A stretch of 57,266 nucleotides of DNA from Myxococcales bacterium (GCA_019637115.1 JAHBWH010000032.1:1-57266), one strand, 5' to 3'. Positions 1 to 57,266 are shown, numbered from the stretch's first letter. Translations and numbers: made by a program. The notes: generated by a model not told the origin, from the letters alone.

Positions 1-2256
1 GCAGGCGTCGCCCGTGCAGCAAGGCTGGCCAGCGCCGCCGCACGCCACGCAGCCGCCGCCGTCGCAGACGCCCGCGGCGCAGCTCGTGCCTCCACAGCAG
101 GGCTGCCCGATGTCCCCGCACGCGGCACAGACGCCGCCGTCGCATTGCGACCCGCTGCCGCAGAGCGCGCCCTCGCAGCACGGCTCGCCGACGCCGCCGC
201 AGCTCACGCAGCCCCCGCCCGCGCAGACCACGCCGGACGCCGAGCAGGTGTCCCCCGCGCAGCAGAGCTGACCTTCGCCGCCGCAGCTCGCGCAGCTCCC
301 GCTCGCGCAGACGAGGCCTGCGTCGTCGCAGAGGCTCCCTTCGCAGCACGGCTCCGACGGGCCCCCGCAGCTGGCGCAGAGGCCGGCCGAGCAGATGACG
401 CCGGATGCCGAGCAGGCGCCGCCTGCGCAGCAGGGCTCGAGGGAGCCGCCGCAGCTCGCGCAGCTGCCTCCCTGGCAGAGCAGGCCCGCGCTGCCACAGG
501 TGTCACCCGCGCAGCACGGCTGCGACGCGCCGCCGCAGGGCGCGCAGGCGCCCGCCTGACAGACGAGCGCCGCGCCTCCGCACGTGTCTCCTGCGCAGCA
601 AGGCTGGCCGCTCGCGCCACAGCGCACGCACGCGCCGCCCTGGCAGAGCAGGTCCGCCGCGCCGCAGCTCGCGCCCGCGCAGCATGGCTGCGCGAAGTCG
701 CCGCAGGGTAGGCACGCGCCGCTCTGGCAGACGAGCCCGCCATGATCGCACGTGCTGCCTGCGCAGCAGGCCTGCCCGCTCCCGCCGCAGGGCAGGCAGG
801 CGCCGCCCTGGCAGGTCAGGGCGCCCGTCGCGCAGGCGCCCCCCGCGCAGCAGGGTAGGCCGCTCGTCCCGCAGGGCGTGCACGAGCCGCTCGCGCAGAC
901 GAGCGACGCCGTGGAGCAGCTGCTCCCCGCGCAGCAGAGCTGGGTGACGCCGCCGCACGGCGCGCAGACGCCAGCGCTGCACACGCCGCCGACCTCGCAG
1001 CTCGAGCCGCTGCAGCAGGGCTGACCGATCCCGCCGCATGCTTGGCAGGTGCCGCCAGCGCACTGCGACCCCGCAGCGCAGACGGCGCCAGCGCAGCAGG
1101 GCTCGCCCGGCGTGCCGCAGCCCTCGCACGTTCCTGCAGCACCGCAGACGAGGCCGGCGTCGCCGCACGTGTCGCCGACGCAGCAGAGCTGGCCCGGGCC
1201 GCCGCAGGTGACGCATCGGTCGGTCGCGTCGCAGGCGAGGGCGGCGGCGTCGCAGCTCCGCCCGGCACAACACGGTTGATCGAGTCCGCCGCAAGAGGCG
1301 CAGGTCCCGGCGGCGCACACGCTCCCGGCCACGGTGCACGTCACGCCCCCGCAGCACGGCTGCCCGAAGCCGCCACAAGACTCGCAGCGGTCGGCGGTGC
1401 ATTGGGCACCGGGGTTGCAGACATTCCCCGCGCAGCACGGATCGGTCGGGGTGCCGCAGCGCTCGCACGTCCCGGCGGCGCAGACCAGGGCGCCGGGATC
1501 GCACGTGTTGCCCGCGCAGCAGGCCTCGGTCAGGCCGCCGCACGGCGTGCAGCTCCCCGCGACACAGGCGAGGCCTACGTCGCTGCACACCGAGCCCTCG
1601 CAGCAGGGGGTGCCGTCGACGCCGCAGCGGGCGCAGCGACCTGCGAGGCAGAGCCCGCCGACGTCGCAGGCGTCGCCGTCGCAACAGACCTGCTCGAGCG
1701 CGCCGCACGCCTCACAGCGCCCCGCGACGCAGGCGTTCCCGAGCGAGCAGAGCCCGCCCGCGCAGCAGCGGTCCGCGGCGCCACCGCACGCGACGCACTC
1801 GCCGGTCGTGCACACGCCCTCGCCCTCACCGAAGGCGCACGTCGTTCCGTCCTCTGCGTCCACCGCGACGCAGCCGTCCGAGTCGACGACGCAGGTCCCG
1901 ACACGGCAGAGGCCGTCACCCGCCTCGCTGCAGTCGCGCGTCTCGCCGCCGCCGCAGCGGCCCGCGGCGCAGACGGTGTCGCGCGAGCACGGGTCACCGT
2001 CGTCGCAGAGGCTGCCGTCCTCGAGCCGCTCGGCGACGCAGCGACCCATCGCGTTGCACACGCCGACGGCGCAAGGGCCGTCGAGGTAGGCGCACTCCGA
2101 GGTCGCGCGGCACGTCATCCCCGCGTCTTGAGGGCCCGCGTCCGTCGTGTCGGGGCGGAGCCCGGTCGGGTCGACCGAGCAGCCGAGCCCTCCGAAGAGG
2201 AGCGCGAGGGCGAGCAGGGAGGTGGGGGTCGGGTTCGCGGCGCGCGATGGGTTCAT
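1..2256 (-). CDS. Cys-rich repeat lipoprotein, 3' end beyond window
   Basis: The reading frame is open from the ATG at 2256 to the left edge, giving 752 visible residues with no stop, so the C-terminus is missing. The N-terminus is a lipoprotein signal with lipobox GGLGC and then a Pro/Asp-rich linker. Residues of about 45-150 hold spaced Cys motifs of the CDDGDPCS type. From about residue 150 onward there are some two dozen copies of a unit of about 27 residues reading CGG.GQPCC.G..C..G..C..G.C. The periodic paired Cys suggest a rod of small disulfide-rich modules on the outer surface. No enzyme motif is visible and the function is unknown. It is divergent from the TPR gene at 2420. Frame and start are secure; the role is not. 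Confidence 0.85.
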   Translation of the reverse strand, partial: MNPSRAANPTPTSLLALALLFGGLGCSVDPTGLRPDTTDAGPQDAGMTCRATSECAYLDGPCAVGVCNAMGRCVAERLEDGSLCDDGDPCSRDTVCAAGRCGGGETRDCSEAGDGLCRVGTCVVDSDGCVAVDAEDGTTCAFGEGEGVCTTGECVACGGAADRCCAGGLCSLGNACVAGRCEACGALEQVCCDGDACDVGGLCLAGRCARCGVDGTPCCEGSVCSDVGLACVAGSCTPCGGLTEACCAGNTCDPGALVCAAGTCERCGTPTDPCCAGNVCNPGAQCTADRCESCGGFGQPCCGGVTCTVAGSVCAAGTCASCGGLDQPCCAGRSCDAAALACDATDRCVTCGGPGQLCCVGDTCGDAGLVCGAAGTCEGCGTPGEPCCAGAVCAAGSQCAGGTCQACGGIGQPCCSGSSCEVGGVCSAGVCAPCGGVTQLCCAGSSCSTASLVCASGSCTPCGTSGLPCCAGGACATGALTCQGGACLPCGGSGQACCAGSTCDHGGLVCQSGACLPCGDFAQPCCAGASCGAADLLCQGGACVRCGASGQPCCAGDTCGGAALVCQAGACAPCGGASQPCCAGDTCGSAGLLCQGGSCASCGGSLEPCCAGGACSASGVICSAGLCASCGGPSEPCCEGSLCDDAGLVCASGSCASCGGEGQLCCAGDTCSASGVVCAGGGCVSCGGVGEPCCEGALCGSGSQCDGGVCAACGDIGQPCCGGTSCAAGVCDGGGCVACGGAGQPCCTGDAC

Positions 2257-2419
2257 GAGGTCCGAGCGACGCAAAAACGCGAAGCGTATCCAAGGTTTCC
2301 AGAGCGGCGAACGAGATGCAAGAACATGGATCACGAGGGCCGCGAGCAGTCGCGTTGAAGTCGTGCAGCAGCGGCGCTCGCCGGTCTCCTTCGGCACGTC
2401 GGGTGCATGCGGCGCGACG
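2257..2419. promoter_or_regulatory. Divergent intergenic region
   Basis: This gap separates two divergent starts and is locally less GC-rich (for example 2270-2310) than the flanking genes, as expected for a bidirectional promoter region. I could not identify confident -35/-10 boxes. The real start of the rightward gene may lie further downstream, which would enlarge this gap. Confidence 0.4.
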
Positions 2420-3940
2420 ATGCTTCGCGGAACGTCGGGCCGCCCAGACCAGGCCGTCACCCCCGCCCGCCTCGAAACGCCCGCGATCGAGGCGCGAGGG
2501 CCGGACGCTCGACGTGCGTCCGGTGTTCAGGATTTGGTCGGTGGGGTGGCGGATGTGCCCGCCGAGCACGAGCGGCTGCTCGAGCGCTGGCAGACCATGC
2601 ATGACCGTGGGTTCTTCGCCGCCGCGCTCGTCGCGATTCAACAGGCGCTCCTGCTCGAGCCCGCCGACCCGCGCTCGCACCATCGCCGGGCGCTCACGTT
2701 GATGGAGCTGGGGCATGTGGACGAGGCGCTCGCGACGATCGACGCTGCGGGAGAGCTCGGCGTCGGGGCGGCGGACGCGGACGTGCGCGCCCTGGTGCTG
2801 CGTCGTTTCGGCCGGGTCGACGAGGCCCCCGCGTCCGAGGTCCCAATCGAGATCGAGGTCGAGGTCGAGGTCGAGGCGGACTCGCCACGGGCCGCGTCCG
2901 CCCGCGCGACGGGGGACGACGTGGCCGCGGACCCTGACGTCGACCCAGGGCTCGAGGTCGACCTCCTCGTAGGGCTCGAGGTCGCGGTGGGCGGGGTGGA
3001 GGTGCCAACCGCGAGCACGGGGCACCTCGCGTCCGGGGTGCAGCGAGCGGAGGTGTCGGAGCCGTCCGAGGTGTCGGAGCTGCTCGAGGTGTCGGAGCTG
3101 CTCGAGGTGTCGGAGCTGCTCGAGGTGTCGGAACCGTCCGAGCCGTCCGAGGTGTCCGAGTCGGTGTCCGAGTCGGAGTCCGAGTCGGTGTCCGAGTCGG
3201 AGTCCGAGTCGGTGTCCGAGTCGGTGTCCGAGTCGGTGTCCGAGTCGGTGTCCAAGTCGGTGTCCAAGTCGGTGTCCGAGTCGGTGTCCGAGTCGGAGTC
3301 CGAGTCGGAGTCCGAGTCGGTGTCCGAGTCGGTGTCCGAGTCGGTGTCCGAGTCGGTGTCCGAGTCGTCCGAGTCGGTGTCCGAGGTGTCCGAGTCGGTG
3401 TCCGAGGTGTCCGAGTCGGTGTCCGAGTCGGTGTCCTTGGTGTCCTTGGTGTCCGAGGCGCTCGAGGTGTCCGAGGTGCTCGAGGTGTCGGAGGTGCTCG
3501 AGCTGGTGAGCGTGGACGCGCTCCCTCTCGAGGTGCTTGGGCCCGCGCCCGAAGACCCCGTCGCGGCGTGGACCGCGGTGATCGACCGATCGCCCTTCGA
3601 CGCGTCGGCCTACGCGATGCGCGGCGCGTGCCGCGCGGACGCGGAGGTGTGGCTCCGCTTCGCCGACTACGTCACGGCGCTCCTCGTCGCGCGGGAGACC
3701 TGGGAGCTCTGGAACGAGACGGCCGAGGCGCTCCAGCGTACTCGTCCGGCGCTCGCGGCCGCGCGCCCGACCGAAGCCGTGCTCGAGAACGCGCGTCGGT
3801 TCGTGGCGTGCGGCGCGCTGGGCGAGGCCGAGCACGTCGTCCGTGAGCTCCTCGAGGTCGCGCCTCGCGTGCGCGGGCTGCAGCGCTTCCAAGCGTTCCT
3901 CGCAGCATCGCGCGTGGCCCACCGCTCCGGGCGCGCCTGA
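2420..3940 (+). CDS. TPR protein with Ser/Glu repeat tract
   Basis: Two TPR-like helical pairs lie near the start (region [20 protein letters not shown] and the following [20 protein letters not shown]). Next come Glu/Val-rich segments and, from about 3054 to 3450, a low-complexity tract of SELLEV units and then VSES/ESES units. A C-terminal helical domain follows ([18 protein letters not shown] onward), ending in a TPR-like segment. No signal peptide is seen, so it is probably cytoplasmic. The start is uncertain: ATG 2420 was chosen, but GTG 2546, GTG 2555 or ATG 2597 fit nearly as well, and the sequence before about 2540 has weak coding character. Function is not recognised; TPRs suggest protein-protein interaction. 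Confidence 0.6.
3157..3448 (+). repeat. In-frame hexanucleotide array
   Basis: Imperfect hexamers GTGTCC, GAGTCG and GAGTCC alternate over nearly 300 bp inside the TPR gene, encoding VS and ES dipeptides. An 18 bp unit GAGGTGTCGGAGCTGCTC is tandem just upstream (about 3085-3130). Because six is a multiple of three, length changes would keep the frame. Confidence 0.85.
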
Positions 3941-4056
3941 CGTCTGCCGCGACGTTTTGCCGCATGGCCCAGCCCTCGCGACCGCGCGAGGCTCGAGCCG
4001 TCGAGCGGGCCGAACTTCCGAGTCGAGCGCGGTCGACGAAGGAGTAGGCTGAGGCC

Positions 4057-5319
4057 GTGAGCGTCGAGGTCGAGCATGTCGCGCTGCCGGGCCCCGGATG
4101 GCTCGTGAAGCTGCGGTGGGTCGCCGTGGCCGGAGAGGCCACCGCGCTCCTCGCCGCAGTGCTCGTCGGCCTGGAGCTCCCGATCGTGCCCCTCGTGCTC
4201 CTCGTCGGCGGGCACGCCGCCTCAAACGAGATCCTCCGCCGAGTGGCGCGTCGCGGCGACGTGCGCGAGCACGTGCTCGGCTCCTTCCTCGTCCTCGACG
4301 CCTGGTTGCTCACGGCGCTGCTCGGCTTGACGGGCGGGCCCTCGAACCCCTTCTCGGTGCTCTATTTCACCCAGGTCCTGGTCGCGTCGCTGCTCCTCGG
4401 TCCCGGGTGGACCTTCGCCCTCTGGCTGAACACGGTCTCGGGCTACGCCCTCATCTTCTTCGACCACCGCCCGGTGCCCGGCCTCGGCGCGCACGCGCAC
4501 GGCGGCATGAGCATGCACCTCTGGGGCATGTGGCTCGCGTACGTGCTCACGTCGGGGCTGCTCGCGGCGTTCGTGCTCCGCCTCGCGTCGGCCGCGCGGG
4601 ACCGTGACGCGCGGCTCGCGACGCTCCGCGATCGGGCGGCCCGCGCCGAGCGCGTCGCGAGCCTGACGTCGCTCGCGGCGGGCGCGGCGCACGAGCTCGG
4701 AACGCCGCTCGCCACCATCGCGGTCGTGGCCGGGGAGCTCGCGCGCAGCCTCGACGGCGCCGCCGCCGACGACGCGCGGCTCATCCGCGCCGAGGTCGAC
4801 CGCTGCCGCGCCGTGCTCGACTCGCTCTCGGCGCGCGCGGGCGACGTGACGGGCGCCGCGCCCGAGCCCGTGCGCTTCTCGGCGCTCGCGTCGTCGCTGC
4901 GGGAGAAGCTCTCGTGCGAGCGCGCGGCGCGGCTCGTGGTGCGCGGGGAGGGCGTCCTGCTCGTCCCCGCCGCGCCCGTGCAACAAGCGCTCGAGAGCCT
5001 CGTGGCGAACGCCTTCGACGCGAGCGCGCCCGAGTCCGAGGTCGAGCTGCGGCTCGAGGCTGGCGACGCACCGCGCGTCCTCGTCGTGGACCGCGGCGAG
5101 GGCATGGACGCCGCGCAGCTCGCCCGGGTCGGAGAGCCCTTCGTGACGACGAAGGCGGGGCGCGGGCTCGGCCTCGGCGTCTTCCTCGCCAAGGTCACGG
5201 CGGAGGGGCTCGGCGGCGACCTACACGTGGAGAGCGCCGTCGGCGAGGGGACGACGGTCACACTCACCTTGCCGCTGGCGGCGATGGGCACCGAGGGGAT
5301 GATGGAGAGCACGCGATGA
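4057..5319 (+). CDS. regB: RegB/PrrB-type redox-sensing histidine kinase
   Basis: The protein has 420 residues. Residues 15-180 contain about six membrane helices with the motif GGPSNPF at 93-99, matching the quinone-binding signature GG..NPF of RegB. The H-box AAHELGTPLATI carries the phosphoryl-accepting His at 212; this wording is typical of the RegB/PrrB/ActS family. Cys250, in EVDRCRAVL, lies 38 residues after that His, close to the position of the redox-active Cys of Rhodobacter RegB. The C-terminal ATPase domain has N- and G-box elements (LVANAFDAS, VVDRGEGM, GRGLGLGVFLAK). The start is GTG 4057 with AAGGAG about 10 bases upstream. It overlaps the partner regulator gene by ATGA. It probably reports the respiratory quinone/redox state; targets here are unknown. 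Confidence 0.88.
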   Translation: MSVEVEHVALPGPGWLVKLRWVAVAGEATALLAAVLVGLELPIVPLVLLVGGHAASNEILRRVARRGDVREHVLGSFLVLDAWLLTALLGLTGGPSNPFSVLYFTQVLVASLLLGPGWTFALWLNTVSGYALIFFDHRPVPGLGAHAHGGMSMHLWGMWLAYVLTSGLLAAFVLRLASAARDRDARLATLRDRAARAERVASLTSLAAGAAHELGTPLATIAVVAGELARSLDGAAADDARLIRAEVDRCRAVLDSLSARAGDVTGAAPEPVRFSALASSLREKLSCERAARLVVRGEGVLLVPAAPVQQALESLVANAFDASAPESEVELRLEAGDAPRVLVVDRGEGMDAAQLARVGEPFVTTKAGRGLGLGVFLAKVTAEGLGGDLHVESAVGEGTTVTLTLPLAAMGTEGMMESTR

Positions 5320-5879
5320 ACGACGAGCACCCCGAGGACGCGCCGAGCACCATCTTGGTCGTCGACGACGACGACGTGTTCCGACCGCGCATCGCGCGCG
5401 CGTTCCGGCAGCGCGGGTACGAGGCGTGGGAGGCGCCCGGGCCCGAGGAGGCGCTCGCGATCGCGCGCGAGCACGCGCCGGAGCTCGCGCTCGTGGACCT
5501 GCGCATGCCCGGCGGCAGCGGCCTCGACCTCGTGCGAGGGCTCCTCGGGATCGAGCCATGCACGAACGTCGTCGTGCTCACGGGGTACGGCAGCATCGCG
5601 ACCGCGCTCGAGGCGGTCCGCCGCGGGGCGACCCATTACCTCACGAAGCCGGCGGACGTCGACGAGGTGCTCGCCGCCTTCGCGCGCAAGGATCTCCCCG
5701 CCGACGCCGAGGCGCCGGAGCTCGACGCGCCCGCGCCCTCGCTCGCGCGCATGGAGTGGGAGCACATCCAGCGCGTCCTGACCGATTGCGGGGGGAACGT
5801 GAGCCACGCCGCGGCGCGGCTCGGCATCCACCGGCGGTCGCTGCAGCGGAAGCTCTCGAAGTTCCCAGTGGCCCGGTAG
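5316..5879 (+). CDS. regA: RegA/PrrA-type response regulator
   Basis: The protein has 187 residues. Residues 12-125 form a receiver domain with the acidic pocket VVDDDD, phospho-acceptor Asp61 (LVDLRMPG), a Thr in VVLTGYGS and Lys in YLTKPAD. A linker leads to a Fis-type helix-turn-helix ending HRRSLQRKLSK, the hallmark of RegA/PrrA/ActR. Its ATG overlaps the kinase stop (ATGA), so the two are translationally coupled. In proteobacteria this family controls respiration, redox and carbon metabolism genes. The haem/copper-type secreted proteins nearby are conceivable targets, but no operator was identified. Confidence 0.88.
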   Translation: MNDEHPEDAPSTILVVDDDDVFRPRIARAFRQRGYEAWEAPGPEEALAIAREHAPELALVDLRMPGGSGLDLVRGLLGIEPCTNVVVLTGYGSIATALEAVRRGATHYLTKPADVDEVLAAFARKDLPADAEAPELDAPAPSLARMEWEHIQRVLTDCGGNVSHAAARLGIHRRSLQRKLSKFPVAR

Positions 5880-5916
5880 CGGCGGCTCGATGGCTGCGGC
5901 GGCCAGGGCCGTGTGG

Positions 5917-6720
5917 TCATCGGGCGCGGAAGACGCGCTGGCGGCCGGCGCCCTGGTCGCCGAAGGGGAGCCCGAGCGCCTCGAAGAAGGGCGCGCAGTC
6001 CGCGTCGTTCGGATCGCTCAGGCAGCCGGGCGCGCCACCGGTGCGATCGAGCGACGAGCCCGCCAGGAGGGCGCCGAGATCGAAGGCGATCACGTCCTCG
6101 GTGAGATCGAAGTCGTCGATGGAGACCTCGGGCCGGTTCGAGGCCGTACAGGTCGCGTCGCCGCGCATGTCGCCGGTGCAGCCGCTCGCGCCGAGGTGCA
6201 GGCGCCAGCCATCCAGCGCGTCGCTGCGCCCGTCGATCCGCAAGAACTTGTAGCCCGCGTTCCAGCTCCACCACAGCGCCGTGAGGTTCAGGGGCGCGGC
6301 GGCCGCCGGAGGGTGGCCGTGGTTTTCGGGGGTGGGCACGCCGACGCGGAAGCGCACGCCGGTGTAGGCGCCCGCCGGCGCGCGCCCGCGGACGCGATCG
6401 TTGAGGTCGGCGTTGCCGGCGTCGCCGCAGCCGTCCTCGAAGTCGAGGAGCGCGACGCGCGCGCTCTGCCAGCGCCCGTCGCGCTCGAGCGTGACGGGGA
6501 CCTCGGCGCCGTCTGCGTCGACGAGGCGCACGTCGTGGACGAAGAAGCGGAGGTCGGTCGGCGTGAGCGCGCCGCCCTCGGCGCCGACGCCTTCGTAGCG
6601 CGCGCCACAGGCGAAGGGCTCGTCGCCGACGAGCGCCGCGAAGCGGAGCTCGACGGGCTCGCCCGCGTCTTCGCTCGCGCAGGCGCCGAGCAGCGCGAAG
6701 AGGAGGGGCCACCGCGTCAT
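5917..6720 (-). CDS. MbnP-like copper-associated lipoprotein
   Basis: The protein has 267 residues with a short lipoprotein signal (LFALLGAC). The body matches the MbnP family (metallo-mystery pair four-Cys protein): RFFVHDVRL near residue 60, WWSWNAGYKFLRIDG around 150-165, several paired Cys, and a C-terminal CLSDPNDADC...FFEALGLPFG. In methanotrophs MbnP binds copper and is oxidised on a Trp by its dihaem partner MbnH. No small MbnH-type gene is adjacent here; the nearest c-type dihaem protein is at 11299. It is convergent with regBA and divergent from the Asp-box gene at 6861. The family call is strong; copper binding is inferred from the family. Confidence 0.8.
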   Translation of the reverse strand: MTRWPLLFALLGACASEDAGEPVELRFAALVGDEPFACGARYEGVGAEGGALTPTDLRFFVHDVRLVDADGAEVPVTLERDGRWQSARVALLDFEDGCGDAGNADLNDRVRGRAPAGAYTGVRFRVGVPTPENHGHPPAAAAPLNLTALWWSWNAGYKFLRIDGRSDALDGWRLHLGASGCTGDMRGDATCTASNRPEVSIDDFDLTEDVIAFDLGALLAGSSLDRTGGAPGCLSDPNDADCAPFFEALGLPFGDQGAGRQRVFRAR

Positions 6721-6860
6721 GCGGGGAGTCTACCGTCTGCTTCCTCCGCCGCCCACGCCGCGCTCGCTCATCGAGGTCCGGTCGCTGCTCCCACGAGGCC
6801 GCGCTCGGTCGCCGCCGCGCCCCCTCACCAGGGCCCAGGTTGCTGCTACCGTGAGGGCGA

Positions 6861-8147
6861 ATGCGCGCCTGGGCCGTCGCCTCGCTCCTCGTCGCCCTCG
6901 TCCCCGCCGGGGCGGGCGCGCACGCTGGGCGCTTCCCGGAGGCGCAGCAGGTCCTCGTCGACGACCGGACGGGCCAGCTCGTCGTCGTCACGAGCATCGG
7001 GCTGCTCTTCCCGACGCCCGAGGGGTGGGCGTGGACGTGCCGCGCCGGGATGGACCTGCGGCTACAGGAGAACCCCGTCTTCGCCCTCAGCCGCGACGGG
7101 GCGATCGTCGGCGCCACCTTCGACGGCCTCATCGTCGGGGACGCCTGCGCGTTCGAGCGCGCGCTACCTCGCCAGGTCACCGTCGACGTGCACGCCGACG
7201 CCCGCGGCGTGCTCTACGCGCCGACCTCGAACGGCGGCGGCGGCAACGCGCTCTTCCGGAGCGACGATGGCGCGCGCTGGGAGAGCGTCGCCGCGCTGCC
7301 TGAGCCCGCGCTCTTCGAGCGAGCGCGCACCGCGCCCTCGAGGCCGGAGACGATCTACGTGGCGGGCTTCGTGCTGCCCGAGACGCCGGGCGATCCTCGA
7401 GACGCCGCCGTGCGCGCGAGCGATGACGGGGGCGCGACGTGGCGCGAGCACCGCGTGCCGCTCGACCCCGGCGAGCTCACGCTCCTCCTCGACGCGGTCG
7501 ATCCCGACGTGCCAGCGCGCGTCTACGCGCACACGCTCCGCGACCCCAACCGCCGCGACCTCTTCGAGCGGCTGCTCGTGACGGACGACGGCGGCGCGAC
7601 GTGGACGGAGGTCGCGCGCGTGCCGCGCGTCGGCGCCTTCGCGATCGCGGGCGGCGAGCTCTTCGTGGGCGGCCTCGACCCTGGCGAGCCCACGAGCGTC
7701 GACGGACCGCCGCGCCGCTTCGGCCTCTGGCGCGGACGTCGCGGAGAGCCCCTCGCGCACGTCTTCGACGCCGCCCAGGTGAAGTGCCTGCTGGCGCGCG
7801 ACGACGCGCTCTATGCCTGCTTCGGGAGCCGCAGCCCCTTCGAGGTCGGACGCAGCGACGATCGCGGCGCGTCGTTCTCGCCGGTCATGCGCTTCTCGGA
7901 CGTGGTCGGACCCGTGGCCTGCGACCCTGGCGAAGCCACGCGGGCACGCTGCGAGGTGGAAGAAGACGACCACAACCGCGAGCACTTCGGGCTCCTCGAC
8001 GCCGGCCCCTTCGACGCGGGCGTGGCGCCCGCGCCCTCGGGCGGCGGCTGTCACGCCGTCCCGACTCGGGGCGCGCCGGGCGCGGGGTGGCTCGCGCTGG
8101 CGCTCGCCACCGGCCTGGCGTGGGGCTCGCGCCGCGCGAAGACGTGA
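6861..8147 (+). CDS. Secreted Asp-box propeller protein with Myxo-CTERM-like tail
   Basis: The protein has 428 residues and a signal peptide ending near AGAGAHA. Four Asp-box (BNR) motifs are visible: RSDDGARW, ASDDGGATW, VTDDGGATW and SDDRGASF, typical of sialidase-fold beta-propellers. No sialidase Arg triad was identified. The C-terminus has an acidic/Pro linker, GGGC, a hydrophobic stretch (AGWLALALATGLAW) and a basic end (SRRAKT), which is the layout of the Myxo-CTERM sorting signal. It starts at ATG 6861 after GAGGGCGA and is divergent from the mbnP-like gene. It may be a surface-anchored binding protein; pairing with MbnP is an inference from position. Confidence 0.75.
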   Translation: MRAWAVASLLVALVPAGAGAHAGRFPEAQQVLVDDRTGQLVVVTSIGLLFPTPEGWAWTCRAGMDLRLQENPVFALSRDGAIVGATFDGLIVGDACAFERALPRQVTVDVHADARGVLYAPTSNGGGGNALFRSDDGARWESVAALPEPALFERARTAPSRPETIYVAGFVLPETPGDPRDAAVRASDDGGATWREHRVPLDPGELTLLLDAVDPDVPARVYAHTLRDPNRRDLFERLLVTDDGGATWTEVARVPRVGAFAIAGGELFVGGLDPGEPTSVDGPPRRFGLWRGRRGEPLAHVFDAAQVKCLLARDDALYACFGSRSPFEVGRSDDRGASFSPVMRFSDVVGPVACDPGEATRARCEVEEDDHNREHFGLLDAGPFDAGVAPAPSGGGCHAVPTRGAPGAGWLALALATGLAWGSRRAKT

Positions 8148-8285
8148 GCAACCACCCGCGGTGCGTGCGTCTCGTCCCGCGGCGGTTTGACGGGGTCCGA
8201 CGGCGCTCCTTATCCTCCGCGCTGGTTCGCCGCGCGCGCGGGATGGTCGCGGACGTGGTTCGCCTCGCCGTTTAGAGGTGTCGAG

Positions 8286-9347
8286 ATGGCTTGGGTACGT
8301 AGCTTTCTTCTCGTGGCGGTCGCCGTCACATCGACCGTCTCCGCGCGGGTGGAGGCGCAGAGCGACGCCGAGCGCGCGCAAGCGCGCGTCGCGTTCCAGA
8401 GCGGCGTCGAGCACTACGGCGCCGAGCGCTATGAGGAGGCGCTGCGCGCGTTCCAGGAGGCCTATCGGATCGCGCCGCACCCGAGCGTCCGCGTGAACAT
8501 GGCCAACTGCTACGAGCGGCTCGGGCGCTTCGTCGAGGCGCTCGATCACTTCCAGCGCTTCCTCGTCGAGGCCGAGGGCGCCAGCGCGGAGCAGCAGCGC
8601 GAGGTGCGCGCGGCGGTCCGGCGGCTCCGCGGCCGGGTCGGCGAGGTCTTCTTCCGCGTCGAGCCCGACGGAGCGCAGGTCGCCATCGCCGGGACGCAAA
8701 CACGCACCGCGCCGATCCTAGAGAGCGTGGCGCTGCCCGCGGGCCGGCATCGCATCGAGGTGAGCCTGGACGGTTATCAGCGCGAGGTCCGCGAGGTCGA
8801 GGTGACCGGCGGGGGCCGCGCCGAGGTCCGGGTCAGCCTCGAGGTCGCCGAGCTCGCCTCGCCCGCGGAGGTCGGCACCGAGCGCGTCGACCCGGCGACG
8901 CTCGACGACGGCTCGCCAGCGCTCGAGGCGTCCACGGACCCGCTCGGGCTCGAGCCGTCCCCGGCGCCGCGCCGGCGCCTCAACCTCGGCGCGCCGACGA
9001 TCGCGGCGGCGGCGGGCACCGTCGTCATGGCCTCGGCTGCGCTCGCGCTCGGTCTCTCGGCGCTCGCGCAGCAGCGCGCCTTCGACGACGCCGTCGTGCG
9101 CTCGAACGACCCCTCGCTCTCGCCGGCCGAGCGCGCCGCCGCGCGCCAGGATGGGCTCGACGCCGATCGCCGTGCCTCGCGACGCTCCACCGCGGCGGAC
9201 GTCCTCGGCGTCACCGCCGTGCTCGCGGCGGGCGCGACCGTCTTCCTGCTCTTGCGCAAGCCAGGCACGGACGAGGGGCGCGCGCTCCGGGTCGCGCCCT
9301 CGTTCGCGCGCGAGGGCGGCGGTCTGCTCCTCGACGGGAGGTTCTGA
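8286..9347 (+). CDS. TPR and PEGA-domain exported protein
   Basis: The protein has 353 residues. A signal peptide (MAWVRSFLLVAVAVTSTVSA) is followed by TPRs (residues about 30-105; YEEALRAFQEAYRIAP, RFVEALDHFQRFL) and a PEGA domain around 115-185 (VALPAGRHRIEVSLDGYQ). Two hydrophobic segments follow near the C-terminus (LNLGAPTIAAAAGTVVMASAA and STAADVLGVTAVLAAGATVF). This TPR-PEGA-two-helix layout is common in myxobacteria, with no fixed function. ATG 8286 was chosen because it has AGAGGTG upstream and begins the signal peptide. Its stop overlaps the next start (TGATG), so it is cotranscribed with the MopE-type lipoprotein. Confidence 0.75.
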   Translation: MAWVRSFLLVAVAVTSTVSARVEAQSDAERAQARVAFQSGVEHYGAERYEEALRAFQEAYRIAPHPSVRVNMANCYERLGRFVEALDHFQRFLVEAEGASAEQQREVRAAVRRLRGRVGEVFFRVEPDGAQVAIAGTQTRTAPILESVALPAGRHRIEVSLDGYQREVREVEVTGGGRAEVRVSLEVAELASPAEVGTERVDPATLDDGSPALEASTDPLGLEPSPAPRRRLNLGAPTIAAAAGTVVMASAALALGLSALAQQRAFDDAVVRSNDPSLSPAERAAARQDGLDADRRASRRSTAADVLGVTAVLAAGATVFLLLRKPGTDEGRALRVAPSFAREGGGLLLDGRF

Positions 9348-11038
9348 TGCTCGCCTCGGCGCGGATGACCTTTCTGGCGGCGCTCGCGGCGCTCACGGCC
9401 TGCAGCGCGCTGGTCGACACCGATCCGGGTCGCCTCGGGGGCGCCGAGGATGGGGGCGCGCGTCTCGACGCCGCGGGCTGCGCCGCAGGCTGCGACGACG
9501 GGGTCGCATGCACCGACGACCGGTGCGAGGCCGACGCTTGCGTCCACGAGCCGAACGACGCGCGCTGCGGCTCCGACGAGCGGTGTAACCCCGCGCGCGG
9601 GTGCGTGCCGCTGCGATGCGCGACCGACGCCGACTGTGACGACGGCAATCCGTGCAACGGCGTCGAGGCCTGCGGCGGCCCGGGTGCCGACCCGGTGACC
9701 GGCTGCACGACCGGCGCGCCGCTCGTCTGCGACGACCTCGTCCCGTGCACTTCGGATCGCTGCGACCCGTCGCGAGGCTGCGTGCACACGCCGATCGACG
9801 CGGCGTGCGACGACCGCGTCAGCTGCACCGTCGACCGCTGCGACCCGGTCGCGGGCTGCATCAACACGCCGAACGACGGCCGCTGCGACGACGGCCGCTG
9901 CTTCTCGGGCGGCCGATGCGATCGGACGGTCGGCTGCGTCGGGGGCAGCGCGGTCGAGTGCGACGACGGTGACCCGTGCACCGTGGGATCGTGCGAGCCG
10001 GACCGCGGCTGCGTTCACGAGCCGGTCGACGCCGATGGCGACGGCTACCCCGCGGCGAGCGTTGGTGGCCGGGCCTGCGCAGGGGGGACCGACTGCGACG
10101 ACACGAACCCGGCGATCCACCCCGGCGCCACGGAGATCTGTGACGGCGTCGACAACGACTGCAGCGGCGCGATCGACGACGTCCCGGTCGGCTGCGACTC
10201 GGACCTCCCCGACACCTGCGCGAGCGCTACCGAGATCCCGCTCGCGGCGACCGCGGGCGGCGGCCGTGGCGGGCGCCTCACGGGCAGCTTCGTCGGCCTG
10301 CGCGCGGACTACCAGACGCTCTGCGTGACCCGAACGTCTCCCCCTCGCAGCGCGACCGGCGGGACGCCGCGTGGTAGTTCGCCCGACGCGATCCACTACT
10401 TCGACCTGCCGAGCGGGACGTGGGACGTGACGATCGACACCCAAGGGTCGAGCGGCGACACCGTGCTCGCGGTCGCGACGACGTGCGGACAGTTCGACCT
10501 CGGCGGCCTCGGCTGCAACGATGACGTGGCCGGCTACACGTGGAGCCGGGTCATGCTGCATCGGCTGAGCGGGCCGTTCATCGGCAACACGCGGGTCTAC
10601 GTGCTCGTCGAGCCCTACGGGACCGCCGCGAGTGGCACCTACGCCCTCAACGTACAGGCTACCAACGCGATGAGCGGGGGCTGCGGCCAGGCGCTGAGCG
10701 TTCAGCGGGGGGGCACCGTGATCAGCTTCGGGGGCGTCATCGGGCTCGGCGGGGAGACCGGGAGCTGTCAGTCGGATTCGGAGCGGCTGGCTGGCGAGCA
10801 GCGCTTCTTCCTCGGCAACACGGCCGGGGTGCTCGAGTCGTACTCGCGAGACTTCCGGCCCGACCTCTACGTGCGCACCCGGTGCAGCGAAAGCGGCACC
10901 GAGACGGCGTGTGTCCGCGGTGAGAGCATCGGCGGCGGCGTCTCGCGCGCGCGCCTCGAGATCTCGAGCGGGGGCACGGCGTTCGTCGACGGCATGACCT
11001 CGAACGCGGTGCATTCGCTCTACTACGATCCGCGCTGA
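9347..11038 (+). CDS. Cys-rich lipoprotein with MopE-type motif
   Basis: The protein has 563 residues with lipobox LTAC near residue 19; ATG 9365 is an alternative start. Residues of about 40-225 carry several CDD..PCT.D.CD...GCVH repeats. One MopE-type putative copper/metal-binding unit follows at about 225-275 (DADGDGYPA ... DCDDTNPAIHPGATEIC, then CDGVDNDC). The C-terminal 290 residues look like paired beta-sandwich domains with repeated SGDTVLAV and GTYALNV patterns. It is translationally coupled to the TPR-PEGA gene (TGATG). It probably sits on the outer surface; the metal role is inferred from the MopE motif. Confidence 0.75.
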   Translation: MLASARMTFLAALAALTACSALVDTDPGRLGGAEDGGARLDAAGCAAGCDDGVACTDDRCEADACVHEPNDARCGSDERCNPARGCVPLRCATDADCDDGNPCNGVEACGGPGADPVTGCTTGAPLVCDDLVPCTSDRCDPSRGCVHTPIDAACDDRVSCTVDRCDPVAGCINTPNDGRCDDGRCFSGGRCDRTVGCVGGSAVECDDGDPCTVGSCEPDRGCVHEPVDADGDGYPAASVGGRACAGGTDCDDTNPAIHPGATEICDGVDNDCSGAIDDVPVGCDSDLPDTCASATEIPLAATAGGGRGGRLTGSFVGLRADYQTLCVTRTSPPRSATGGTPRGSSPDAIHYFDLPSGTWDVTIDTQGSSGDTVLAVATTCGQFDLGGLGCNDDVAGYTWSRVMLHRLSGPFIGNTRVYVLVEPYGTAASGTYALNVQATNAMSGGCGQALSVQRGGTVISFGGVIGLGGETGSCQSDSERLAGEQRFFLGNTAGVLESYSRDFRPDLYVRTRCSESGTETACVRGESIGGGVSRARLEISSGGTAFVDGMTSNAVHSLYYDPR

Positions 11039-11127
11039 GCGGGCGCTCGGGATCCTCGGTGAGCATCGCGTGCCGCGCGTCGCGTGCAGCGCGTCGTGCG
11101 TCGCGTCCTCGCTGGCGCCCGGCGTCC

Positions 11128-11219
11128 TCGGGTCAGCCCGCCGACCCCGCTCGGGTCAGCCGGCCGACCCCGCTCGGGTCAGCCCGCCGAGCCCGCTCGG
11201 GTCAGCCCGCCGACCCGGA
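11128..11219 (+). repeat. Four 23 bp tandem repeats upstream of a lipoprotein gene
   Basis: Four units begin at 11128, 11151, 11174 and 11197, each starting TCGGGTCAGCC and differing at one to three positions. The array ends about 80 bp before the ATG at 11299, beside a lower-GC stretch (GGATTTTACCGGAGTTAACT) that may hold the promoter. It is noncoding on length grounds, since 23 is not a multiple of three. Confidence 0.85.
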
Positions 11220-11298
11220 TTTTACCGGAGTTAACTCGCGGTACCCCCCCGCGACCCGCAGCTTGGCTCCTGCGAGGCAGACCTCGCGAGGAGGACGC

Positions 11299-13734
11299 AT
11301 GGACGGGAGAAAACTCATGGGGCTCGCGACGATGCTCGCCGTGCTCGGCTGCGGCAACGACGACGGCCCGCTCCGCGTCGACGCGGGCGACGAGGTCGAC
11401 GCGGGGGACGTACGCGACGACGGCGGCGCGGTGGATGGCGGCGAGCTCGACGGAGGCGGCGTGGTCGCGGTCTCGCGTCGCGCGTCCCGCTCGAGCGCGG
11501 TGGCCATCTCCGACGACGACACGATCGTCGGCGTGGTGAACCCCGAGGACGGGACCGTCGCCTTCTTCGATGCCTCGACCGGCGCGCGGCGCGCCCTGCT
11601 GGACACCGGCGAGCGGCCCTCGTCGATCGTCTTTCACCCGAACGGGACGACCGCCTTCGTCGCCAACCGCGGCGAGGCCACCGTGGTCCGGATCGACGGC
11701 CTCGACGGGACGCCGACCGTCACGCAGACGGTCGACGTCGGCGCCGAGCCGACCGGCCTCGCGCTCTCGCCGACCGGCGCGACTCTCTTCGTGGCCGAGC
11801 ACGCGGAGGGCAGCATCGGCGTCATCGACGTCGCCCGCTTCGGGCGCACCACGAGCATCGACTCCCCGCACAACCCGTTCGCGCTCGCGATCACGAACGA
11901 CGGGGACGACGACGACGACGACGAGCTCCTCTTCGCGCCGGAGTTCTTCGGGACGCCCATCCCAGGCGCCGAGGGCGCCGACGCGAGCCGTCGCGGGCTC
12001 GTTCGCGTCTATCGGCTCAGCGACCTCGCGCCCGACGGCCCGATCACCTTCGAGCCCATCGAGAGCGGCTTCTCGGCCACCGAGGGCGGCCCGAGCGTCA
12101 TGACCTCGCCCAACCAGCTCGGCGGCCTCGCGATCGCCGGGGGCCGCCTCTACGTGACCTCGATCAGCGTCTCGGCGGCGGCGCCGGTTCGCTTCGATCT
12201 GAACGTGCAGCCGGTGATCTACGTGGCCGACATCGCGACGCGGACGGAGGTCCGCGACGGGGCCGGCTCGACCAACCTCGCGCGCTTGGTCCGCGACGCC
12301 GAAGGAGATCGCAAGCTCTTCCTCGCGGACACGGTGGACCTCTCGTTCATCGGCGACTCGCTGATCGCGTACGCCGTCAGCCGCGGCGCCGACGCCGTGC
12401 AGCGCGTCGTCTTCGATCCAGACGCGGGGACCGTGACGATCGGCTCGGCGCGGAACCTCCAGATCGACGTGCTCCCCGCCCCCGACGGGAGCTCCGCGGG
12501 ATGCCAGACGCCGATCGGCATCACCACCTCGCACGACGCGCCGCGCGCCTTCCTGAACTGCTGGGCGAACCGTCGCCTCGGCGTCGTGGACCTCTCCACC
12601 CAAGCGCTCTCGATCACGAGCGAGTCGGAGGCCACGAGCGTCGCGCAGCGCGAGGTGGATCGCGGCCGCCGCTTCTTCTTCACGGGCCGCGCGCGCTGGA
12701 GCAACAACGGTTGGTCGAGCTGCGGCTCGTGCCACCCCGGCGGGCTCTCCGACAACGTGACGTGGTCCTTCGCGGCGGGACCGCGGCAGAGCACCTCACT
12801 CGACGGCTCGTACTCCCACGGGCCGGGGACGCAGAAGCAGCGCATCTTCAACTGGACGGGCATCTTCGACGAGATGCACGACTTCGAGCGCAACACGCGC
12901 GACGTGTCGGGCGGCCGAGGCGCGGTCACGACGGGCGATTGCTCGTCGCTCGCGGCCGAGACCCAGGTCGACATGCCCGGCAACCTCGCCCAACCCGTGA
13001 AGGAGCTGGCGGACGCGGCGGGCTCGTGCGTTCCGGGGGAGTGGGACGCCATCGACGCCTACGTCCGCACCGTGCTTCCCCCGCAAGGCCGGCGCTTCCT
13101 CGACCCCGAGGCGGTCGCGCGGGGCGCGGCGCTCTTCGGCATGCCGAGCGGGAGCGCCAACAACGGAGGCTGCGTGGCGTGCCACGGCGGCCAAGGGTGG
13201 ACGGTGTCGAGGCGCTTCTTCGTCCCCTCGAGCGCGACCAACGCGGGCCTCGCGGCGCAGGCCTTCGCGCGGCCCGCGGCCTGGGCGCCCTCGTGGAACC
13301 AGCACACGCTGCAGATCGCGCCGCAGCCCGCGAGCGCGGACTCGGGGGGCGTCGCCCAGGGCCCGCCGCAGGTCGCGTGCGTCCAGCGCGACGTCGAGAC
13401 CTTCGGCGTGCCCGGCGACGCGACGGCGACCGCCGCGCTCGAGGTGCGCGCCAACGGCACCCGCGCGCAAGGCGAGGGCGGCTTCAACGTCCCCTCGCTC
13501 TACGGTCTCTCGCTCGGCGCCCCCTACCTGCACCACGGGCAGGCGGCGACGCTCGAAGAGCTCCTGACGGATCCGCGCTGGGAGGATCACCTCCGCGCCG
13601 CGAACCCGGTCTTCCTCACGACGGGGGACGTGGCGCGCCAGCGCGCGGACCTGCTCGCGTTCCTGCTCTCCATCGACGCGACGACGCCCGAGCAGCCCAT
13701 CCCCACGGGCTTCGACGGCTGCCCCGTCCCCTGA
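11299..13734 (+). CDS. Lipoprotein: YncE-like propeller fused to dihaem cytochrome c
   Basis: The protein has 811 residues. ATG 11299 has an excellent ribosome site (CGAGGAGGA) and starts a lipoprotein signal (TMLAVLGC). After an Asp/Gly linker, residues about 60-450 form a YncE/lactonase-type propeller (repeats such as PSSIVFHPNGTTAFVANRG). The C-terminal half holds two c-type haem motifs, CGSCH at 475-479 and CVACH at 625-629. A peroxidase-like end reads GGFNVPSLYGLSLGAPYLHH...ATLEELL, typical of dihaem cytochrome c peroxidase/MbnH relatives. It is likely a surface or periplasmic redox protein. It could partner the MbnP-like protein 5 kb away, but it is far larger than known MbnH and not adjacent. 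A terminator follows. Confidence 0.8.
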   Translation: MDGRKLMGLATMLAVLGCGNDDGPLRVDAGDEVDAGDVRDDGGAVDGGELDGGGVVAVSRRASRSSAVAISDDDTIVGVVNPEDGTVAFFDASTGARRALLDTGERPSSIVFHPNGTTAFVANRGEATVVRIDGLDGTPTVTQTVDVGAEPTGLALSPTGATLFVAEHAEGSIGVIDVARFGRTTSIDSPHNPFALAITNDGDDDDDDELLFAPEFFGTPIPGAEGADASRRGLVRVYRLSDLAPDGPITFEPIESGFSATEGGPSVMTSPNQLGGLAIAGGRLYVTSISVSAAAPVRFDLNVQPVIYVADIATRTEVRDGAGSTNLARLVRDAEGDRKLFLADTVDLSFIGDSLIAYAVSRGADAVQRVVFDPDAGTVTIGSARNLQIDVLPAPDGSSAGCQTPIGITTSHDAPRAFLNCWANRRLGVVDLSTQALSITSESEATSVAQREVDRGRRFFFTGRARWSNNGWSSCGSCHPGGLSDNVTWSFAAGPRQSTSLDGSYSHGPGTQKQRIFNWTGIFDEMHDFERNTRDVSGGRGAVTTGDCSSLAAETQVDMPGNLAQPVKELADAAGSCVPGEWDAIDAYVRTVLPPQGRRFLDPEAVARGAALFGMPSGSANNGGCVACHGGQGWTVSRRFFVPSSATNAGLAAQAFARPAAWAPSWNQHTLQIAPQPASADSGGVAQGPPQVACVQRDVETFGVPGDATATAALEVRANGTRAQGEGGFNVPSLYGLSLGAPYLHHGQAATLEELLTDPRWEDHLRAANPVFLTTGDVARQRADLLAFLLSIDATTPEQPIPTGFDGCPVP

Positions 13735-13745
13735 CGTCGGGGAAC

Positions 13746-13780
13746 GGGCGCCGCCGAGACCCCTCCACTCGGCGGCGCCC
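13746..13780 (+). terminator. Strong hairpin after propeller-cytochrome gene
   Basis: A perfect 13 bp inverted repeat (GGGCGCCGCCGAG, 13746-13758, with its complement at 13768-13780) has a 9-base loop and begins 12 bases after the stop. There is no T-run, as is usual at this GC content. Confidence 0.7.
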
Positions 13781-13792
13781 GCCCCACGTCGC

Positions 13793-14254
<462 letters not shown>

Positions 14255-14286
14255 GACGGACGCGGCCCCCCGCCCCACCAGCGCGC

Positions 14287-16841
14287 TCACTTCGACGCGC
14301 GAACCACCGGCACGCTCGGATCGAGCAGATAGCCGCCCGAGTCGTGCCGCACCAAGAGCTCACGGAGCCCCAGCTTGCGAAGCGTCGACAGCGCCACCTT
14401 CAACCGATTCTGCGCCGACTCGCCTGTCATGCGCTCGCCCGGCCAGCCGGCGTCGATCGCGGCGTCGACCGAGAGCGGTCGGCCCGGGGAGTCCTCGCGC
14501 AGCGCGAGCAGCGCGGTCACGAGGCGCCAGAGCACGAGGCGGCTCGAGAGATCGACGTCGGTGCCATCGGGCAGGACCCATCGACGCGCCCCCTCGTCGA
14601 CCGTGAGGCAGCGTTGGCCGAGGCGCTGCCGGAGGAGCCGCACCGCCAACCGCGCGTCATCCGACGCGCCGAGGATCGCGGCGCCCTCGAGCTCGGCGAG
14701 GAGCGCGAGGGCGCGCGAAGGGTCCTCCGTCAGCCGGAGGTGCGCGCGATGAGCCCGCACCGCCGCCTCGACGCCCGAGTCGTCGACCCGCGCGAGGGCG
14801 CGCGCGCTCTCGTCGAAGGACTCCTCGGCGGCGTCGTGTCGCCCGCGGGTCGCCTCCGCCGCGCCCGAGAGCGCCGAGGCGATCGCCAAGAGCCGCGCGT
14901 CGCCCACGCGCCGCAGGCTCGAGCGCGCGGCCTGGTAGCGCGCGCACGCGATCTCGAGCGCGCCTCGTTCGTGCGCGAGCGCGCCCGAGTAGACGAGGAG
15001 GTGCGCCGTGTAGAGCCGATGTCCGGCGCGCTGCAGCCGCTCGATGGCGCGCGCGTAGAGCGCCGCGGCCTGCGCGACCCGGCCCTCTTCTTGCTCGAGG
15101 ATCGCCAGGTTTCCCTCGGCCAGGCCGAGCTTGATCGGGTCCAGCTCGCCGTCGAGGTCGGCGAGCGCGGCGTCGTACGCCTCCCGCGCCTCCTCGAGCC
15201 GTCGTTGCTGCAGCCGCAGCGCGCCGAGGTCGGCGCGCAGGCCCGCGGCCTCGTCGGGGAGCGCGAGCTCCTGCGCCAGGTCGAGCGCGCCGACGTAGGC
15301 CTCTCGCGCCTCGTCGAGCTGTCCGCGCGCCTGCGCGACGAGCCCGACCACCCGCCGGGCGCGCACGGCACAGCGTCGCGGCGGCGACTGCGTTGCCGCG
15401 CGCGACGCGCGCGCCACGTCACCGCGCGCGAGCTCGGCGTGCGCGAGCTCGGCGAGGCGGCGGCCCAGCTCGTCCTTCGCGCCATCCGGGGTCATCGTGT
15501 GCGCGCGCTCGTACGACGCGATGGCCTCCTCGACGCGGCCCGCCGCTTCGAGCGCCCGCCCGCGCAGCGCGTGCAGGGTCGCGACGGCCGTGGGACCACT
15601 CGTCGGATCGTCCGAGGCGGCCCGCCGCGCGTCGTCGAGCCGCCCGACGAGCTCCGTCGAGGCGACGCGGCCGATGCGCGCGCTCGCGATGCCGAGCAGG
15701 AGCGCGCGGCGAAGGGCCGGGTCCGCGTCTTGGTCTTCGTGGGCGGCCTCCAGGTCGCCGAGGACGTCGAGCAGACGCCGCGTCGCGTGGTCGCTGCGTC
15801 GCCCGGCGTCGAGCTCGCGGGTCGCGCGCGCCGCGAAGTGGTGCGCGTGACGGTGGGCCGCGGGCGTGTCCTCGCCACGCCGCGCCGCGTGCTCGGCCGC
15901 GAACTGGCGCACGCTCGCGTAGAGCCGGAACCGGCCGTCGGGCTCCCGCGCGACCAGCGACCGATCTGCGGAGGGCTTGGAGCGAGGGCAACGAGCCTCG
16001 CCCAGCACGGCCTCGCCGCCTCGAGGTCGAAGGGGCCGCGGAAGGTCGCGCAGCGGCAGAGCGCGACCTGGTCGGCGTCGGAGAGCCGCTGCCACGAAGC
16101 CTCGAGGGACTCTCGCAGGCTCATCGCGCCACGCCCGCGGGGGAGGTCCAAGTGCGCGGCCAGCCGATCGAGCAGCTCGTGCGGCGCGAGCACGTGCAGC
16201 CGCGCCGCCGCGAGCTCGATCGCGAGCGGGACTCCGTCGAGGGCGGTGACGACCTCCTCGAGCGCGCGACGTGCCGCGTCGTCGCTCGGCTGGATCGAGG
16301 CGCGCGCCATCAGGACGCGCGCGGCGTCGCTCGGCCCCTCGCGCGCGTCGGTCGAGAGCGGGCCGACCTCGATGAACGACTCCCCCTCGAGCCCGAGGCG
16401 CTCGCGCGACGGTCACGATTTGCGCGTTATCATGAGCGCAGCAGGCGAGCTAATGATCGGCGCGAGCGCCGCCGCGACGTGCTCGGCCTCGTCGAGGACG
16501 AGCACGACCTCGGGGCGCGTCTCGAGCGCCCACGCGAGCTCGTCGAGCCACGGCAGGTCGGGGCTCGGACCGGGCTCGAGCTCGACCCAGCTCGTCCGGA
16601 CGTCGAGCGCGAACGCGATCCGCGAGGCGACGTCCTCGGCGCCTCGGGCGTGCGCGAGCTCGACCCACACCGCGTCCGCTTCGGCCTGCGCGAGCGCCAC
16701 GGCGAGCCGGGTCTTCCCGATGCCCGGCGGTCCGAGGAGCGTCACCAGCCGCTCGCCCGCGTCGAAGAGCGCGCGAACGCGCGCGAGCTCGGGCTCGCGC
16801 CCGATGATCGGACCCAGCGGGGTGGACGGGACGGACGTCAT
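14287..16841 (-). pseudogene. Disrupted STAND-ATPase/TPR transcriptional regulator
   Basis: The ancestral product is an AfsR/LuxR-like STAND regulator. ATG 16841 starts an NB-ARC-type ATPase with Walker A GPPGIGKTRLA and Walker B VVLVLDEAEH. A long TPR array follows (residues such as RVEEAIASYERAHTM), then a C-terminal winged-helix-like domain (SAQNRLKVALSTLRKLG). The frame is broken by an in-frame TGA at 16415-16413; the downstream SRERLGLEGESFIEV continues in the same frame. Between about 16025 and 15955 the conserved text FDLEAA, EAVLGEA, SLPSLQALR and DRSLVAREPDG runs through three frames, implying at least two single-base deletions and one insertion. Base-calling error is possible, but four lesions favour a decaying gene. 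Confidence 0.75.
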
Positions 16842-17037
16842 GCGGTGGAGCGAGTGTATGGCGGATGCGCGGCGGCGTGTCCCGCGCGACGGGGCAACGG
16901 CCGGCGACACGCCCAGGGTGGCCCGCGGCGCGCCGCTCGGGGTGCACCTCGAGGCGCGCGGGCTTACAACCGCTCGTCGCGCCGGGTGGTGCGAGCGCTG
17001 GCTCGCTCGACTCGGTCGTGGGGGAAATGAGGGAGAG

Positions 17038-18267
17038 ATGAACCGCTCGTTCCGTTGGCTCTCGGTGCTCTCGGTGCTCTCGGTGCGCTCGGCGCTCGCG
17101 GCGTTCTCGGCGCTCTCGGCGCTTTCAGTGGTTGCTTGTGAGACCCCTGTGCCGCCGCCCGATGCGCCGCCCGATGCGCCGCTCGGTCCTGGGACGTGGG
17201 GCGAGGCCGCCGCGGAGCTCCGGGTGCGCGTGGTCGACGCGCGCACCCGCGCGCCCTTGGTCGGCGCCTCGGTCACGTCCGACGACGTCACGGCGACGAC
17301 CGACGCGCGCGGGGAGGTGGTCCTGGCGAGCGGCGACGCCGTGACCGCCCGCGCCGAGGGGTTCGTCACCGAGACCTTCGTCGGAGCCGAGGCCGGCGCG
17401 TTGACCATCGCGCTCGAGCCGACGACCCCACGCCCGACGCGCCGCGTGCGGCTCACGATCCCCGCGTGGGCGGCCCTCGTCGCCGAAGAGGGCGACCAGC
17501 TCGTGGCGCGTGTCCAGGTGGCGCGCGACCGCCGGATCGACGCCGACGCGAGCCCGAGCGGGGAGTGCCTCGGCGCCGACGCGGTCTGTGAGGTCATGCT
17601 GGAGGTGAGCGAGGGCGCGAGCCTCGTCTTCGCGGAGCTGCTGCGGATCGACGACGCGCTGCGCCCGACCGTCGAGGAGCCCGTGGGGCTCGCGCTCGGC
17701 GAGGTCGCGGAGGGCGCGCTCGAGGCCTCGCTCGCGCGCCACGCGGCCACGCTCGAGGTCACGCTCGATCCGCGTCTGCCCGGCTCGCCCGGCGGCGTCG
17801 ACGCCGTGGTCGGCGTGCCTGGCGTGCGGGTCGGCGAGCGGGTGATGCTCTACGCGACGCCACGCGCGGACCGCACGCGCTTCCTCGTCCCCGCGCTCGA
17901 GGGGACCTTCGCGGGCGCGACGCTTTGGGCCGTCACCGTCGGCTCCGGCAGAGGGCTCACGACGCGGACGGTGTCCCGCGCGACGCCGGGCGAGGTCCCG
18001 ACGGCGTTCCCTTCGCTCGAGCCCGTGAGCGCGAGCTCGACGCGCGCGGGGGACCGGCTCTCGCTCTTCTACGACGCGCCGCTCGCGACGTTGATCTCCC
18101 GTGACCGCGTCGTGCGTATCTTCGACCGCCGGGCGTCCGTGCCGAGCGAGTGGCTCGTGGGCGAGACCACGCTCGTGGTCACGGACGCGCCGCGCGCGCC
18201 CGAGGGCTGGGACCTCGACGAGGTCGAGCGCAGCTGGGCGCGGCGGGTGACCATCGCGACGCCCTGA
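17038..18267 (+). CDS. Lipoprotein with carboxypeptidase-regulatory-like domain
   Basis: The protein has 409 residues. ATG 17038 follows GAGGGAGAG and opens an unusual signal peptide made of Ser/Val/Leu repeats (LSVLSVLSV, SALSALSVV) ending at lipobox VVAC. A Pro-rich linker leads to a carboxypeptidase regulatory-like Ig fold at about 55-120 (LRVRVVDARTRAPLVGASV ... DARGEVVL). The remaining 280 residues are beta-rich without a recognised domain. It is divergent from the pseudogenised regulator and convergent with uup. The overlapping leftward-extended reading frame from 14344 is a shadow of the regulator. Confidence 0.75.
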   Translation: MNRSFRWLSVLSVLSVRSALAAFSALSALSVVACETPVPPPDAPPDAPLGPGTWGEAAAELRVRVVDARTRAPLVGASVTSDDVTATTDARGEVVLASGDAVTARAEGFVTETFVGAEAGALTIALEPTTPRPTRRVRLTIPAWAALVAEEGDQLVARVQVARDRRIDADASPSGECLGADAVCEVMLEVSEGASLVFAELLRIDDALRPTVEEPVGLALGEVAEGALEASLARHAATLEVTLDPRLPGSPGGVDAVVGVPGVRVGERVMLYATPRADRTRFLVPALEGTFAGATLWAVTVGSGRGLTTRTVSRATPGEVPTAFPSLEPVSASSTRAGDRLSLFYDAPLATLISRDRVVRIFDRRASVPSEWLVGETTLVVTDAPRAPEGWDLDEVERSWARRVTIATP

Positions 18268-18386
18268 CGCGGCGCGAGCCGATCTGGCCGCGGACTGGCG
18301 CGCGGAGCGCGAGCCTGCCGGCTGGCGCGCCGCGCGAAGCTCATCGGATCGCGGCGCTGCACCACCGCGCGCTCAGGCCGCGGAGA

Positions 18387-20408
18387 TCACGCCTCGCGCT
18401 TCGCCTCGAGCGCTTCCCACCGCGCGAGCAGGCGCTCGACCTCGGCGGCGGCGTGCTCGCGCGCGCTCATCAGGGCAGGCAGCTCGTCCTGGCGATCGGC
18501 GTAGACGCTCGGATCCGAGAGCGACGCGTCGAGCTCCGTGAGCTTGGCCTCCGCGGCCTCGATGACTTCGAGGATGGTCGCGAGCTCCCGCTTCTCCTTG
18601 GACGTCAGCCCGGCGGGCTTGGCGGCGGGCGCGGCGGCGCGCTGGGCCTGCTTCGCCTCCTTCGCTTCCTCTCGCGCCTCGGCGGCGCGCTCCGCGTCGC
18701 GCGCGGCGCGCAGGCGGCGGTACGTGTCGTAGCTGCCGGCCCAGCGGACCGGCGCTTGGCCCGGCTCGAGCTCGAGGATCGCGTTGCAGGTGCGATCGAG
18801 GAAGTAGCGATCGTGGCTCACCACGAGCGCGGTCGCGTCCGTCTCGAGCAGCATCTCCTCGAGCGCGCCGAGGGTCATCACGTCGAGGTCGTTCGTGGGC
18901 TCGTCGAGCAGCAGCACGTTCGCCGGCTCGAGGAGGAGCTTCGCGAGCAGCACGCGCGCGCGCTCGCCGCCGCTGAGGTTGCCGACCTTCTCCCGCACGC
19001 GGTCGGGGCCGAAGAGGAAGCGCGAGAGGTACGTCCGGACGTCGACCGTGCGCTCGCCCTCCGCGGTGTGGAGCGTGAGCTTCTCCTTCGGCCCGGCGAC
19101 GTTCTCGGCGATCGAGGCGTCGTCGACGAGCCCGGCGCGCGTCTGGTCGAGGTACGCGAAGCGTGTGCTCGGGCCGACGACGATCTCGCCGCCCGTGACG
19201 ATGCCCCCGGGCCGCCGTCCGCTCGCGTCCGTCGCGCGGCTCTGCTCCCCTGCGACGATGGCGCGCAGCAGGGTGGTCTTGCCGACGCCGTTCGGTCCGA
19301 CGATGCCGATGCGGTCGCCCTTCTGCACGATCAGGTCGAGCCCCTCGAAGAGCGTCCGGGTGCCGTCTCCTTCGGCGGGCACCGCGAGGCCGAGTCCGCG
19401 GATCTCGAGGATGGTCTTGCCGAGGCGGGTGGTCTGAAGCGTCAGCGCCGCGCGGCGCTCGGCGCGCGGCGCGTCTTGATCGAGCGCCTCGTGCGCCCGG
19501 TGGATGCGGGCCTTCTGCTTGGTCGAGCGCGCCGAGGGCGACCGACGCAGCCAGTCGAGCTCGCGCCGCAAGAAGTTCTGCCGGTTCGACTCGGCGCGAT
19601 CGGCGAGCGCGAGGCGCTCCGCCTTCGCCTCGAGGTAGGCGCTCCAGCCGCCGTCGTAGACGTGCACGCGGCCGGCGTCGATCTCCCACGTCCGCTCGGT
19701 CACGCGGTCGAGCAGGTACCGGTCGTGGGTGACGAGGAGCACCGCGCCGCGGAAGCGCGAGAGGATCCACTGCTCGAGCTGCTCGATCGCCGCCGTGTCG
19801 AGGTGGTTGGTCGGCTCGTCGAGGATCGCGAGGTCCGGGCCGCTCACGAGCAGCCGCGCGAGCGCCACGCGGCGGAGCTCGCCGCCGCTCATCCCGTCCA
19901 CGAGGCGGTCGGGGTCGGGCATGCCGAGGGCGTCGAGCGCGGCCGGGACGACGTGGTCGGCGTCCCACCCGCCGAGGCGTTCGACGGTGGCGGCCGCCTC
20001 GGCTTGCTCGGCGAGCAGCGCGTCGAGATCGCCGCCGCCTTCACCGAGGCGCGTGGTCACGGCGTCGTGTCGGCGCCGCGCCTCGTCCCACGCCGCGAGC
20101 CCCTCGCGCACCACCCGCGCCGCCGTGTGGCCGGCCGGGAAGCGGGGCTCTTGCGCGAGGTAGGCGACCGTAGCGCCGCCCCGCAGGATGACCTCGCCCC
20201 CGTCGGCGGCCTCGTCGCGGCGGCGCGCCTCGGGGATCTCGTCGGGGCTGGCGCCCATCGCGAGGATGCGCGCCAGGGTCGACTTGCCGCTGCCGTTGAC
20301 ACCGACGAGCCCCACGCGCTCGCCCTCCTCGATGGACACGTCGACGTGATCGAGCAGGACACGGGGACCGAAGGACTTCTGGAGCCCGCGAGCGACGAGG
20401 AGCGGCAC
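18387..20408 (-). CDS. uup: ABC-F family ATPase Uup
   Basis: The product has 673 residues from GTG 20408. Two ABC cassettes are present: the first with Walker A GVNGSGKST, signature LSGGELRRVALARLL and Walker B LAILDEPTNHLD; the second with GPNGVGKTT, LSGGERARVLLAKLL and VLLLDEPTNDLD. Between them lies the inter-domain linker (RRELDWLRRSPSARSTKQKA), whose wording is typical of Uup. The C-terminus is a coiled coil (TSKEKRELATILEVIEAAEA onward), as in Uup. There are no membrane segments. ABC-F proteins act on ribosomes or, for Uup, also on DNA precise excision. The start is uncertain because no clear Shine-Dalgarno sequence is visible; the frame is open further upstream. Confidence 0.9.
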   Translation of the reverse strand: MPLLVARGLQKSFGPRVLLDHVDVSIEEGERVGLVGVNGSGKSTLARILAMGASPDEIPEARRRDEAADGGEVILRGGATVAYLAQEPRFPAGHTAARVVREGLAAWDEARRRHDAVTTRLGEGGGDLDALLAEQAEAAATVERLGGWDADHVVPAALDALGMPDPDRLVDGMSGGELRRVALARLLVSGPDLAILDEPTNHLDTAAIEQLEQWILSRFRGAVLLVTHDRYLLDRVTERTWEIDAGRVHVYDGGWSAYLEAKAERLALADRAESNRQNFLRRELDWLRRSPSARSTKQKARIHRAHEALDQDAPRAERRAALTLQTTRLGKTILEIRGLGLAVPAEGDGTRTLFEGLDLIVQKGDRIGIVGPNGVGKTTLLRAIVAGEQSRATDASGRRPGGIVTGGEIVVGPSTRFAYLDQTRAGLVDDASIAENVAGPKEKLTLHTAEGERTVDVRTYLSRFLFGPDRVREKVGNLSGGERARVLLAKLLLEPANVLLLDEPTNDLDVMTLGALEEMLLETDATALVVSHDRYFLDRTCNAILELEPGQAPVRWAGSYDTYRRLRAARDAERAAEAREEAKEAKQAQRAAAPAAKPAGLTSKEKRELATILEVIEAAEAKLTELDASLSDPSVYADRQDELPALMSAREHAAAEVERLLARWEALEAKREA

Positions 20409-20627
20409 GGGCGAGGTGTGACGCGCCCGGGCGCGCGCGTCGAGGCGCTCTCGTCGACGTGCTCTCGTGGTGCGCCGGTCAGCTTCCTTTGTGGGGCTGT
20501 CACCAGGTCGCCAGCCCCTCCCCCACGGGGCATGAAGCCCCGCGGGGCCCCCTCCCACGAGCCTCGCTCGCTCCGCTCGCTGCGCGCCGTCCGGTAGGGC
20601 GGCTTGCCAAACCGGCTGAGCTACTCT

Positions 20628-21731
20628 TCAGGGGATGCGCGTGTCGATCTCGACTCGCGGCCCGACCACCGTCGCGCTCGCCAAGAAGGCGCGCGCGGCG
20701 GCGTCCGCCTCGAGGTGCGCGCGGGCGAACGCCAACGCGTAGATGCGGACGACGCGCTCGTTCTCGATCTGGTCGGCGGACGGGCCGCCGGGGCATTGCA
20801 AGAAGCTCGGGAAGCGCCGGCAGATGTCGGTGAACGAGTTGTGGTGCGCGCCGAGCAGGTTGACGCGGACGTCGTCCGCGCCGTCGAGCGCGGCCCAGTA
20901 GCGGTCGCTCGAGGCGGCGCCCGGAGGGTGACCGTCGAGCTCCGCGACCATCTGGAGGACCGGGCGCTCGAGGGCGCGCACGCCCGCCTCGCCGAAGAGG
21001 CCGAAGTCGCCCGCGGCCATCGAGACCCCGGCGACGAAGCGCGGATCGGCGAGCCCGGCGGCGAAGCGATCGAGCGCGTCCTGGTCGAGCTCGTCGCAGA
21101 TGTCGCTCGAGACCTCGCCGGCGGGGCAGCCGGTCTCGATGTGCTCGACGTCGTAGACTGCGCCGAGCAGCGAGTACGCGGTGTACCCGCCGAAGCTGTG
21201 GCCGCTGATCACGCCGCGCTCGCCCACGACCCCCGCGAAGGGCGCGCTCGCGCGCAGGTGGTCCCAGCTCTCGGAGACGTCGTGGCTGCGCAGGTAGTAG
21301 ATCTCGGTGCGCCGGTCGCCGCCGTCGAGCGTGGTGTTCCCCGTATGACGCGGCGCGAACGCGACGTAGCCGTGCGACGCGAGGTGCTCCATCAAGAAGG
21401 TGCTCGCGCCCGGGACGGCCTGGTGGCCGTGGGAGTAGGCGAAGACGGGGAAGGGGCCCGCGGCGGGCGGGGCCCCCTCGAAGGCGCGCGGAGCGCTCGC
21501 GAAGGGGTAACGAGGGGCGGTGCCCTCGGTCGCCTCGGTCGGGTACCAGACGAGCACGACGATCTCGCGTGCGCCGCCGCCGTCGGGCCGCTCGTACTCG
21601 AACGTGAGCTCTCGGTAGCCGACGTTCCAGCGCCCGGGCGCTTCGAGCGCCTCTTCGAGGGGGGCGCCGCCGCAAGCGAGCAGGCCGCCAGCGAGCGAGG
21701 CGAGGGTGAGGACGGTGAGCGGTGATCGCAT
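20628..21731 (-). CDS. Alpha/beta-hydrolase lipoprotein, PAF-acetylhydrolase-like
   Basis: The product has 367 residues from ATG 21731 with lipobox GGLLAC. The alpha/beta-hydrolase features are an oxyanion-type FAYSHGHQ, nucleophile motif GHSFGG (about residue 185), a later acid in VAELDGHP and His in GAHHNSF. Size and motif order resemble the platelet-activating-factor acetylhydrolase/chlorophyllase-like group, so an esterase or lipase on the envelope is likely; the substrate is unknown. It starts 18 bases after the stop of the TerB-PPP gene, with AGGTGG before it, so the two form an operon. Confidence 0.8.
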   Translation of the reverse strand: MRSPLTVLTLASLAGGLLACGGAPLEEALEAPGRWNVGYRELTFEYERPDGGGAREIVVLVWYPTEATEGTAPRYPFASAPRAFEGAPPAAGPFPVFAYSHGHQAVPGASTFLMEHLASHGYVAFAPRHTGNTTLDGGDRRTEIYYLRSHDVSESWDHLRASAPFAGVVGERGVISGHSFGGYTAYSLLGAVYDVEHIETGCPAGEVSSDICDELDQDALDRFAAGLADPRFVAGVSMAAGDFGLFGEAGVRALERPVLQMVAELDGHPPGAASSDRYWAALDGADDVRVNLLGAHHNSFTDICRRFPSFLQCPGGPSADQIENERVVRIYALAFARAHLEADAAARAFLASATVVGPRVEIDTRIP

Positions 21732-21749
21732 CGCGGCCGAGCGTACCAC

Positions 21750-23432
21750 CTACTTGCGCAGCTCGATCTCGGGGGGCGCCTTGAAGAAGGCGTTCCGGGC
21801 CGGATCGTTGAAGGTGCGGAAGTCGATGTCCCACGGCACGATCGTCTGCTGGCCGTCCTTCGAGGTGAGCGTCATGGCCTTCGGGGTGACGCCGCGATAG
21901 CTCGAGTCGGCGGGCAGATCCTCGTTGTCGCGGCCACCCGCGCTGAAGAGCGTGATCAGCGTGAGCTGGTCGTCGTCGTAGACACGCGCGAAGCCGGAGT
22001 CGACCTTCTCGTGCCCGCGGACGATGGTGTGGCAGCCCATGCGGTGCAGGAAGGCCGCCGCCTGCATGCGGCCGAAGGGGAAGCGCGCCGACTGCTCCTG
22101 CAGGGCGGCGGGGATGACGTCGGCGGAGCTCGGATCGCTCCACATCATCTGGAAGCGCGCGTCCGGGTCGTTCAGGAAGGACATGTCCCTCCACCGCTCC
22201 TTCACCAGCAGGTCGCGCGGGATGCCCGCGTGCACGAAGAGCGTCCGGTCGAAGAGGAGGGCGCTCGGCATCTCGTCGAAGAGCGACATGTAGTCGCGGA
22301 AGACGTCGATCGGCAGGTGTGGCTTGAGGGTGTTGATCGCCTCGGCCGGCTTCACGCCGCCGAAGATCTGCCCCTTGTACTCGATGTAGTACTCGTGGTT
22401 GCCGCGCAGCACGTAGACGTGCTCGGGCGCCGCGACGAACATCTGCAGCGCGCTGCGGAGGACGCCGTTGAGGCTGAAGAGGCCGCGGTCGATGTAGTCC
22501 CCGAGCAACACGAGCAGCGGCTTGGGCAGGCTCGGGTCCTTCTTGAAGGCGGCGACCTTGTCGAAGAACTCCGCCTGCATCACGGCGCCCTTCAGGCACG
22601 AGTAGCAGCCATGCAGGTCGCCGAGCACCGTCAGCTCGTAGCCCGCGGGGTGCGTGGCCGGGCAGACGTAGACGTGTCCGTCGAGGAAGGGCTGCTCGCC
22701 CGCGAAGTCGTCGACCTTCTGCGCGCCGGCGAGGCGACCGCTGCCGCCCGCGCGCTGCTTGGTCCAGATCCCGCGCACCTGGTCGAGGAGCTGACGGTCG
22801 AGCTCGATCTGCTGGAGGATCTTGTCCTTGTCGGCCGAGTAGTGGAACTCGAGCTTGCCGAAGAACGGGTGGTCGGGCTTGGAGACTCGGCGCTCGATGG
22901 GGGACGCGATCGTGGTGCGCGGCGCCTCGAAGTCGGGCTCGAGCTCGAGCCCGAGGTCGGCGTGGAAGAGCTCGACGAGCTCGGCGCGGAACTTCGCCTC
23001 CGCCGGGTGGACCTGTCCGTCGGCGTTGATGAGCTCGTCGACCGCCTCCATCAGCACCTCTTGGCTGTCGCGGTCGAAGCCCTGGAAGAGCTCGAAGCAC
23101 TTGAGCTTCAGTTTGGCGTGGATGAAGGCGTCCTGGTTCTCGTTCTGCGCGACGGCCTCGGTGAAGAGGTCCCGGACGTAACGGTCGATGTTCTCGAAGA
23201 CCTCGAGGAAGTGCGTCGAGAAGCGCGCCACGAGCTCCCCGCGGAGGGTCGGGTCGGCGTCCGGCATCCCGGTGGCGACGCGCTGCTCCACGAGCTTGCG
23301 GACGTAGTCGCGGACGTAGTCCTTCTCGGACTCGTCGAAGTCGCCGTCGATGTACCCGAACGTCGTCAGGTAGAAGATGATGGCGTGCATCTGTTGTTCG
23401 GCGACCTGGGGGTCCGTCGAGAAGCGGATCAT
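21750..23432 (-). CDS. PPP-family protein phosphatase fused to TerB-like domain
   Basis: The product has 560 residues from ATG 23432 (ATG 23444 is also possible). Residues about 1-170 are acidic and helical (DGDFDESEKDYVRDYVRKLV ... VDELINADGQVHPAEAKFR), resembling TerB/DjlA-type modules. From about residue 255 there is a calcineurin-like PPP phosphatase with all metal motifs: GDLHGC (about 270), GDYIDRG (about 311), RGNHE (about 343), a later VHAG and IVRGHEK. It probably dephosphorylates Ser/Thr proteins in the cytoplasm, relevant given the three Ser/Thr kinase-related genes in this window. It is upstream of, and probably cotranscribed with, the hydrolase lipoprotein. Confidence 0.85.
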   Translation of the reverse strand: MIRFSTDPQVAEQQMHAIIFYLTTFGYIDGDFDESEKDYVRDYVRKLVEQRVATGMPDADPTLRGELVARFSTHFLEVFENIDRYVRDLFTEAVAQNENQDAFIHAKLKLKCFELFQGFDRDSQEVLMEAVDELINADGQVHPAEAKFRAELVELFHADLGLELEPDFEAPRTTIASPIERRVSKPDHPFFGKLEFHYSADKDKILQQIELDRQLLDQVRGIWTKQRAGGSGRLAGAQKVDDFAGEQPFLDGHVYVCPATHPAGYELTVLGDLHGCYSCLKGAVMQAEFFDKVAAFKKDPSLPKPLLVLLGDYIDRGLFSLNGVLRSALQMFVAAPEHVYVLRGNHEYYIEYKGQIFGGVKPAEAINTLKPHLPIDVFRDYMSLFDEMPSALLFDRTLFVHAGIPRDLLVKERWRDMSFLNDPDARFQMMWSDPSSADVIPAALQEQSARFPFGRMQAAAFLHRMGCHTIVRGHEKVDSGFARVYDDDQLTLITLFSAGGRDNEDLPADSSYRGVTPKAMTLTSKDGQQTIVPWDIDFRTFNDPARNAFFKAPPEIELRK

Positions 23433-23730
23433 GGCGCGGAGCATACCCGCCAGCGGCGCTGCGAAGAACCGGCCTTCGAGGATTCGGGGTCGGGGGGCGC
23501 CCGACGTGGCGCCCGACGGCGCGAGGTCGCCTCGTGTGGGCACGCGCCATCGTCGGGTGGACTCGCGCGACGGGTCGAGCCCAACTCCGCGACGAGCGAC
23601 TCGGTGGACCCCGCGATGGGCCCGACGAACGGCGGCATCGACGGCGGACGATGGACGACGCTGGCGCGCGGATAGAACGTGTTCCATACTCTCCTTGCCA
23701 GGGGGGACTGGCGAGGAGGGAGCCGCAGTC

Positions 23731-24174
23731 ATGCGTTCGCTGACCGTCATCGCGCTCATCGGAGCGCTCGTCTGCGCGCCGAGCGCGCTCTCGGCGCAGC
23801 CCTCGATGCGCCTCACGCCGCCCGCCGAGGCGTTCCGTCGCCCTCCGGTTCAGCTCGAGCGCGACGCGCAGCTCTCGCTGCCGCCCTGGGTGACCTGGAT
23901 CGGGCTCGCGGCGACGGCGGCGCTCGGGACGTCCTTCGTCTGGTCGGCGGCGACCCTCCGGGACGCTCGCATCGCCCGCGACACGGGGCAGGACGGCGGC
24001 GACGCGTGGTTCGTCCGTCGGCGCCGCCAGGCGATCGCGCTCGGCGTCGCGACCGGCGCGGTGGGGCTCGCGACGGCGCTCGTCGCGCTGTTCGCGACGC
24101 GATGGGATCCTCCGAGCGCCGAGATCTGGGTGACGCACGAGGGCGGCGGCGTGAGCTACTCCCGAACCTTCTGA
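23731..24174 (+). CDS. Small exported/membrane protein, unknown function
   Basis: The protein has 147 residues. It has a signal peptide (MRSLTVIALIGALVCAPSALSA) and two membrane helices (WVTWIGLAATAALGTSFVW and AIALGVATGAVGLATALVAL) separated by a basic loop. A strong GAGGAGGGA lies upstream. The two-helix end resembles the tail of the TPR-PEGA protein at 8286 without its TPRs. No family is recognised. Confidence 0.65.
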   Translation: MRSLTVIALIGALVCAPSALSAQPSMRLTPPAEAFRRPPVQLERDAQLSLPPWVTWIGLAATAALGTSFVWSAATLRDARIARDTGQDGGDAWFVRRRRQAIALGVATGAVGLATALVALFATRWDPPSAEIWVTHEGGGVSYSRTF

Positions 24175-24230
24175 GCGCGCTCGTCGGAGGAGCGGGCCGC
24201 TCGTTGCCGAGCGCGGGCCACGCTGCCACG

Positions 24231-25220
24231 GTGCGCAGCGTGCGAGTCTTGGTCACCGGAGCGACGGGGTTCATCGGTCGAGCGATCGTGGAGACGCTGC
24301 TCGGGCGCGGGCACGAGGTGCGCGCGACGGTGCGGAGCCTCGGCGCGGGCGCCGCGCGTGGGCTCGCCGACCGAGGCGCCTCGCTCTTCGAGGCGACGCT
24401 CGGGGATCCGAGCGCGCTCGCCGAGGCGGCGATGGAGTGCGAGGTCGTCGTCCACGCCGCGGGGCGCCACGACGATCTCGCGAGCCACGAGGCGCTCGGG
24501 TGGCTGCACGTCGCGGGCACCGAGAACGTGCTGCGCGCCGCGCGTCACGTCGGCGTCCGGCGCGTCGTGGCGATCGGCTCCTCGGACGTGACGCTCCACC
24601 GCGGCGCGCGCGTCGGGTGGAGCGAGGATCGCACGCTGATGAAGCCACCGGTCGGCGTCGTCGGCCGGACGAAGCTCGAGGCCGAGGAGCTCGTCATCGG
24701 CGCCGGTGCCGCGCTCGAGGTCGTCGTCCTCCGGCCCGGTCGGGTGTGGGGACCGGGCGACGCGTCGTGGCTCCCCGCGCTCGCGCGCGAGGGCCTCGAA
24801 GGAGGCATCCGCCTCTTCGGGCCGGGCACGAACCTCGTGCCGACGACCTACGTGGACAACCTCGCGGAGGCGGTCGCGCTGGCGCTCGACGCCCCCGGCG
24901 CGGCCGGCATGCCCATCTACGTGGTCGACGCGGAGCTGAACTTGGCCAGCGACTTTTTCGGTGGGCTGAGCGCCGCGCTCGCGCTGCCGCCGCCGCGCAC
25001 GAGCGCGGTGGGATCCGTCTCGCTCCTGCCGGGGATGGGGGCGCTGCGCGGCGGGGTTCCCCTCGCCGAGGTCCTGCGGCGGGCGCGGAGCGCGTCGTTC
25101 ACGACCGGGCGGGCGCATCAGCACCTCGGCTTCTCGCCCCCGGTCTCGCTCGAGGAGGGCCTCGCCAAGCTCGCGGCGTGGGTGGACGCCCGGGGCGGGG
25201 CCCGGTCGCTCGCGGGCTGA
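24231..25220 (+). CDS. Extended SDR / NAD-dependent epimerase, catalytic Tyr replaced
   Basis: The protein has 329 residues from GTG 24231 (GTG 24240 is equally possible). The Rossmann motif VLVTGATGFIGRAI is intact. The 3-beta-HSD/epimerase layout follows: VVHAAG, VAGTENVLRAAR, IGSSDV, LRPGRVWGPGD and PTTYVDNLAEAV. Where the YxxxK catalytic motif is expected the protein reads VVGRTKLEAE: Lys is kept but Tyr is Val (GTC). It is probably still NAD(P)-binding, with altered or no oxidoreductase chemistry. It lies 57 bp after the small membrane-protein gene and could be cotranscribed. Confidence 0.8.
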   Translation: MRSVRVLVTGATGFIGRAIVETLLGRGHEVRATVRSLGAGAARGLADRGASLFEATLGDPSALAEAAMECEVVVHAAGRHDDLASHEALGWLHVAGTENVLRAARHVGVRRVVAIGSSDVTLHRGARVGWSEDRTLMKPPVGVVGRTKLEAEELVIGAGAALEVVVLRPGRVWGPGDASWLPALAREGLEGGIRLFGPGTNLVPTTYVDNLAEAVALALDAPGAAGMPIYVVDAELNLASDFFGGLSAALALPPPRTSAVGSVSLLPGMGALRGGVPLAEVLRRARSASFTTGRAHQHLGFSPPVSLEEGLAKLAAWVDARGGARSLAG

Positions 25221-25227
25221 CGCGATT

Positions 25228-25340
25228 CATCGTGACGATGTGCGCCGCGAGGGAGCCACGCGAGGTGCAATCATCGTGACGGCGGTGTCGCGCGCATCAT
25301 CGCGATGGTGTAGCGCGCGGCGCATCGTCACCATGATCGT
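25228..25340. promoter_or_regulatory. Cluster of related palindromes upstream of VWA gene
   Basis: The 233 bp gap before 25454 has four related sites: CATCGTGACGATG (25228-25240, a perfect palindrome about its centre G), CATCGTGACGG (25272-25282), CATCGCGATG (25298-25307) and CATCGTCACCATGATCGT (25323-25340, partly inverted). The spacing is 25-44 bp. The arrangement looks like a multi-operator site for a dimeric regulator, although it may be another repeat family. Confidence 0.4.
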
Positions 25341-25453
25341 GCCAATGACGGCCGAGCGCTCGACGGACGATGACGTTCTCGCAATCCTCCGAAAACGTGA
25401 GAAACGTCCGTGAGCGGTGTTCGCTTGTTGCGCGGTTGCGATATCCTCGTCGC

Positions 25454-27052
25454 GTGACGCGCTATCTCGCTTGGTCTGCTCCCCTCCTCCTCCTCGCTCT
25501 GCCGGCGTGCTCCCCCTCGGGTGGCTCGGGCCCCGACACGCGCACCTGCACGACCACGGCGGACTGCCCCTCGGGTCAGACCTGCGTGGACGGTCGCTGC
25601 CGCGAGTCGACGGGCGTCGACGCCGGCGTCGACTCGGGCCCAGTGCCCTTCGACGCGGGGCCTCCGGCGACGGTCTACTGCCCCGACTACCCGTACACCG
25701 CCGCGGACTGCGGTGACGTCGAGGTGCAGGACGAGATCCGCAACCGCGACAGCGACGGCGACGGGCTCACGGACCTCGCGGAGCTCTGCGAGCACGGCAC
25801 CAACCCGTGTGACGAGGACAGCGACGGCGACGGCATCTCCGACCTCGTCGAGGTCTCCTACGGGAGCGACCCGAACGACGCCACCGACAACCCGCGCTCG
25901 CGCGGCGACTTCGTCTTCGTCGTCCCCTACAGCCCGCCCGACGAGGCGCCGATCGATCCCGACCCGACGCGCGACGCGCTCTCCTTCGGCACGGACCTGC
26001 AGAAGGTCGACGTGTACGTGACGATCGACACGTCGGGATCGATGAGCGGCGAGATGACCAACCTCCGCACGAGCTTCCGGTCGACCATCGTCCCCCAGCT
26101 CGCGGCGCGCATCCCGGATGTCTGGTTCGGCGTGGGTCGCTTCGAGGATTGCCCGAGCTCGAGCTGCGCGAACGCGATGAACAACATGCAGGACATCACG
26201 AACGACGTCGACATGGTCCAAGCCGCGCTCGACACGTTGACCGGCACCTGCGGAGGTCGCGAGCCCTACTATCAGACGCTCTGGCTCCTCGCGACGGGCG
26301 ACACCTCGGCTTACGACGGCAACGTCCGGCCTCGTCCACGGCGATGCACGGATGACACGACGATCGGCTGGCCTTGCTTTCGCCCCGACGCCGTCAAGGT
26401 CATCGTTCAGGCCGGCGACGAGCGGATGGGCACCGAGAGCGCTGGATGCCCCGCGCGCTATCCGGGCCAGACCGCGGCTGCCGCGAGAGACGCGATGAAC
26501 GCGGTCGGCATCCACTACATCGGCATCGACTCCAGCACGAACTCGACGCTCCAAGCCGAGATGCGCCAGATGGCGACCGACACCGGCTCGGTCGACGAGA
26601 CCACCGGGCAGCCGATCTACTTCCGCATCCCCTCGAGCGGCGCGGGGCTCGGCGACAACCTCGTGACCGCGATCGAGCAGCTCACCCGCAACGTGCCGAT
26701 CCGCGTCGACGCCATCGCCGAGGACGACCCCTCCGACGCGGTCGACGCCGTCGCTGCCTTCGTGCAGCGCCTCGAGACCAACACGAGCGGGGCGACGGTC
26801 GAAGGCCGCGTCTGCACGGACCTTCCCACCGGCGACCAGAGCGGCGACGGCTTCCCCGACCACTTCCCGCGGGTCTTCCCCGGCACCACCGTGTGCTTCG
26901 ACATCATCCCCCGAGCGAACCAGACGGTGCCGGCGACGGCCGAGCCGCAGATCTTCCGCGCCCGCGTGCGGGTGATCGGCGACATGTTCACGCCGCTCGA
27001 CGAGCGCGAGGTGCTCTTCCTCGTCCCGCCGCACGGTCCAGTCCTGCTCTGA
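25454..27052 (+). CDS. VWA-domain lipoprotein with thrombospondin-type-3-like repeats
   Basis: The protein has 532 residues from GTG 25454. Its lipobox is LLALPAC. A short Cys motif (CTTTADCPSGQTCVDGRC) and two calcium-binding type-3-like repeats (DSDGDGLTDLAE and DSDGDGISDLVE) precede a von Willebrand factor A domain with an intact MIDAS start (VTIDTSGSMSGEM, about residue 195). The C-terminal part is beta-rich. The layout (lipid anchor, Ca-binding stalk, VWA) is a frequent myxobacterial surface protein type, probably binding a protein or polysaccharide ligand. Palindromic sites lie just upstream. Confidence 0.8.
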   Translation: MTRYLAWSAPLLLLALPACSPSGGSGPDTRTCTTTADCPSGQTCVDGRCRESTGVDAGVDSGPVPFDAGPPATVYCPDYPYTAADCGDVEVQDEIRNRDSDGDGLTDLAELCEHGTNPCDEDSDGDGISDLVEVSYGSDPNDATDNPRSRGDFVFVVPYSPPDEAPIDPDPTRDALSFGTDLQKVDVYVTIDTSGSMSGEMTNLRTSFRSTIVPQLAARIPDVWFGVGRFEDCPSSSCANAMNNMQDITNDVDMVQAALDTLTGTCGGREPYYQTLWLLATGDTSAYDGNVRPRPRRCTDDTTIGWPCFRPDAVKVIVQAGDERMGTESAGCPARYPGQTAAAARDAMNAVGIHYIGIDSSTNSTLQAEMRQMATDTGSVDETTGQPIYFRIPSSGAGLGDNLVTAIEQLTRNVPIRVDAIAEDDPSDAVDAVAAFVQRLETNTSGATVEGRVCTDLPTGDQSGDGFPDHFPRVFPGTTVCFDIIPRANQTVPATAEPQIFRARVRVIGDMFTPLDEREVLFLVPPHGPVLL

Positions 27053-27130
27053 TCGGAGCTGGCGCGCGCTCCCAGGGCGTCAGGATCCTCCCGCCGACGA
27101 GCCCCCACGCGGGGGCCGTGAGCGTGTACG

Positions 27131-28789
27131 ATGGCGGGCGACGTGAACGACGAGCTCTCGGAGGCGCTGCGTACGATCCACGGCTCGCTCGAGCGCTCGC
27201 CCGCGCTCGCCGGCGCTTATTACGCGCACTGGCGGCACCCCGAGCCGAGCCCCGCGCTCGACGACGCCATGCGCGCCGCCGCGGAGCTCGTCGACGAGCA
27301 CCTCGCGGCGTGGACCGTCGCGTCCGACCGCCAGGCCTTCGTCGCTGCGCTGGGGGAGCCGACCGCGAAGGTCGTCTTGATCTGGTGTGACGCGAGCTCG
27401 GCGAACCAAGACGCCCGCCTCGCGACGCTGCTGAAGGTCGCGGCGTCGATGGAGGCGTGGCGGGACCACGCCCGCATCGTGGCGCGCAACCGCGTCGTCG
27501 AAGGCCCGCTCGTGGACGCGCTCCCCTGCGCGCCGCTGCTCGGGCCGGGCGAGGAGCTCGGCGCTCCAGAGAACCGGGAGGCGCTCGCGCGCATGGAGGT
27601 CCTGATCTGGGAGGCCGGCGCCCGCGCGCTCGAGGTGCCCGAGCTCGGGGCATGGCTCTGGGATCGAGAGACGACCTTCGAGGCGGTGATAGGCCGTCCC
27701 GCCCGCGGCTCGCTCCGCGGTCGCGTGCTCGCCGCGCGCTGCCTCGAGGTCGCCGTGCGCGGCATGCCGATGATGACCGATCCGGCGCTCGTCGGGCGGA
27801 CGCTGCAGGTGATGCAGCCGCTGCTCCTGCACCCGGAGCCGCTCGTCTGGATCCACGCCGCGCGCGCGTTCGGGCGGCTCGCGGGCACCTTCGAGCCCCT
27901 CGAGGGGACGCTCCTCGACTGGGTCCACGGCGCGACCCCCGTACTGCGTCAGCGCGCCATGACCGCCTTCGCGTCCTTGCCCTCGAGCCGGCTCGCGTTC
28001 CTCGGACACGAGCTCGAGGCGGTCATCGACTCCCCAGAGAACGAGGCCTGGGTGCTCGCGGCGGCGGCCGCCGCGACGCCCTACCTCTACCACGAGCGCC
28101 GCGACCTCTGGGACCGGCTCGCCGCGCGCATCATGCGCGGAGACGGCGGCGCGGTGGCGGCGCGCGCGCTCGGCCGTGGGCTCGGCACACTCTGGCGCCG
28201 TGGGCCGGACCGCGAGGCGATCCGGGCACCCTTCCGCAAGCTGCGCCGCCGCGCCCGCCGCGCCCGCGCCGACGTGGTCGACGATTGGCGCCGCTGGCTC
28301 GAGCTGGTCTCCGTCACCGACCCGCTCGACGCCGCCGAGCGCGATCCGCTCGACGTCGAGCTCGGGCTCGAGAACCTCGTCCGCGTCGCCGCCGAGTACG
28401 ACGACGAGGAGGCGGACGCGCGCGCGGCTCGCTTCGCCTCGACGCTCGCGACGACATTCACCGAGGCGCGCCGCGTGGTGCTCGGTGAGGGCTCGGTGCG
28501 CCACCGGGCCGCCGCCATGAACGCTTTCGAGGGATGCGCGCGCTCGCTCGCGCTGCGGCTCTGGGATCCGCTCCTCGCGACGCGCCCGGGCGAGCGCGCC
28601 GAGCCGGTCGACGAGCCGGAGCTCGAGGAGACGTGGAACCTCGTCGCGCGCGCACCCGCCGAGCTCCTCGAGATCGTGCGCACCCGGCGCGAGGCGAGCG
28701 AGGGAGACGACGACGAGGCGTTCACGCTCGCGCTCGAGGTGCTCGCGATCAAGCTCGGTGGCTACGCGCTCGACGCCTGTGGCGGTTAA
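27131..28789 (+). CDS. Helical-repeat protein upstream of Ser/Thr kinase
   Basis: The protein has 552 residues with no signal peptide. The whole chain is predicted alpha-helical with HEAT-like pairs (MQPLLLHPEPLVWIHAARAF, GATPVLRQRAMTAFASLPS). No catalytic motif is seen. It ends in TAA, and an ATG overlaps that stop (TAATG, 28787-28791) at the head of the kinase region, implying coupling. A scaffold or substrate-adaptor role for the kinase is an inference from order only. Confidence 0.65.
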   Translation: MAGDVNDELSEALRTIHGSLERSPALAGAYYAHWRHPEPSPALDDAMRAAAELVDEHLAAWTVASDRQAFVAALGEPTAKVVLIWCDASSANQDARLATLLKVAASMEAWRDHARIVARNRVVEGPLVDALPCAPLLGPGEELGAPENREALARMEVLIWEAGARALEVPELGAWLWDRETTFEAVIGRPARGSLRGRVLAARCLEVAVRGMPMMTDPALVGRTLQVMQPLLLHPEPLVWIHAARAFGRLAGTFEPLEGTLLDWVHGATPVLRQRAMTAFASLPSSRLAFLGHELEAVIDSPENEAWVLAAAAAATPYLYHERRDLWDRLAARIMRGDGGAVAARALGRGLGTLWRRGPDREAIRAPFRKLRRRARRARADVVDDWRRWLELVSVTDPLDAAERDPLDVELGLENLVRVAAEYDDEEADARAARFASTLATTFTEARRVVLGEGSVRHRAAAMNAFEGCARSLALRLWDPLLATRPGERAEPVDEPELEETWNLVARAPAELLEIVRTRREASEGDDDEAFTLALEVLAIKLGGYALDACGG

Positions 28790-29005
28790 TGAGAGCGCGA
28801 GGGCGGGCCTCGCGGCGGAGGATGGCGCGAGCTCGGACCCGGACCCGGCCAGACGGCGCACGACACCTGCCTCTGGCTCCGCAAGCTCGAGGGCCTGGTC
28901 GACGGCTCGCGCGAGCTCCCGCCCGCGCTCGCCAGCGCCCTCAGCGCGCTCTTCTGGCGGCTGGTCGACACGACGCGGGGGACGGCGCTCGGCGAGGTCG
29001 ACGAC

Positions 29006-30493
29006 GTGGCCTGGCTCGGGCCCTTCGCCGCGTGGTGGGCGCTCGTCATCGATCGACCCGCCATCCTCCAACAGCTCGCGAACGCGCTGCCCATGATCGC
29101 CGACGGCGCGCTCGACACCTGCTGCGCGCTCGCCGACGCGACGCGCGCCGCGGTGGCGAGCGGCGAGCCCGCGGGCGCGTGGGCGCCCGCCGCCGCGGAG
29201 GCGCTCGAGGCGCTCCACGCGGGGGAGACGGAGCTCGCGCAAGGCCTCGGCGGCCTGGCGGCGGCGATCGAGCGCTTCTCGACGACCGCGGGGCCGCGCC
29301 CCGATCTCGAGGCGCATTGCGTCGATCTCGTGCTCGCCGCCGAGCGGCTCCAGGCGGCGCTCGCCGATCCGGTCCGCGCGCTCCGTCCGGCGGAGGCGGG
29401 GCCACGAGACGACTCCCTCACCCGCGTCTCCACCGAGAACGCGCCCCGCATGGCGACCATCGTCGCGCGCGCGGTCCGCGCCCGCGAGCCGGCGCTGCTC
29501 GACGTGTGGTTCGCGTCGCTCGGGCCCGCGACGTCGGCGCTCGTCGAGGCGGCGGTCGCGGGCGCGATCTCGCGCACGCCGCCGCCCCCGCCGGCGCCCA
29601 AGCGGCGCGAGCCCGAGACCATCGTCGGCTACGAGCTCGTGAAGCGGCTCGGTGAGGGGGGCATCGGCAGCGTCTGGCTCGTCCGCAAGCCCGGCGCCGA
29701 TCGGTTCTTCGTGCTGAAGATCCCGAAGGCCGACGCGCTCGCGAGCGCGACCGAGACCGAGCGGGCAGGCATCCTCGCGTCGTTCAAGGACGAGGCGCAA
29801 GCCCTCGCCGGCCTCTACCACCCAAACGTCGCCAGCATCATCGACCGGGGTGTCACGCAGGACGTCCCCTATCTGGTGCTCGAGTACCTCATCGGCGCGG
29901 ACCTCAAGGAGTACTCGGCCGCGAAGCTGATGAGCCTCTACGAGCTGCGGCACGTCGTCAGCGGGTGCTGCGCGGGGCTCACCGCGCTGCACAACGCTGG
30001 CCTCGTGCACCGTGACATCAAGCCGGCGAACGTCTGGCTCCGGCTGCCTCTCGCGGGCGGTCAGCGCTTCGAGCCCGACCAGCACCGCGACCCCGCCAAG
30101 GCGTCGCCGCTGAACACTGTGCTGATCGACTTCGGGATGGTGCGCGCGATGCGCGTGCCGCCCGAGGTCGGGGGGCGCTTCGTCGCGGGCACGCCCGGCT
30201 ACATCGCGCCCGAGCAGGTGCTCGATCCCGTCGAGCTCGATGGCCGGGCCGACGTCTACGCGATGGCCGGGACCATCTACAACGTGACCACCGGGCGCGC
30301 GTTCTTCGACGACATCGACCAGCCCCGCGAGCGCATCTTGGCGCATATGCGGCAGGACCCGATGGAGGACGCGGAGCGTTTCCGCGCGTACCCCGCCGCG
30401 CTCGTCAAGCTGCTCCGCGCGGCGACCGCGCGCGATTGGCGCGATCGGCCGACCCCGCTCGAGCTCGCCCGGGAGTTCGAGGCAGCCCTCTGA
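29006..30493 (+). CDS. Ser/Thr protein kinase with N-terminal helical domain
   Basis: The product has 495 residues from GTG 29006. Residues 1-200 are helical. The kinase domain spans 205-495: Gly loop GEGGIGSVW (about 215), Lys in FVLKIPK, catalytic HRDIKPANV (about 335), DFGMVRA (about 375), APEQ and Asp in GRADVYAMAG. There is no membrane helix, so it is cytosolic. The coding pattern continues upstream in the same frame to about 28840 (TCLWLRKLEGLVDGSRELPP) without an in-frame ATG or GTG; the coupled ATG at 28789 and ATG 28822 are in another frame. The true N-terminus is therefore unresolved: an unusual start or a single-base change near the GGACCC repeats at about 28835. Confidence 0.8.
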   Translation: MAWLGPFAAWWALVIDRPAILQQLANALPMIADGALDTCCALADATRAAVASGEPAGAWAPAAAEALEALHAGETELAQGLGGLAAAIERFSTTAGPRPDLEAHCVDLVLAAERLQAALADPVRALRPAEAGPRDDSLTRVSTENAPRMATIVARAVRAREPALLDVWFASLGPATSALVEAAVAGAISRTPPPPPAPKRREPETIVGYELVKRLGEGGIGSVWLVRKPGADRFFVLKIPKADALASATETERAGILASFKDEAQALAGLYHPNVASIIDRGVTQDVPYLVLEYLIGADLKEYSAAKLMSLYELRHVVSGCCAGLTALHNAGLVHRDIKPANVWLRLPLAGGQRFEPDQHRDPAKASPLNTVLIDFGMVRAMRVPPEVGGRFVAGTPGYIAPEQVLDPVELDGRADVYAMAGTIYNVTTGRAFFDDIDQPRERILAHMRQDPMEDAERFRAYPAALVKLLRAATARDWRDRPTPLELAREFEAAL

Positions 30494-30525
30494 CGATGCC
30501 CTGACGATGGAGATGCGCTGGCGCC

Positions 30526-31758
30526 TCAGGGGGCCTGCGAAGGCAGGCCCGCGAGCAGCGCGAGGATGGTCTCCGCACCCACCGCGAAGCTCTGCTCGCC
30601 CGCCACGTGCACGCCGACCACGCTCCCGCTCGTGTCGAAGAGCGGCGCACCGTCGGGCGCCGCCTCGTCGTAGCGGAGCAGGCGCGTCCCGTCGCTGCGC
30701 ACGTCGACGTCATCCACCTCGATGGCGACCGTCCGGGCCAGCGCGCCGGCGAAGCCATAGGCGAGCAGAGCCTGGCCGCGTCGCGCGGGGGATGCGTCCG
30801 CGTTCGGCGGCGTGAGCGTCACGACCGCGGGCAGATCGAGATCCAGCTCGAGCAAACCGACGTCGGGCCCGAGCTGCCCCTGCACGTGCGAGGGGTGACG
30901 CCAGAGCTGACGCGGTCGCACCGCCGTCGGTCCTCGGAGTTCGATCCCGTCGTCCCGGGAGGCCTCGATCGCGAGCACGCACGTCGCGGTCGTGGCGAGG
31001 ACGCGGCGACGGATGGCGAAGGCCGTGCAGAGCGTCTCTTCGGACGAGATCCGCACGACGCGGTAGAGGGCGGCGCCGTTGGCAGCCGCGACGTGCGCGG
31101 GGTCCGGGCCGCTTCGACGCGCGCCGAGCACCAGCACGAGCAGCACCACGAGCATGATCGCCAGCACCGCCGCGAGCCCGACGACGACGCCGATGAGCAG
31201 CCGTCGGCCCGGCACCTGCTCGGTCTCCCGCGCCCGGCCGACGGCCTCCTCGATCATCAGCCCGACCGTCTCGCGACCATAGAGCTTGGGCTGCGCGAAG
31301 GAGGGCGCGGGAGGGGGCGCGGTTTGCGGAGGATGCGCGGGCGGGGGGACGGTGCCTGGGAGTCCGTGAGACGGCGCCTCGCCCACGGGCGTCGAGGCGA
31401 CGGTCGCCGCGTCCGGCCGCACGATGGGGGAAGGGTAAGAGGGCGCGCGGGGAGCGTCCGCGAGCTCGACCCGCAGGCGGGGACCGCCGGGGCCGCACTC
31501 GATCTCGTCTCCGTTCCGGAGCGGGTGTCGCGTGATGCGCTGCCCGGCCACGAAGGTGCCGTTGCGGCTGCCGACGTCGACGACCACCCACTCCGCGCCT
31601 TCGCGTCGGATCTCCGCGTGGCGGCCGGAGGCGTCGAGATCCGCGTGTGGATCGAAGGCGACGTCCGAGTCGGGCATGCGACCGAGGCGCACGACCAGCT
31701 GATCGAAGGAGTAGCTCCGCCCGGTGTGCGCCCCGAAGGTCTGGTGGAGCCGGATCAC
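30526..31758 (-). CDS. FHA-membrane-pseudotrypsin protein
   Basis: The product has 410 residues from GTG 31758. Residues 1-95 are an FHA phosphothreonine-binding domain (GRMPDSDVAF, SGRHAEIR, VDVGSRNGTFVAG). A Pro-rich linker, then one membrane helix at about 182-207. The distal 200 residues follow the trypsin/HtrA fold order but with a damaged triad: TAFAIRRRVLATTATC where TAxHC is expected (His lost), DVGLLELD (Asp kept) and AAPDGAPLFD where GNSGGPLFD is expected (Ser lost). It is thus probably a non-catalytic sensor or binder outside the membrane, linked to phospho-signalling inside. It lies two bases after the PP2C stop in one operon. Confidence 0.78.
   Translation of the reverse strand: MIRLHQTFGAHTGRSYSFDQLVVRLGRMPDSDVAFDPHADLDASGRHAEIRREGAEWVVVDVGSRNGTFVAGQRITRHPLRNGDEIECGPGGPRLRVELADAPRAPSYPSPIVRPDAATVASTPVGEAPSHGLPGTVPPPAHPPQTAPPPAPSFAQPKLYGRETVGLMIEEAVGRARETEQVPGRRLLIGVVVGLAAVLAIMLVVLLVLVLGARRSGPDPAHVAAANGAALYRVVRISSEETLCTAFAIRRRVLATTATCVLAIEASRDDGIELRGPTAVRPRQLWRHPSHVQGQLGPDVGLLELDLDLPAVVTLTPPNADASPARRGQALLAYGFAGALARTVAIEVDDVDVRSDGTRLLRYDEAAPDGAPLFDTSGSVVGVHVAGEQSFAVGAETILALLAGLPSQAP
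30531..30550. terminator. Bidirectional hairpin at convergent gene ends
   Basis: Perfect 8 bp arms (GGGCCTGC and GCAGGCCC) close a GAAG loop. It sits 38 bases after the kinase stop and inside the last codons of the convergent FHA gene, so it could end transcription of the kinase operon. There is no T-run. Confidence 0.45.
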
Positions 31759-31760
31759 CG

Positions 31761-33767
31761 TCAGAACGGGTTGGAGGGGACGCCGTCGTCGGACGTCATC
31801 GCGGTGGTCGTCATCGTGGTCGACGTCCTCGTCGACGTCATCGCGGTCGCCTCGGCCCCCGATGTCTCCGAGGTCGACGAGGTCGACGAGGCCATCGTGC
31901 TCGTGGTCGTCATCGGAGAGGGCCCCGAGGGCTCCGAGGTCGACGAGGTCATGGTCGTCGTCGGGGAGGGCTCGGTCGACGTCATCGTCGTCGTCGCGGA
32001 CGTCGCGGTCATGGAGGTCTCCGACGTCGACCCCGCCATGGTCGCCGGATCAGCGCTCGACGGCGTTCCCTCACCGGTCGGGGCGTCGCCCGGGGCGGGC
32101 TCGGCGGCCATCGTCGCGTCCTCGCCGGGCGCTGGCTCGCCCTCCGCGGGGTCGCCCGCGTCCTGCGGACGGGTCGCGCCTTCGGGCAAGCGCAGCTCGA
32201 CGTCGGTCGCGACCCCCGCGCGAATGTTGGGGCGCGCGCGCGCGACCACGGTGCCACCGCTGCGCGCCTCGAAGCGGTAGAAGCCTGGGAGCAGCTCGAG
32301 GCAGATGGTCTCGTTCTCGCGGAGCGGGCCGTACGATTGGTTGTCGACGAAGAGCTCGCCCTCGATCACGTCGGTGCGGACGCAGACCTCCACGGGCTCG
32401 GGCTCCGGGTCCGGGATCACCGGGACCACCTCGTCGTTCCCCTCGCCGTCGCTCGCGTGGATCGCGTACGCCGCGACCAGCGCGCCGACGATGAGCACGC
32501 TGAGGAAGAGCCCCCACGGAAAGCGGGGGGCGGGGATGGTGGGCGCGTCCCCGTCGTAGTCGATCGCCTCGCGCTTCTTCACGTCCGCGCCCGGCTTGCG
32601 CGACGACGTCTTCATCGTCGGCTCGCGAGGGGGGACGTCGCTCGGCCGCGGAGCGCTCGACTCGGGCAGCGGATATTGTTGGTAGAAGGCCTTGGTGTCG
32701 TTCGACGGGGCGAGGCCTTCGCCGCCGACGTCGGCGACGACGCACGTGATGTTGTCGTGGCCGCCGCCCGCGCACGCCATCTCGGCGAGCCGTCGCGCGA
32801 TCGCCTCGAGGTCGTCGCCGTCGGCGAGGACGTCCTTGATCATCTCCTGGTGTACGAGGCCGGACAGACCGTCGCTGCACAGCATCAGTCGATCGCCCTG
32901 GCGGAGCTCGAGGAACGTGAGGTCGACGCTGACCTCCTCGGTCGTCCCGAGCGCCTGGAGGATGATGTTCGAGTGCTCGAAGGCCTCGGCCTCTTCTTCG
33001 GTGAGCTGGCCAGCCTCGATGAGCTGATTGACGAGGGATTGGTCCTTCGTGATCAGGGTCAGCTCGCCGCCGCGCAGCACGTAGCATCGGCTGTCGCCCA
33101 CGTTGCCGATGAAGAGCATGCGGTCGACGAAGCCCGCGACGGTGGCGGTCGTACCCATGCCGCGACGGCTGCGGTCCATCTTGGCGGCGCCGAAGATCCG
33201 GGCGCCCGCCTCCTCGATCGAGTGGACGAGGCGGTGCGCGAACACGTCGCGGTCGGACGGGGGGCCTCCCGCGAGCATGACCTCGCGGATGGTGTCGACG
33301 GCCATCTTGCTCGCGACCTCGCCCGCGGCGGCCCCGCCCATGCCGTCGCAGACGGCGAGGATCAGGCCCTTGGGCCCCAGCTCACCCGAGTGGATGGCGT
33401 CGATCGGGCGCGGATCGTCCTCACCTCCCCAGAACGCCGTCTCGGTGTCGAGCTCGACGATGGCGAAGTTGTCCTCGTTGTGCTCGCGGACGAGGCCGAC
33501 CTCGGTGAGGCCGAAATAACGGAAGCTGATCGGGCCCTTCGGGGGCGCGCTGTCGTGGCGCGCGGGCTTCTTGGGCTCCTCGGCCGCGGGCTCGTCTGGC
33601 GCGTCCGAGCGGCGTTTCGCGGCGGGCATGTCGGGCACGGTCGCCGTCACGTCGCCCTCGTCGCTCGCGCCGCTCTCGTCGGAGGTCGCCACGCGCTCGT
33701 CGGAGGACTCCTCTGCGTCCTTCTCCGCCCCTTCGGCGTCGTCGTCGCGCTTCTCGGTGTCGCTCAT
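31761..33767 (-). CDS. PP2C-type phosphatase with membrane helix and Ser/Thr-rich tail
   Basis: The product has 668 residues. After an acidic, disordered N-terminus, residues about 85-335 form a PP2C (Stp/PrpC) domain: REHNEDNFAI, VCDGMGG, RGMGTTATVA, GDSRCYVL, LCSDGLSG and GGHDNITC supply the metal-binding Asp residues. A membrane helix lies at about 416-437 (LFLSVLIVGALVAAYAI). The outer part has a PEGA-like segment (GELFVDNQSYGPLRENETI) and about 120 residues rich in Ser, Thr and Met. The start overlaps the zinc-ribbon/FHA gene (ATGA). It presumably reverses phosphorylation by the kinase at 29006. Confidence 0.85.
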   Translation of the reverse strand: MSDTEKRDDDAEGAEKDAEESSDERVATSDESGASDEGDVTATVPDMPAAKRRSDAPDEPAAEEPKKPARHDSAPPKGPISFRYFGLTEVGLVREHNEDNFAIVELDTETAFWGGEDDPRPIDAIHSGELGPKGLILAVCDGMGGAAAGEVASKMAVDTIREVMLAGGPPSDRDVFAHRLVHSIEEAGARIFGAAKMDRSRRGMGTTATVAGFVDRMLFIGNVGDSRCYVLRGGELTLITKDQSLVNQLIEAGQLTEEEAEAFEHSNIILQALGTTEEVSVDLTFLELRQGDRLMLCSDGLSGLVHQEMIKDVLADGDDLEAIARRLAEMACAGGGHDNITCVVADVGGEGLAPSNDTKAFYQQYPLPESSAPRPSDVPPREPTMKTSSRKPGADVKKREAIDYDGDAPTIPAPRFPWGLFLSVLIVGALVAAYAIHASDGEGNDEVVPVIPDPEPEPVEVCVRTDVIEGELFVDNQSYGPLRENETICLELLPGFYRFEARSGGTVVARARPNIRAGVATDVELRLPEGATRPQDAGDPAEGEPAPGEDATMAAEPAPGDAPTGEGTPSSADPATMAGSTSETSMTATSATTTMTSTEPSPTTTMTSSTSEPSGPSPMTTTSTMASSTSSTSETSGAEATAMTSTRTSTTMTTTAMTSDDGVPSNPF

Positions 33768-34897
33768 CGTTGCTCGTGCCCGTCGAAGCGAAAGAGGTGC
33801 CGGCCGACGCGGAACTGGTCACCCACGCGGAGCTCGTGCTCGCGGCGCAGCCGCAACGCGGTGCCGTTCGACGAGCCCAGATCCTTCAACGTCACTCGGC
33901 GCGTCGAGCGCTCGATTCGGATCGAGGCATGCCGACGGGAGAGGAAAGGATCGTCGGTGAAGACGATGTCGCCAGTCTCACGGCCCAACACGGTGTCGTC
34001 ACGATACAGGTAGTGGACGTCGCGGCCTACCCCTTCCGTCGTCGTTTGGACCAGGCGCGCGAATCGGGGCGCCTCGGGGGTCCCGAAGACCAGGACCCCT
34101 TGGACGCTGGCCGGCCCGAGCGGGATCTCGGCGTCGTCGATGAGCTCGAAGCGGAGGAGCTGCTGGCCGAGCAGGATCCGGTCGCCGTCCGCGAGGTCCT
34201 GGGGCTCGCGGATCCGGACGTAGACCCCGTTCACCGAGTCCAGATCGCGCAAGAACCAGCGGGCCCCGTCGAAGCGGAGCCGCGCGTGGCGTGGGGAGAG
34301 GTAGGGGTCGTCCGTGAAGCGGAGCTCTCCTTCGCTGCGACCGAGATCCGTCTGGGGGACCTGCAGGGCGTGGGGGGCGCCGTCCGAGCCGTCCTTCAAG
34401 ATCGCGACGAGTCGCACGTCCTGGGCGACACGGGAGACGGCGGCGGCGGGCGTCGGCGCCATCTGCGGCGCGATGGCCTGCGGGGCGGCCTGCGGCGGGG
34501 CGGCCTGCGGCGGGCCCGCTTGCGCGACGCCGGCGTAGGCGGTCCCGCAGAACTTGCACCGCGACGCCCCTGGATCGCCGATCCCTTGGCAGCGAGGGCA
34601 GATCGGACCGGGCGCGCTCATCGGTGAGGGGGGAGCGACGACGGCGGCGGGCGACGCGCCGAAGGGGGTCGGCGCGTACGACGAGTCGGCGACGGGCGCG
34701 GGCGCAGCGGGCGCGGGCGCCGCGAGCGTGTTCCCGCAGTGGACGCAGAACCGCATGTGGGCTGGGTTGCCCCCGCCGCAGCGCCCGCAGACGAGCTCGT
34801 GGCTCGGCGCGGGCGCGGGCGCCCCGAGCCGAGTCCCGCATTGCTCGCAGAACACGCTGCCGGCCTGGTTCTGGTGGCCGCATCGAGGGCACGTCAT
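33764..34897 (-). CDS. Triple zinc-ribbon, double FHA protein
   Basis: The product has 377 residues from ATG 34897; an in-frame start at 34936 is less likely because the first ribbon begins right at MTCPRCG. Three zinc ribbons are visible (CPRCGHQNQAGSVFCEQCG, CGRCGGGNPAHMRFCVHCG, CPRCQGIGDPGASRCKFCG), separated by Ala/Pro linkers. Two FHA domains follow (LGRSEGELRF...LSPRHARL...DSVNGVYV, and LGRETGDIVF...LSRRHASI...GSSNGTAL). It likely recruits phosphothreonine-bearing partners of the adjacent kinase/phosphatase pair. Its stop overlaps the PP2C start. Confidence 0.85.
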   Translation of the reverse strand: MTCPRCGHQNQAGSVFCEQCGTRLGAPAPAPSHELVCGRCGGGNPAHMRFCVHCGNTLAAPAPAAPAPVADSSYAPTPFGASPAAVVAPPSPMSAPGPICPRCQGIGDPGASRCKFCGTAYAGVAQAGPPQAAPPQAAPQAIAPQMAPTPAAAVSRVAQDVRLVAILKDGSDGAPHALQVPQTDLGRSEGELRFTDDPYLSPRHARLRFDGARWFLRDLDSVNGVYVRIREPQDLADGDRILLGQQLLRFELIDDAEIPLGPASVQGVLVFGTPEAPRFARLVQTTTEGVGRDVHYLYRDDTVLGRETGDIVFTDDPFLSRRHASIRIERSTRRVTLKDLGSSNGTALRLRREHELRVGDQFRVGRHLFRFDGHEQR

Positions 34898-34951
34898 GCA
34901 GCGCGCAGTGGAACTCGCCGCGTGGTTCGCCGTCAAGAAGCGGGTGGTGGG

Positions 34952-35578
34952 TCAGCGGAGGCCGCGCTCGCTCAGGATGAGCCCGACTTGAAGGAGCGCG
35001 GCGCTGTCGAGCCCAAACCGACCCGAGCGCACGACGTCGTCCGAGCGCGAGGTGAAGCGCGAGGTCGTGAAGAGTCGGACGGCCACTCCCACGACGAAGC
35101 TCAGCGTCGGCGTGATCTCGGACTCGATCCCGAGGAGCAGGTCGACGAGGCCGCCGACCGCGCGGTGGCGGAACGCCTCTCCGAAGAGCAGCACCCCGAG
35201 CGAGGCGCCGAGGTAAGGGTGGACCTGGCGATCGCGGAGGAAGAAGCGCCGGGTCACCGCGCGCAGCGACTGCAAAGTGCTGAGCTCGTGAACACCGTTT
35301 CCGTCCAAGAACCAGACGTCGTAGCCGAGGCCGACGGTCTGACCTCGGGGCCACCGCCACTCCAACATCCCGCCGATCCCACCGCCCCCGCCGAAGACGC
35401 AGCCGGACCCCGTGGGGCAGAGCGGCCGCGTCGCGATCGGCAGCACCACGTCCAGGTGCACCTCGCCGGTGATCCGGGGCGGGTGATCGTCCGGGGGTGG
35501 GGGAGGCGCGTGGTCGTCGGCGCCCGCGACCCCGCCGAGCGCGTGCAAAGCGAGCAGGAGCAACCCGCAAAATCTCAA
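34952..35578 (-). CDS. Exported beta-barrel-like protein, first gene of FHA operon
   Basis: From TTG 35578 the product has 208 residues with a clean signal peptide (RFCGLLLLALHALGGVAGA). An Asp/Pro/His-rich linker precedes amphipathic beta-strands (VGLGYDVWFLDG, PYLGASLGVLLFG, LSFVVGVAVRLF) like a small outer-membrane barrel. ATG 35689, which has AAGAAGG before it, and GTG 35638 extend the frame upstream, but that stretch has low coding character and overlaps a promoter on the other strand. It ends 54 bases before the zinc-ribbon/FHA gene. Confidence 0.6.
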   Translation of the reverse strand: MRFCGLLLLALHALGGVAGADDHAPPPPPDDHPPRITGEVHLDVVLPIATRPLCPTGSGCVFGGGGGIGGMLEWRWPRGQTVGLGYDVWFLDGNGVHELSTLQSLRAVTRRFFLRDRQVHPYLGASLGVLLFGEAFRHRAVGGLVDLLLGIESEITPTLSFVVGVAVRLFTTSRFTSRSDDVVRSGRFGLDSAALLQVGLILSERGLR

Positions 35579-35625
35579 TGAGGCCGCGGGGTTTCGATTC
35601 TCGAGGCGCAGCGCCTTCGCCGTTG

Positions 35626-35653
35626 TTGACAGGCCCACCGTGCCACCTATAGT
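35626..35653 (+). promoter_or_regulatory. Sigma-70-like promoter
   Basis: TTGACA (35626-35631), a 16-base spacer and TATAGT (35648-35653) form the best promoter match I found in the window, in an AT-richer island. It would start a transcript near 35660 that reads into the acidic protein gene at 35793 with a leader of about 130 bases. Confidence 0.65.
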
Positions 35654-35697
35654 TCGCGCCGATCGCGGTCGACCAGCGTTCGGCCTCATGTAGAAGC

Positions 35698-35725
35698 CTT
35701 CTTAAGAAGCCTCTTGTAGAAGAGG
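35698..35725 (+). other. Structured leader upstream of acidic protein
   Basis: A perfect 12 bp palindrome CTTCTTAAGAAG (35698-35709) is followed directly by a hairpin with arms CCTCTT and AAGAGG and loop GTAG (35710-35725). Both lie inside the predicted leader of the gene at 35793. They do not match a riboswitch class I know. Confidence 0.4.
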
Positions 35726-35792
35726 GTGACCGCGAGCAACGAGATGCCCCCGCGGTCGCCAGCGGGTCCACGATAGCGCAGGGTGACGACTC

Positions 35793-36152
35793 ATGGAGAT
35801 CTACCTCGACAAGCGTGCGGTACGTCAGATTCGGCTCTCGGCCGCGGATGCGATCGAGGAGGGCGACACCGAGACGCTCCGCGAGGACCTCATCGAGGCG
35901 TTCTCCGAGGAGCAGGTCGAGGAGATCGAGCGCCGCATCGACAGCGGAGACATCTTCGAGTTCATCTCGGAGGTGCTCGACGAGTGGGGCGGTGACGACA
36001 TCGAAGAGCTCTTCGAGCTGCTCGAGGGTCAGCTCGCCGACGCCGACGTCGACCTCAAGTACTCGGCCCCCGAGATGGAGGACGAGGACGAAGAGGAAGA
36101 AGAGGAAGAGGAAGAGGGCGACGTCGAGTTCGAGGAAGAGCCGCCGCTCTGA
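35793..36152 (+). CDS. Small acidic protein, unknown function
   Basis: The protein has 119 residues from ATG 35793. Residues 1-85 are helical and acidic (REDLIEAFSEEQVEEIERRI, FEFISEVLDEWGGDDIEELF). The end is an almost unbroken Asp/Glu tail (EDEDEEEEEEEEEGDVEFEE) finishing PPL. There are no Cys, signal or membrane segments. The strong promoter upstream suggests high expression. Family not recognised; acidic tails of this kind occur in chaperone-like or basic-protein-binding proteins. Its last codons are the first unit of a 13 bp tandem repeat. Confidence 0.75.
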   Translation: MEIYLDKRAVRQIRLSAADAIEEGDTETLREDLIEAFSEEQVEEIERRIDSGDIFEFISEVLDEWGGDDIEELFELLEGQLADADVDLKYSAPEMEDEDEEEEEEEEEGDVEFEEEPPL

Positions 36153-36218
36153 CCCGCCGCTCTGACCCGCCGCTCTGACCCGCCGCTCTGATCCGCCGCC
36201 CTGACCCGCCGCTCCGAC
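36141..36218 (+). repeat. Six 13 bp repeats starting inside a gene end
   Basis: Units CCGCCGCTCTGAC begin at 36141, 36154, 36167, 36180, 36193 and 36206. Unit 1 encodes the final Pro-Pro-Leu and the stop of the acidic protein; units 2 and 3 are identical, and units 4-6 carry one change each. The array fills the gap to the convergent TPR lipoprotein stop at 36226. Confidence 0.92.
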
Positions 36219-36225
36219 GCGCCCA

Positions 36226-37353
36226 TCAGCGGCGCGCGGCCTCGCAGTCTCGAGCGAGCCGCTCGGCGGCGGCGCGGCGAGACCGGCCGACCTCGAAATC
36301 TTCGACGACGCCGCGCAGCGCATCGCAGCCGCGCTCGTGATCGCCAGCCTCGAGGAGCATCACGCCGAGCTCGTAGCCGGCGGTGGCGCGCAGGCGCGAC
36401 CGCGGGAAGTCCCGCGGGAGGCGCTCGTAGGAGCGGCGCGCGGCGTCCACGTCGCCCGCGTCTCGGTGAATCCGCGCGAGCCTGAGGCGCGCCTCGGGGA
36501 AGCTCGGGAGCGTGTAGCTCCCGACGAGGGTCGTGCGCTCGGCGCGTCGCAGCAGCGCCTCGAGCGCGGCGATCGCGCGAGGGGCGTCGCCGTCCTCCTG
36601 CGCGAGCTCGGAGAGGCGGAGCAGCGCGTCGTCCCAATGTCCGCCCTGCGGGTACGGGTAGCGCTCGACGAGGCGCTCGAGGGTCGCCCGCGCCTCCTCC
36701 CGCCGCTCGGCCTCGAGGAGCATGCCCGCCAGCCGCCAGAGCAGCTCGCCGCCGAGCGAGGCCTCGGCGAGGGGCGCCTCGAGGCGTCGGGCCAGCGCGA
36801 TCGCGGCGTCGCGACCTTCGTGGGTCTCGACGTGTCCGAGCCAATGGTGCAGCGCTCGGCCGCCGAGGCCCGCGTCCGGGTGCTCGCGCACGATCCGCTC
36901 GAAGCCAGCGAGGGCCGCGGCGGTCTCTCCCGTGTGCTCGAAGCGGAGGTGCGCGGCGTCGTAGAGCGCGCGGGCCGTGCGCCGCGACGCGGGGCGCGCG
37001 GCCGCGAGCGCGTCGAGCACGGCGATCGCGTCGTCGTAGCGAGCAGCCGCGCGGAGCGAGCGGCTGCGTCGGTAGAGCGCCTCGTCGCGGTCGACGCGCC
37101 GGTCGGCGGCCTCCGCGGCGGTCGCGAACGCCGCCGCCGCCGCGTCGTGGCGCCCGTGGCGCGCGTGGCGATCGCCCTCGGCGAGGGCGTCCAGATGCGC
37201 CGCGCTCTTCGGGCGGGAGAGGGTCGGAGGGCAAGCGCAGAGCAGCGCGAGCGACGCGAAGGCGACGAGCCAGGCCGCGGAGCGGGCCGTCACCTGTCGC
37301 GCGGACCGGGCCACGGAGCGGGCCCTCGGCGGCCGCGCGGAGCGCGCGATCAT
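36226..37353 (-). CDS. TPR lipoprotein
   Basis: The product has 375 residues from ATG 37353, which overlaps the threonine aldolase stop (ATGA). The signal peptide is Arg/Ser-rich then hydrophobic ([16 protein letters not shown]), with a lipobox-like LCAC. The rest is TPR-like repeats ([67 protein letters not shown]), as in YbgF/BamD-type assembly lipoproteins. A role in envelope complex assembly is plausible but unproven. Confidence 0.75.
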
Positions 37354-38363
37354 TCGCGCGCGAGGGTCGCGAGCGCGCGGAGCGCTGCGTCGAGGGCGTC
37401 GTCGTCGAGATCCCGATGGGTGACGGCGCGGATGCGCTCGGGCCCGATCGCGCCGAGCCACACCCCGAGCTCGCGGGCCTCGGCGAGGAAGGCCTCGGCG
37501 GGTCGGTCGACGTCGAAGGGCACGATGTTGGTCTCGACGAGCGCCGGGTCGCAGCCGAAGCCCGCCTCGGCGAGCCCCTCGGCGAGACGTCGGGCGCGTC
37601 GGTGGTCGGCGTGCAGATCGTCGCGGTGGTGCTCGAGCGCGTAGAGCGCAGCGGCCGCCAGCAAGCCGGCCTGACGCATCGCGCCGCCCATGCGGCGACG
37701 CAGGCGCAGCGCCTCGTCGCGACGCGACGCGGGGAAGGCGACCGCGGAGCCGATGGGCGCGCCGAGGCCTTTCGAGAAGCAGACGCTCACCGTGTCGGCG
37801 GGGGCGGCGAGGGTCGCGACCGAGAGTCCCGTCGCGACGCTCGCGTTCCAGAGGCGCGCGCCGTCGAGGTGCACGCCGAGCCCGCGAAGCTTCGCGAGGT
37901 CGGCGAGCTCCACGAGGTCCGCCTGCGGGAAGACGCGGCCCCCCGCGTGGTTGTGCGTGTTCTCGACCGCCACCGCGGCCTGCTTCGCGTAGTAGAAGGC
38001 GGGCGGCCGGATGCGTGGCGCCAGCGTGTAGGCGTCGAAGAGGCCCCCGCCCGGCATTGGCGTGAGCTGAACGCCGCTCGTCCCGGCGGCCGCTCCGCTC
38101 TCGTAGAGGAGCACGTGCGCGTTCTCGCCGACCAGGATCTCCTCCCCGCGCTGCGCGTGCAGGGCGAGCGCGAGCTGGTTGGCCATCGTCCCCGAGGGCA
38201 CGAAGAGAGCGGCCTCCTTGCCGAGGAGCGCGGCGACTTCCTCTTCGAGGCGGCGGACGGTGGGGTCCTCACCGTAGACGTCGTCGCCGACCTCCGCAGA
38301 GGCCATGGCGCGGCGCATCGCGTCGGTGGGGCGGGTGACGGTGTCCGAGCGGAGGTCGATCAT
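37350..38363 (-). CDS. ltaE: Low-specificity L-threonine aldolase
   Basis: The product has 337 residues, the usual length. It catalyses PLP-dependent cleavage of L-threonine/L-allo-threonine to glycine and acetaldehyde. Family wording is clear: [20 protein letters not shown] at the N-terminus, [36 protein letters not shown] (PLP-contacting Asp) and the Schiff-base Lys in [14 protein letters not shown]. It is cytoplasmic and heads a two-gene operon with the TPR lipoprotein. Confidence 0.93.
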
Positions 38364-38400
38364 GGTGCGGCGGGGAGCGTAGCAGAGACGCGCGCGGCAG

Positions 38401-38610
38401 CGGATGAACCGTCGGCGCGCGAGGTTGAGCGTCGTCGGTGGATGAACAGTCGACGCACGCGACTTCAGCGCGAGCGAGGGGCAGCGCCGGCGGATGAACC
38501 GCCGCGCCCGAGGTCAGCGCCGGCGGATGAACCCGCCGCGCCCGAGGTCAGCGCCGGCGTATGAGCCCGCCGCGCCGCGAGGTCGGCGCCGGCGGACGAA
38601 CCGCCGGCGC
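38401..38610. repeat. Array of about 34 bp hairpin units, probable terminator
   Basis: Six degenerate units are centred on GATGAAC-like loops at 38403, 38441, 38493, 38526, 38560 and 38595. Each loop is flanked by GC-rich arms. The last unit forms a perfect 10 bp stem (GCGCCGGCGG, 38586-38595, with its complement 38601-38610) just after the stop of the leftward Ig-repeat gene, so it should terminate that transcript. The array lies between two genes on the same strand. Confidence 0.7.
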
Positions 38611-38617
38611 GCGAGGG

Positions 38618-41600
38618 TCAGCGCCGACGTCGCCACAGCGCGAGGGCTGCGAGCGAGAGGAGCGCGAGCGGCCACGGATCGTCGCCGCTCGGGCTCGCTG
38701 CGCAGAGCGCGCCGCCGCTGTAGGAGCCCTCGAGTCCCGCGTCGAAGCCGCCGTCCGCGGGACCCGCGTCAGGAATGAAGCCGGCGTCCGGCGTGAAGCC
38801 GGCGTCCGGACGCTCGACCACGATCGTCGTCGAGTCGCTCGCGGTGTTCCCGGCGGCGTCCGTCGCCTCGGCCGTCACCTCGTAGGTCCCCGGCCCGAGC
38901 GGCGAGATCTCGAGCGTCCACGTCCCATCCTCGCCGACCGTCGTCGAGCCAGCCTCGACGCCGTTCACCGTGACGACGACCGTGGAGCCGGGCTCCCCGG
39001 TGCCGCTGACTCGACCCGAGGGATCGACGTCGGTGATCGCGACCGTCGTGCTCGTGTCGACCGTGAAGGTCGACTCGTCGGAGGCCATGTTGCCGGCCGG
39101 ATCCGTGGCGGTCGCCGTCGCCGTGTGCGTACCTTCGGGCAGCGGCTCCATGACGTCGATCGTCCAGAGCCCCTCGCCGTCGGCGGTCACGGTGCCGATC
39201 TCGCGCGTCTCACCGTCGACCTCCACCGTCACGACGATGGTCGCGCCTGGTACCGCGGTCCCCGAGATCGTCGGGGTGGTGTCGTTCGTGGAGGTGCCGT
39301 TGGCGGGCGAGGAGATCGCGACCTCGGTGTTGGCGTCGATCGTGAACGTCGACGTGGCGGACGCGGTGTTGCCCGCCGCGTCGGTCGCCCGCGCCTCCGC
39401 CGTGTAGGTTCCGTTCGGGAGCGGCTCGGCGACCGTGACCACCCACGTACCATCGGCGCCGACCGTCGCGCTCCCGATCTCTTCGCCGTCGAGGGTCACG
39501 ACCACGGTCGCCCCGACCTCACCCGTACCGCGCACGCTCGGCGTGGAGTCGAGCGTGGTGCCGCCGTCGGCGGGCGAGGTGATCGCGACCTCCGTGACCG
39601 TGTCGACGATGAAGGTCGACATGTCCATCGCGCTGCCGTTCGAGGTGCTCACCTCGGCAGTGGCGACGTGCATCCCGTCCGCGAGCGGCGCGCCGAGCGC
39701 GAGCGCCCACATGCCGTCGGCGCCCGCGGTCGCGGTGCCGACGAGCACGCCGTCGACGCTCACGCTGACGGTCGTGCCAGGGGTCGCGGTGCCCGCGATC
39801 GTCGGCGTGGCGTTCGCGATCGCGGCGCCGTCGTCCGGGACGACGATCGTGACGGCGACCACGGCGCAGGCCGCCGCCGGGGTGCAGACGCCGAGGGAGC
39901 ACGCCGCCCCCGCCGCGAGCGCCGTCGTCGAGCAGCTCCCCGCGCCGCAGGCGTTCGTCGTGCACTCGTTGCCATCGTCGCACTCCGAGGCCTCGAGGCA
40001 TTGCACGCAGGCGAAGGCGGTGAGGTCGCAGCGCGGGGTCGGCGCCGCGCAGCGGCTGTCGTCGATGCAGGCGACGCAGACGCTCGTCGCCGTGCAGACG
40101 CCGTCGGGACATGCGGTCCCCTCCTCGACGCCGGTGCTCCCGCACGCACCCGCGGCGCAGACGTCGGTGGTGCAAGCGTTGCCGTCGTCGCAATGCGACG
40201 CGAGGAGGCACTCGACGCAGGTGTTCGTCGTGGTGTCGCAGAGCGGGGTCGGGGCGGCGCATTGCGCCGCGCTCACGCACGCGACGCACGTGTTCGAAGG
40301 CGCGCCCGAGCAGACCAGGCCGCCCGCGCAGGCCCCGGGCGAGCCCGCCGCGACGGGGTCGTTCTCGCACGCGCCGCTGACGTTGCAGAGGTCCACGGTG
40401 CAGGGGTTCGAGTCGTTACATGCGGCGTCGCTGTTGCAGCGGGCGACGCAGGTCCCCTCGTCGCAGCGCCCGCTCGGGACGCAATCGCCCGAGCTGGCGC
40501 AGCCGGGGAAGCCGACCTCGATGCGGCAGGTGCCGCTGCAGCCGTCGCCATCGACGAGGTTCCCGTCGTCGCAGCCCTCGCCCGCGCCGACGACGCCATC
40601 GCCGCAGCCGGGGATGCGGAAGGGGGTGAAATAGCCGAAGAGTCCCGTCCCCGACGTCGACGTCGCGAGGCCGAGCTGGAAGTCGGCCCCCGCGCGGACG
40701 CTGTGGTTGCCGCCCGTCACGTCGAAGGTGACGGCGGTCAGGTCGGGTCGCCCAGGTACGGTCGCGTTCCGCAGGAACGTGGGCACGGATCCGTCGAGCC
40801 GGAGCGTGCCGATGGCGGCGGTGGCGATCACGACGCCCACCTGACCCGCGCCCGAGACGTTGAAGTCGGTCACCCAATCGCCGACGGGTGCGAGCACGAC
40901 GGGCGGGATGATCGCGACGTCGATCTCGCAGCCCGCGCGGCCGGTGTTCTGGTAGACGTACGCGGGCGCGCTGGTCTCGATGTACATCAGCGTGGTGGCG
41001 CCCGAGAAGGTCGCGCGGTGGACACCGCCAGCGGCGAGGGTGGCGACCAGCGATCCGTTGATGCGGACCTCCGTGTCCGCCGTGTCGGCGACGATCGCGA
41101 CATCCTCCCCTTCCGTCGACGGGGTGGGGAAGCTGTGCACCACGTACTGCGTTCCGATGCCGGTCGTCGGCAGGACGTTGTCGGCGCCGTCGTCGCCGCA
41201 GCCACCGGCGACGTCGCAGATCCCGGACCACCCGCGGCCGCCCGTCTCGACGACGATCGGGTCCGAGGAGGTGACGAGCGCGCCCATCGTCTCGCGGGTG
41301 CAGACGCCCCCCGGGATCGTCCGCGCGACGTAGGTCTGCCCGGGCGCCAGCGTCACCGAGAAGCTGAGCGTCGCGGCGGCCTGCCAGAAGGGCGCCGCGG
41401 CGCTGGGGGGCGCCGTGAAGGTCACCGTCCCGCCGAAGGGCGCGTAGACGCTCGCGTAGTCGAAGCCCGTGTCCGCCGTGCCGTCCCGGTTCAGGTTGTA
41501 GGCGCCCAGGCGGAAGCGAGTGCCCAGCGCGTAGTTGGCGTTCTTGATCGTCGAGGAGGACTGCCAGGGGCCGACGATGAGCCGGTGGTTGACGATGAGC

Positions 41601-41983
41601 TCGCTCGAGCTCGCCTCGATGAAGATGCCGCGCTCCTCGATCGTGTTGTAGGCACCCGCCGTCCCGAGGGTGGTGCTGAGGGGCACGATGAGCGGGCTGC
41701 CCGGGCTGACGGTGAACGCGGTCGGCGCCCCCGCGCCTCCGCGCCAGGTGCCCGAGATCGTCCCGCGCGGGCTCGCGAGCACCATGTCCCACCCGACCGT
41801 GTAACCCGGGGGCGTCGCGAGCGCGGGCGGCATGTAGAAGCAGGAGCGCCCGGCGGGGCACGCCTGCGCGTGAGCGTCGGCGTGCGCGAGCGCAAGCGTC
41901 AGCGCCAGCGTCGTCAGCGCGGTGCTCACGAGCGCGTCGCGCAGCCGAACGGAGTTTTTGGAGGGCAGCGAAGCTGTGCTCAT
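38618..41983 (-). CDS. Large surface protein: IgGFc-binding-like, Cys repeats, Ig repeats, C-anchor
   Basis: The product has 1121 residues; ATG 41983 follows AGGGGAGA. A signal peptide (about 1-40) precedes an IgGFc-binding-type N-terminal region (VGWDMVLASP, YNTIEERGIFIEASSSELIV, VYQNTGRAGCEIDVAIIPP) to about residue 460. A DUF4215-type unit follows (CGDGVVGAGEGCDDGNLVDG), then Cys-rich CDDGNACTTDVC repeats to about 710. Four tandem bacterial Ig-like domains follow (motifs PTIAGTATPGTTVSVSVDG and ATDAAGNTAS). The C-terminus has an Asp-rich linker, Cys, a hydrophobic stretch (PLALLSLAALALW) and RRRR, like Myxo-CTERM anchors. It is probably an adhesin. Confidence 0.85.
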   Translation of the reverse strand: MSTASLPSKNSVRLRDALVSTALTTLALTLALAHADAHAQACPAGRSCFYMPPALATPPGYTVGWDMVLASPRGTISGTWRGGAGAPTAFTVSPGSPLIVPLSTTLGTAGAYNTIEERGIFIEASSSELIVNHRLIVGPWQSSSTIKNANYALGTRFRLGAYNLNRDGTADTGFDYASVYAPFGGTVTFTAPPSAAAPFWQAAATLSFSVTLAPGQTYVARTIPGGVCTRETMGALVTSSDPIVVETGGRGWSGICDVAGGCGDDGADNVLPTTGIGTQYVVHSFPTPSTEGEDVAIVADTADTEVRINGSLVATLAAGGVHRATFSGATTLMYIETSAPAYVYQNTGRAGCEIDVAIIPPVVLAPVGDWVTDFNVSGAGQVGVVIATAAIGTLRLDGSVPTFLRNATVPGRPDLTAVTFDVTGGNHSVRAGADFQLGLATSTSGTGLFGYFTPFRIPGCGDGVVGAGEGCDDGNLVDGDGCSGTCRIEVGFPGCASSGDCVPSGRCDEGTCVARCNSDAACNDSNPCTVDLCNVSGACENDPVAAGSPGACAGGLVCSGAPSNTCVACVSAAQCAAPTPLCDTTTNTCVECLLASHCDDGNACTTDVCAAGACGSTGVEEGTACPDGVCTATSVCVACIDDSRCAAPTPRCDLTAFACVQCLEASECDDGNECTTNACGAGSCSTTALAAGAACSLGVCTPAAACAVVAVTIVVPDDGAAIANATPTIAGTATPGTTVSVSVDGVLVGTATAGADGMWALALGAPLADGMHVATAEVSTSNGSAMDMSTFIVDTVTEVAITSPADGGTTLDSTPSVRGTGEVGATVVVTLDGEEIGSATVGADGTWVVTVAEPLPNGTYTAEARATDAAGNTASATSTFTIDANTEVAISSPANGTSTNDTTPTISGTAVPGATIVVTVEVDGETREIGTVTADGEGLWTIDVMEPLPEGTHTATATATDPAGNMASDESTFTVDTSTTVAITDVDPSGRVSGTGEPGSTVVVTVNGVEAGSTTVGEDGTWTLEISPLGPGTYEVTAEATDAAGNTASDSTTIVVERPDAGFTPDAGFIPDAGPADGGFDAGLEGSYSGGALCAASPSGDDPWPLALLSLAALALWRRRR

Positions 41984-42259
41984 CGAGGTCTCCCCTGGAG
42001 CGCGTCGTACGGCGCCCCGTCCACGTCGAGCGAGAGCGTAGCGAACGACCGGATGGTGTGGACAGAAGATTTAGGAGCGAGCGGAATCGCGTGCGGACTC
42101 CGGGATGGGGAGCTCTGGCGTGTCGCAGGCTTTGCGCGGCGCGCCCGATGCGCCAGGCTCTCGGCGCGGGAACCGAACGCCGCCCTCGGGCGTCGTAGGG
42201 GAGGCGCGGGCTTCCGGCTCCGTACACCTCGCTCGGGAGCCGCGCGGCGAAGGACGACG

Positions 42260-42982
42260 ATGGCGATACGAATTCGTGGGCTACAGGTGCGCTATCGCGA
42301 CCCCCGAGGCCGGGAGCTGACGGTGCTCGACGTCGCGGACCTGACGATCGACGAGGGGCGGCGGCTCTGCCTGGTCGGAGGGTCGGGCAGCGGCAAGACG
42401 ACGCTCTTGAACGTGCTCGCGGGCATCGTGACCCCGACCTCGGGGGAGGTCCGCTACGGCGAGGTGGACATCACGAAGCTCGCCGAGGCAGAGCGAGATC
42501 GCTTCCGGGCGAAGAACGTCGGCTACGTGTTCCAGAGCTTCAACCTGCTGCAGGGGCTGAGCGCGCTCGAGAACGTGGCGATCGCGGGCTCGTTCGGCGG
42601 GCTCTCGGCGCGCGAGGCGCGGGCGCGCGCCAAGGGTCTGCTCGTGCGGGTCGGGCTCGAGCGCCGCCTCGACGCGCTCCCCGGCACGCTGAGCGTGGGC
42701 GAGCAGCAGCGGGTCGGGATCGCGCGGGCGCTCGTCAATCGGCCGAAGGTCGTGCTCGCCGACGAGCCGACCGCCAGCCTCGACGAGGATCGTGCGGACG
42801 AGGTGCTGGAGCTGCTCGAAGAGATCGTGGCCGAGGAGGGCTCGACGCTCGTGCTCGTGACCCACGAGGCGCGGGTGCGAGAGCGCTTCTCGGACGTGCT
42901 GGATCTGAAGGCGTTGAAGTCTTCGCCGTCGACGCCCGCGTCGAAGGGCCGGGCGGAAGAGGCTCGGGAGGAGGCGCGATGA
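42260..42982 (+). CDS. LolD/MacB-type ABC transporter ATPase
   Basis: The protein has 240 residues with AAGGACG before ATG 42260. ABC motifs are Walker A GGSGSGKTT, Q-loop VFQSFNLL, signature LSVGEQQRVGIARAL, Walker B VVLADEPTASLD and switch VTHEAR. It matches the MacB/LolD type that works with FtsX-fold permeases. Its stop overlaps the permease start (ATGA), so the two are coupled. The permease and the third gene suggest metal handling rather than lipoprotein release. Confidence 0.88.
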   Translation: MAIRIRGLQVRYRDPRGRELTVLDVADLTIDEGRRLCLVGGSGSGKTTLLNVLAGIVTPTSGEVRYGEVDITKLAEAERDRFRAKNVGYVFQSFNLLQGLSALENVAIAGSFGGLSAREARARAKGLLVRVGLERRLDALPGTLSVGEQQRVGIARALVNRPKVVLADEPTASLDEDRADEVLELLEEIVAEEGSTLVLVTHEARVRERFSDVLDLKALKSSPSTPASKGRAEEAREEAR

Positions 42983-44763
42983 CCCTCTGGCAGCTCATCG
43001 TCCGGCAGCTCGCGCAGCGGAAGCTCTCGTCGTTCCTCACGGGGCTCGGCGTCGCGCTCGGCGTGATGCTCGTGAGCGGCATTCTCGTGCTCCAGGATCA
43101 GATGGAGAAGCAGATGCTCGAGCCAGGCCGCGGCTACTCGCTCGCGGTCGGGGCGCCGGGCTCGGCGCTCCAGCTCGCGCTCAACGCCGTCTACCACCTC
43201 GACAAGAGCCCGGGCCTGATGCCCATGCGGACCTGGCTCGAGCTCGAGGGTGACGACAGCGTCGCGCTCGCCGTGCCCTACGCGGTCGGCGACTCGTTCC
43301 GCGGCTACCGCGTGGTCGCGACGACCGAGGCGTTCTTCGATCGGCGGTTCCCTCACCCGGAGGGGGAGGGGCAGGAGAAGCTGGCCGAGGGGCGGCCCTT
43401 CGACTTCTCGCGCGAGCGGCTCTTCGAGATGCTCGACCGGATGGGGGCCGCGTCGTTGACCGAGGGCGCGGCGGAGCCCGCGTCGGCGGAGGGTCCGGAG
43501 GGAGAGCACTCGCACGCTCACGAGCACGAGGGCGAGCACGCGCACGAGCACGATGCCGACGAGCGCGGGGACGAAGGCGAGCACGCGCACGCGCACGAGC
43601 ACGCGGCGCGCGCCGCCCACGAAGGCGAGCGCGCGCACGACGGGCACGACCACGCTGCGCACGCTGCGCACGAGGGTGAGCACGCGCACGAGGGTGAGCA
43701 CGCGCACGAGGGCGAGCACGACGAGCACGACGGGCATGACCATGCCGCGCACGCGCACGAGGGTGAGCACGACGGGCACGACCAATCCGCGCACGCTGCG
43801 CACGAGGGCGAGCACGCGCACGAAGGCGAGCACGACGGGCACGACCACGCCGCACATGCCGCGCACGAAGGCGAGCACGCGCACGAGGGTGAGCACGACG
43901 AGCACGACGGCCACGAGCACGCCGCGCACGGCGACCACGACCACCACGACCACGACCACGACCACGGCGGCGTGATGGAAGCAGTGCTCGGCGCCGAGGT
44001 GGCGCGCGCGCTCCGCATCCGCGTCGGCGACATGATCGAGCCGACGCACGGCATCGAGGACGACTCGATGGCCCACGACCATGAGCACCTCTGGAAGGTC
44101 GTCGGCATCTTGAAGCGCACGGGCACGCCCGTGGATCGCGTCGTCTTCATCAACCTCGACAGCTTCTTCGCGATCGACGAGCACGCCGCGGGCGGCCTCA
44201 TCCCGGGGACCCAGGAGGCCGCGCTGAGCAGCGTGCTCCTCTTCCCGCGCGGCGGGGTGCACAAGGCGATGTTGCTCTCGCGCCTGAACCGGCGGCCCGA
44301 CGTTCAGGTCGCGGACGTGAACGAGCAGATCCGAAACCTCTTCACGATCGTCGGCAGCGTGGACGTGCTCTTCTTCATCGTGAGCATCCTGGTGGTCGTG
44401 ATCGGCGTGCTCTCGATCCTCGTCGCCATCTACAACACCATGAACGAGCGGCGGCGCGAGGTCGCGATCCTCCGCGCCATCGGCGCGCGAAGGAGGACGG
44501 TCTTCGGCGCGATCGTCGGGGAGGCCGCGACCTTGACGGTCTTCGGCTCCCTGGCGGGGCTCGTCCTCGGGCACGTGCTCGTCTGGGCGGCGAGCGGCCA
44601 CATCGGCGAGGTGGCGGGCTTTCGGCCGCTCGCGAGCACGCTGCTGCCGGCGGAGCTCCTGGTGGTCGCGATCGTCACGGCTGGTGGGGCGCTGGCCGGC
44701 GTGGTGCCTGCGTGGAAGGCTTACTCGACCGACGTCGCCGAGAGCCTGCGCCCGCTGTCCTGA
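42979..44763 (+). CDS. FtsX-type ABC permease with His-rich periplasmic insert
   Basis: The protein has 594 residues. Its architecture is MacB/LolC-like: one N-terminal membrane helix (SSFLTGLGVALGVMLVSGILV), a large periplasmic domain, then three C-terminal helices (VLFFIVSILVVVIGVLSILV; AATLTVFGSLAGLVLG; LLVVAIVTAGGALAGVV) with the conserved YNTMNERRREVAILRAIGA loop. Residues about 175-330 of the periplasmic domain are a repeat tract of GEHAHE, GEHDEHDGHDH and DHDHHDHDHDH type holding about 50 His plus many Asp/Glu, a likely multi-site Zn, Ni or Cu binder. The insert is coded by an 18 bp-type minisatellite in frame. The flanking permease sequence is intact. Substrate and direction are inferred. 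Confidence 0.85.
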   Translation: MTLWQLIVRQLAQRKLSSFLTGLGVALGVMLVSGILVLQDQMEKQMLEPGRGYSLAVGAPGSALQLALNAVYHLDKSPGLMPMRTWLELEGDDSVALAVPYAVGDSFRGYRVVATTEAFFDRRFPHPEGEGQEKLAEGRPFDFSRERLFEMLDRMGAASLTEGAAEPASAEGPEGEHSHAHEHEGEHAHEHDADERGDEGEHAHAHEHAARAAHEGERAHDGHDHAAHAAHEGEHAHEGEHAHEGEHDEHDGHDHAAHAHEGEHDGHDQSAHAAHEGEHAHEGEHDGHDHAAHAAHEGEHAHEGEHDEHDGHEHAAHGDHDHHDHDHDHGGVMEAVLGAEVARALRIRVGDMIEPTHGIEDDSMAHDHEHLWKVVGILKRTGTPVDRVVFINLDSFFAIDEHAAGGLIPGTQEAALSSVLLFPRGGVHKAMLLSRLNRRPDVQVADVNEQIRNLFTIVGSVDVLFFIVSILVVVIGVLSILVAIYNTMNERRREVAILRAIGARRRTVFGAIVGEAATLTVFGSLAGLVLGHVLVWAASGHIGEVAGFRPLASTLLPAELLVVAIVTAGGALAGVVPAWKAYSTDVAESLRPLS

Positions 44764-44784
44764 CGCCGCGGGGCCTCGTCGAGT

Positions 44785-44909
44785 GACGTCGCCGAGCGCC
44801 TGCGGCCGCCGTCCTGGTCGTGAACCCGGCTTGCGCGACGGGCCCGCTCGTCGAGGGGGCGGTCGCGCACCGGTTGCGGTGGCTCGGGGCGTCCCCGCGT
44901 GGAAGGCTT
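44785..44909 (+). pseudogene. Remnants of a second permease C-terminus
   Basis: Bases 44785-44817 match the last 33 bases of the permease (44731-44763, up to its stop codon) at 29 of 33 positions. Bases 44891-44909 match 44704-44722 (encoding VPAWKA) at 17 of 19. The two segments are in reversed order and in different frames, so they are decayed partial copies rather than a gene. Confidence 0.5.
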
Positions 44910-44963
44910 GCGCGGCGCGGCCGGGGCCTCACGCTCCGAGACGTGTCGCGCGAAGGTCCCGAG

Positions 44964-46016
44964 ATGAGCGAGAAGAAGCAGAACGACTCCGGTGAGCCCG
45001 CTGCCGAGGGTGCGGTGGACGAGACGTCAGCGGCCGAGCAGGCCGAGGCGTCGTCGGTCGAAGACGCCGGAGCGAAGGCCGAGACGTCCAAGGCCGGGAA
45101 GCCCGAGGCGGCTACCGAGGCGAGCGCGACGCCGGAGGTCGCGAAGGGCGGCAAGTCCCGCGGCGCCAAGCCCGGCGAGGGCGATCCGAAGGGCCCGAAG
45201 CGTGGCCCCATGGACACCGTCATGCGGGGTCTCATCATGGTCGCGCTTGGCGCGTTCGTGACGACGCCGCTGTGGTGCCAGGCGTCGCAGACCGAGAATT
45301 TCCGCCGGACCGAGTTCCGCGCGGATCGCGCGGACGACTCCAACTCCACCGAGGGGCGCCTGGCGGCGGTCATCCGGCGGCTCATCACCACGGCCGCGCA
45401 GGATCGCGAGGTCGACGAGGGCGAGGCGATGCGCGAGCTCTCGACCATCCTCGCGGAGGCAGGCATCGGGACCGCGCAGGGGCGCGTGCAGGCGACCGAC
45501 CAGCTGATCGGCGACATCCTCGCGCAGGCCGCGGAGGCGGACGGCCGCAGCTTCGGGCAGATGCAGGAGCAGGCGATCCTCGGTCAGTCCCGCATCATGG
45601 CGCGCACGCTGATCACGCAGCTCGGCGGCGATCTCGACGACGACGACACCGAGGATCCGCCGGGCGACTGGACCAACGCGTCGTGGCCCGTGATCAGCGG
45701 CTTCCAGTACGAAGAGGGCATGGAGCTGCCGGCGGCGGTCCAGGCGCTCGACGGTAAGGACGCCAAGGCGTGGGGCTACCTGCTCTACCTCGAGGGCGAT
45801 CAGTACCTGCTCGTGCAGAGCCTCTGGAGCTGCTGCTTCGGGCAGCCGCCGGACCTGCACGAGGCGATCGTCATCCGCGCGAACCCGAACGTCGCGGCGC
45901 GTTTCGAGAGCCGCGGCGTGAAGGTCTACGGCCGCTTCGAGGCGAGCGAGATGCGCGAGGACGGCTACGTCACGAGCCTCTACCGGCTCGACGCGCGTCA
46001 CATCAAGGCGATGTGA
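44964..46016 (+). CDS. Membrane-anchored DUF3299-like protein
   Basis: The product has 350 residues from ATG 44964. Residues 1-85 are Ala/Glu/Lys-rich and disordered; one membrane helix follows (MRGLIMVALGAFVTTPLWC). A middle helical region precedes a C-terminal domain (about 235-345) with the path WPVISGFQYEEGMELPAAV, KAWGYLLYLEG, LLVQSLWSCCFGQPPDLHE. Spacing and the CC..PP motif resemble DUF3299, a family I recall beside zinc-linked FtsX-type ABC systems (Vibrio zrg). Cys-Cys and His are potential metal ligands. It lies 200 bp after the permease on the same strand. The family call is from memory of motifs, not a search. Confidence 0.65.
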   Translation: MSEKKQNDSGEPAAEGAVDETSAAEQAEASSVEDAGAKAETSKAGKPEAATEASATPEVAKGGKSRGAKPGEGDPKGPKRGPMDTVMRGLIMVALGAFVTTPLWCQASQTENFRRTEFRADRADDSNSTEGRLAAVIRRLITTAAQDREVDEGEAMRELSTILAEAGIGTAQGRVQATDQLIGDILAQAAEADGRSFGQMQEQAILGQSRIMARTLITQLGGDLDDDDTEDPPGDWTNASWPVISGFQYEEGMELPAAVQALDGKDAKAWGYLLYLEGDQYLLVQSLWSCCFGQPPDLHEAIVIRANPNVAARFESRGVKVYGRFEASEMREDGYVTSLYRLDARHIKAM

Positions 46017-46063
46017 ACCAAGGCGATGTGAACCAAGGCGATGTGAGCCAAGGCGATGTGAGC
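46004..46063 (+). repeat. Four 15 bp repeats that include a stop codon
   Basis: Units CAAGGCGATGTGAAC start at 46004, 46019, 46034 and 46049 (the last two with G for A near the end). Unit 1 encodes the final Lys-Ala-Met and the TGA of the DUF3299-like gene. If the first TGA were read through, the following units would supply further in-frame TGA codons, because 15 is a multiple of three. Confidence 0.93.
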
Positions 46064-46081
46064 CCCGGGCGACGGGCTCAC
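46058..46081. terminator. Hairpin between convergent DUF3299-like and purK genes
   Basis: Perfect 8 bp arms (GTGAGCCC and GGGCTCAC) with an 8-base loop sit at the end of the 15 bp repeat array, seven bases from the purK stop. Being symmetrical, it could serve both strands. Confidence 0.6.
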
Positions 46082-46088
46082 GTCGCGG

Positions 46089-47231
46089 TCACGTCGTGGC
46101 GTCGAAGCACGACAGCGCCTCGGCGCGGAGCGGCTCGGGGAGCTGCTCGAGCCGCGCGCGCAGGTCGCGGGCGGTGTCGTCGGCGTGGCTCACGAACGTG
46201 AGGTGACCGAGCTTGCGGCCGGCACGCGGCTCCTTGTCGTAGAGGTGCACGTGGGCGCCGGGGATCGCGAGCATCGCCGGCGTCGTCGGCACGTCGCCGA
46301 GCAGGTTCACCATCACGCTCTCGCCGCGCGTCGTGGTGCTGCCCAGGGGCCAGCCGAGGATCGCGCGCAGGTGGTTCTCGAACTGGCTGGTCTCGGCGCC
46401 TTCGATCGTCCAATGGCCGGAGTTGTGGACCCGCGGGGCGAGCTCGTTGACGAGCAGATCGCCCCCCTCCGACTCGAAGAGCTCGGCGGTGAGCACGCCG
46501 ACATAGTCCAGCGCCTCGAGGACCGTGCGCGCGAGCGACACCGCCCTCGCCGCGAGCTCCGAGGAGACCTCGCGGGCGGGCGCGCGGCTCAGGCGCAGGA
46601 CGCCGTCGCGGTGAACGTTCTCGATGAGCGGATAGACCCGCACCTCGCCGTCGAGGCCGCGCGCCGCGATGACCGAGAGCTCGCGCCGGAAGCGGACGAA
46701 GCCCTCCGCGATGCAGGGGACGGCGAGCTCGCGCGCCGCGGCGCGCGCCTCCTGAGCCGTGCGCACGACACGCTGGCCCTTTCCGTCGTAGCCCTCGCGC
46801 CGCGTCTTGAGGAGCGCGGGCAGGCCGACCTGCGCCACGGCGGCTTCGGCGCCGTCCTCGTCGTCCACGCGCGCGAAGGGCGCGGTCGAGAGGCCGATGT
46901 CGGTGAGGAACTGCTTCTCGGCGAGGCGGTCGCTCGCGACGGCGAGCGCGTGCACGCTGGGCCGGATCGGCGCGACGGGCTCGAGCGACCGCAGGGCGTC
47001 GACGGGGAGGTGCTCGAGCTCGTAGGTCAGCACGTCCACCTCGCCTTCGAGCGCGCCGGCCAGCGCGGGCGAGTCGGGCGCGAGCGCGACCTGCCGGGCG
47101 GTGGCTGCGGCGGGAGGTGCGTCCTCCTCGCCGACGAAGAGCGTCCGGACGGCGAGCGGGTGGCCCGCGAGCGCGAGCATCCGGCCGAGCTGCCCCGACC
47201 CCAGGATCCCGACCCGTCGGCCCTCAGCCAT
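46089..47231 (-). CDS. purK: N5-carboxyaminoimidazole ribonucleotide synthase PurK
   Basis: The product has 380 residues, the normal length. It makes N5-CAIR from AIR, bicarbonate and ATP in de novo purine synthesis. ATP-grasp features are visible: [16 protein letters not shown] at the start, [20 protein letters not shown] (ATP Lys), [37 protein letters not shown] (metal-binding acids) and [17 protein letters not shown] 47231 overlaps the purE stop by eight bases, so purE-purK is one unit read leftward. Confidence 0.95.
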
Positions 47232-47742
47232 CGTCCGTCTCCCGCGGATCGGGCGCCGCGAGCACCTCGTCGGTCTGCCGCGCGCGCCATGCCGCGAGCC
47301 GATCGCGCAGCGCCGGGGTCGTGCGCGCCAAGCAGGCCGCGGCGAGCAGACCCGCATTCTTCGCGCCCGCCTCGCCGATGGCGAGGGTCGCCACGGGGAT
47401 GCCGCCGGGCATCTGCACGATCGACAGCAGCGAGTCGAGGCCGCTCAGGGCGCGTGAGCGGACGGGGACGCCGAGCACGGGGACGAGGGTCTTGGCGGCC
47501 AGCATGCCGGGCAGGTGCGCGGCGCCGCCCGCCCCCGCGATGATCGCGTGCAGGCCGCGCGCCTCGGCCTCGGCGGCGTAGGAGAAGAGGAGATCCGGGG
47601 TGCGGTGCGCCGAGACGACGCGCACCTCGTGGGGCACCTCGAGCTCCGCGAGGATCTCGGCGGCGTGCCGCATGGTGGGCCAATCCGACTTCGAGCCCAT
47701 GACGATGCCCACGAGGGGCGGCTTGTCTGCCCACTGCTCCAC
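47224..47742 (-). CDS. purE: N5-carboxyaminoimidazole ribonucleotide mutase PurE
   Basis: From GTG 47742 (AGAAGG seven bases upstream) the product has 172 residues, normal for PurE; the frame is open 51 bases further up. Family motifs: [13 protein letters not shown] (substrate phosphate loop), VVSAHRTPD with the catalytic His, [13 protein letters not shown], and [19 protein letters not shown]. It converts N5-CAIR to CAIR. It is divergent from the HD-GYP gene across about 190 bp. Confidence 0.95.
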
Positions 47743-47934
47743 GGGCGGCCTTCTAGCACGAGTCCCCGAGCTGGGGGACGAGAACCCCGACACCGGTCCC
47801 CGTTCGGGTCCCGAGCGACGTTCCGAGAGACGGTTCAGCAGGGCGTGAGGGGATGGCCGCGGCCCCTCGAAGAGGACTGTCAGGATCGCCGTCTGTGACG
47901 CGAGGCGTCGCGCGCGCTAAGCTGCGCGAACGGC

Positions 47935-49383
47935 ATGAGCGACCAAGCCCGAATCCTCGTGGTGGACGATGAGGAGGTGATCCGCGAGGTCCTCGCGGAT
48001 TTCCTGTCCATGGAGGACTATGCGGTGTCCACGGCCTCGGATGGTCAGCAGGCCCTGGCGCGCATCGACGAGCAGCGCTTCGACCTCGTCCTCAGCGACC
48101 TCAAGATGCCGGTGATGGGGGGGCTCGAGCTCCTCGACGAGCTGCAGCGGCGCCACCTCTCGACCAAAGCCGTGATCATGACGGGCTTCGGGACGGTCGA
48201 GACCGCGATCGAGGCGATGAAGCGCGGCGCGACCGACTACATTCTCAAGCCCTTCCGGGTCGAGGAGGTCGTGCTCACGGTCCGTCGCGCCATCGACGAG
48301 CGACGCCTCGAGGCGGAGAACCTCCGCCTGCGCGACGCCGTGGGCCTCTACGAGGCGAGCGAGCGGATCGCCGCGACCCTCTCGCTGCAGGACATCCTTC
48401 AGGCGGTGACCTCCGCGAGCCGGACGGGCGCGCGGGCGGACGTCGCGGAGCTGCTCTTGCTCGAGCACGGGCACCTCGTGGAGAAGTCTCGCCACGGCGA
48501 CGCGCCCATCGCGATCGACGGCCACGCGCTCCTCGACCAGCTCGAGGACGGCCTCGCGGGGATCCGCCTGCACGGTGAAGAGGCCGCGCGCTTCGCTGGC
48601 GATGGCGCGGCCCCCGGCGCGCTCCTCGTGGTCCCGCTCGTCGAGGGCGGCGAGATCCTCGGGCTCCTCAGCGTCGCCCGCCTCGACGCGACCGACGTCT
48701 TCGACGAGGGCCAGCGCAAGCTGACGGCGATGCTCGCCCACCGCGCCGCCGCGGCGATCACCAACGCGCGCCTCTTCGCGGGCCAGCAGCTCGCGATCCA
48801 GCAAACCATCGAGGGCCTCGCCCGCGCGATCGACAAGCTCGATCCCTACACCGCTGGCCACTCCGACCGCGTCGCGCTCTACGCCTCGCTGCTCGCGCGC
48901 GAGATGAAGCTCGACGAGGCCGAGATCGATCGCATCCGCAATTCGGCGCAGATGCACGACATCGGCAAGATCGGCTGCCACGTGAACCTCAACAAGCCCG
49001 GCAAGCTGACCGCCGACGAGTACGAGGACTTCAAGAAGCACACGATCTACGGCCAGGAGATCCTCGAGCCGATCGGCTTCCTCGCCCCCCTCGTGCCGGG
49101 CGTGCTGCTCCACCACGAGCGGATCGATGGCAAGGGCTACCCCTTCGGGCTCCCCGCCGAGGAGATCCCACAGATCGCCCGCATCATCTGCATCGCGGAC
49201 AGCTACGACGCGATGACCAGCGACCGCGCCTACCGCAAGGCGCTGCCACACGAGGTCGCGATCGCGGAGATCCTGCGCTGCTCGGGGACCCAGTTCGACT
49301 CGGACCTCGTCCCGCTCTTCGTCCGGGCCATCGAGCGCTGGCGCATGGAGCAATCCGCGAGCGGGCTCGCGGCGCCGCGCTGA
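47935..49383 (+). CDS. Response regulator with GAF and HD-GYP domains
   Basis: The product has 482 residues. A receiver domain covers 1-125 (VVDDEE, phospho-acceptor Asp in LVLSDLKMPVMGG, Thr in MTGFG, Lys in YILKPFR). A GAF-like region spans about 145-290. An HD-GYP c-di-GMP phosphodiesterase lies at about 295-470 with GHSDRV, HDIGKIG, KKHTIYG, LHHERIDGKGYPFGL and ADSYDAMTSDRAYR, so the metal ligands and the GYP signature are intact. It probably lowers c-di-GMP in response to an unlinked kinase. yidD follows after seven bases. Confidence 0.92.
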   Translation: MSDQARILVVDDEEVIREVLADFLSMEDYAVSTASDGQQALARIDEQRFDLVLSDLKMPVMGGLELLDELQRRHLSTKAVIMTGFGTVETAIEAMKRGATDYILKPFRVEEVVLTVRRAIDERRLEAENLRLRDAVGLYEASERIAATLSLQDILQAVTSASRTGARADVAELLLLEHGHLVEKSRHGDAPIAIDGHALLDQLEDGLAGIRLHGEEAARFAGDGAAPGALLVVPLVEGGEILGLLSVARLDATDVFDEGQRKLTAMLAHRAAAAITNARLFAGQQLAIQQTIEGLARAIDKLDPYTAGHSDRVALYASLLAREMKLDEAEIDRIRNSAQMHDIGKIGCHVNLNKPGKLTADEYEDFKKHTIYGQEILEPIGFLAPLVPGVLLHHERIDGKGYPFGLPAEEIPQIARIICIADSYDAMTSDRAYRKALPHEVAIAEILRCSGTQFDSDLVPLFVRAIERWRMEQSASGLAAPR

Positions 49384-49390
49384 GGCGACC

Positions 49391-49609
49391 ATGCTCCGCT
49401 GGCTCGCGCTCGCGCTGATTCGCCTCTACTGGTGGACCCTCTCGCCCTTGCTCGGCCGCACGTGCCGCTACGAGCCCTCGTGCTCGCGTTATACGGCGGC
49501 CTGCATCGAGCGCTTCGGCGCGGCGCGCGGGAGCTGGCTCGGGGCCAAGCGCATCTGCCGCTGCCACCCCTTCGCGGAGGGCGGCTTTGATCCCCCGCCA
49601 GAGCCGTGA
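49391..49609 (+). CDS. yidD: Membrane protein insertion efficiency factor YidD
   Basis: The product has 72 residues. Family text is unmistakable: LIRLYWWTLSPLLGRTCRYE, PSCSRYT and the end KRICRCHPFAEGGFDPPPE. YidD assists the YidC insertase at the inner membrane. Usually it sits between rnpA and yidC; here it is displaced behind the HD-GYP gene, with no rnpA, rpmH or yidC in the window. Confidence 0.93.
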   Translation: MLRWLALALIRLYWWTLSPLLGRTCRYEPSCSRYTAACIERFGAARGSWLGAKRICRCHPFAEGGFDPPPEP

Positions 49610-49630
49610 AAGAGGCAGAACAAGTCCCCT

Positions 49631-49670
49631 GCCCTTGCCCTTGCCCCTGCCCTTGCCCTTGCCCCTGCCC
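49631..49670. repeat. GCCCTT/GCCCCT hexamer tract
   Basis: This is the first of three arrays in the 477-base gap 49610-50086, which holds no credible gene. About seven hexamers, in an order GCCCTT, GCCCTT, GCCCCT repeated, start 22 bases after the yidD stop. Confidence 0.85.
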
Positions 49671-49690
49671 AGAGTTCCAGCTCCTGCCCC

Positions 49691-49807
49691 GAGCTCCTGC
49701 CCCGAGCTTCTGCCCCGAGCTTCTGCCCCGAGCTTCTGCCCCGAGCTTCTGCCCCGAGCTTCTGCCTCGAGCTTCTGCCCCGAGCTTCTGCCCCGAGCTT
49801 CTGCCCC
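49691..49807. repeat. Nine 13 bp repeats downstream of yidD
   Basis: Units GAGCTTCTGCCCC begin every 13 bases from 49691 to 49795; the first has CTCC and the sixth has a single T change. A partial unit precedes the array. Reading frames over it repeat every 13 residues, which shows they are artefacts. Confidence 0.93.
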
Positions 49808-49994
49808 TCCCCGTGCCCCGAGCACCCTCGCTCTCACAGAGGGGACGCGACCAGACCGGCTCGGGCTTGGCGCGTTGGACGCAATGTAGTTCGGCGCCCG
49901 GACTCGGCGCTCCGAGCGGGGACTCGGACTCTGCGCTCGGACCCGTCCGTCGGACCTGGCGCTCCGACGGACTCAGCCACGGACTCTCGCGCAC

Positions 49995-50068
49995 GTGGAC
50001 GCGCACGCGCACGTGGACGTGGACGACGTGGACGTGGACGTCGTGGACGTGGACGTGGACGTGGACGC
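49995..50068. repeat. GTGGAC hexamer tract at the end of the SNF2 gene
   Basis: Imperfect GTGGAC units, the reverse complement of the GTCCAC block at 13830-13975, run to 20 bases before the SNF2 stop. The segment between this and the 13 bp array (about 49810-49990) is unstructured, with scattered GACTCGG-like words and no gene. Confidence 0.88.
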
Positions 50069-50086
50069 GGGACTCGGGGGACTCGC

Positions 50087-52555
50087 TCAATCCACCAGCG
50101 GCGCGAAGAGGACCTCGACGTCGTCCTCCGTCAACCCGTCGCCCTGCGGGAGCTCGCCGTGCAGGATCGCGTCGGCGAGCCGGCGCTTCTTCTGCTGGAG
50201 CTGCAGCATGCGCTCCTCGACGCTGCCCGCCACGAACATGTCGTAGACGAAGACCGGCTTCGTCTGTCCGATGCGGTAGGCGCGGTCGGTCGCCTGCTCC
50301 TGCGCCTGCGGGTTCCACCACGGGTCGTAGTGGATGACGGTGTCGGCGCTCACGAGGTTCAGGCCGGTGCCGCCCGCCTTGAGGCTGATGAGGAAGACGT
50401 CCGCCTGACCCGCCTCGAAGCGGTCGCAGAGGCCCTGCCGATCCTTCGTGTTGCCGGTGAGCACGAGGTGCGGGCGGCTCTCCGCCTTCAGGCCGTCCGA
50501 GAGGAGCTGCAGCATCGACGTGAACTGACTGAAGAGCAGCACGCGGTGCCCGTCGGCGAGCTGCTGGCGGATGAGCTCCATCGTCGCGTCGTATTTGGCG
50601 GACTGCTTCACGAAGCGCGCGGCGTCCATCTTCACGAGCCGCGGATCGCAGCAGAGCTGACGCAGCTTCATCAGGGCGTCGAGGATCGGCACGGTCGATC
50701 CCGCCATGCCCTTGCGGCGGATCGTCTGCCGCACCTTGGCGTGGGCTGCCACGCGGATCGCCTCGTAGAGCTCACGCTGCTTTCCGCTCAGCTCGACCGG
50801 GCGCAAGAGGCGCGTCTTCGGCGGCAGCTCCTTGGCGACGTCGTTCTTCACCCGCCGCAGGATGTAGGGCTCGACCTGCTCGCGGAGCGCGAGCAGACGC
50901 TCCTCGTCGCCGAACTTCTCGATCGGCGTCCGGTACCAGTTGCGGAAGCGCTCCTCGCTGCCGAGCAGGCCGGGGTTGAGGAAGTCGAAGAGGCTCCAGA
51001 GCTCGCCGAGGTGGTTCTCGACCGGCGTGCCCGTCAGGCAGAGGCGGTGTCGCGACTCCATCTTGCGCACGCTCTGGTGCACGCGGCTCTTGCGGTTCTT
51101 GATCGCGTGGGCCTCGTCGAGGATGACGTAATGCCACTGCTGCGCCGCGAGCTTCTCCTCGTCGCGGATCACGATCGGGTAGCTCGTCAGGACTACGTCC
51201 GCGGCGCAGATGTCCTCGTAGGCGCGCGCGCGGTGGGCGCCGTGGTACTCGACGACCACGAGGTGCGGCGCGAACTTCCGGATCTCGCGGGCCCAGTTGC
51301 CCATCAGCGACGTGGGCGCGATGACGACCGTCGGGAGGTCCATGCGCCCCTCCGCCTTCTCGGTCGCGAGGTGGCTGATGGTCTGCAGCGTCTTCCCGAG
51401 GCCCATGTCGTCGGCGAGCACGCCGCCGACGTCGTGCTCGCGTAGGTGCTGGAGCCACGCGAGCCCTTCGCGCTGGTAGGGGCGGAGCGTCGCGGCGAGG
51501 CCCTCGGGCTCGCTGCGCTCGAGCGGCTCCTTGGGCCGCGTGAAGGCGCGCTCGCGCACGCCCTCTTCGTCTTCCCAGGCGATCTGCTGGCCCGACTTGG
51601 CGAAGATCTCGTCGAGCGCCTCGAGCGCCGCGCCGCGGCCGATGGGGAAGCGGATCTCTTCGGTGCCCTCGTAGAGCTCGATGACCACGCGCAGGAGCGC
51701 GCGGAGCTGATCGCGCTCGACCGCGACGTGGTGCGTCTCGCTGACCTTCAGCGCGAAGGTCTCGCGCACGCCGCGGGTGAGCGCGCTGAGGCTCTCGCCC
51801 TCCGAGCCCTCGTCGAGCAGGTCGAGGAGCGCCGGCATCAGGCTCACGCGCTGTCCCCCGACGTCGACGCCGAGCTCGAGGGCGAACCAATCCGGGCGCT
51901 CCTCTTCGTCGGCGCGACTGACGTTCGCGTAGAAGCTCGACTCTTGCTGGATGACCTGGAAGGGATAGTCGGCGGCGAGGTCGATCTTCCAGCCGAGCTT
52001 CTCGAGCTGTGGGAGCGCGTAGGCGGTGAACGTGCACTGGACGTGGCGATCGCCGCCGACGTGGACGAGGTAGTCGGCCTCGATGTCGGGCGGGACGCCG
52101 ATCGTGTCGAACGCCTCGACGTCGACGGCGCCGAAGCTCTCGAGCACGCGCCTCGCTTGGCGCTCGGCTTCGAGGTCGCGGCGAACGATTCGCACGCCCT
52201 CGCGCGAGGACGAGAGGAAGCGGTCCTGCGTGTCGCTCGCGCGGATGGTGCGGCCGAGGTCGACGTACTCGAACGAGAGCTCGAGCAAGGGAGCCTTCAC
52301 CTCGTCGAGGCGGTTCGCGTTCGCGTCGCGGGCGAAGAAGACGTTGTCGGCGAAGACGCGCAGACGAGGGATGAGGCGGCCCCGGTAGACCTCGGGCTCG
52401 GGGAGACGGAGGACGTCGTCCCCCGGCGGGTTGCGCTCCACCTCGAGGGGACGAACGGCGGCTCCGTGAGGGCCGCCGCGATGCTCCGATGTCCGCTGCT
52501 CGTCGCGCGCCCCGAAGAGATCGAGACTGATACGCGCCGTCGATGTCGCTGTCAC
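50087..52555 (-). CDS. SNF2-family helicase/ATPase
   Basis: The product has 822 residues from GTG 52555 with TAAGGCG upstream. The first 350 residues are a family-specific N-terminal part without a SWIM zinc finger, which many bacterial SNF2 proteins have. The motor begins at about 356 (LRPYQREGLAWL), with Walker A ADDMGLGKT, DEAH in VILDEAHAIKN (about 477), LTGTPVENHLGELWSL, and the helicase-C part QFTSMLQLLSD, LISLKAGGTGLNLVSADTVI, WWNPQAQEQATDRAYRIGQ. It probably remodels protein-DNA or transcription complexes (RapA/HepA-like role). The hexamer array lies directly after its stop. Confidence 0.92.
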   Translation of the reverse strand: MTATSTARISLDLFGARDEQRTSEHRGGPHGAAVRPLEVERNPPGDDVLRLPEPEVYRGRLIPRLRVFADNVFFARDANANRLDEVKAPLLELSFEYVDLGRTIRASDTQDRFLSSSREGVRIVRRDLEAERQARRVLESFGAVDVEAFDTIGVPPDIEADYLVHVGGDRHVQCTFTAYALPQLEKLGWKIDLAADYPFQVIQQESSFYANVSRADEEERPDWFALELGVDVGGQRVSLMPALLDLLDEGSEGESLSALTRGVRETFALKVSETHHVAVERDQLRALLRVVIELYEGTEEIRFPIGRGAALEALDEIFAKSGQQIAWEDEEGVRERAFTRPKEPLERSEPEGLAATLRPYQREGLAWLQHLREHDVGGVLADDMGLGKTLQTISHLATEKAEGRMDLPTVVIAPTSLMGNWAREIRKFAPHLVVVEYHGAHRARAYEDICAADVVLTSYPIVIRDEEKLAAQQWHYVILDEAHAIKNRKSRVHQSVRKMESRHRLCLTGTPVENHLGELWSLFDFLNPGLLGSEERFRNWYRTPIEKFGDEERLLALREQVEPYILRRVKNDVAKELPPKTRLLRPVELSGKQRELYEAIRVAAHAKVRQTIRRKGMAGSTVPILDALMKLRQLCCDPRLVKMDAARFVKQSAKYDATMELIRQQLADGHRVLLFSQFTSMLQLLSDGLKAESRPHLVLTGNTKDRQGLCDRFEAGQADVFLISLKAGGTGLNLVSADTVIHYDPWWNPQAQEQATDRAYRIGQTKPVFVYDMFVAGSVEERMLQLQQKKRRLADAILHGELPQGDGLTEDDVEVLFAPLVD

Positions 52556-52753
52556 CGACGCCTTAGATCACATGCGCACGAGGGCGACAAGCGTGAATGA
52601 CACGACGGTGGCACGCGATCCCTTCGCTGTGCCGACGGTGGCGCAGCGCATGGTGTCGATGCGCCTCGAGCGCGCGTGATGTCGGTCGCGTCGCGTGCCG
52701 CGAAGTGGCTCGATGTCACGACGTCGCGATACCCTTCGCGCGCGCCGCGAGCT

Positions 52754-55021
<2,268 letters not shown>

Positions 55022-55208
55022 CGACCCCCGCACTATCGGAAGACACGGCGCGCCTGGCAAGCCGCGCGTGTCTCGCCGGGCGTGGCGGCGTCGGGGGCGT
55101 GACGCGCGCCAGCGAGCGGCGGGGGCATGTCATCGTCGTGACGACCGGGGCCTGCTCGGCTCGTCGGGCGAACCCGTCCGCTCGACGGCGTTCGGCATCA
55201 TGAGCCCG

Positions 55209-55296
55209 CCCGCCCAAGGACACGCGGCGTAGCCATCCCGCCCAAGGACGCTCGGCGTGGCGATCCCGCTCGCCCGAGGGCGCTCGGCGTGGCAAT
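55209..55296. repeat. Three tandem units of about 28 bp before a lipoprotein gene
   Basis: Units start at 55209, 55237 and 55265 (28, 28 and 32 bases), sharing CCCGCCCAAGGAC and CTCGGCGTGGC cores. The array stops eight bases before the ATG at 55305, so it overlaps the expected leader and ribosome-binding region of that gene. The whole gap 55022-55304 has no gene. Confidence 0.8.
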
Positions 55297-55304
55297 CCCG
55301 CGTG

Positions 55305-56678
55305 ATGCGAAACGCCGTTCGTGTGCTCGTGATGCCCATCGTCGCCCTGGTCGCGTGTGGCGGGGATGACCCGCCGCCGGTCGACGGCGGCGCCCACGAC
55401 GGCGGGTCGGGCGCGCTCGAGGCGCTGGCCGACGGTTGGTGTCCGCAGGAGGCCGCGCGCTTCTGCGCGGCGGCCGAGGCTTGCGGCTGCGAGGCGATCC
55501 CGGAGTTCGGGGCACGCGCCGCGTGCCTGAGCCGCGCCGAGCGGGGGTGCCGAGACCGCCTCGCGAGCTTCGCCAGCGCGGTCGCGGCCGGCGCCCTCGA
55601 GGTCGCCCCGGCGGTCCCCGACGGCTGCGCGGCCGCGTACGAAGCGGCGCTCGCGCGCTGCCACCTCCCGGAGCCCGACCTCTTCGCCGTCGCGTGTCCG
55701 CTCGTCTGGCCGCGGGGGGCGAGCCGCGACCTGCCGGGCCCGGGCGCGACGTGCTTCGAGGGCCTCTGCGCGCCGGACGCGCGATGCGGCGACGAGGGCC
55801 GCTGCGCCGTCCCGGTCTCGGGCGGTGCGTGCACCATCCACGAGGCCTGCCCGGCCGGGGAGCGATGCGGCGACGCGGGCACCTGCCGACCGCTGCTTCT
55901 CGAAGGTAACGGCGCTAGCTGCGGGGGCCCGAGCGACTGCGCGGGCGATCTCCTCTGCCTCGCGTCGTCTCGCCGCGAGTGCCAGCCGAAGGTCGCGGGC
56001 GGCGAGTGCACCGGCGACGAAGCCTGCGTCGAGGGCGAATATTGCGGCGCCGACGGCCGCTGCGTCGCCGCGCCGACCGCCGGCCAGCCCTGCGGCAACG
56101 GCGTCGCCTGCGCCGAGGGCCTCGCCTGCCGCTTCTCGGGCGAGGACGAGGGCACCTGCCAACCGGAGCCTGGGGAGGGCGAGCCCTGCGCGCTCGGGAC
56201 CTTCGGTCCGGTCGTCTGTGCGCCCGGCCTCGCGTGCCTCGACTGCACCGAGCCGCCCTGCCGCGACCGACGCTGCGGTCCGCCGCCGGGCGACGGGCAG
56301 CCCTGCGCCGCCGGCGACGTGCGCTGCGCCGAGGGCCTCGCGTGCCACGTCGAGGGTGAGGCCAGCGTCTGTCGCCCACCCGTAGCGGCGGGTGAGTCGT
56401 GCGGGCTCGACGAGAGCTGCGCGACCGGTCTCTACTGCGACTTCCGCGAAGGCCGCTGCGCGCCCTGGTTCGCACCCGGCACCACGTGTCGCGACGGAAA
56501 CGAGTGCGGCGACGGAGGCGCTTGCGTCCCCGACGACGCCGGGGCCTTCCGCTGCGTCCCCCGCCCGACGCGCGGCGAGGCGTGTTTCCTCGACACCTGC
56601 GCCCCTGGCCTCGTCTGCCGCTCACCGCACGAGGCGGGCGCCTGCGCGCCCCCGATGTGCGCGGCCCACCGGTTCTGA
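55305..56678 (+). CDS. Cys-rich lipoprotein
   Basis: The product has 457 residues from ATG 55305, with lipobox VALVAC followed by GGDDPPP, an Asp/Gly linker and a helical Cys-containing domain at about 35-130 (EEAARFCAAAEACGCE-like region). From about 145 there are repeated short Cys modules of the C.P....G..C....C type (CGNGVACAEGLACRF, CAAGDVRCAEGLACHV, CGLDESCATGLYCDF). It is probably surface-anchored; no catalytic motif. Its Cys-module style resembles the lipoprotein at the left edge, but the repeat units differ. Confidence 0.8.
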   Translation: MRNAVRVLVMPIVALVACGGDDPPPVDGGAHDGGSGALEALADGWCPQEAARFCAAAEACGCEAIPEFGARAACLSRAERGCRDRLASFASAVAAGALEVAPAVPDGCAAAYEAALARCHLPEPDLFAVACPLVWPRGASRDLPGPGATCFEGLCAPDARCGDEGRCAVPVSGGACTIHEACPAGERCGDAGTCRPLLLEGNGASCGGPSDCAGDLLCLASSRRECQPKVAGGECTGDEACVEGEYCGADGRCVAAPTAGQPCGNGVACAEGLACRFSGEDEGTCQPEPGEGEPCALGTFGPVVCAPGLACLDCTEPPCRDRRCGPPPGDGQPCAAGDVRCAEGLACHVEGEASVCRPPVAAGESCGLDESCATGLYCDFREGRCAPWFAPGTTCRDGNECGDGGACVPDDAGAFRCVPRPTRGEACFLDTCAPGLVCRSPHEAGACAPPMCAAHRF

Positions 56679-56746
56679 CCCGGCTGGATCGGCCGCTCGA
56701 GGATGTGGCTGGCCGACGCGAAGCCGGCCTGGTCGTGGGGCCTCCG

Positions 56747-56807
56747 CGTCCGTGTTGCGCGTCCGTGTTGCGCGTCCGTGTTGCGCGTCCGTGTTGCGCG
56801 TCCGTGC
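56747..56807. repeat. 13 bp repeats downstream of Cys-rich lipoprotein gene
   Basis: Four identical units GCGTCCGTGTTGC start at 56747, 56760, 56773 and 56786, with a partial fifth ending at 56807. They lie in the 230-base gap between two convergent genes. No gene or clear hairpin is seen in the rest of the gap. Confidence 0.93.
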
Positions 56808-56908
56808 AGCCTCCTCGAGCAAGTTCTCGAGGCGGTGCCCCGTGGCTTCGCGAAGGGCCGCCCTCGTCGACTTCAGGGCGCTTTCTCACCTACGAGCGCA
56901 CGATGGCG

Positions 56909-57266
56909 TCATGCCGTCGGCTCGAGGCGCTCGCGCCCTTCGACGATGAGGATCGGCGTTCGCCCGAGCTCCCACCGCAGGTTCGGGGCCTCGCCGCGGA
57001 TGCGCAGGCGCCCCTCGTGCTCGCCCTCGAGGTGGCAGAAGTCGCATGGGCTCGTGAGGTTCTCGGGGGCGTCGTCGCCCTGGTGCGCGCGGTACTTCAC
57101 GTGGTGGCAGGTCACGTTGCGGCTCGTGCAGACCGGGCTCGTGCAGCACATCCGGTCGCGGACGTGGATGTCGTGGTACTTCCGCTCGCGCGAGATCTGC
57201 GGAAGCGCCACGTGGAAGAGGGCGGTCGCCGCGAAGCGCAAGAAGCCGCTGGAGCCGCCGGGCAGA
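56909..57266 (-). CDS. HNH endonuclease, N-terminus beyond window
   Basis: The frame is open through the right edge, so the N-terminus is missing; 118 codons and the stop are visible. The HNH fold is recognisable: CCTSPVC, a Cys-containing knuckle, then TSRNVTCHHVKYRAHQGDD (HH motif), APENLTSPCDFCHLEGEHEG (Asn, Cys-x-x-Cys-His). This C-terminal HNH block with CxxC pairs is widespread in myxobacterial genomes, often repeated in paralogues. Substrate is unknown; it could be part of a restriction, homing or toxin-type protein. Confidence 0.8.
   Translation of the reverse strand, partial: LPGGSSGFLRFAATALFHVALPQISRERKYHDIHVRDRMCCTSPVCTSRNVTCHHVKYRAHQGDDAPENLTSPCDFCHLEGEHEGRLRIRGEAPNLRWELGRTPILIVEGRERLEPTA

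Follow-up and report, generated by a model that had tools for sequence, protein, structure and literature searches.

A Zrg-like type VII ABC system with a histidine-rich tract inside its permease in a Myxococcales genome

Zrg systems and the operon in the window

Zrg systems, described as Vibrio ZrgABCDE and P. aeruginosa PA4063-PA4066, belong to the zinc transporters that are least well understood, and their permease fold is one that usually does mechanical work rather than import. ZrgA and PA4063 bind zinc, partly via His-rich loops (PMC9820375, PMC8561739), and V. cholerae ZrgE is homologous to PA4066 (PMC9820375). Vibrio zrg mutants have a growth phenotype under zinc limitation (PMC9820375), and the Vibrio data have been read as zinc import (PMC9820375, PMC9817125), whereas the P. 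aeruginosa data argue for export of a pyochelin-cobalt complex and not for zinc import (PMC11481552); the two literatures thus conflict on the direction of transport.

The locus studied here lies in a 57,266-nt stretch of DNA from a Myxococcales bacterium (the window; its own genome is called G000, and other G numbers denote relatives or comparison genomes). Its features are as follows.

41984..42259, + strand: upstream region, with no site for the palindrome TGCAACNNNGTTGCA (see below) within 3 mismatches (site search)
42260..42982, + strand: ABC ATPase of the LolD/MacB type, 240 aa (Pfam ABC_tran, 119 bits; NCBIfam LolD)
42979..44763, + strand: permease of the FtsX/MacB/LolC type, 594 aa, 4 TM, with a large periplasmic domain (Pfam FtsX, MacB_PCD; fold)
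43501..43968, + strand: His/Asp/Glu tract, permease residues 175-330, 51 His, in irregular tandem repeats (composition, repeat analysis)
44764..44963, + strand: intergenic, containing degenerate part-copies of the 3' end of the permease gene (repeat comparison)
44964..46016, + strand: DUF3299-type OB-fold protein, membrane-anchored, 350 aa, with an SLWSCCFGQPP motif (profile, alignment, fold)

The three genes form an operon, all on the + strand. The ATPase and permease reading frames overlap by four bases (ATGA) and are therefore probably co-translated, and the third gene starts 200 bp beyond the end of the permease, after intergenic repeats matching the permease 3' end (45 nt at 82% and 39 nt at 74%). 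A preliminary description of this DNA had the coordinates and frames of all three genes right, and its coupling of an ABC ATPase with a MacB/LolC-fold permease was borne out by Pfam domains (for the permease, FtsX at 63 bits and MacB_PCD at 40 bits) and by fold matches. The permease model (mean pLDDT 57, low to modest confidence) places helices, again with modest confidence, at residues 15-47, 447-490, 505-546 and 557-583; its closest solved folds are LolC, LolE, HrtB, MacB and FtsX, which indicates a type VII ABC permease. Although LolCDE, MacB, HrtBA and FtsEX thus share the permease fold and topology, the window system differs from them in its partners, its gene company and its His tract.

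A tblastn search with the permease of a tract-free relative led to Zrg operons, at ~28-32% identity to the Zrg permeases. The Phaeobacter operon comprises a Fur-family gene and genes for DUF2796 (ZrgA), ATPase, permease and DUF3299 proteins; that of P. aeruginosa has the same set without the Fur-family gene. The window system shares with Zrg the separate MacB-type ATPase, the four-helix permease and the partnering of this ABC pair by a DUF3299 protein (ZrgE/PA4066 in Zrg).

Assignment of the third protein rests on profile and fold. Against Pfam DUF3299 (PF11736) it scores 16.7 bits, below the 22-bit gathering cut-off, which its relatives in G004 (22.2 bits) and G249 (22.1 bits) just exceed. 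An eight-member family profile searched against the PDB matched only 4hsp (PA4066; E 0.0011), and in a Foldseek search with the predicted structure 4hsp came first (E 7.6e-7, TM by target 0.55) as the only match below 0.001. Residues 1-83 are predicted to be disordered and are followed by a hydrophobic stretch at ~84-104 and a helical, OB-like C-terminal part. These comparisons make the third protein a remote member of DUF3299 with a predicted OB-type fold, so that its earlier designation as DUF3299-like holds by profile and structure but not by the Pfam cut-off. The search of the window's own genome with the Pfam DUF3299 profile gave no match at E 0.001, as did its control, and is not taken to indicate absence. 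The CCFGQPP motif singled out earlier is real: W-S-C-C-F-G-x-P-P is invariant in 8/8 aligned family members, and WSCCFGQPP of the window protein aligns where ZrgE has ACIHVPPPP and a third group has CPFC.

Given this partner, the system is Zrg-like, as the preliminary description had proposed and the tblastn link also supports. It is not classed as Zrg proper because no DUF2796 protein accompanies it: ZrgA (PF10986) was not found in G000 or six relatives, both control records being positive. Other differences from Zrg are the His tract, which in the window lies within the permease instead, the longer, membrane-anchored DUF3299 protein with CCFG where ZrgE has ACIH, and the lack of an operator at the window copy of the operon.

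The histidine-rich tract and its distribution

Permease residues 175-330 (156 residues) comprise 51 His, 30 Glu, 19 Asp, 30 Ala and 20 Gly, i.e., 49 acidic residues alongside the histidines, in good agreement with the earlier estimate of about 50 His in about 155 residues. The permease has 61 His in total, and the 438 residues outside the tract hold 10. A single open frame runs from the MacB periplasmic domain on one side through the tract to the FtsX domain on the other. The tract is entirely disordered in the model and falls between TM1 and TM2 of the four predicted helices, a position that family topology would make periplasmic, in line with the periplasmic placement proposed before. ZnuABC resembles this arrangement in having a disordered His-rich loop (that of ZnuA) close to a zinc transporter, but its permease has another fold and its substrate-binding protein is a separate one. 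A literature search, of incomplete coverage, found no paper on a His-rich FtsX-type permease.

The repeats are tandem and irregular, with best periods of 63 and 132 bp. Their copies vary chiefly at third codon positions (0/1/6, 0/0/7, 1/0/5 and 3/4/11 differences by position, in overlapping and hence not independent pairs that were picked by nucleotide identity, choice by amino acids being biased towards synonymous changes), a pattern that fits selection on the amino acids. Val-rich open frames opposite the tract are a mirror image of the repeats and were discarded as unsupported. The window also contains dozens of other tandem arrays.

Scanning genome contigs with the permease alignment gave 7 loci only, the patterns being too specific; wider relatives were gathered with the third-protein profile and by plasmid tblastn. 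The same operon occurs in six family genomes (G001, G004, G007, G009, G010 and G016). Across the tract-bearing relatives the tract sits at one site, where His number 51 in the window permease, 58 in G001, 15 in G007, 16 in G010 and 4 in G016, against one or none in G004 (a single stray His) and ERR2206771 (= G271). The G009 contig breaks off within the same kind of tract, so that exact tract length is uncertain in a draft assembly. The repeat units vary by genome (EHAHEG, DEHT, EHHDDED) and all consist of His plus acidic residues; such tracts, with differing units, are kept in five relatives. That unlike units are all rich in His and acid, together with the third-position differences, points to selection on the protein. 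Within the G001 tract there are also two ExbD-like segments, matched weakly by Pfam (E 0.0015, under the cut-off).

In the permease tree, from which G009 was left out, the tract-bearing sequences form one clade (support 0.99), with the tract-free ERR2206771, G318 and G004 placed just outside it, and among the permeases compared neither those of more distant Myxococcota nor those of Zrg systems have a His tract. The preliminary description had set its reading against the case in which homologous permeases of relatives lack the tract yet keep their function; at the level of sequence tract-free permeases do occur, in G004, ERR2206771 and G318, all of which have the ABC plus DUF3299 arrangement. 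Since these sister lineages keep permease and DUF3299 protein, the system would appear able to do without the tract.

The preliminary description also held that the tract makes a separate binding protein unnecessary. ZrgA is indeed absent, but it is absent also from G004, which is tract-free apart from its one His, and from G016 with 4 His, so that its absence does not require a tract. A metal binder built into the permease and replacing ZrgA is a plausible proposal; on the best reading of the comparison, the ABC plus DUF3299 core can do without ZrgA in the family of the window, one clade having gained a putative metal-binding loop. A comparable logic has been described for UreG, on which a His stretch is present where UreE is absent (PMC2770081).

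Gene company and a candidate operator

A metal link had been proposed for this system, and the company that its genes keep in relatives is of the zinc type. TonB receptor genes diverge from the operon in G001, G007 and G009, and in G004, G379, G096 and G206 COG0523 GTPases are encoded next to the operon or to distant relatives of it. The palindrome TGCAACNNNGTTGCA, first noticed in G004, lies upstream of the operon in that genome (exact) and in G007 and G009 (1 mismatch). Other copies precede COG0523 in G000 (~15 bp upstream), G001 and G004, a DUF3299 paralogue in G001 and, at 2 mismatches, DUF1826 in G007; one in G004 lies close to a Fur-family gene. COG0523 with DUF1826 has been described as a pair of Zur cluster genes (PMC2770081), and TGCAACNNNGTTGCA is a probable Zur operator. 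G004 and G007 are the only genomes whose site totals exceed those of the reversed control, and counts at 1 mismatch are not above it in G000, G001 and G009; the argument therefore rests on position, not number.

At the window operon itself there is no TGCAACNNNGTTGCA within 3 mismatches, the nearest match is at 40424, and matches in the window are at chance level; none is near the operon at the G010 and G016 loci. Nor does G000 encode anything close to the TonB receptor linked to the operon in relatives, its best match being 38% identical as against 64% between G001 and G007. The zinc link, to which belongs a putative zinc-type regulation in relatives that would resemble that of Zrg, is good by association, if indirect, and comes from the relatives rather than from the window copy. 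Besides gene company and palindrome, it draws on the tblastn connection to Zrg operons and on zinc binding by ZrgA homologues. G000 also encodes a canonical ZnuA elsewhere, and the Zrg-like system is therefore probably not its sole zinc route.

In Deinococcus, in Thermus and among alphaproteobacteria (Paracoccus, Shinella and Qingshengfaniella), a gene for alkaline phosphatase is followed by a related pairing of ABC genes with a CPFC OB-protein gene. Like the window system, these systems have a permease of the same superfamily, a small DUF3299-like partner and no adjoining ZrgA, and the Paracoccus and Shinella permeases carry a His/acidic insert of their own. They differ in the periplasmic loop that holds the insert, in the CPFC partner and in the alkaline phosphatase neighbor. 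The linkage and the inserts suggest periplasmic zinc work and independent gain of a His loop.

Possible roles of the complex

The explanation we favor, at somewhat better than even chances, is a Zrg-like, zinc-handling type VII ABC complex with a DUF3299 partner, in which the His/Asp/Glu loop concentrates Zn2+ in place of ZrgA. The gene content, the folds, the lack of ZrgA, the restriction of the tract to one clade and the zinc-type neighbors in relatives are observations; that the tract would bind metal, that this metal would be zinc and that ZrgA would be replaced are our inferences. Weighing against this explanation are the missing palindrome and the missing TonB receptor relative at the window, the three tract-free sister systems, the absence of ZrgA from G004 and G016, the canonical ZnuA, the 1-mismatch site counts in G000, G001 and G009, and the P. 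aeruginosa work on pyochelin-cobalt export (PMC11481552). By mechanotransmission of the kind seen in MacB and LolCDE, ATP binding and hydrolysis by the ATPase and four-helix permease would shift the periplasmic domain. The flexible loop would loosely capture Zn2+, or another divalent ion of this sort, and raise its concentration close to that domain, a local counterpart of the task that falls to the soluble, His-rich ZrgA in other systems; on the periplasmic side the DUF3299 protein, anchored in the membrane, would act alongside the permease.

Alternatively, the core might be metal-linked and the tract a product of tandem-repeat expansion, located in a disordered loop and for the most part without function. 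Its varying size and make-up (4 to 58 His), its absence from sister lineages, the predicted disorder of the loop and the many further tandem arrays in the window would all sit well with such an expansion, which we nevertheless consider unlikely because EHAHEG, DEHT and EHHDDED, though unlike one another, are all His/acid-rich, and because the repeat copies differ mostly at third positions (0/1/6, 0/0/7). An ordinary LolCDE- or FtsEX-like envelope ABC system with no metal role is very improbable: LolD and LolC/E are the best curated matches of ATPase and permease, but at scores so far under the equivalog cut-offs (195.6 vs 307.75 bits and 55.3 vs 362.45 bits) that LolCDE/FtsEX identity was rejected, and neither the DUF3299 partner nor the zinc-type company in relatives is accommodated.

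Two further alternatives concern what the complex does with metal. Export or detoxification of cobalt, nickel, copper or zinc, as metal or as metallophore complex, the tract then serving as a sink in the periplasm, has a counterpart in the proposal for PA4063-PA4066, where PA4065 mutants accumulate cobalt with pyochelin (PMC11481552); MacB-fold permeases are known exporters or mechanical devices, and the heme exporter HrtBA is among the fold matches. The gene company in relatives (COG0523, DUF1826, TonB receptors), however, signals scarcity and not excess, and no MacA- or TolC-type partner was seen in the operon neighborhood; we hold export to be unlikely. The complex could also power a periplasmic step, e.g., zinc handover to exported metalloenzymes, rather than move zinc across the membrane, a reading that overlaps the favored one and differs from it solely in direction. 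Mechanotransmission by the fold relatives LolCDE, FtsEX and MacB speaks for such a step, as do the ABC plus CPFC OB-protein genes directly 3' of the gene for alkaline phosphatase, a zinc enzyme. Against it, no alkaline phosphatase gene was recognized adjoining the window-family operons, the linkage by itself says nothing on direction, and the Vibrio phenotype has been read as import (PMC9820375); we regard the periplasmic step as tentative, and on the doubtful side. Held with similar reserve is a broader idea, that the metal-catching module was transferred to the permease, from a soluble protein of the periplasm to a His/acidic loop able to expand, and that the wider ABC plus DUF3299 superfamily handles periplasmic zinc (e.g., on behalf of alkaline phosphatase) instead of just taking it up.

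The window system thus belongs to a known kind, from which it departs as a variant; its differences from Zrg include the His tract within the permease and the lack of a ZrgA in the genome. A natural ZrgA-free variant, with graded tract lengths in close relatives, provides a ready comparison for the role of the His-rich part, and the fact that the ABC plus DUF3299 core is conserved where genomes have no ZrgA points to ZrgA as the part that can be replaced.

A candidate Zur operator

The palindrome TGCAACNNNGTTGCA was present in the genomes G004, G007 and G009, on contig C91 of the window's own genome and on contig C400 of G001 (loci L015, L011, L066, L063, L065 and L012). The genes it precedes encode a COG0523 protein, a TonB receptor, a DUF1826 protein and a DUF3299 paralogue, and a Fur-family gene lies near it; the palindrome is probably the Zur operator of the window's family. 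Similar-looking exported proteins are encoded behind or near this candidate operator (L011 13342-14067, L063 9137-9958 and L064 5609-6385), none of which had a Pfam match.

Gene neighborhoods and insertions in relatives

At L012 8256-10296, G001 has a cluster in which a DUF3299 paralogue, unaccompanied by ABC genes, is grouped with a small ZIP-like membrane protein that had no Pfam match, a dCTP deaminase and the terminal part of a COG0523 gene; the ABC-DUF3299 operon of G004 is likewise flanked by dCTP deaminase-like and COG0523 genes. The G001 permease (L073 6001-8268) carries two copies of an ExbD/TolR-like segment inserted within its His tract (residues ~190-330), the Pfam match being under the cut-off (E 0.0015). 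In distant Myxococcota, a small protein with a HGGTLLVFGDEFAHLELVLD-type motif is encoded immediately 5' of the DUF3299 and ABC genes; a Pfam search of two of these proteins gave no match.

L109 6459-6995, HGGTLLVFGDEFAHLELVLD-motif small protein
L112 5273-5632, HGGTLLVFGDEFAHLELVLD-motif small protein
L113 6182-6544, HGGTLLVFGDEFAHLELVLD-motif small protein

Alkaline phosphatase-linked ABC systems

At L093, L095, L096, L098 and L100 (~1000-5600 each), an alkaline phosphatase gene is followed by genes for a DUF3299-like CPFC protein (no Pfam match), an ABC ATPase and an FtsX permease. These loci lie on plasmids of Deinococcus, Paracoccus, Shinella, Qingshengfaniella and Thermus, and their CPFC/ABC genes may specify a system that delivers zinc to a zinc enzyme.

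Repeats in the window

The gap between the permease and third genes (44764-44963) holds partial, decayed copies of the permease 3' end, and a 15-bp tandem repeat, CAAGGCGATGTGAAC, of 3.9 copies spans the third gene's stop codon (46004-46061). Other tandem arrays are numerous, including those at 3151-3436, 13829-14234 and 49679-49807, which points to a genome in which repeats readily expand.
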